From IMG/VR virus record IMGVR_UViG_3300008105_000021, positions 1 through 27,765 of that record: a stretch of DNA of 27,765 nucleotides; one strand, written 5' to 3'. Below are positions 1 to 27,765 of the stretch, piece after piece (position 1 is the first letter of the stretch; every line of letters starts with the position of its first letter). Under the pieces are notes generated by a model, which worked only from the letters and a program-made list of their open reading frames with translations, did no database searches and had not been told where the DNA came from. Position numbers and translations under genes: made by a program. The DNA comes from a virus.

Positions 1-12
1 CCACAGGGGGGG

Positions 13-375
13 ATGGGAAGCCCCGCGCGGAGTGTGGGGGGCGTGGGGGGCGTGGGGGGCGTGGGGGGCGTGGGGGTACCCAGGTGGGTGCTGGCTGTGG
101 GGATTGTGCTGGTGGTGATCGCCGCGGCGGCGGTGCTGATGCCGCTGAAGGTGCTGGCCGCTGCTGTGCTCGTGTGCGCCGGGCTGACCCTGCTCGTGAC
201 GGGCGTGGTCGGGGTGGTGGTGGCTGCTGTTGGTGAAGAGATGGGGGTTTGTGAGTCGGGGCAGGGAATCCCCACGCGGAGCGTGGGGGTACCCGAGGGG
301 ACCGGCCCGGAGGTCCGGGGTACACGGGAGGCGGGCGTGGACGCCCGCCCCACCGGGGTAGACAGGGGAGAGTGA
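13..375 (+). CDS. Small predicted membrane protein, two TM segments
   Basis: The 120-residue product has a Gly/Val-rich start encoded by a G-rich tandem repeat, then two strongly hydrophobic stretches at about residues 26-44 and 47-73 separated by a short Pro-Leu-Lys turn. The last 35 residues or so are encoded by repeat units of families C, B and A, so the original protein may be only the membrane core. Two helices and small size fit a holin-like or accessory membrane protein, but no motif identifies it. The ATG at 13 is the only upstream start seen; a GTG near 88 would remove the repeat-coded start. The gene lies near the window edge and its function is unknown. Confidence 0.4.
   Translation: MGSPARSVGGVGGVGGVGGVGVPRWVLAVGIVLVVIAAAAVLMPLKVLAAAVLVCAGLTLLVTGVVGVVVAAVGEEMGVCESGQGIPTRSVGVPEGTGPEVRGTREAGVDARPTGVDRGE
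16..77 (+). repeat. Degenerate family C unit with expanded 9-bp tandem
   Basis: A decayed family C hairpin at about 20-40 runs into four to five copies of the 9-mer GCGTGGGGG/GCGTGGGGGG, ending in GGTACC. The expanded unit is the 3' arm and tail of family C. The G-runs could form a G-quadruplex. Confidence 0.7.
270..354 (+). repeat. Repeat cluster C-B-A
   Basis: Family C at 270-294 (arms CCCCACGC and GCGTGGGG around GGA, then GTACCC), family B at 304-323 (arms CCCGG and CCGGG around AGGT), and a family A unit at 330-354 with loop TGGA instead of GGGA. Confidence 0.85.
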
Positions 376-432
376 GGGGCGGCTGTGTTGGTGTGTGATC
401 GGTTACTCGTTTATAAGAAAGGTTGGTGTGGT

Positions 433-780
433 ATGGCGAAGTTGGACCTGAATGCGGAGGCCCTTGGTCGGCTGGACAACCGGCGCGTGAGCGCCGCGAT
501 CAACCATGAGGTGCGGAGGCTCGTGAGCGACCTGCAGAGCCGCCCCGGCGATGACCGGGCCAGGACGCTGACGATCAAGATGACCCTCACGCCGGACCTC
601 AAAGATGACCTGGGGAACCTGGAAACCTTCAAGGGTGAGGTCAACGTCTCGGGGAGCGTGCCCGACAGCCGGAGCAGGCCGATCCAGTTTGCCATCGGGG
701 AGAAGAAGGGCGAGGCGTTCTTTGAGGAGAGCGGCGGGAACCCGCTGCAGGGGACGCTCGACGACGTGAAGAAGTCATAA
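433..780 (+). CDS. Conserved-looking small phage protein, function unknown
   Basis: The 115-residue soluble product starts MAKLDLNAEALGRL. The ATG at 433 is chosen because AAGAAAGG lies just upstream (about 415-422); the frame is open back to 385 but without a better ribosome site. It is charged, with no signal peptide or membrane segment. The middle (residues 45-85) alternates in a way that suggests beta strands. It sits directly before a DUF2303-like gene, a pairing that suggests an early phage function, but I do not recognise the family. A terminator-like hairpin follows the stop. Confidence 0.75.
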   Translation: MAKLDLNAEALGRLDNRRVSAAINHEVRRLVSDLQSRPGDDRARTLTIKMTLTPDLKDDLGNLETFKGEVNVSGSVPDSRSRPIQFAIGEKKGEAFFEESGGNPLQGTLDDVKKS

Positions 781-788
781 GGGGCGAT

Positions 789-819
789 GCCCGCCGGTGA
801 GAGCCGGTGGGCGTTCTTT
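789..819 (+). terminator. Terminator- or attenuator-like hairpin
   Basis: Arms GCCCGCCGG (789-797) and CCGGTGGGC (804-812) pair over nine positions with one G-T pair and a six-base loop, followed by GTTCTTT. It sits between two co-directional genes, so it may attenuate rather than end transcription. The T tract is weak. Confidence 0.4.
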
Positions 820-865
820 GGTGCGCGCGTGCGTGCCGGGTTTGGAACTAAGAAAGGAAAATGTT

Positions 866-1888
866 ATGAGTGGTACACAGAGCGGTGCGGGCGGTATTGG
901 TCGGCAGGCGGGCGGGGACGCCCGCACCACCGGTGGTGGTGAGTTTGGTGGTGGGGGTGGGTTTGGTGGGTTGTTGCCGGTGTTGCAGGATCAGCGGGCC
1001 GTCGCCAAGGAGTTGGCGATCGCCAACAAGGGCGTCAACATCACCGAACTGCCGGACATCGACCCGAGGACGGGGTATTGGGCGAGCCGGGCTGGTGAGG
1101 ATGGGAGCCTGGTGCACGAGCTGGTGCTCTGCCCGGCGGGGCCGCGCGACCACGCCGCCGATGACCTGGCCGCGCTGATTGACCTGGCCGACGATGAGTG
1201 CGTTGGGTTCAAGGGTGCTGACGACAAGGTGCTCAAGCCCGTGGCGTCGATCTGGGTCTCGGCCCATAAGGTGAGGCTGGTCTTTGACCATCGCGGCCGG
1301 CGCGAGGAGCACGCGACGCTGTCGCTCTTTGAGGGTGAAGCCTTCAGGGTGGTGCGGAAACTTGTTCACGGCGAGGCCGTTGCTGGCGTTGATGATCCGC
1401 AAGCGGTCAGCGTGTTCTGGAGGAGCAACAAGAAGTTGATCGACCTGATCCGCGTCGCGCTGAACGCGCGGTCCGAGGGGCCGGTGCGGATCGAGCCGTT
1501 CGGTGTGCTCGTGGGCCTGCGCAGGATGAAGGTCTACGGCAGTAGTTCGGCCGTCAGCGACGTTGGCGGCGGGCGCGAGAGCCAGAGCCGAGAGGTTACA
1601 AACGAGGCCCTCGGGTGGGATGAGGCGTGGGAGGAACTGACGCTGACGCTGCCGGTCTATGACAACCTCCGCCTGGTCGACGGTGCGCCGTCGCTGTCGG
1701 TGGGCGTGAAACTGGACCTGAGCGTCGACGCCGGCACGGGGAACCTGCGCCTGCGGCCCAAGGCCGGGGAACTGAGCCGGGCGGTGGATGCGGCGATGCT
1801 GGAGGTTGTTGAGAGCCTCCGGGGTGCGCTGAATGCACGCGGGCTTGGCAAACTGGTGGCGGTCTACCGCGGGTCTGAGGAGTTCTGA
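866..1888 (+). CDS. DUF2303 / YfdQ-like phage protein
   Basis: The 340-residue product starts at an ATG at 866 preceded by AAGAAAGGAAA, the same style of ribosome site as the gene before. Residues 14-22 are encoded by a family A repeat and are followed by a Gly-rich linker, so the folded part begins near residue 36. The core has a segment of the form WVS...RLVFDHRGRREEHATL and a C-terminal LPVYDN...VKLDLSVDAGTGNLRL stretch, which resembles the strand-rich end of DUF2303 proteins such as YfdQ of the E. coli CPS-53 prophage. That assignment is from memory of the family and is moderate at best. A YfdR-like HD protein two genes downstream supports it. Its biochemical role is unknown. Confidence 0.65.
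   Translation: MSGTQSGAGGIGRQAGGDARTTGGGEFGGGGGFGGLLPVLQDQRAVAKELAIANKGVNITELPDIDPRTGYWASRAGEDGSLVHELVLCPAGPRDHAADDLAALIDLADDECVGFKGADDKVLKPVASIWVSAHKVRLVFDHRGRREEHATLSLFEGEAFRVVRKLVHGEAVAGVDDPQAVSVFWRSNKKLIDLIRVALNARSEGPVRIEPFGVLVGLRRMKVYGSSSAVSDVGGGRESQSREVTNEALGWDEAWEELTLTLPVYDNLRLVDGAPSLSVGVKLDLSVDAGTGNLRLRPKAGELSRAVDAAMLEVVESLRGALNARGLGKLVAVYRGSEEF
907..931 (+). repeat. Family A hairpin inside a gene
   Basis: Arms GGCGGGCG and CGCCCGC(A) around loop GGGA, with one change in the tail. It lies in the N-terminal coding region of the DUF2303-like gene and reads in frame as AGGDART. Confidence 0.9.
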
Positions 1889-1910
1889 GGGTTGAGGGTT
1901 CGTCGGTGGA

Positions 1911-1935
1911 GGCGGGCGGGGACGCCCGCCCCACC
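1911..1935 (+). repeat. Family A hairpin
   Basis: Perfect family A unit in the 82-base gap between the DUF2303-like gene and the Gp37/Gp68 gene. Confidence 0.95.
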
Positions 1936-1970
1936 GGTGCCCTGACCACCGAAGAAACTGGAGCAAAGGC

Positions 1971-3092
1971 ATGAGCAACATCGAGTGGACAGACCGGACC
2001 TGGAACCCCGTCATCGGCTGTACGCCGGTGTCGCCGGGGTGCCTGAACTGCTACGCCGCGGCGATGGCGCGGCGGCTGGAGGGGATGGGCAAGGCCGACT
2101 ATGCGCCGCGACAGGTCGAGGCCGTCATGGGCACGCCCTACGACAAGTGCACGCCCGCAAAGACGCTCCGCATCGCCGAGGTGCGCGGTGGGCGGGCGGT
2201 CTTCGCCGGCGAGGTGCGGACGCTGGCGCACCGGCTGACCGAGCCGCTCAAGTGGCGCAAGCCGTGCCGGGTGTTTGTCAACTCGATGAGCGACCTCTTC
2301 CATGAGAGTGTGCCGTTTGAGTTTATTGACCGGGTGTTTGCGGTAATGAACGCAACGGCCTGGCGATTGCCGATTCCGAACGACTTGACAAAGGTCAAGC
2401 CGTGGCACACGTATCAGGTGTTGACGAAGCGGCCGGATCGGATGGCTGAGTACCTCGCTTCGCGTTCGGGGAAGTTCCGGCTTGGCAAGCACCCACTCTT
2501 CCTCGTGCGTGACATGTTTGCTGGTCACGGAGTGCACGTTGCAAACGCCAGCGCGTGTTTTCAGTGGCCCCTGCCGAACGTCTGGCTGGGCACGAGCGTC
2601 GAGAACCAGGCGGCGGCGGATGAGCGGATACCGCACCTGCTGCGGTGCCCGGCGGCGGTGCGGTTCTTGTCGTGTGAGCCGCTGCTGGAGCCGGTGCAGT
2701 TGCCAGCGTGGTTGAAGCCCGCGTACGACAACGGTAAGTTTCGCGGGTGGGATGTGCCGGGCGTAGCCCTGCGCGTACACGGCGGCAGCGAGGACCACTT
2801 CATCGATTGGGTCATCGTCGGCGGGGAGAGTGGGCCGGGGGCGCGGCCGTGTGAGGTGGATTGGGTGCGGTCGATCGTCCGGCAGTGCGGGGCGGCTGGG
2901 GTGCCGTGCTTTGTCAAGCAGTTGGGGGCGAACGTCGTGGGCGATCCGCACGTTCCGCCGTTGAGGGATGAGGCGACTGGGATGACGACGTACACGGTGC
3001 AGGAAGTCTTTGAGATCAATGACCGCAAGGGTGGTGATCCGTCTGAGTGGCCGGAGGATTTGCGGGTGCGACAGATGCCTGGTTGTGGGTGA
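1971..3092 (+). CDS. Phage Gp37/Gp68 family protein (DUF5131)
   Basis: The 373-residue product opens with SNIEWTDRTWNPVIGC, the hallmark of the Gp37/Gp68 (DUF5131) family. Cysteines 17, 24 and 27 form CX6CX2C, compatible with a radical-SAM-like Fe-S site. Further family blocks are VFVNSMSDLFHE, TYQVLTKRPDRMAEYL, NVWLGTSVENQ, RFLSCEPLLEP, DWVIVGGESGPGARP and GVPCFVKQLG. Length is longer than many members because of inserted segments near residues 155-190 and 245-265. The ATG at 1971 has GGAGCAAAGG upstream. The family is common in phages and its reaction is not established to my knowledge. It sits in an accessory run with HD and Dam genes, suggesting nucleotide or DNA modification, which is inference. 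Confidence 0.9.
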   Translation: MSNIEWTDRTWNPVIGCTPVSPGCLNCYAAAMARRLEGMGKADYAPRQVEAVMGTPYDKCTPAKTLRIAEVRGGRAVFAGEVRTLAHRLTEPLKWRKPCRVFVNSMSDLFHESVPFEFIDRVFAVMNATAWRLPIPNDLTKVKPWHTYQVLTKRPDRMAEYLASRSGKFRLGKHPLFLVRDMFAGHGVHVANASACFQWPLPNVWLGTSVENQAAADERIPHLLRCPAAVRFLSCEPLLEPVQLPAWLKPAYDNGKFRGWDVPGVALRVHGGSEDHFIDWVIVGGESGPGARPCEVDWVRSIVRQCGAAGVPCFVKQLGANVVGDPHVPPLRDEATGMTTYTVQEVFEINDRKGGDPSEWPEDLRVRQMPGCG

Positions 3093-3104
3093 CGGTGTTG
3101 GCAT

Positions 3105-3129
3105 GGCGGGCGGGGACGCCCGCCCCACC
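3105..3129 (+). repeat. Family A hairpin
   Basis: Perfect family A unit 12 bases after the stop of the Gp37/Gp68 gene. Confidence 0.95.
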
Positions 3130-3198
3130 CTGTTTTTAGGTGTTGGTGTGGTGTGGTGGTGTGGTGTGTGGTTTGGTAGTGCCGCTGGGGCGGCGGAA

Positions 3199-4020
3199 AT
3201 GAGGGTACCTATGGGTGGCGCGAAGCATTGGGATCAGTCTGGGCGGTGGATCGAACTGCACAGTGGCGAGGCGTTCTGCTTCCAGGATCAACCGACGATC
3301 TGGGCCAAGTATATTGAGCTGGCCGACATCGCCCACGCGCTGAGCAACATCTGCCGGTTCAACGGGCACTGCCGGGAGTTTTATTCGGTGGCCCAGCACT
3401 CGGCGGTCTGTGCGCTGCTGGCCGCTGAGGCGATGCCCAAGGGGCTCGACCCGGCGTGCGGCCTGCGCGTCCCTCGCGGCGAGCTGGAACTGGCGCGGTG
3501 GATGCTGCTCCATGATGCGCACGAGGCGTACATCGGGGATATCAGTGCGCCGCTGAAGAAGTGGATCGCGCTTGGGGGCCAAGGAGATTCCACCGCCTCT
3601 CAGTTGAAGGGGATCGCCCGTGAGATTGATAGCGCCGTCGAGAGCCGGTTTGGGGTGTTGCGGTCGACGCACCCCGACTGGGAGAAGGCCGTCAAGGGTG
3701 TTGACCTGGCGGTGATGAAGGTCGAGCGGCGGTGCCTGATGAGCGACAGGTGGGAGTGGCCGCAACTCGCCGACGTGCCCGAGGCGGTGCTGGATGGGGT
3801 GGAGATCACGGCGATGGGGCCGAGGGAGGCTCGGCGCGGGTTCATGGCCGTGTTTGATGCGCTCTTTGGGGCCAGCCGGGGGGTGCTGAGTTCGGGTGAT
3901 TGGGTTGGGTTGTGGGAGGCGTGTGGGTTGTCGAGGGTGTCAGAGAGCAAGGAAGGCGGGCCGGGAGGCCCGCCCCACCTGGATGACCGCCCCGGCGGGG
4001 GTGCTGGGGGTGTGGCGTGA
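3199..4020 (+). CDS. HD-domain phosphohydrolase, YfdR-like
   Basis: The 273-residue product has an HD-type metal site: H67 in SVAQHSAVC and H105-D106 in MLLHDAHEAYIGD, with the conserved lead-in DIAHALSNICRFNGHC. This is the layout of the phage YfdR/YfbR-like group, which includes 5'-deoxynucleotidases, so a role in nucleotide pools is likely but not shown. The ATG at 3199 or the one at 3211 (GAGG at 3201-3204 ahead of it) could be the start; the frame runs open to 3010, but upstream residues overlap the previous gene and look non-native. The last 25 residues or so are encoded by a variant family A repeat and are probably an added tail. Its stop overlaps the next gene's GTG. Confidence 0.85.
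   Translation: MRVPMGGAKHWDQSGRWIELHSGEAFCFQDQPTIWAKYIELADIAHALSNICRFNGHCREFYSVAQHSAVCALLAAEAMPKGLDPACGLRVPRGELELARWMLLHDAHEAYIGDISAPLKKWIALGGQGDSTASQLKGIAREIDSAVESRFGVLRSTHPDWEKAVKGVDLAVMKVERRCLMSDRWEWPQLADVPEAVLDGVEITAMGPREARRGFMAVFDALFGASRGVLSSGDWVGLWEACGLSRVSESKEGGPGGPPHLDDRPGGGAGGVA
3955..3979 (+). repeat. Family A variant with compensatory stem change
   Basis: Arms GGCGGGCC and GGCCCGCC around GGGA, then CCACC. The loop-closing pair is C-G instead of G-C, changed on both sides, so pairing is kept. It is coding, in the tail of the HD gene. Confidence 0.9.
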
Positions 4021-4907
4021 ACGACCTCTTTGCACAGCCCGCCGTGGCGGATGTCAGCCTGCCTGCGATTACGGCGATCGCGCCGTGGTTTGGGGGTAAG
4101 CGGACCCTTGCGCCCAGGATCGTCTCGCTCATGCGGCCGCACCGCTGCTACTGGGAGCCGTTTGTCGGTGGGATCAGCGTCGTGCTCGTCAAGCCGCCGG
4201 CACCGATGGAGACGATCAACGACCTCAACGGGGAGATAACCAACCTGGCCCGTGTGCTGGCGTCGCCGGCGTGTGCGGACCTCTACGGCAGGCTCCAGCG
4301 GACGGTGATGAGTGAGCAGTTGCACGCCGAGGCGGCGCAGCGGTGGAAGGACAGGGGGATCACGCCCGCGCCGGACGTGCCCGACCTGGAGCGGGCGTAT
4401 GACTACTTCCTGTGCGCGTGGCTGGGGCGCAACGGGGTGGCCGGTACGTCCAGTTACAATAATGGGTTCTGCGTGCGGTACACGGCCAACGGTGGGCACG
4501 CGGCCAAGAGGTTCCGATCCGCCGTCGAGTCGATCTTTGATTGGCATGAGCGGCTGCGGAACGTAACAATCCTCAACCGTGATGGGTTTGAGTTGCTCGA
4601 CCGGATCGAGGATGAGCCGAAGACCGTCATCTACCTGGACCCGCCGTACGTCGAGAAGGGGGCGAAGTACGTCCATGACTTTGCCCCCGATGACCACCGG
4701 CGGCTGCGCGAGAGCGTCGAGCGGTTCGGCAAGGCGCAGGTGATCGTCAGTTACTACGACCACCCGAAGGTGCGCGAGCTGTACGCCGGGTGGAGGTTCA
4801 TCGACTGCACGATGACCAAGAGCCTCGTCAGCGCCGGGATGCGGGCCAAGGGTGGGACGACCGTTGCGCCGGAGGTTTTGATTGTCAATGAGGGGGGTGG
4901 GGCGTGA
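4017..4907 (+). CDS. D12-class DNA adenine N6-methyltransferase (Dam-like)
   Basis: The 296-residue product has the Dam/D12 layout: SAM-binding APWFGGKRTLAPRI (residues 22-35), then YWEPFVGGISV and INDLNGEITNLARVL, and the catalytic VIYLDPPYVEKG with DPPY at about 208-211. It should methylate adenine N6 in DNA using S-adenosylmethionine. No restriction endonuclease partner is seen, so it may protect phage DNA or regulate, which is inference. The start is GTG at 4017, overlapping the HD gene stop (GTGA), which indicates translational coupling. The target site cannot be told from sequence. Confidence 0.93.
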   Translation: MNDLFAQPAVADVSLPAITAIAPWFGGKRTLAPRIVSLMRPHRCYWEPFVGGISVVLVKPPAPMETINDLNGEITNLARVLASPACADLYGRLQRTVMSEQLHAEAAQRWKDRGITPAPDVPDLERAYDYFLCAWLGRNGVAGTSSYNNGFCVRYTANGGHAAKRFRSAVESIFDWHERLRNVTILNRDGFELLDRIEDEPKTVIYLDPPYVEKGAKYVHDFAPDDHRRLRESVERFGKAQVIVSYYDHPKVRELYAGWRFIDCTMTKSLVSAGMRAKGGTTVAPEVLIVNEGGGA

Positions 4908-4939
4908 AGGGCGGAAAAACAAGCATTGGGAGAACAGCA

Positions 4940-5302
4940 ATGGCAAAGCGTGCGGTGAGCAAGAGCGGTGGAAAAAAGGGCGTGCGCGGGCGGGTTGGTG
5001 GCAAGGCGGGCGGGGACGCCCGCCCCACCAACGCCCGCCCCACCGGGGAGGAGAGTGGCGACTGGATCGGCAACCGCATTGCCGCGGCGGTCAAGCAGGA
5101 GCGGGATCGGTGTGTGGGGATTGCCGGGGATGCTTGGCAGAGGATCAGGCACGCCGTCCAGCAAGACCCGGATGCGGTGTTAGCCATCTCCATCGCCGAC
5201 CGGGCCTATTGGGATATCTACAAGGGAATGCCGTGGCCGCCGGCACCGCCCGCAGCGCCGCCGCGAAAGCGGCCCGGGCGCGATCAGCGGAACTGGTCCT
5301 GA
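4940..5302 (+). CDS. Small basic protein of unknown function
   Basis: The 120-residue product starts MAKRAVSKSGGKKGVRGRV. The ATG at 4940 is preferred because GGGAG lies about 8 bases upstream; a GTG at 4904 overlapping the Dam stop is the alternative and would add 12 residues. The basic start suggests nucleic-acid contact. Residues 24-37 are encoded by a family A unit plus a half unit. The remaining part (DWIGNRIAAAVKQERDRCVG onward) is helical, and the C-terminus is Pro/Ala-rich and basic. I do not recognise the family. Confidence 0.65.
   Translation: MAKRAVSKSGGKKGVRGRVGGKAGGDARPTNARPTGEESGDWIGNRIAAAVKQERDRCVGIAGDAWQRIRHAVQQDPDAVLAISIADRAYWDIYKGMPWPPAPPAAPPRKRPGRDQRNWS
5005..5044 (+). repeat. 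Family A hairpin plus 3' half unit
   Basis: Full unit at 5005-5029 followed by a 15-base half unit ending CGCCCGCCCCACC. It is coding and reads in frame as AGGDARPTNARPT. Confidence 0.95.
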
Positions 5303-5344
5303 GACTGATTGGTTGGATGGAACTTTTCTCGATGATGGCGATGA

Positions 5345-5369
5345 GGCGGGCGGGGACGCCCGCCCCACC
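5345..5369 (+). repeat. Family A hairpin
   Basis: Perfect unit in the 137-base gap before the primase-helicase gene. Confidence 0.95.
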
Positions 5370-5439
5370 CCCCCACGTTGCTGCGCACTCGCCGTTTATT
5401 CTGCCCGTAACCACACGCCCTGGCTAAAGCACCACCCCC

Positions 5440-8400
5440 ATGTCCTCCCTTTGGAAGCGGTATAAGAAAGGCCTGCCCTGCCCGATCTGCGGCAAGGACT
5501 CCGCGTGCTCGCAGCACGCCGAGGGGTGGGTCAAGTGCATGCGCGCCGGGCCGGGGGCGATCGCCGTCGTGCCGGGGTGGGAGTATGAGCGGGCCATCAC
5601 CAAGGCGGGACTCGACGGCTCCGTCGCCTTCAAGTGGGTGCCGCCGGGGGGCGTGCGCGAGGTTACACCCTTCCAGAAAGCCGAGGCGGAGAAAGAGGAC
5701 CAGCAGTACGCCGTCTGGACCGTCGAAGAGGCGACGCGGAACTGGCACCGGGCTGGCCAGGGGGACCGCGAAGGGAAAGGGGCCAATCACCCGAGGCTGA
5801 AAAAGTATCTCGGCGAGGCGCGGTGCCTGCCCCTGGAGCGGTTGCCGCTGGGGCAGTTACCCAAGTGCCTGCGCTTCGCCCCGAGGTGCCTGCACTCGGG
5901 CAGCAGGGCCAAGGGGACGCGCGTCGAGTGGCCGGCGATGGTGGCCGCCTATGAGCACGGCATACCGGAACTGAAAAACCTGCAGAACGAGACTAAGCAG
6001 CGGTATGTGGCGATCCACCGCACGTTCCTGAGCCGGGCGACGGCCGACAAGATCGGCAAGGAGGAGGGGCCGGGGGGCGATGCCCGCATGACGCTGGGCC
6101 GGGAGTTGATACCCGACTTTTCATCCCCGATCGTGCTCAGCGATAACTATCGCTCGGGGGTGCTGATCGTTGGCGAGGGGATCGAGACGACGATGGGTGG
6201 GTGGCTGACGCGGGCGGACCATGCCGCGGCGTGGGCGATGCGCGACCGGGGGCACCTGATGAACATGCCCCTGCGCGATGAACTCTTCACCTGGGGGGGC
6301 GAAAGGTCGATCCACACCGTTGTGATACTCGAGGACCTGGACCGCTCGCGGGACGGCCAGAAGGCGTGCATGGTGCTTGAGGACCGCATCCGCAAGAGGG
6401 CACCGCACGTGAGCGTCGTGCTGGCAAAGATCAGGCCCGAGGATTGGCCCACCCTTGCGGAGAAGGACGCCGATGGGGATGTCTGGCCCGCAGGCGACGC
6501 CAAGAGCAGCGACTGGAACGATCCGTACAAGATCGCCACGCCCGAAGAGGTCGAGGCGGCGTTGTGGCGCGGGGTGAACCTGGACGCGAACGCCGCCAGG
6601 GCGGCGAGGATCGCTTCTGAGCCGCCTGTGGTGGAGGTGGGGGTCACAGAGGGGGAAAGTGGGCAGGATGGGTGGGAGGCGGGCGGGGACGCCCGCCCCA
6701 CCGGGGACGCCCGCCCCACCGAGGCTGGTGGGGGTGGAAGTGGCAGTGGGCCGCCGGGAGAGCCGCCCAAGGGTGGCGCTGAAAGCGCTGCTGGGGGGGA
6801 TGGGGACAGACCCAGGGCCAAGCGGCCGGTGATCCCCGAGGACCGGCTTGACCAGGCTGAGCGGTACCTGAGCATGGTCGAGATGGGCGAAGGGGCGAGC
6901 GCCTTCCCCCAGGTTACGTATTGGCAGGACCGCTGGTATGAATACACCGGGCGGCATTGGGTTGAGATGTCCCCGTCGAAACTCTTTGGGCGCGTCCAGC
7001 GGTGGCTGCGCGGGTGCTGGACGAGGCACCGGGGCGAAGTGGTGCCCGCATCGACCCTGCCCGAGGACGTGGGGCACGTAACTAAGTCGCTCGCTGGGCT
7101 GGTATTCAACGACTGCGAGCAGATGCCGGCGTGGATGGACCTGGGCGTGCGCGAAGGGGGTAGCGTTGACCTGGCCTCCGCCGTGCGGCGGCGTGGCTCG
7201 GCCGGGATGGATCAGAAGCGGCAACTGGTGGCCTATGCCAATGGCCTCGTCGATCTCCGCGAGCTGGCCGAGGGGAGGTACACCGTGCACCCCCACTGCC
7301 CGCAGTGGTTCAGCGCCAGCGTGCGCGACTTTGCCGTTCCGGCGGGCGATGAGATCGCTGCGGCGTGGGCGGCGCACCACGATGGGGACTCGACGCTGAT
7401 CGGCGAGATCATCGAGGCCAAGTGCCCGAAGTGGCTTGCCTTCCTGCGCGAGATCACCGACGAGGACGATGCGTGGATCGACTCGCTCGGGGAGTTCTTT
7501 GGCCAGAGCCTGTCGGGCCGGCGGCTGGTGCATAAGGTGCCGCTCATCATCGGGCCGCAACGCGCGGGCAAGGGGACGATCGACAAGGTCTGGCAGATGG
7601 TCGTGGGTGAACGCAACGTGGTGGCGACGAGTTTTCGCGCCATGACCAGGCAGTTCCACTGGTCGGCGTGGGTGGGCAAGAACCTGGCGGTGATGAGCGA
7701 TGCCAAGGTGAGCCACATGATCGACTCGACCGAGGCCGTCGACAAGATCAAGATGGTCAGCGGGGACGACGCCGTCGAGGTCGAGTGGAAGAACGACAAG
7801 GTGATCCGGTCGATGCGGCTGCCGGCGACGCTGGTGATCTATTCCAACGACACGCCCAACTTGCGCGATGAGAGCACGGCACTGGCACACCGGTTCGTCT
7901 TCTTGCCGCTGACAAAGACGTACCTGGGCCGGGAGGACATGGGGTTGATTGAGCGTTTGTCCGAGGAACTCGAAGGTATCACGCTGTGGGCGCTGGCTGG
8001 ATATAAACGGCTGCTGGGCCGTGTGCGGGTGAAGGCTGGGGTTACTGAGCCTGCTGTGAGTGAGGACCAGCGGGAGGGATTCAAGCGGCTTAGTTCACCT
8101 GTGCGGGCGTTTGTTGAGGACCATGTGCAGGTAACCGAGAGCGATGCCGACGTGGTGTGGCAGCCGGACGCCTTTGCCGCCTGGCAGCGGTGGTGTGAGA
8201 ACGGGGGGAACGCGCCTGGGTCGTTGGAGCGGTTTGCAGCAGCGATCTATGGGATGTTCCCGCAGTGCCGTGTGCCAAAGGGTTCTGGCGATGGCTCGCA
8301 GACTGGGCGCGTGCGGTTGATAAGGGCGAACGCTGATGGGGTTCGACTCAGCCGCAACGTCAGGGTCTTTAGGCGGATGAAACTGGTTGATCTACCGCCA

Positions 8401-8502
8401 GGTGTTCGCAGGCCCGAGTGGACAGGGGAGTCGGTGTCGGAGAAGGCACAGCAACAGTGGCTGAAGCCCGAGCAGGACGACGACGATCCGCCACCGTTCT
8501 GA
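5440..8502 (+). CDS. Primase-helicase: zinc/Toprim primase plus SF3 helicase
   Basis: The 1020-residue replication protein has three parts. Residues 14-33 hold a zinc-binding pattern (C14, C17, C23, C33). A Toprim region follows, with VGEGIETT near 245 and ILEDLDRS near 298-302. After a linker (about 410-460) comes a P4/D5-type helicase with Walker A GPQRAGKGT (about 704-712), a downstream NLAVMSDAK block and SNDTPNLRDESTALAHRF near 805-822. It should prime and unwind phage DNA. The linker contains a family A repeat and half unit, in frame. No clear ribosome site precedes the ATG at 5440, yet the conserved CPIC so near the start supports it. A 0.9 kb non-coding region with iteron-like motifs follows, compatible with an origin. 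Confidence 0.92.
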   Translation: MSSLWKRYKKGLPCPICGKDSACSQHAEGWVKCMRAGPGAIAVVPGWEYERAITKAGLDGSVAFKWVPPGGVREVTPFQKAEAEKEDQQYAVWTVEEATRNWHRAGQGDREGKGANHPRLKKYLGEARCLPLERLPLGQLPKCLRFAPRCLHSGSRAKGTRVEWPAMVAAYEHGIPELKNLQNETKQRYVAIHRTFLSRATADKIGKEEGPGGDARMTLGRELIPDFSSPIVLSDNYRSGVLIVGEGIETTMGGWLTRADHAAAWAMRDRGHLMNMPLRDELFTWGGERSIHTVVILEDLDRSRDGQKACMVLEDRIRKRAPHVSVVLAKIRPEDWPTLAEKDADGDVWPAGDAKSSDWNDPYKIATPEEVEAALWRGVNLDANAARAARIASEPPVVEVGVTEGESGQDGWEAGGDARPTGDARPTEAGGGGSGSGPPGEPPKGGAESAAGGDGDRPRAKRPVIPEDRLDQAERYLSMVEMGEGASAFPQVTYWQDRWYEYTGRHWVEMSPSKLFGRVQRWLRGCWTRHRGEVVPASTLPEDVGHVTKSLAGLVFNDCEQMPAWMDLGVREGGSVDLASAVRRRGSAGMDQKRQLVAYANGLVDLRELAEGRYTVHPHCPQWFSASVRDFAVPAGDEIAAAWAAHHDGDSTLIGEIIEAKCPKWLAFLREITDEDDAWIDSLGEFFGQSLSGRRLVHKVPLIIGPQRAGKGTIDKVWQMVVGERNVVATSFRAMTRQFHWSAWVGKNLAVMSDAKVSHMIDSTEAVDKIKMVSGDDAVEVEWKNDKVIRSMRLPATLVIYSNDTPNLRDESTALAHRFVFLPLTKTYLGREDMGLIERLSEELEGITLWALAGYKRLLGRVRVKAGVTEPAVSEDQREGFKRLSSPVRAFVEDHVQVTESDADVVWQPDAFAAWQRWCENGGNAPGSLERFAAAIYGMFPQCRVPKGSGDGSQTGRVRLIRANADGVRLSRNVRVFRRMKLVDLPPGVRRPEWTGESVSEKAQQQWLKPEQDDDDPPPF
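6678..6720 (+). repeat. Family A hairpin plus half unit in an interdomain linker
   Basis: Full unit at 6678-6702 and half unit to 6720, in frame (AGGDARPTGDARPT) between the primase and helicase parts. The following linker is Gly/Ser/Pro-rich. Confidence 0.95.
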
Positions 8503-8874
8503 GCCTGCTGCCGATTGATGCCGTTGCTGGTGCTCAACCCATTGCGGTGGGGCGTTGGCACGTCTTTCCCCCGCTCCCCCATTCTCAATCTATATCGACG
8601 TTTGGGCGCGCTGGGCGCGCTGTTTGCATTACGGCTGATGGGGGAAACAGAGGGTCGGGAATGAAGGGTGGGGTACACTACCCTTTGATTTGACCACTGT
8701 GTCAGTATTGACTTTAGCGCGCCCAGCGCGCCCAGCGCGCCCAAACGGCACTAACTTAGCAGGATTGTTAGGTACTACCGGGAGGGGTGGCCACGCAATG
8801 AGGACGCGAGGCGACGTTTGTGGGTGGGGTTGGGTTTGGCGGTTTTTGGGTTCCTGATTGCGTAAGATCGTTGC

Positions 8875-8994
8875 ATGATGTGGGAAGTTTGTGGTAGTGG
8901 TTTTGTGGTGGTAGGGGTGTGTATGGGGGCTGGTTTGGGGTTTTGGCTGTTAGGGTCGAAAGTTTGGGCGCGCTGGGCGCGCTGGGCGCGCTGA
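8875..8994 (+). CDS. Candidate 39-residue single-TM peptide (doubtful)
   Basis: An ATG-ATG start opens a 39-codon frame with one hydrophobic segment and a tail reading WARWARWAR, which is encoded by the three 9-bp iteron-like units. No ribosome site is evident. A small toxin- or holin-like membrane peptide is imaginable, but the frame may be chance. Confidence 0.2.
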   Translation: MMWEVCGSGFVVVGVCMGAGLGFWLLGSKVWARWARWAR

Positions 8995-9128
8995 TTTGCT
9001 CAATGAAGGGTCAGCCAGGAGGACTTTTGGGGTTTTTTGGACCCTTGCAAAGTGATGTCCTCAAGTTGACTATTTTTTGTAAAAGTGGCGTTTTTAGGGC
9101 GTGGCGCGGGTTTTTGGAAAAAAGTTGT

Positions 9129-9154
9129 ACCCTTTGCGAAGGGTGTCTTTTTTT
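9129..9154 (+). terminator. Rho-independent terminator candidate
   Basis: ACCCTT (9129-9134) pairs with AAGGGT (9139-9144) around a four-base loop, then GTC and seven T at 9148-9154. The stem is short (6 bp), so strength is uncertain. It could separate the replication region from the lipoprotein and fibre genes. Confidence 0.45.
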
Positions 9155-9236
9155 GCTCAAAGGGGGTGTTTTGATCCCCTGTGTGGGGGTGTGGGTGGGC
9201 AAGGGTGCGTTTAGCGCGCCCGCGCTGTCGAGGACT

Positions 9237-9367
9237 GGCCCGGAGGTCCGGGGTGCCCGAGAGGCGGGCGGGGACGCCCGCCCCACCGACGCCCGAGAGG
9301 CGGGCGGGGACGCCCGCCCCACCGATGCCCGGCCCGGAGGTCCGGGGTACCCAGGGCCGGGGTACCC
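9237..9367 (+). repeat. Repeat cluster B-A-A-B
   Basis: Family B at 9237-9257, family A at 9263-9287 and 9299-9323, family B at 9331-9352, then a half B unit ending in GGTACCC. It lies just upstream of element D and the lipoprotein gene. Confidence 0.9.
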
Positions 9368-9387
9368 AAGGTGAAGTGGTGCGGGCC

Positions 9388-9420
9388 GCGCGCAGCGATA
9401 GTGGATTCGGTCGATGGGGG
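9388..9420 (+). promoter_or_regulatory. Element D, copy 1 (gene leader)
   Basis: GCGCGCAGC followed by the 20-base core GATAGTGGATTCGGTCGATG (9397-9416), then GGGGAGGGC and the ATG at 9426. The ATG ending the core is in frame with the ATG 12 bases later. The G-rich end may serve as ribosome site. The same layout recurs at 17124 and 25123. Confidence 0.7.
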
Positions 9421-9425
9421 AGGGC

Positions 9426-10190
9426 ATGAAGATGATCTCTGCTCGCGCGTGCACGGCGGTGTTGGTGGGGTTGGTTCTTGGTTTTGCCGGTGCGCTGGCT
9501 GGGTGCTCGCCGCCGACGGTCGATAGCCCGTTTGACGGCAAGCCCGTTACCGGGGATCAGTTGCTTGCCCAGGTTGCCAAGGCCGAGGCGCAGGCCGCTA
9601 AGGATGATGCCGCCGACAAGGCCAAGGCTGAGGCGGCCGTGAGGACCGCAAAGGCCAAGGCCGAGGCGGAGGTGCGCAGGATTGCCGCCCAGACGAAGGT
9701 CGATCAGGCCAACCGCGAGGTGCAGCTCGCAGACACCGTGGCCGCCGCGGCGGTCAACACCGAGCAGGTCATGGCGGAGTTTGCCGCTGCGCGTGTTACC
9801 CGCCAGTCGGCTCTGGAAGCACTCAAAGCCCAGAGCGATGATGCGTTTGCCAACCTCGAAGCCCAGATGGCCCAGCGGTCGGCGATCGCCAAGTTTGCTG
9901 GCAGCATCCCCGTTGTGAGCCAGTATGCTGGTGCGGCGGGGGTTGATACGCAGGCGCTGGCGGGGCTGCTGATCGGTGCAGGTGGGATGGCCTGGCAGGC
10001 GAGCCGGTCGAAGAAGCACGCGGACGCCTCTTGGGATGAGGCTACCGCTAAGCAGAAGGCCGATGCGGATGCTCAGAGGGCACGAGCTGATGCGCTCCAG
10101 GCCCAACTACTCGCATTGATGGTTCCGCCGCCGACGGTGGCGGCTGTTGCTGCTGCTGGGCAGGGCGTGGGTGCTGCGGCGTTGAACTGA
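9426..10190 (+). CDS. Lipoprotein with long helical, Ala-rich body
   Basis: The 254-residue product has a signal peptide ending in the lipobox LAGC, with C27 as the lipidated residue, so it should be anchored in a membrane facing outside the cytoplasm. Residues 45-170 are rich in Ala, Lys, Glu and Gln and predict as long helices or coiled coil. A weakly hydrophobic segment near 170-190 contains AGLLIGAGGMAW. Starts at 9414, 9426 and 9432 are all in frame; 9426 is taken because it leaves a normal signal peptide. The next gene encodes a membrane-anchored coiled-coil protein, so the two may act together, possibly as a spanin-like pair (inference). Confidence 0.75.
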   Translation: MKMISARACTAVLVGLVLGFAGALAGCSPPTVDSPFDGKPVTGDQLLAQVAKAEAQAAKDDAADKAKAEAAVRTAKAKAEAEVRRIAAQTKVDQANREVQLADTVAAAAVNTEQVMAEFAAARVTRQSALEALKAQSDDAFANLEAQMAQRSAIAKFAGSIPVVSQYAGAAGVDTQALAGLLIGAGGMAWQASRSKKHADASWDEATAKQKADADAQRARADALQAQLLALMVPPPTVAAVAAAGQGVGAAALN

Positions 10191-10203
10191 GGGTTTGGTG
10201 GGA

Positions 10204-10228
10204 GGCGGGCGGGGACGCCCGCCCCACC
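10204..10228 (+). repeat. Family A hairpin
   Basis: Perfect unit in the gap between the lipoprotein and the membrane coiled-coil gene. Confidence 0.95.
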
Positions 10229-10282
10229 AGTGTGCCTGCACTACCAGGCTTTGGGTGTGGATCGTGCTTTGGAGGTTTGGCA

Positions 10283-10912
10283 ATGCTCCCGATGTATATT
10301 GATGGCAATGGGGCTGGGGGGATTGCCGACAATGTTGGCGGCGTTGTCGACGCTGCCAAGACCGACAAGGCGCTGCTGACCATCCTGGTGATCCTGCTGG
10401 TCGTCTCCGTCATCTTCGCTGGGGCGGCGTGGGTGCTCAAGTCGATGGTCGTGCCGGCGATCAATGATTGGCGATCTTCGCTCGCCGACGTGGTCAACAA
10501 GTCCAACGAGGCGCGGGCGAAGTTGGAGTCTGAGGCTGCTGAGCGCGAGTTGAAACTCGAACAGCAGCGCGGGCACAACGAGGCTCTCCGCACCGAGCAG
10601 ACGCGGGCGATGCAGGCTTCGGCTGAAACGCTGGAGCGCACGGCTCGGCTCTCGGCCGAGGTGACGAACCAGCAGCAGCAGGTGCTTATTGATCTTCGCC
10701 GGCACGCCGAGGAGGCCTCGGCGCATGCGGAGAGGTTGGCCCGGCATGGGTTGGTGCTGGGGATGGCGGGCGGGGACGCCCGCCCCACTGAGGCCCGGCC
10801 CGGAGGTCCGGGGTACCCAGGCGTGGCGGGCGGGGACGCCCGCCCCACTGAGGCCCGGCCCACCAGTGGTGGTACACGTGGTGGGTATGGGGGTGCCGAT
10901 GGCGCGGGGTGA
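10283..10912 (+). CDS. Membrane-anchored coiled-coil protein
   Basis: The 209-residue product starts at an ATG at 10283 with a strong GGAGG seven bases upstream. A single TM segment lies at about residues 30-52 (ALLTILVILLVVSVIFAG). Residues 60-160 are charged and Gln/Glu/Arg-rich, a clear coiled coil with KLEQQRG and TNQQQQVLIDLRRHAEEA. The last 48 residues are encoded by A-B-A repeats and are Gly/Pro-rich, so the native protein may have ended near residue 160. Topology with a short N-terminal part and a long C-terminal helix resembles an i-spanin, though the TM is not at the extreme N-terminus. The identity is unproven. Its end overlaps the next gene's start. Confidence 0.7.
   Translation: MLPMYIDGNGAGGIADNVGGVVDAAKTDKALLTILVILLVVSVIFAGAAWVLKSMVVPAINDWRSSLADVVNKSNEARAKLESEAAERELKLEQQRGHNEALRTEQTRAMQASAETLERTARLSAEVTNQQQQVLIDLRRHAEEASAHAERLARHGLVLGMAGGDARPTEARPGGPGYPGVAGGDARPTEARPTSGGTRGGYGGADGAG
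10765..10865 (+). repeat. Repeat cluster A-B-A plus half unit
   Basis: Family A at 10765-10789, B at 10797-10818, A at 10825-10849, then a short partial ending CCACC. Both A units end CCACT. It is coding for the tail of the coiled-coil protein; both A units read AGGDARPTEARP. Confidence 0.9.
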
Positions 10913-11237
10913 ATATTACAACCTGACGATGACGCAGGGGGAGCGGTTCTACCTGCGCGTTGAGAGTCTGGACCCGGCGACGGGGGCCAAGCAGAGTTAT
11001 GTCGGGTACACCGCCGTGCTCAAGGTGGCGACGGGGTGGAACGGGACGCAGGTGCTCTCGATCGCCGGGACGGTGGACACAACGGGTGTTGTCTTTGCCA
11101 TGAGCGAGTCGCTGACGCCGACGTACCCGGCGGGGAACTACGTCTTTGATATCTTCGCCGATGGGCCGGACGGGCCGTTGCCGCTGCTGCGCGGGCCGTT
11201 TGTGCTCCAGCCGAGCGCTGTAGGGGGTGCGGTATGA
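10899..11237 (+). CDS. Small beta-rich phage structural protein, fibre-associated
   Basis: The 112-residue product starts [19 protein letters not shown]. It has the pattern of a phage protein often found before tail-fibre genes: a [12 protein letters not shown] strand, [17 protein letters not shown], an [26 protein letters not shown] end. I read it as an Ig-like or BppU-N-like fold from pattern only. The ATG at 10899 is taken; 10887 (MGVP...) is also possible and either overlaps the previous gene. Its stop overlaps the start of the collagen-like fibre gene (ATGA), so the two are coupled. It probably belongs to the fibre or baseplate. Confidence 0.65.
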
Positions 11238-12856
11238 GTAGTGCGCCGACGAACTTCGTTATCAATGTTGTTAGCGCGACGCGGGTGGTGGCCGTGATCG
11301 ACAAGAATATCAGGGGAGAGGATGGTGCGCCGGGGCCTGCGGGCGGGCCTGCTGGCCCCGCTGGTCCTGCTGGGCCTGCTGGCCCCGCTGGTCCTCAAGG
11401 ACCCGAAGGGCCCGACGGGCCTGCGGGAACACCCGGTGCAACTGGCCCCGCCGGCGCGGCTGGTGCTACGGGTGCAACTGGTCCAACCGGGGCAACTGGT
11501 CCTGCTGGGGCAACTGGCCCGGCTGGTCCACAAGGTCCACAAGGTCCAGATGGTCCTGCTGGCCCGACGGGCGCGACGGGGCCTGCTGGGGCAACTGGCC
11601 CGGCTGGTCCACAAGGTCCAGATGGCCCCGCTGGCCCGACGGGCGCGACAGGGCCTGCTGGGGCAACTGGCCCGGCTGGTCCACAAGGTCCAGATGGCCC
11701 CGCTGGCCCGACGGGCGCGACGGGGCCTGCTGGCCCGATCACCACCGTCCCCATCAACCTCGGCGGCACCGGGCAGACGGACAAGACCGCTGCCTTCAAC
11801 GCCCTTGCTCCTGCAACCGATCCTCTGGTGCCTGTGCTTGACACTGGCTCAATGCTCACGCACGATGGTACAAACTGGGTGCTGATGGGAGGGAACAAAG
11901 TCCCTGGTGCGGTCCCCGCATATAACAATGAAGAAGCCGCTGCGTGGGCGCGGAATCCGAACGCGATTATGTGCGGCGACGGCAGCGACGGCGTTGTGGT
12001 GATCTCAACGAACACCACGCTTACGCGATCGATGAACTACGACAACTTGACTGTCCAAGCCGGGGCAACGTTGTTTGCCGCGGGGTTCCGCATCCACGTC
12101 AGGGGTGCCTTGGAGATCGATGCTGGCGGGGTGATCGAGAGCGGCTCAACGCTTCGTGCCGGTGGCAACGCGACTACTGCGACAGGTGGATCGGCTGGAT
12201 CAGGGGAAACAGCGGGCGAGTACGAGACGGCCAGCGGTGGTAGTGCCGGTGGTGCTGGTGTTATAACCGGCAACGGCGGAAATGCTGGTGCAGTTGGCGC
12301 CGTCACCGGCGTGGCATTGCTTGGCGGGTCTGGTGGTGCCGGTGGCACTGGTACCACCGGCACTCCCGGCACCGGCGGTGCCCCGGCTAATAGCACGTTC
12401 AGGTTCATCCGCGCGGTTCACCCCTTTGCCCAGATAACCTCCTCGGCCGTTAGTCTGCGAACTGGCACCGGGGGCCGAGGCGGTGGTGGTGGGTGCGGCA
12501 ACGGCACACAGGCCGGCGGCGGTGGTGGTGGTGGTGGCGGTGGTGGACGCTTCCTGTTTATTGCCGCCAACACGATACTCAACAATGGTGCTATCCGTTC
12601 CAGGGGTGGTGCTGGTGGCAACGGTGCCAACGGTCTCGGATCGGGAGCGGGCGGCGGTGGTGGCGGAGGGGGAGGCAGCGGCGGTGTAGTGCTGCTTGCA
12701 TACGGGTCGTATGCCGGAACCGCACCCGACGTTTCGGGTGGTGCTGGTGGTGCTGGTGGGCTTGGCAATGGTGGTGGCGGCAACGGTGGGGCTGGAACGG
12801 CCGGTGCTTCGGGGTTGGTGCTTCGCTGGAACATGGCCAAAGGGGTGTATGAATAA
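11234..12856 (+). CDS. Collagen-like, glycine-rich tail fibre / adhesin
   Basis: The 540-residue product has an N-terminal module (1-27), about 45 Gly-X-Y triplets (residues 28-168), a short globular part (170-280, with [16 protein letters not shown] and [10 protein letters not shown]), a strand-rich stretch near 275-305, and a very Gly-rich end (305-530) with runs of up to ten or more Gly. Gly-X-Y repeats form a triple-helical stalk in phage fibres. The end resembles the polyglycine type II receptor-binding tips known from S16 gp38-type adhesins. It is likely the host-recognition fibre, though placed before the terminase rather than after the tail genes. Three near-identical 72-base units make up part of the stalk. 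Confidence 0.85.
11517..11735 (+). repeat. 72-bp tandem coding repeat in collagen stalk
   Basis: About three near-identical units encode [18 protein letters not shown]-type blocks of 24 residues; the first has an extra GPQ triplet. Copy number is likely to vary by slippage and would change stalk length. Confidence 0.85.
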
Positions 12857-13299
12857 TGAGTTTTACGCTCTCAAAACCGTTTGATCCGCAGACGCTGGAG
12901 GCGCAGGTGCGGGCGGCTGTGCCTGGGTGCCAGGCGATCGTCTACGCCGAGTACCTTGCCGTCAGGGAGGACCTGACCACTGCTGAGCAGGCCGCTGTGC
13001 AGGCCGCGATCGACGCGCATGTGCCGCCGCCCGCGCCGGTGCCTGAGTCGATCACTCCTGCACAGTTGCGCGTTGCGGCGCGGCGGCTGTATGGGATCGC
13101 TGCGGAGCAGATTGATGGGGTTGCCGACGCCATCATCGGCTCGATACCAGACGACAACGAGCGGAACGACTCGCGGTTGATGTGGGACTATGCCGTTGTT
13201 ATTGAACGTAAGAACCCGCTACTTGTACCGGCGGGTGCGCTGCTGGGGTTGACCGATGCGCAGGTGGATGAGGTGTTTCGGGTTGGGGCGTTGATCTGA
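12856..13299 (+). CDS. Fibre-associated phage protein
   Basis: The 147-residue product starts at an ATG overlapping the fibre stop by one base (TAATG). It has a helical N-terminal part, a Pro-rich hinge (VPPPAPVPESITP, near 55-67), then a C-terminal block of the form AQLRVAARRLYGI, a DNERNDSRLMWDYA stretch and GLTDAQVDEVFRVG. That block resembles small proteins encoded beside tail-fibre genes in many phages. The role may be fibre assembly, but this is inferred from position. Repeats follow the stop. Confidence 0.65.
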   Translation: MSFTLSKPFDPQTLEAQVRAAVPGCQAIVYAEYLAVREDLTTAEQAAVQAAIDAHVPPPAPVPESITPAQLRVAARRLYGIAAEQIDGVADAIIGSIPDDNERNDSRLMWDYAVVIERKNPLLVPAGALLGLTDAQVDEVFRVGALI

Positions 13300-13321
13300 G
13301 GGTCAGGGTTGGAGTTGGAGA

Positions 13322-13437
13322 GGCGGGCGGGGACGCCCGCCCCACCTGTTGGTGAGACGTTGGAGAGGCGGGCGGGGACGCCCGCCCCACCGGCACTGAG
13401 GCCCGGCCCGGAGGTCCGGGGTACCCAAGGCCGGGGT
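13322..13437 (+). repeat. Repeat cluster A-A-B plus half B
   Basis: Family A at 13322-13346 and 13367-13391, family B at 13405-13426, then a GGCCGGGG half unit. It fills the gap before the next gene. Confidence 0.9.
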
Positions 13438-13468
13438 GGCCGAGGCTCTGTCTGCAAGGGGATTGAGG

Positions 13469-13993
13469 ATGAAGTGGAGTGATGACTACAGAGGTGATCG
13501 GGGGCCGAGGCGGATCAAAGACCCGCTCGGGCCGGCGTGCAGCTCGCACAAACGCGTGCTCGGGGATAACTGGTTGCAGCGCCACCACCGACGCCTGGAA
13601 GCGGCGATGGAATCGCTGGGGGAACTCGGCAGGGCCGCCGCGGCGATCGGGATCAAAGTAACACTCCTGGAACCCGGCGAGACCGGCAACGGGGAACGCA
13701 TCCGCTTTGACCGCGCCGAGATGGCCAACGTGCGCGGGCGCGCACTGGCGATATGGCACCCGGCTGATGCTGACCTGGTGGCTTGGAGGCCCAACCGCGT
13801 GGTCTGGCATATGCACGGTTGGAAGGAAGTGCTGGGGAAGGTGGCGTGGTTGGCGGCGGAGCAGGAGGAGGGGTTGGTGGGGGTGGGGGTGGGGGTTGGA
13901 AGGAGAGGCGGGCCGGGAGGCCCGCCCCACCTGGGAGGCCCGCCCCACCTGGGAGGCCCGCCCCACCTGGGAGGCCCGCCCCACCGTGAGTGA
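13469..13993 (+). CDS. Unknown protein upstream of small terminase
   Basis: The 174-residue product starts MKWSDDYRGDRGPRRIKDP; the ATG at 13469 has AAGGGG about seven bases upstream. Residues 25-60 hold a Cys/His/Arg-rich part (GPACSSHKRVLGDNWLQRHHRRLEAAMES). The middle is alpha/beta-like, with RALAIWHPADADLVAWRPNRVVWHMHGW. The last 40 residues are encoded by G-runs and a family A variant with three half units, so they are probably not native. I do not recognise the family. Its place directly before the terminase genes suggests a packaging or regulatory role (inference). Confidence 0.65.
   Translation: MKWSDDYRGDRGPRRIKDPLGPACSSHKRVLGDNWLQRHHRRLEAAMESLGELGRAAAAIGIKVTLLEPGETGNGERIRFDRAEMANVRGRALAIWHPADADLVAWRPNRVVWHMHGWKEVLGKVAWLAAEQEEGLVGVGVGVGRRGGPGGPPHLGGPPHLGGPPHLGGPPHRE
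13907..13985 (+). repeat. Family A variant plus three half units
   Basis: Full unit 13907-13931 with arms GGCGGGCC and GGCCCGCC around GGGA, then three 18-base half units (TGGGAGGCCCGCCCCACC). It is the same compensatory variant as at 3955 and is coding at the end of the preceding gene. Confidence 0.95.
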
Positions 13994-13999
13994 TGAGCG

Positions 14000-14779
14000 A
14001 TGAGTGATGCGGTTGAGCCAGTGGCGAAGGTTGGCGAGCAGCGGACGTTTACCGCTACCAGCCTCGGTGCGCTCATTGGGTTTGATCGCAGGACCGTCAA
14101 CCTCTGGGCCGAGCAAGGGTGCCCGTGCGGGGAGATGACCGGCAAGGGTGGCAAGCGCAGGACGTTTAGCACCGTTGAGGTGGCGGCGTGGTTGCGGTCG
14201 ACCGGGAGGGTGGTGCCCCCGGCGCTGGAAGGGTTGTTTAGTGGGGGGGGAGGTGGGGGTGGGGGAAAGGCGGGCGGGGACGCCCGCAGCACCGATGCCA
14301 GCGCCGCCGATGGTGGCACCGCGCGGAGCGTGGGGGTACCCAATGCTGGTGGCGCTGTGGACTATGGGGAGATGATCCGGTCGGCGCAGGATTCTCTTTC
14401 AACCATGCTCAAAAAGATGCCCGCCAGCGGAGATATCGGGGCGGTGGCCAAGTATTGCGGGGCAATCAAGGACCTTATCAGCGAACTGCGCGCCCTGGAC
14501 AAGGACCGCGATGCCGCCGACAAGCGGGCTGAGCGCATCTTCGATGTTGCCGAGGCCGGGCAGATGCTCGAAGGGCTGGCGCAGGACTTCGTCTACGGGC
14601 TTGACTCGATCGTCGAGAGTGGTGGTGGCACCATGCTCGCCGCGCTGGATGGTGCTGGGGTGGTAGTGCCCCCCGAGCAGCGCGATGGGGCGCAGCGGTC
14701 GCTGCAGGATGGGCTGCGAAGGTTGGTGATGACTCTGCGGGGGAGGATGGTTGATGTGGTGGGTGGGGGTGCAAAGTGA
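14000..14779 (+). CDS. Terminase small subunit, Nu1-like
   Basis: The 259-residue product has an N-terminal winged-helix/MerR-like DNA-binding module: TATSLGALIGFDRRTVNLWAEQ, GCPCGEMTGKGGKRRTF, STVEVAAWLRS (residues 15-70), as in lambda Nu1. A Gly-rich linker follows, holding a degenerate family A unit and a family C unit (residues 80-115). The C-terminal part (120-255) is helical and would form the oligomer and contact the large subunit. It should recognise the packaging site. The ATG at 14000 is used; the stop overlaps a GTG start of the large subunit. The order small then large terminase supports the call. Confidence 0.85.
   Translation: MSDAVEPVAKVGEQRTFTATSLGALIGFDRRTVNLWAEQGCPCGEMTGKGGKRRTFSTVEVAAWLRSTGRVVPPALEGLFSGGGGGGGGKAGGDARSTDASAADGGTARSVGVPNAGGAVDYGEMIRSAQDSLSTMLKKMPASGDIGAVAKYCGAIKDLISELRALDKDRDAADKRAERIFDVAEAGQMLEGLAQDFVYGLDSIVESGGGTMLAALDGAGVVVPPEQRDGAQRSLQDGLRRLVMTLRGRMVDVVGGGAK
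14269..14341 (+). repeat. Degenerate A and C units in the terminase linker
   Basis: Family A at 14269-14293 with an altered tail (CAGCACC) and family C at 14318-14341 with a partly decayed stem. They read in frame as AGGDARST and ARSVGVP between the DNA-binding and oligomerisation parts. Confidence 0.85.
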
Positions 14780-17070
14780 GTGAGGAGGTGGGAGATTTGG
14801 GTGGGAGGGAGGCGGGCGGGGACGCCCGCCCAACCGGTGTTGCCCGCCCCACCGGTGCCCGGCCCACTGATGCCTGGCCCGGAGGTTCGGGGTGCCCAGG
14901 GGAGGCGGGCGGGGACGCCCGCCCCACCGGGGACGCCCGCCCCACCGAGGCCCGGCCGCCCCACGCGGAGCGTGGGGGTACCCGGATGCTGGCGAGGGCG
15001 GCGGGGAGGTGTGCGCGAACCAACCCGAGGGCCGTGGCGCAGGTGCTTCAGGGGGTGGCCAACGTGCTGCGCCCTGCGCCGGATGTCAAGCCCGCCGACT
15101 GGGCAGCGGCGAATATCAGTATGCCCCCAGAAGTCACCCAGCGGCCTGGGCCGGTCAACGTCGATATCAAGCCGTGGGGGCGGGCCGTGCTCAACGTTCG
15201 CGCCGACAACCCCGGCAAAAAAGGGGCGATCGGGATCAAGCCCGCACAGATCGGGTACACCACCGCCAAACTGCTGCAACTGATGGCCGGCGTCGCCCTC
15301 CAGCCAGGACCCGCGCTCTACCTCATCAGCGACCGGGATCAGGCGAGTTTCTATGGCAGCGACGTCTTCATGGCCGTGGCAATGGCCACCCCCTCGCTCC
15401 GCGAACGCTTCTACCGCGATGCCGGCGCTCGCGCGGCGAGCGTCAAAGATGACCAGACGCAGCGCGAACTGCTGAGCCAGAAGCCGTACAAAGGGGGGCG
15501 CGTTGACTTCGTCGGGGCCGGCTCCGTCGCCAAGGTCTCCAGCCGCACCTACCGCGACGTCTACATCGACGAGTACGAGACCTTCCAGGACAACTGGCCA
15601 ACCGATAAGGCCGGTGATGGGTGGACCTTCGCGCACGGGCGCACACGCATGGTCGCTGCCAGCGCGTGGATCGAGACGTGGTCGCACCCGCGCCGCAAGG
15701 GGGAAGGGATCGACAAACTCTACCACGAGCAGAGCGACCAGCGGCACTGGACGTTCTGCTGCCCGCACGCCGAGTGCCGCAAACGCTTTGCCCCGCGCTG
15801 GAAGATGGTCCGCTATGCCGTGCGCGGCGTCGGGCCTGGCGGGGACGCGACCGAAGAAGGAACAATCGACCCGGCGACGGCACGCCTGCACTGCCCCCAC
15901 TGCGACCGCATTATCACCGACGCCGACCGGGCGCGTGAGGTGTGGGCCAAGGGTGCCCGTGTGCCCGGTGAAGGGTCCGGCGCGCTCGTCAGCGAGCTGG
16001 AGCCGGCCAAGGCCGCCACGCGCGAGTACGTGGGCCTGTGGATACACGCACTGTGCGACCCGGACGTTACGGTCGTGGGCCTGGCGATGGGGTGGGCGAG
16101 CAAAAAAAGCGTCGCCGAACGCATGGCCTACATGAACGTGATGATCGGCGAGGGGTTCGAGGAGAGCGGCAGCGACATCACCCCCGAGGTGCTCAGCAAG
16201 ATCATCGCCACCGCCGAGCGCGTCAGCGTGCCCGGTGGGCCGATGGGGTGCCAATACATGACCGTCGGCGTCGACGTGCAGGCCCCCGAGGCCAACCCGA
16301 CCCTCTACGTCAAGGCGACGGCGTGGTCGGTGTCGGGGATGGGGTTCACCGTCGGCCTGGTCAAACTGCGCGGGTGGGCACAGCTCCACCGCTACTTGAG
16401 TGAACTGACCGTGCCGCTGGATGACCCCGCCGAGCGCGGGCTCGATAGGCCCGTGCTCACCGCCCACCTGTGCGCGATCGACTGCGGCTACCTGACCGGG
16501 CAGGTGCTGGACTTTTGCCGCACTCCGATCGTGCACGCCACCGGGCACCACCGGATCAAACTCCTGCCCGTGCGCTTCGCCGCGCACGTCAAGAGCACAC
16601 TCCCGGCCGTCATGCCCAGCGAGGGCAAACGCACCGACCCGCGCAGGCCGCACCTGGGGCCGCTGCCATTGTGGGAACTGCACCGGCACACGTGGGTGGG
16701 CAGGACGATCAGCAGGATGCAAAACGGCGCGGAGGCGATCATCTGCGCCGTGCCCGAGGATTATGCCGCGCACGCGACGGCCAACGTCCTCATGCCCGTC
16801 GAGGATGAGCATGGGTGGAACAGCGCCCGCATGGAGTGGGGGAAAATCAAGGGGCGGCGCGATGACTGGATGATGGCCGGGGTCTATGCCGAGGCGGGGG
16901 CCGCGCTGGATGATGACCTGCGGCTGGACCGGCTGTATGAACTGGGGGCAAGCGGGGTGCTGAGCAGGGTGGAACGCCCGGTTGAGGACCGAAGGGGTGG
17001 AGATGGTGGGTTTGGCGGGGTAGGTGGTGGGGGTTGGGATGTTGGGGGGGGGGGGTGGTTGGGGGGGTAG
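14776..17070 (+). CDS. Terminase large subunit, GpA family
   Basis: The 764-residue product is a GpA-type packaging ATPase and nuclease. The ATPase has an atypical Walker A (GIKPAQIGYTTAK, from about 153; lambda gpA is also atypical) and Walker B VYIDEYE (about 262-268). Two zinc-knuckle-like pairs follow (CCPHAEC near 328-334, HCPHC near 372-377). The nuclease half begins around TVGVDVQ (about 496-502). The GTG at 14776 overlaps the small subunit stop, but residues 1-70 are almost wholly encoded by A, B and C repeats. An ATG at 14986, preceded by GGGGG of a family C unit, gives a 694-residue protein closer to lambda gpA in alignment and may be the true start. The C-terminus is a Gly-rich tail. 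Confidence 0.9.
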   Translation: MSEEVGDLGGREAGGDARPTGVARPTGARPTDAWPGGSGCPGEAGGDARPTGDARPTEARPPHAERGGTRMLARAAGRCARTNPRAVAQVLQGVANVLRPAPDVKPADWAAANISMPPEVTQRPGPVNVDIKPWGRAVLNVRADNPGKKGAIGIKPAQIGYTTAKLLQLMAGVALQPGPALYLISDRDQASFYGSDVFMAVAMATPSLRERFYRDAGARAASVKDDQTQRELLSQKPYKGGRVDFVGAGSVAKVSSRTYRDVYIDEYETFQDNWPTDKAGDGWTFAHGRTRMVAASAWIETWSHPRRKGEGIDKLYHEQSDQRHWTFCCPHAECRKRFAPRWKMVRYAVRGVGPGGDATEEGTIDPATARLHCPHCDRIITDADRAREVWAKGARVPGEGSGALVSELEPAKAATREYVGLWIHALCDPDVTVVGLAMGWASKKSVAERMAYMNVMIGEGFEESGSDITPEVLSKIIATAERVSVPGGPMGCQYMTVGVDVQAPEANPTLYVKATAWSVSGMGFTVGLVKLRGWAQLHRYLSELTVPLDDPAERGLDRPVLTAHLCAIDCGYLTGQVLDFCRTPIVHATGHHRIKLLPVRFAAHVKSTLPAVMPSEGKRTDPRRPHLGPLPLWELHRHTWVGRTISRMQNGAEAIICAVPEDYAAHATANVLMPVEDEHGWNSARMEWGKIKGRRDDWMMAGVYAEAGAALDDDLRLDRLYELGASGVLSRVERPVEDRRGGDGGFGGVGGGGWDVGGGGWLGG
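14811..14983 (+). repeat. Repeat cluster A-B-A-C at the terminase start
   Basis: Family A at 14811-14835, partials, B at 14876-14897, A at 14904-14928, a half unit, and C at 14959-14983. The cluster is open in the terminase frame. The G-run of C lies eight bases before the ATG at 14986. Confidence 0.9.
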
Positions 17071-17076
17071 GGGGAT

Positions 17077-17101
17077 GGCGGGCGGGGACGCCCGCCCCAC
17101 C
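17077..17101 (+). repeat. Family A hairpin
   Basis: Perfect unit seven bases after the terminase stop, following a G-rich tract. Confidence 0.95.
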
Positions 17102-17123
17102 AGTGGGCGTACCCGGAAAAGGT

Positions 17124-17155
17124 GCGCGCAGGGATAGTGGATTCGGTCGATGGGT
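17124..17155 (+). promoter_or_regulatory. Element D, copy 2 (gene leader)
   Basis: GCGCGCAGG plus the core GATAGTGGATTCGGTCGATG at 17133-17152, preceded by CCCGGAAAAGG as in copy 4. The core ATG is followed 12 bases later by the ATG at 17162. Confidence 0.7.
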
Positions 17156-17161
17156 GGGGAT

Positions 17162-17386
17162 ATGCCCCCTGATGCGCCCGAGGCTGGTTCGCCCGTTACC
17201 TCTGCTGAGGTTGCGCAGGCGCTGCGCGGGGCGGTGAAGGTCAAGAGGTATCAGGCCGGGGACGTGCTCGTCGAGAGGCCGAGTGTTGGTGAACTCATTG
17301 ACCTACAGCGCGAGGTCAAGGCTGATGAGGCGCAAAAGAGCAGGGATGGTGGGATGTATGTGGGGTTGGAGTTTGGGAGTGGGTGA
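17162..17386 (+). CDS. Head-tail joining protein, gpW-like
   Basis: The 74-residue product lies between large terminase and portal, exactly where lambda W lies. The pattern (a first helix TSAEVAQALRGAV, a short hairpin KVKRYQAGDVLVERPS, a second helix VGELIDLQREVKADEAQKS) matches the helix-hairpin-helix gpW fold by eye. The protein would sit at the portal and prepare the head for tail joining. The start could be the ATG at 17150 (adds MGGD) within element D; 17162 is chosen as the later ATG shared by the D-led genes. The call relies mainly on position and length. Confidence 0.65.
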   Translation: MPPDAPEAGSPVTSAEVAQALRGAVKVKRYQAGDVLVERPSVGELIDLQREVKADEAQKSRDGGMYVGLEFGSG

Positions 17387-17393
17387 GGGGAAG

Positions 17394-17525
17394 CCCCACG
17401 CGGAGCGTGGGGGTACCCGGAAAGCGGGCGGGGACCCACGCGGAGCGTGGGGGTACCCAGGAGGGAGGCGGGCGGGGACGCCCGCCCCACCAGGACGCCC
17501 GCCCCACCTGGACGCCCGCCCCACC
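17394..17525 (+). repeat. Repeat cluster C, A/C hybrid, A, half units
   Basis: Family C at 17394-17418. At 17422-17458 the 5' half of A (GCGGGCGGGGAC) joins directly to a full C unit. Full A at 17467-17491, then two A half units to 17525. The hybrid shows that the families recombine. Confidence 0.9.
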
Positions 17526-17556
17526 GAGATATGCACCACTGATTAGAGGGTGATAC

Positions 17557-19254
17557 ATGGCCAACAGACTGACGAATATCTTGCGATCGACGGCGGCGGC
17601 GGCGGCTGGTGCGCTGGCGTATATCGCCGGCAAGCGCGACCGGACGGACGCCGACTGGTGGCCGCGCAACACCGGGCCGAACGCGATGGCCGATGAGACG
17701 CTCGACCAGGTGCGGGCGCGCGTCAGTTACCTCATCGACAACGATGAGCACTTCCGCAACGCCGCACGCATCATCGCCAACAACGTCTGCGGGACCGTGC
17801 CCGAGCCGGCTACGCCGAGCGCGGACCTGAACGACTGGCTGGAAAAAGAGTTCCGCCTCTTCTCCTCCGCCGTTGACCCCGCACGCACGATGAGCCTGGT
17901 CGATTCGCAGGACCTGTTCATCAAAGAGATGTTCCGGTATGGGGAGGTGCTGCGCGTCGAGGCGATCGCCCCGCCGATCGGGACGCAGCCCGCCGGGCCG
18001 AGCGTTGAACTCGTCTGTGCTCTGCGCATCCCCCTGGACCTCGGGGGTGGGGCCGGGTCGAGCGCCTACATCGAACGCCGCGCGCCCAACGGGAATGTCG
18101 TCCGCCAGGGCGTCGAGCTGGACGCCTACCAGCGGCCCGTTGCCTACTGGGTGCTGCGCGAGCATCCGGGTGATACCAGCCTCGGCGGGATGGGGCTGGG
18201 GTGGCAGAACTTTGACAACTGCACGCGCGTGCCCGTCGACCGTGCGCAACTCTGCTTTACCGCGTGGAAGGCCGGGCAGAACCGTGGCGTGCCCGAGGGC
18301 GTCTCCGCCGTGCTGACCAAACGCCGCGAGGGACGATTCAATAACGCCTCGATGCTCCAGGCCGAGGCCGCGGCGAGCATCGGGCTCTTCTTCACCGGGG
18401 CGGACAGCGATACCATCGTCCCCGCTGTGCAGAAAGAGAAGGGTTCGCAGGCCAACGCGCCGGCACGCGACGGCAACGGGATGGCGATCACGCGCATCTT
18501 GCCGGGGCTGGTCGGGTTCCTGAAAAAAGGGGTCGAGCCGAAACTGCTGCAGGCGAACCTGCCGGGGCCGGGGTTTGCGCCGACCACCGAGGTGCTCCTG
18601 CGCCGCATCGCCGCTGGCCTGGGCGTGAGTTACTCCGTCCTGGCACGCGACTACACGCGGGCGAACTTCAGCGCCACGCGGGCTGAAAGCCTCGAGGACC
18701 GCAAGGGGTACAGCAAACTGCAGCAGATGGTCTGGGAGAAGCACACAAGGCCTCTCTACCGCCTCTGGCTGCGCTGGATGATCGCCGCCGGGAAAATCCC
18801 CGCCAGCATCACCGCCGAGGTCGAGCAGGCCGAGCAAGGATCGGCACGCGTTATCGAACTTTGGACGCCGAGGCTGGCGGAAATCTACGCGCGAGAGCCC
18901 GAGATGATCCTCGCCGCCGAGCCGATCCACGGCGGGTGGGAGTGGGTCAACCCGCTGCAAGAGGCCAAGGCAACCGAGACGGAACTCTCGATCGGGGCGA
19001 TCAGCCCGCAGATGGTCTGCGCGGGGAAAGGTCGGAGGCTGACGGACGTCTTCCGCCAACGCCTCAACGCCGAGATCAAGTGGAACGCGATGCGGGCTGA
19101 ACTTGGGTTGCCCCCCGCTCCGATGCCGGGGAGTGTGGTGGCGTCGGCTGCGCCGGGGGGTGGTGTGGGTGGTGTCGATACGCAGATTGTGGACCAAAGC
19201 GGGCAAGACCCGCAACAGCCGGGGGATGTGGTTGATCCGGCTGAGGCGGCGTAG
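17557..19254 (+). CDS. Portal protein, lambda gpB family
   Basis: The 565-residue product is a lambda-type portal. Family marks are WWPRNTGPNAMADETLDQVRA-like N-terminal text (residues 28-50), RNAARIIANNVCGT, an MFRYGEVLRVE block near 125-135, VPVDRAQLCFTAWKAGQNRGVPEG and the C-terminal SYSVLARDYTRANFSATRAESLEDRKGY. It should form the dodecameric ring through which DNA enters. The ATG at 17557 has GAGGG about eight bases upstream. It lies between the gpW-like gene and the protease-capsid gene, as in lambda. The last 40 residues are Gly/Pro-rich and variable. Confidence 0.93.
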   Translation: MANRLTNILRSTAAAAAGALAYIAGKRDRTDADWWPRNTGPNAMADETLDQVRARVSYLIDNDEHFRNAARIIANNVCGTVPEPATPSADLNDWLEKEFRLFSSAVDPARTMSLVDSQDLFIKEMFRYGEVLRVEAIAPPIGTQPAGPSVELVCALRIPLDLGGGAGSSAYIERRAPNGNVVRQGVELDAYQRPVAYWVLREHPGDTSLGGMGLGWQNFDNCTRVPVDRAQLCFTAWKAGQNRGVPEGVSAVLTKRREGRFNNASMLQAEAAASIGLFFTGADSDTIVPAVQKEKGSQANAPARDGNGMAITRILPGLVGFLKKGVEPKLLQANLPGPGFAPTTEVLLRRIAAGLGVSYSVLARDYTRANFSATRAESLEDRKGYSKLQQMVWEKHTRPLYRLWLRWMIAAGKIPASITAEVEQAEQGSARVIELWTPRLAEIYAREPEMILAAEPIHGGWEWVNPLQEAKATETELSIGAISPQMVCAGKGRRLTDVFRQRLNAEIKWNAMRAELGLPPAPMPGSVVASAAPGGGVGGVDTQIVDQSGQDPQQPGDVVDPAEAA

Positions 19255-19257
19255 GGA

Positions 19258-19282
19258 GGCGGGCGGGGACGCCCGCCCCACC
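19258..19282 (+). repeat. Family A hairpin
   Basis: Perfect unit four bases after the portal stop and 25 bases before the next start. Confidence 0.95.
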
Positions 19283-19307
19283 CAAAGGCAGAAAGAGTGC
19301 GAGAACT

Positions 19308-22148
19308 ATGATTCATGCGCTACAAGAGTTTGCTGGGTTGCCTTGGGCGATGATGCCCGTGCGGCTTGCTGCGCTGGCTGAAGGGTTGGTGCGGTTGGTG
19401 GTGGATCAGAGGGGGTTGGGGGGCGAGGCGTTCACCACGCGGAGCGTGGTGGTACCCGATGCGCCCGGCCTGGAAGTCCGGGGTGGCCGGGAGGCGGGCG
19501 GGGACGCCCGCCCCACCTTTGGGGGGGAGGCCCGTACACGAGAGGCGGGCGGGGACGCCCGCCCCACCGTTGTGGGGGCTGCTGCTGCTGGTACTGGTGG
19601 GGCTTCGCGGCATGGGATCGCGCAGCGGCAGGGTGGGCTCGCTGTAATCTCCGTCGGGGGGGTGATCCTTGGATCGGACCCGTGGTGGGCGCGGTTTGAC
19701 CCGATGGGGTTTACCAACACCGGGACGCTGGCGGCGACGCTTGGCGAACTGCGGGCGGACCCGTCGGTGCGCGGGGTGCTGCTGCAGGTCGATTCGCCAG
19801 GTGGCTCCGTTGCTGGCGTCGCCGAGGCGCACAGCGCCGTGTCTGACCTCGTTGCCGCCGGAAAACCCGTGCACGTACACGCCGGGAACCTGATGGCCTC
19901 GGCCGCCTACTGGATCGCCTCGGCAGCGTCGGCGATCACCGTGGGGAGGTCGGCCTCCGTCGGCTCCATCGGCGTCTACACCGTCGTCTATGACTACTCG
20001 GCGAACCTGGCTAAGTACGGGATCACCGCCCACCTGGTCAAGGCCGGACGCGACAAAGGGGCCGGGCAGGGGGACGTGCCGGTAACCGCCGAGCAGCTCG
20101 CCGTGATCCAACGCGAGATCGACGGCATCTACTCCGTCTTCACCGCCGACGTAGGAAAGGCCAGGAAGATGACCGCGCAGGACGTGGCGGCCAGCGCGAC
20201 AGGGGAAGTCTTTGTCGGCGGGGAGGCCGTCAAGAGGAAACTGGCCGATCGGGTGGCCGATGCGCCGGCGCTGCGGGCGGAACTGGCGGCGAGATTCGGT
20301 GCCGCTGGGCGCGCAGGGATAGTGGATTTAGTCGAAGGACAAACGGGTAAGGGCCGCGATGCAAACAAACCGCCACGGGCCGTGGCAAAGAACGTTGTTG
20401 AAAACAGGAGCAAAGATATGGACACGAAGATTCTGGCGGCGATTGTGGCAGGGCTTGGAACCATCGCCGCGCCGCGCGGGCATGAGGGGGTGAGCGGTGG
20501 GGCCTTTGGGCGGACACTGCATAGCCCGGATGGGGATGATGGGGCTGGTGGAGGCATGGCGGGCGGGGACGCCCGCCCCACCGGGGGTGGTGCTGCTGGC
20601 ACCATCGACGCTGAGGCGATTGCCCAGGGTGTGCTGGCGAAGATCGGGCCGGGGATCAACAAGTTGGTTACCGATGCTGTCAACGCCGCCGCGCCCAGGG
20701 CCGTCGGTGATGCGGTGGCCGCAACGAACAAGGCTCGCGCTGAGCGCGAAAAGGCGATCCGCTCGGCCGGGGCCGGGTTTGCCCACCTTGAAGGTGTGCG
20801 TGAGGCCGTTGAGGCCGCCGTCGCCACCGAGGGGCTGACCGTTGAGGGTGCGCAGCAGAAGATCATCGAGGCCGCCGCCAAGGGGTTGACGCCCGTTGGT
20901 GGGGGTGTCGTCTCCGTCGGTGCCGAGGGCAAGGATAAGCGCCTGGCCGCGATCGGGCTGAGCCTGATGGAGCGGGTGATGGGGTCGAGCAAACTCGACG
21001 CGATCGCCAACGGCGGCGACAAGACAATCGAGGCGGTGAACAAACTCGGCTTTGCGACGCACGCGGACCTGCGGGCGGCTCGGGCCGAGGCCGGGCGGTC
21101 GGACATGAGCCACATGAGCCTGCGCCGCGCCGTGGCTGTTGCCAGCCATGACCGGACGATCCACCATAGCGAGAACGCCGACCGGATCATGGCGAGCCTG
21201 GGCAACCACACCACCAGCGACTTTCCCAACCTGCTCGCCGGCGTCATCAACAAGAGCGTGCTGGCGACGATGACGCTGATCCCGACGACCTTCGAGCAGT
21301 GGTGCTCGATCGGCAGCGCCCAGGACTTCCGCACGCAGAACATCGTCGAGATCGGACCCGGCGGGGACCTGCGCGAGCTGACGCCCGGCGCGACGATCGA
21401 GAACGGGACGATCGACGACCGTGGCACGACGGCACGCGTCAGGACCTTTGGCCGCAAGATCAGCATTACGCGCGAGATGATCGTCAACGACGACGTTGAC
21501 GCCGTCAACCGGATCATCCAGAACTGGGCGAGCACGGCCCGGCTGCTGCCGGAAATCCTGGCGATGAACCTGCTCAAGCGCGGCGCGGCGACGGCCTTCC
21601 CCGGCACCGGCTTCAACTTCCTGAGCGCTACCGGCTCGAGCGGGCACGGCAACCTGGCTACGGGCACGCTGCTCACGATGGACAGCCTCGACGCGCTCTT
21701 CACCCGTCTGCGGTCGATGAAGTGGACCGCTGGCAGCAACAACCGCTACCCGTCGCTGAACTCCGCCGACCTCTTCATGCAGGACATCGGCCTGGTGCTT
21801 GGCGGCGAGAGCCTCCGCAGCAAACTCGCCACGCTGCAGCGGGCGCAGAACGACCCGGACAACGCCACGACCAAGGTCAACATCGTTCAGGGGCAGTTCG
21901 AGTTCCGCACCAGCAAACTGCTGGACACCAAGACCGACGGCTCGGCGAGCAACCAGTTCTACGTCGTCGCCAGCCCATCCGGCGGGCGTGCGCCGATCCG
22001 CGTTACGTTCCTGAACGGCCGCCGCGAGCCGATCTTCAACCCCGTCAACATCGGCTCGATCCTCGGCCAAGAGATCGAGGTGATCTACGACGCCAACGCT
22101 GACTACGAGACGCCCGAGGCGGTTGTGGCAAACCCTGGGACGCTGTAA
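19308..22148 (+). CDS. S49 prohead protease - scaffold - major capsid fusion
   Basis: The 946-residue polyprotein has an N-terminal leader with C, B and A repeats (residues 42-87), then a ClpP-fold S49 protease like lambda gpC. S198 in NLMASAAYW is the likely nucleophile and K250 in GRDKGAG the general base; VLLQVDSPGGSVAG is the oxyanion strand. Residues 370-590 are helical and scaffold-like, with another family A unit at about 417-424. From about 600 (MSLRRAVAVA) to the end is an HK97-fold major capsid protein, with NTLTP-type text replaced here by IVEIGPGGDLRELTPG. Fused protease/capsid genes are known in siphoviruses. An internal ATG at 20418 could give scaffold-capsid alone. The ribosome site at 19308 is weak. 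Confidence 0.9.
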   Translation: MIHALQEFAGLPWAMMPVRLAALAEGLVRLVVDQRGLGGEAFTTRSVVVPDAPGLEVRGGREAGGDARPTFGGEARTREAGGDARPTVVGAAAAGTGGASRHGIAQRQGGLAVISVGGVILGSDPWWARFDPMGFTNTGTLAATLGELRADPSVRGVLLQVDSPGGSVAGVAEAHSAVSDLVAAGKPVHVHAGNLMASAAYWIASAASAITVGRSASVGSIGVYTVVYDYSANLAKYGITAHLVKAGRDKGAGQGDVPVTAEQLAVIQREIDGIYSVFTADVGKARKMTAQDVAASATGEVFVGGEAVKRKLADRVADAPALRAELAARFGAAGRAGIVDLVEGQTGKGRDANKPPRAVAKNVVENRSKDMDTKILAAIVAGLGTIAAPRGHEGVSGGAFGRTLHSPDGDDGAGGGMAGGDARPTGGGAAGTIDAEAIAQGVLAKIGPGINKLVTDAVNAAAPRAVGDAVAATNKARAEREKAIRSAGAGFAHLEGVREAVEAAVATEGLTVEGAQQKIIEAAAKGLTPVGGGVVSVGAEGKDKRLAAIGLSLMERVMGSSKLDAIANGGDKTIEAVNKLGFATHADLRAARAEAGRSDMSHMSLRRAVAVASHDRTIHHSENADRIMASLGNHTTSDFPNLLAGVINKSVLATMTLIPTTFEQWCSIGSAQDFRTQNIVEIGPGGDLRELTPGATIENGTIDDRGTTARVRTFGRKISITREMIVNDDVDAVNRIIQNWASTARLLPEILAMNLLKRGAATAFPGTGFNFLSATGSSGHGNLATGTLLTMDSLDALFTRLRSMKWTAGSNNRYPSLNSADLFMQDIGLVLGGESLRSKLATLQRAQNDPDNATTKVNIVQGQFEFRTSKLLDTKTDGSASNQFYVVASPSGGRAPIRVTFLNGRREPIFNPVNIGSILGQEIEVIYDANADYETPEAVVANPGTL
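19433..19568 (+). repeat. Repeat cluster C-B-A-A in the protease leader
   Basis: Family C at 19433-19457 with arms CACCACGC and GCGTGGTG (compensatory variant), a decayed B at 19467-19488, A at 19493-19517 and 19544-19568. All are coding and in frame; both A units read AGGDARPT. Confidence 0.9.
20309..20338 (+). promoter_or_regulatory. Element D, copy 3 (degenerate, within a gene)
   Basis: GGGCGCGCAGG then GATAGTGGATTTAGTCGAAG at 20318-20337. It lies inside the protease-capsid gene, at the end of the protease part and 80 bases before the internal start at 20418. It lacks the core ATG. Confidence 0.5.
20406..20420 (+). promoter_or_regulatory. Internal ribosome site and ATG for scaffold-capsid
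   Basis: AGGAG at 20406-20410 lies seven bases before an in-frame ATG at 20418 (MDTKILAAIVAG). The product would be 576 residues, scaffold plus capsid without protease. The spacing and strength are better than at the main start 19308. This parallels the in-frame Nu3 start within lambda C. Confidence 0.6.
20558..20582 (+). repeat. Family A hairpin in the scaffold region
   Basis: Perfect unit, coding in frame as MAGGDARPTGG in a Gly-rich linker of the scaffold part. Confidence 0.95.
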
Positions 22149-22172
22149 GAAATATTTTTCTGAGGTGGAGGC

Positions 22173-22205
22173 CCGTCCCGTGCCTTGACTGGCGCGGGAC
22201 GGTTT
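22173..22205 (+). terminator. Hairpin after the capsid gene
   Basis: CCGTCCCG (22173-22180) pairs with CGGGACGG (22195-22202) over 8 bp with a 14-base loop, followed by only TTT. It could be a partial terminator or an mRNA end stabiliser after the highly expressed capsid gene. Confidence 0.4.
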
Positions 22206-22230
22206 GGAAGGGAAAGGTTGGCTTAGGAAA

Positions 22231-22270
22231 GGCGGGCGGGGACGCCCGCCCCACCGACGCCCGCCCCACC
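22231..22270 (+). repeat. Family A hairpin plus half unit
   Basis: Full unit at 22231-22255 and half unit to 22270 in the gap between capsid and decoration genes. Confidence 0.95.
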
Positions 22271-22309
22271 ATTGGCTAGAAATACACGCCTTCAAGGATG
22301 GAGTAGCAC

Positions 22310-22900
22310 ATGAAGAATCAAGTCAAAGATTATGTCGCGTCGCTGACAAGCCCCGTTACTTCTGCGGCCGCGTCCGTAGCGCTGGTCGCTGGAGACTGCG
22401 TGGTGACCGACAGCGGTTACCTTGGCGTGCTCGTTGCCGACACGCCCGTCGGCGGCAGCGGTGTTGCGGACCTGGCGGGGATCTTCCGGCTCGCCAAGGC
22501 GGCCGGCGCGAGCATGTTTCTGAGGCAGCGCGTCTATTGGGACAACGTCAACAGGCGTGTGACGACGGCACGCCCTGCGGGGGCGGTCAACTACGTGATG
22601 GTCGTTGAGATTGGCCCCGCTGCGGCCGACACGCAGGTTACCGTGCGGCTGCTGCCCCCGCTTTCTCTGGGTGCCTACGCCGTTCAGGCAGTCGGAAACG
22701 CCTCTGGTGCTGGGCTGACGATTGACACTGGCCTTGGGTTTATACCCACGGCCGTCGTTCCGTTCAGCCGGGACACTGCCGGGATCGTGCGCGTAACCAC
22801 CAGCATCGCCTACCTCAGCGGCGGCAACTCGGGACAGGTTACGCTCGTGACGGGCGCTGGTGCGGGCACCGACGTTCACACGCTGATTGTGTATCCATGA
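22310..22900 (+). CDS. DUF2190 capsid decoration-like protein
   Basis: The 196-residue product matches DUF2190 by pattern in its first half: VALVAGDCVVTDSGYLGVLV, then GVADLAGIFRLAKAAGASM and RQRVYWDNVNRRVTTA. Proteins of this family follow the major capsid gene in many phages and are thought to bind the capsid surface, like lambda gpD. The second half (120-196) is an extra beta-rich part. The ATG at 22310 has GGAG six bases upstream. A strong hairpin follows the stop. Confidence 0.8.
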   Translation: MKNQVKDYVASLTSPVTSAAASVALVAGDCVVTDSGYLGVLVADTPVGGSGVADLAGIFRLAKAAGASMFLRQRVYWDNVNRRVTTARPAGAVNYVMVVEIGPAAADTQVTVRLLPPLSLGAYAVQAVGNASGAGLTIDTGLGFIPTAVVPFSRDTAGIVRVTTSIAYLSGGNSGQVTLVTGAGAGTDVHTLIVYP

Positions 22901-22937
22901 GTGGGCCAGGCCCGCTTGTTGCAAGCCAAGACGCACG

Positions 22938-22985
22938 CCGACGGGCATAGTCGCACGGACGCGGCCGTGCCCGTCGGTTTGTTTG
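22938..22985 (+). terminator. Strong hairpin with T-rich tail after the decoration gene
   Basis: CCGACGGGCA (22938-22947) pairs perfectly with TGCCCGTCGG (22968-22977) over 10 bp, and the loop holds CACGG and CCGTG that can also pair. TTTGTTTG follows. The T tract is broken, so it may reduce rather than stop transcription into the tail genes. Confidence 0.45.
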
Positions 22986-23006
22986 AGGACGTAATCGGAG
23001 GAACGC

Positions 23007-23399
23007 ATGACGCTGCTGGGCGACGCATTCGGGGCCGATGTGCTGCAAATCTTCGATGATGAGGCCGTCTCGGCGCTTTACAACGCGCAGGATAAGGCCG
23101 GGGCCGCGGGGATCACACTGCGGGCGTTCGTGCGACCGATGGCCCCGAAGGAAAAAGGGACGCCCGAGGGGAAGTTTGCAAGCACCGCCGGGGGTGTTCG
23201 CAACACACAAAGACTCCGCGTCTGGGTCCTGCCGGGGGAACTGAAAAACTCGTCGGGGGTGCTGATTACCCCGCAGTCGGGGGACTTTTTGACCGTCGCT
23301 GGATCGGCTGTGGGGTCGAACAAGGCCGTCGAGGTGATTGGTTTGGGTAAGCCGATGCTCAGGGAAAAAAGTGTTTGGGAGTTTGTGGGGAGTTTGTAG
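23007..23399 (+). CDS. Probable head-tail connector / head completion protein
   Basis: The 130-residue product starts MTLLGDAFGADVLQIFDDE; the ATG at 23007 has GGAGG four to nine bases upstream. It is beta-rich after residue 35 (ITLRAFVRPM, LRVWVLPGEL, GDFLTVAG, AVEVIGLG). Its place after the capsid and decoration genes is that of lambda FI/FII and other stopper or connector proteins, and length fits. I do not recognise a specific family. Confidence 0.6.
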   Translation: MTLLGDAFGADVLQIFDDEAVSALYNAQDKAGAAGITLRAFVRPMAPKEKGTPEGKFASTAGGVRNTQRLRVWVLPGELKNSSGVLITPQSGDFLTVAGSAVGSNKAVEVIGLGKPMLREKSVWEFVGSL

Positions 23400-23420
23400 G
23401 TGGGGGTGCCCAAGGCGCAC

Positions 23421-23525
23421 GGCCCGGAGGTCCGGGGTACCCAGGAGAGGCGGGCGGGGACGCCCGCCCCACCAAGACGGAGAGGCGGGCGGGGACGCCC
23501 GCCCCACCAAGACGCCCGCCCCACC
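23421..23525 (+). repeat. Repeat cluster B-A-A-half
   Basis: Family B at 23421-23442, A at 23449-23473 and 23484-23508, half unit to 23525. The cluster fills the gap between two morphogenesis genes. Confidence 0.95.
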
Positions 23526-23539
23526 GAGAGTGAATACGT

Positions 23540-24391
23540 ATGGCTGTGCCGATTGATATCACGGCGAGGGTTGGGGAGGTGGTGGCCACGCTTGGCTATC
23601 TGCCGCCCGCGCTCGCCGCTGCGCTGCGGACGCGGTTTTCTGACTATGTCTCGCACCACAAACTCGCCGTCGTCAAGAGGGCGGGGGAGAAGTTTGAGGC
23701 CAAGGACCGGGCGCGGCGGATGGTGGCCAGCCGGATGTTCGGGTACGGCTCGCGCAAACGCGATAGCCTGATGCTCGAAGACGTCAACGGGGAGAGTTTC
23801 TTTGCCAGCCGCGACGGCGTCGCGCAACTGAGCCGGGACGCCATCCTGACAATGGAGAAGGGGGGCCGCGTCGTCGGCAGTGGCCTGATGGCCATACCGA
23901 TCGGGCAGGGGCCTGGAACCGGGAGGCCCTTCTCGGGCGTCTTTGCCAACCGGGCCGTATGGACGGGCAAAGGGAACAAGTCGCTGCTGGACCCCGAGAA
24001 GTACGCCGTCATCAAGGGGCCCAATGGTGCCCTGCTGATCGTCAAGAAGGCCAAGGGGCGCAGGGGTGGTGCCGATGGGGCCGAGGCCCCCGTCGTCGGT
24101 GTGCTGCTGCCGAGCAGGGATGCCAAGGCGAGGCTCGGGTTCTATGACGAGGCCAAACGCATCGCGCCCAGGCACGCGGCCAAGGTGGACGCCGATGTCG
24201 AACTGGCGATGACCGAAGCGGGGCGGGCCGCGCTGCAAGAGAAGGACCGCGTCGACAAGGCCGCAAAGGAAGGGGCCAGCGCCGCGTTCAAGCAGTTTCT
24301 GGACCGCAATCCGGGGAAGTTTGCAAGGGCAAGGGCCGTCGGTGCCGCGGCGGCGAGGGCCGTGCGGGCGAGGAACAAGGTGAGAGGGTAA
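23540..24391 (+). CDS. Morphogenesis protein, minor tail / completion candidate
   Basis: The 283-residue product has a helical N-terminal part (GEVVATLGYLPPALAAALRTRFSDYV), a basic stretch (KDRARRMVASRMFGYGSRKRDS), a middle with GTGRPFSGVFANRAVWTGKG, and a long Ala/Lys-rich helical end. By position it could be a gpZ- or HK97 gp10-like tail completion protein, but no family motif confirms this. The ribosome site before the ATG at 23540 is weak (GAGAG at 23526). The C-terminal 100 residues are strongly basic. Confidence 0.6.
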   Translation: MAVPIDITARVGEVVATLGYLPPALAAALRTRFSDYVSHHKLAVVKRAGEKFEAKDRARRMVASRMFGYGSRKRDSLMLEDVNGESFFASRDGVAQLSRDAILTMEKGGRVVGSGLMAIPIGQGPGTGRPFSGVFANRAVWTGKGNKSLLDPEKYAVIKGPNGALLIVKKAKGRRGGADGAEAPVVGVLLPSRDAKARLGFYDEAKRIAPRHAAKVDADVELAMTEAGRAALQEKDRVDKAAKEGASAAFKQFLDRNPGKFARARAVGAAAARAVRARNKVRG

Positions 24392-24403
24392 GGGTGGGAG
24401 GGA

Positions 24404-24465
24404 GGCGGGCGGGGACGCCCGCCCCACCTGGACGTAGGAAGGCGGGCGGGGACGCCCGCCCCACC
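24404..24465 (+). repeat. Two family A hairpins
   Basis: Units at 24404-24428 and 24441-24465, 12 bases apart, in the gap before the tail terminator candidate. Confidence 0.95.
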
Positions 24466-24503
24466 GATGCCAGGCCCGCCGGTATTGAACAGAGGAGATA
24501 TCT

Positions 24504-25004
24504 ATGAGTGTTCGCCAGCAGATTGTTGACAAAGTCTTTGCCCTCTTTGCCGGGTTGCCGGGCGTTGGGCTCGTGATCGACTGCGCCGACCCGAGGCAGG
24601 ATAACCGCCTGGGGGAAGTGCTCGCGTCCGGGCAGGCGCACGTGCAGCTCGTCATCGGGGCCGATGAAAGCACTGATGGCGATGGGAGCCGAGATGTTAT
24701 GAACACGCAAGAGTTCCGCTTTGCCGTTGTGGCGTTTGTAACCTTCCCCCAGTCGCTGCTCGGCACGCTCGGTGAAGGGATCACCCCGACGAAGCAGGCC
24801 ACACGCTGGTATGACGCCGTCAAGGCCGCTATCTGGGGGCAAGGGCGCGGTGGGCAGTGGGATGACATGGCCATGCGAACCGTCATGCTCGGAGGTGGTG
24901 GGGTGAGTTACGACACCACCGAAGGGGCGAATCTGATTGTTACAGAGATTGCCTTTGAGGTAACGCACCGGCACCTGCTTGGGGAGCCGGGGGTGGTGAA
25001 GTAG
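24504..25004 (+). CDS. Tail terminator candidate (gpU-like)
   Basis: The 166-residue product starts MSVRQQIVDKVFALFAGLPG; GAGGAG lies about seven bases before the ATG at 24504. The layout (an opening helix, alternating strands AHVQLVIGADE and EFRFAVVAFVTF, a central helix KQATRWYDAVKAAIWG, and a final strand LIVTEIAFEVTHRHLLGEPG) is that of phage tail terminator proteins. Placement directly before the tail tube gene matches lambda U before V. The call rests on fold pattern and position. Confidence 0.65.
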   Translation: MSVRQQIVDKVFALFAGLPGVGLVIDCADPRQDNRLGEVLASGQAHVQLVIGADESTDGDGSRDVMNTQEFRFAVVAFVTFPQSLLGTLGEGITPTKQATRWYDAVKAAIWGQGRGGQWDDMAMRTVMLGGGGVSYDTTEGANLIVTEIAFEVTHRHLLGEPGVVK

Positions 25005-25013
25005 GGAGTGAAA

Positions 25014-25113
25014 CACCACGCGGAGCGTCGGGGTACGCAGGGGAGGCGGGCGGGGACGCCCGCCCCACCGATGACCGCCCCACCGACGACCGGCCCGGAG
25101 GTCCGGGGTGCCC
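25014..25113 (+). repeat. Repeat cluster C-A-half-B
   Basis: A decayed C at 25014-25038, A at 25045-25069, a short A half, and B at 25092-25113, directly before element D copy 4. Confidence 0.85.
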
Positions 25114-25122
25114 GGAAAAGGG

Positions 25123-25157
25123 CGCGCGCAGCGATCGGGGATTCGGTCGATGGGGGG
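25123..25157 (+). promoter_or_regulatory. Element D, copy 4 (gene leader)
   Basis: GCGCGCGCAGC plus GATCGGGGATTCGGTCGATG (25133-25152), preceded by CCCGGAAAAGGG. The core ATG at 25150 is 12 bases before the ATG at 25162, the same spacing as in copies 1 and 2. Confidence 0.7.
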
Positions 25158-25161
25158 TGGC

Positions 25162-25989
25162 ATGAACACCTACACGACTCAGGTTGGGCTCAAAGAGCAG
25201 ACCGGCGCAGATATCGACGCGGCTGAGGCGGCTGTGGCGACGCTCGCTGCCGCTGATTATGCCGGTAACCGCAAAGACGTCAGCAACCGCATCTCGGCGG
25301 CACGCTATGAGCGCGGGCTGCAACGCGGCACGCTGACGCCCCAGGCCAACTTGCCCAGCCAGCACCAAGGGATGATCTCCTGGACCGAGGAAATGGTCGG
25401 CACGCCCGCCGCCGCGCTCTGGCCGCGCACGCTGATGGGAATGGGCTTTGTGCTCCCCCCTTCGCCGGGAACCTACCTGCCAGGTGCGATCTACGCGATC
25501 GCCGTAACCGGCACGCCGACGGTCTACCCCGGCTTTGTCGTGCAGACCGCAGGTGGCACCAAGAGGCTCCTGGTCGCTGGCGTGACGGCTGGCTTTGTCT
25601 ACGCGCACGTGCTGACGGCCGCAACGGACGTTCTCGCCGCCGACGCCTTCACCAGCCTTGCCGGTGAGCCGACGCAGTCGTTCACTGTGATTGCCCCCGG
25701 CATCGCCGATAAGAACGCGCCCGTCGGGTTTGTCTACCGCCCGCAGAGCGAGGTCTTCAACGGGACCGTCTCGATCGCATCGCCGGCGTACACCGTCGAG
25801 CGCAGGCTCGGCGGACAGCTCCACCGCATCTTTGCCGCACGCGGCACCGGTGGCCTGAGTTTCTCAACACTGAGTTTACCGGCATCCCCGTCTTTCAGGG
25901 TGGCGGATTCTCGCCGATCTCCGCCGGGTTCCTCTCTGGCGTTACACCGTACACCAGCGCGCCCAGGGTCGTGCAGGGGATGGGCCTGA
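25162..25989 (+). CDS. Tail tube protein, N-terminal part (frameshifted)
   Basis: The frame opens MNTYTTQVGLKEQTGADID and carries tail-tube-like text: RGLQRGTLTPQANLPSQHQGM, WPRTLMGMGFVL, then beta-rich segments to RRLGGQLHRIFAARGTGGL (about residue 232). Beyond that the reading becomes Ser/Arg/Pro-rich nonsense, while the neighbouring frame continues naturally as EFLNTEFTGIPVFQGGG and runs into the next entry. One base appears to be missing near 25855-25858. Intact, the protein would be about 415 residues. No slippery heptamer is present at the break. It is preceded by element D. Confidence 0.75.
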   Translation: MNTYTTQVGLKEQTGADIDAAEAAVATLAAADYAGNRKDVSNRISAARYERGLQRGTLTPQANLPSQHQGMISWTEEMVGTPAAALWPRTLMGMGFVLPPSPGTYLPGAIYAIAVTGTPTVYPGFVVQTAGGTKRLLVAGVTAGFVYAHVLTAATDVLAADAFTSLAGEPTQSFTVIAPGIADKNAPVGFVYRPQSEVFNGTVSIASPAYTVERRLGGQLHRIFAARGTGGLSFSTLSLPASPSFRVADSRRSPPGSSLALHRTPARPGSCRGWA

Positions 25990-26408
25990 CGCTGTCGAAC
26001 TATGCCGCCACGCCCACGGTCACCACGCCGCTGGCAACCGAATGCACCATCGACTTTGGCAACAGCGTGGACTTGCGCCCGAGCGTCGCCAACGTCAACG
26101 GGTTTGTCTCCGCCAGGATCACCGGGCGCAAGATCGTTGGCCGCATCGACCCCGAGCACATCCTGCCCGGCACCGGCAGGCTCGACTGGATCAACGAGAC
26201 GCTCAACTCTGACCGGCTCGTCTCGCTCTTTGCCTCCGTCGGTGCGCCGGCGGACCCGTATGGGCGAATCACCGTCTGTGGGCCGAAGGTGCGGCTGAGC
26301 GGGGATGTCGAGCCGGGTGATCGCAATGGCCGGGTGACGATGCCGCTGAACTTGGAGTTCATCGGTGATGCGGATGATGAGTTGTTTGTCTTCCATGTGA
26401 AGGTGTGA
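25971..26408 (+). CDS. Tail tube protein, C-terminal part (frameshifted)
   Basis: This is the 3' continuation of the tail tube gene in the frame one base back. The open frame extends upstream past 25860 without a start, so the GTG at 25971 is not a natural beginning. It carries TPLATECTIDFGNSVDLRPS, a central VSARITGRKIVGRIDPE strand pair and a final GRVTMPLNLEFIGDADDELFVFHV, typical of the second half of long phage tail tube proteins. Confidence 0.75.
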   Translation: MQGMGLTLSNYAATPTVTTPLATECTIDFGNSVDLRPSVANVNGFVSARITGRKIVGRIDPEHILPGTGRLDWINETLNSDRLVSLFASVGAPADPYGRITVCGPKVRLSGDVEPGDRNGRVTMPLNLEFIGDADDELFVFHVKV

Positions 26409-26427
26409 GTGTGGGGGTAGCCAGGGA

Positions 26428-26498
26428 GGCGGGCGGGGACGCCCGCCCCACCGACGCCCGGCCCGGAGGTCCGGGGTACCCAATAAGCCCGCCCCACC
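26428..26498 (+). repeat. Repeat cluster A-B-half
   Basis: Family A at 26428-26452, B at 26460-26481 and a short A-like end at 26487-26498. It lies between the tail tube gene and the tRNA. Confidence 0.9.
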
Positions 26499-26521
26499 GG
26501 ATGGTGTGTTGTTGGAGTTTC

Positions 26522-26594
26522 GGCCGTGTGCCAGAGTGGATGATGGGGCGGATTGCAAATCCGTTCAACGCAGGTTCGATTCCTGCCTCGGCCT
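26522..26594 (+). tRNA. tRNA-Cys (anticodon GCA)
   Basis: A full cloverleaf can be drawn. The acceptor is 26522-26528 with 26587-26593 (6 of 7 pairs, one T-T mismatch). The D stem is CCA/TGG (26531-26533 with 26544-26546). The anticodon stem is GCGGA/TCCGT around loop TTGCAAA, with anticodon GCA at 26555-26557. The T stem is GCAGG/CCTGC around TTCGATT. The discriminator is T at 26594 and CCA is not encoded. It lies within the late operon on the coding strand. Confidence 0.92.
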
Positions 26595-26622
26595 TTCACT
26601 ATTTATGCAAGGAGGTTTGGAT

Positions 26623-26988
26623 ATGAGTATTCGGATCGTCAACACGCCTGTGAATGTTCGGCTCAGTGGTGGGTTCCATGCCAGCGTCAAGCGGCTTGGG
26701 AACGTTGCGCGGGAGAAGTGCGCGACGCAGGCCCGGCTCGTCGACGGGGATACCGCCAGCCAGTTGCGGTTCCAGGGCCTGGCCGTGCGCGTCTGTGTTA
26801 CCAACATCACCGACGAGGCCAACAAGAGCGTCTACGAGGCGGTCAATGACCGAGCGCTGGGCAAGATTCTCTGTGAGCGCGTCTATGACGACCTGAACGA
26901 TGAGGACCTCGCGGCGATCATGGCCGCGTGCCTGGCCGGGTCGCTGAGTGAAGAGCAGGGAAAAGCGCAGCCCGGCTCGCCGGGCTGA
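26623..26988 (+). CDS. Tail assembly chaperone, gpG-like
   Basis: The 121-residue product starts at an ATG at 26623 with GGAGG seven bases upstream. It lies between tail tube and tape measure, the site of G/GT-type chaperones in siphoviruses. The protein is mostly soluble and mixed alpha/beta and ends with helical text (NDEDLAAIMAACLAGSLSEEQGK). Near its 3' end is a slippery heptamer (26958-26964), so a minority of ribosomes should shift -1 and make the longer fusion with the next frame. The chaperone would coat the tape measure protein during tail assembly, as in lambda. Confidence 0.8.
   Translation: MSIRIVNTPVNVRLSGGFHASVKRLGNVAREKCATQARLVDGDTASQLRFQGLAVRVCVTNITDEANKSVYEAVNDRALGKILCERVYDDLNDEDLAAIMAACLAGSLSEEQGKAQPGSPG
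26958..26987 (+). promoter_or_regulatory. Programmed -1 frameshift signal (GGGAAAA plus hairpin)
   Basis: The heptamer GGGAAAA (26958-26964) is read G GGA AAA in the gpG frame, the canonical X XXY YYZ form; lambda G uses GGGAAAG. Three bases later CAGCCCGG (26968-26975) pairs perfectly with CCGGGCTG (26980-26987) around loop CTCG. After the shift the frame continues as SAARLAGLIHDFRRRAAR into the downstream gene. The hairpin overlaps the zero-frame stop TGA (26986-26988). Confidence 0.85.
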
Positions 26989-27017
26989 TCCATGACTTTC
27001 GGCGGCGTGCCGCCCGC

Positions 27018-27380
27018 ATGGCCGACCCAACGCAAGAGCCTGTACCAATGGACCTCTGCCCTGAATGCGGCGAGGACGGGAAGGACGCGGAGGGTCGGCC
27101 TTGCCGCACGTGCGGGGGACTCGGGGCCGTGCCCGAACCCGAGCCGGACCTGCCCGAAGAGATCGCAATCGAGTTTGCCGCAGTGCTGGATGTGCTCGGA
27201 ATCTTTGAGGCCAATGGGCCGTCGGCAGTTCTGGACCTGGTCGGTGGAAGGCGGGATGGGTTTGACCCAGTAGGGCTCGCGGCGATCAGGGCGGTGCAGG
27301 GTGAACTGAACAGGCTGGAGCAGGTGGATAGGCAGGTGGAGGCGGAAGAGCAGAGGCGGAAGATGAGGGTGAAGAAGTAG
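27018..27380 (+). CDS. gpT-like extension of the tail chaperone, zinc-ribbon bearing
   Basis: The frame is open from 26952, and its natural entry is the -1 shift at 26958-26964, giving a fusion of about 252 residues from 26623. An ATG at 27018 (MADPTQEPVPMDL) could allow separate translation but lacks a good ribosome site. Residues 14-33 from that ATG hold CPECGEDGKDAEGRPCRTCGG, a two-CXXC zinc-ribbon-like knuckle. The rest is helical and acidic, with a basic end. A role in recruiting tape measure to the tail tube is inferred from the lambda G/GT system. Confidence 0.7.
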   Translation: MADPTQEPVPMDLCPECGEDGKDAEGRPCRTCGGLGAVPEPEPDLPEEIAIEFAAVLDVLGIFEANGPSAVLDLVGGRRDGFDPVGLAAIRAVQGELNRLEQVDRQVEAEEQRRKMRVKK

Positions 27381-27391
27381 AGAGGGGAGGA

Positions 27392-27575
27392 CCCCACGCG
27401 GAGCGTGGGGGTACCCGAGGCGGGGAGAGGCGGGCGGGGACGCCCGCCCCACCAGTGGGAGGAGTCAGGGGAGGCGGGCGGGGACGCCCGCCCCACCTGG
27501 ACGCCCGCCCCACCAGTGGGGGGAGTCAGGGGAGGCGGGCGGGGACGCCCGCCCCACCAGTACGCCAGCCCCACC
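27392..27575 (+). repeat. Repeat cluster C-A-A-half-A-half
   Basis: Family C at 27392-27416, A at 27429-27453, 27473-27497 and 27534-27558, with half units after the second and third. The spacer GGGGGAGTCAGGGGA recurs before two A units, so part of the cluster grew by duplication of a larger block. Confidence 0.95.
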
Positions 27576-27601
27576 GGTGGGTTGGTTGAAAGGGGATAGG
27601 C

Positions 27602-27765
27602 ATGAGCACGAAGGTACTTTCCATCACGCTCAAGACGATCGACCAGTCGACCGCGCCGATCCGGGGGGTCATTAGCCAGGTCGCTAAACTGACCAGCTCG
27701 ATCACCTCGGCGATGACCAGCGTGCGGACGGTGGTGGGTGTCTTTGCCGCCAGTGTGGTCGGTGG
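27602..27765 (+). CDS. Tape measure protein, N-terminal fragment
   Basis: The frame starts MSTKVLSITLKTIDQSTAPI and runs off the window. The text (LKTIDQSTAPIRGVISQVAKLTSSI, then a hydrophobic VVGVFAASVVG) is typical of phage tail tape measure N-termini, and the gene follows the G/GT chaperones as in lambda H. An AAGGGGA ribosome site lies about six bases upstream. Confidence 0.8.
   Translation, partial: MSTKVLSITLKTIDQSTAPIRGVISQVAKLTSSITSAMTSVRTVVGVFAASVVG

Follow-up and report, generated by a model that had tools for sequence, protein, structure and literature searches.

A gene pair in the window, that is, the whole 27,765-nt (27.8 kb) virus record IMGVR_UViG_3300008105_000021, very probably encodes tail assembly chaperones through a programmed -1 ribosomal frameshift, giving the two products G and GT. 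The original prediction had proposed a lambda-like G/GT frameshift from a GGGAAAA heptamer in the right phase, a perfect 8-bp stem with a CTCG loop that begins three bases past the heptamer and overlaps the zero-frame TGA, and a shifted frame running uninterrupted to 27380. All three elements were borne out to the base (Table 1), and the reading itself is supported by the heptamers of six out of six homologous loci, by the gene order, and, less firmly, by the predicted fold of G. The heptamer is read as CA_G GGA AAA, an X_XXY_YYZ arrangement, and is the sole in-phase slippery heptamer across the G reading frame. The -1 frame is open from 26952 to 27380, with the heptamer close to its beginning, and the heptamer end is 21 nt from the zero-frame stop, the G-T overlap spanning 11 codons. 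Gene G follows a strong Shine-Dalgarno sequence, AAGGAGGT, and the predicted GT fusion is 252 residues long, with ...EEQGK/SAAR... at the junction.

Table 1 Features of the G/T locus and its surroundings in the window.
Feature	Coordinates	Strand	Basis or remark
Major tail protein gene	25108..26408	+	two frames in the window record, 22-nt deletion relative to sister contigs
tRNA-Cys(GCA)	26522..26594	+	Rfam, 55.8 bits; follows the major tail protein gene and precedes G
Shine-Dalgarno region, AAGGAGGT, ahead of the G start	26604..26622	+	sequence
Zero-frame gene G, putative tail assembly chaperone, 121 aa	26623..26988	+	TGA at 26986-26988
Slippery heptamer G_GGA_AAA, predicted -1 frameshift	26958..26964	+	counterparts in the five relatives
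-1 frame T extension, 140 codons	26958..27380	+	CxxC...CxxC zinc-ribbon-like motif at 27057-27113
8-bp hairpin, candidate stimulator, loop CTCG, 3-nt spacer	26968..26987	+	predicted local fold
Probable tape measure protein gene, start	27602..27765	+	directly after T; truncated by the contig end

The window is phage or prophage DNA whose host belongs to the Phycisphaeraceae (Planctomycetota), and near-identical DNA occurs in two further IMG/VR contigs and in the MAG contig JAJTGZ010000058.1, named "Phycisphaeraceae bacterium". The genes upstream form a lambda-type module, with a GpA-type terminase, a lambda-family portal, and an S49 protease fused to a capsid protein. The gene order runs terminase, lambda-type portal, S49-capsid and, further on, major tail protein, tRNA-Cys, G, T, and the start of the tape measure gene. 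We regard this last gene as a probable tape measure because it stands directly after T, as does a tape measure protein or its homologue in four relatives (G035, G404, G436, and G451).

Neither G nor T has a convincing match in Pfam or PHROG, and no tail-chaperone model was found by sequence; the annotation is therefore supplied by the anatomy of the locus. An AlphaFold prediction for G (pLDDT 78.7) shows some resemblance to known tail assembly chaperones. A Foldseek comparison with 350,542 PDB chains ranks HK97 tail assembly chaperone 2OB9 first, albeit as a weak match (E 0.19, TM 0.41-0.45), and several BFVD viral models annotated as "tail assembly chaperone" or "tape measure chaperone" match with probabilities of 0.9-1.0 and E-values of 0.005-0.06. 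The gene order fits a G/GT tail assembly chaperone, and the predicted fold of G is compatible with one. The model of T has no match to known structures. The T sequence of the window contains a CxxC...CxxCGGxG motif, and such a zinc-ribbon-like Cys motif is present in T of five of the six family members (the window, L059, L060, L173, and L174) and absent in G035; its similarity to the DnaJ Cys-rich domain and to other zinc-finger models is weak and sub-threshold. A tRNA-Cys(GCA) gene stands shortly ahead of the T domain bearing this motif.

Five diverged Phycisphaeraceae prophages (G035, G436, G451, G402, and G404) carry loci homologous to that of the window, and they were located via portal or tail-protein profile similarity, with no use of the heptamer. 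L014 is the true G035 homologue, L012 and L013 being weak matches of the first class-wide search; L089 and L090, whose portal is 40% identical, stop short of the G-T region. Scans of viral contigs with G-T, capsid, portal-pair, and tail-protein queries returned near-identical contigs only, or nothing. In six-way alignments, identity to the window is 17-28% for the G proteins and 18-32% for the T proteins. Exactly one in-phase heptamer is found in the G-T overlap of every one of the six loci: GGGAAAC in G035 and G404, AAAAAAC in G436, CCCAAAC in G451, and GGGAAAA in G402, as in the window. YYY is AAA in all six, and the other letters differ between lineages, which indicates that the signal persisted through changes of its bases. 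In a background of 10,697 codon positions from the other genes of the window phage and its relatives, in-phase XXXYYYZ heptamers make up 0.24% of codons and those with YYY = AAA 0.02%, so that the probability of finding one in the 11-codon overlap of the window is 0.026, or 0.002 for the AAA type. The product over the six homologous overlaps is 1.2e-7, or 3e-14 if AAA is required, figures which are rough because the lineages share ancestry. The window heptamer is clearly not a chance occurrence, and the loss of phase in relatives that had been named as evidence against a programmed shift was not seen, each of the six loci keeping one heptamer at the G/T boundary.

The hairpin next to the stop calls for a more cautious interpretation. 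The stem CAGCCCGG-CTCG-CCGGGCTG consists of eight Watson-Crick pairs, closed by C26968-G26987, belongs to the predicted local fold, and overlaps with its 3' arm the T and G of the zero-frame TGA. Perfect 8-bp stems with a loop of 3-6 nt that start within 9 nt occur at 0.36% of coding positions. This rarity speaks against a reading in which the frameshift is programmed and the hairpin is an idle by-product of G+C-rich coding, the rate being set by nothing but the heptamer, whether or not the nearby stop contributes. When the minimum free energy of the 50 nt downstream was compared with coding background, the window fell in the top 1.8% of stability, and G436 and G451 proved independently very stable (top 0.2% and <0.1%, with dinucleotide-shuffle z-scores of -2.1 and -2.8), which again argues against an idle hairpin. 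On the other side, the shuffle z-score of the window is only -0.6 to -1.4, unremarkable for a GC-rich stretch, G+C hairpins abound in the window, among them the 37 copies of a repeat described below, and G035, G402, and G404 have no comparable stem, their downstream stability being ordinary against the coding background. Stable 3' structure is thus over-represented, being present in three of the six members (window, G436, and G451), yet it does not occur at one position, and a family of six is too small a sample for judging what the stem does. The original prediction had also named conservation of the stem as a check; in the five relatives the hairpin is not conserved by position. By itself, the hairpin is only suggestive of function, and we consider an idle hairpin a serious possibility, if somewhat short of probable. 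A terminator was rejected as an explanation of the stem, which is not followed by a U-run, with no terminator-like sites found.

Stop-adjacent stems occur at the G-T junction of other phages as well. At L069, L142, L147, and L158, which belong to phages with a lambda-type portal, the heptamer A_AAA_AAC is followed immediately by a stop and, 2-5 nt on, by a very stable stem (z -3.7 to -5.8). These four loci have both elements and so refute the idea that a site has either an adjacent stop or a hairpin, an idea which came from the six members of the window family, where stable structure is found only with a stop 21-81 nt away. In the L147 group, which is large and separate from the window family (loci L175-L253, given as match starts, e.g. 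L147:10245), AAAAAAC is present in 60 of 60 distinct sequences and the stop comes directly after it in 58; the search patterns favoured the peptide KKLI and not the codons behind it. A 10-pair stem lies 6 nt past this heptamer; across 57 distinct sequences, 95.4% of its cells hold a standard pair, a share that drops to 26-45% when the stem is slid by 1-3 columns, and such retention in another G-T family weighs against the idle hairpin. In ten cells both partners have changed, a number that none of 500 shuffles reached, albeit in rows that are related and in a stretch that also encodes a conserved peptide. The L147 group has a distant match to gp42/43 of Rhodobacter phage RcTiptonus, annotated as a tail assembly chaperone. 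Its Cys-rich T family is similar to that of the window in having a lambda-type portal, a K-K-L start of the T frame at the heptamer, Cys pairs, and a stop-adjacent stem, whereas it differs in the position of the stop, which lies between heptamer and stem (6-nt spacer) in the L147 group and inside the 3' arm in the window. The stop-adjacent stem is thus a design that recurs at G-T junctions, and the window version is one variant.

The short spacer and the stop-overlapping stem had been described as differing from common examples, which holds only in part. As drawn, the spacer of 3 nt does fall below the usual 5-9 nt (PMC5009743); nevertheless, similar cases exist elsewhere, since G436 also folds with a 3-nt spacer and L069 with a 2-nt spacer and a stem starting inside the stop codon. 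The effective spacer would be about 5-6 nt if two or three basal pairs open.

We propose that, in a programmed frameshift at this site, most ribosomes would translate gene G to the TGA at 26986, while in a minority the tRNA-Gly and tRNA-Lys on GGA AAA would move one base back to GGG AAA, and these slipped ribosomes would continue in the -1 frame to 27380 to yield the GT fusion. Ribosomes at the heptamer are probably slowed by the stop-covering hairpin, which would favour slippage; given the 3-nt spacer, the lowest pairs would need to melt first, so that about five G-C pairs would face the mRNA entry channel. If the roles are those known from lambda, tape measure protein would be coated by the G part, and the T part would recruit the major tail protein. 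The stronger joint claim that the stop and the short-spacer hairpin act together, with termination at the TGA and slippage competing, and that T is a zinc-binding module unlike the lambda T domain, appears unlikely to us.

The T frame of the window has its first ATG at 27018, 20 codons past the heptamer and about 30 nt past the G stop, a position that would suit two separate genes, with re-initiation past the G stop yielding T from this ATG or from that at 27048, and with a merely coincidental heptamer. However, on inspection of the sequence neither ATG is preceded by a Shine-Dalgarno sequence, and in G451 the T frame has no ATG, GTG, or TTG for 84 codons past the heptamer, a stretch in which both the Cys motif and the conserved AAR lie. 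None of these codons occurs for 33 codons in G035 either, and T could therefore not be made in these two phages by ordinary initiation. The similarity between T-frame proteins itself starts at the heptamer (K..AAR motif): in tblastn, the alignment of the G035 T frame with G451 begins at residue 2, which is the Lys encoded in the heptamer (E=2e-13), an E-value that refers to one genome, as do those of all single-genome searches. With a heptamer in six of six lineages, separate genes are very improbable. Judged from the reading frames, T would not be expressed from a start of its own and would depend on the shift.

A mutation or sequencing error within a single gene might also break a frame, and in the window record a 22-nt deletion does interrupt the frame of the major tail protein gene. 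At G-T, however, such an error is scarcely credible, because two other viral assemblies and the MAG contig encode the identical arrangement, and five diverged homologues have the break in the corresponding position, each accompanied by a heptamer. Transcriptional rather than ribosomal slippage is just as remote, the window having a run of only four A, generally considered too few for a polymerase to slip on, and the relatives using GGGAAAC and CCCAAAC.

In the major tail protein gene, the frame is unbroken in the MAG contig, and the break in the window is either a variant or an assembly fault; a second programmed shift was ruled out there, the break being the 22-nt deletion relative to two sister assemblies. 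A nearby 36-nt stretch of the same gene is also missing in one sister assembly.

The window contains another element, a 26-bp hairpin repeat, AGGCGGGCGGGGACGCCCGCCCCACC, with an 8-bp stem and a GGGA loop. Allowing up to three mismatches in its 20-bp core, we counted 37 copies between 334 and 27557 (e.g. at 1915, 6682, 14908, 19497, and 27433), all on the + strand, where 0.07 were expected. Sixteen copies lie within predicted genes, including those for the terminase, S49-capsid, and primase, and 14 of these share one reading frame, AGGDARPT. The repeat is concentrated in the window phage: its core has 75 matches in the entire 2.6-Mb MAG, most of them in the phage contig C83 and in C103 and C12, and none in the five relatives; the exact 26-mer occurs in just two other IMG/VR contigs, once each. 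The window repeat resembles palindromic elements that are inserted in frame into genes, such as those of Rickettsia. With its 37 one-strand copies, the repeat may be more unusual than the frameshift. Another observation concerns a single predicted protein (11234-12856) that shows collagen-like Gly-X-Y repeats followed by Gly-rich stretches.

The lambda G/GT mechanism is well known, and the window site is real but ordinary in kind. In SEA-PHAGES genomes used by a prediction tool, 2,397 tail-chaperone frameshifts are annotated, with a mean heptamer-to-stop distance of 26 nt (PMC10885494). A search of open-access full text on frameshifting in planctomycete prophages gave nothing on point. The heptamers of the planctomycete-phage family overlap the set of a system whose hosts are archaea (PMC5009743), a likeness that concerns the heptamers. 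With HK97-type tail assembly chaperones, the likeness is that 2OB9 is the best PDB fold match of the G model, although this match is weak (E 0.19) and the identity is 12%. The closest parallel is lambda G/GT (GGGAAAG), which has a -1 shift at G_GGA_AAx shortly before G ends, in a gene pair flanked by the major tail and tape measure genes, and, as in the window, a short zero-frame tail and an open -1 frame leading to GT. The two systems differ in that no sequence homology was detected with the libraries used, the last heptamer base is A in the window and G in lambda, the window stem overlaps the stop, and T bears the zinc-ribbon-like Cys motif in five of the six members of the window family. 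The comparative evidence presented here widens the range of the lambda G/GT frameshift to include Phycisphaeraceae phages, and six diverged sites that combine one heptamer design with variable downstream structure should be useful in asking whether bacterial G-T sites need a stem.
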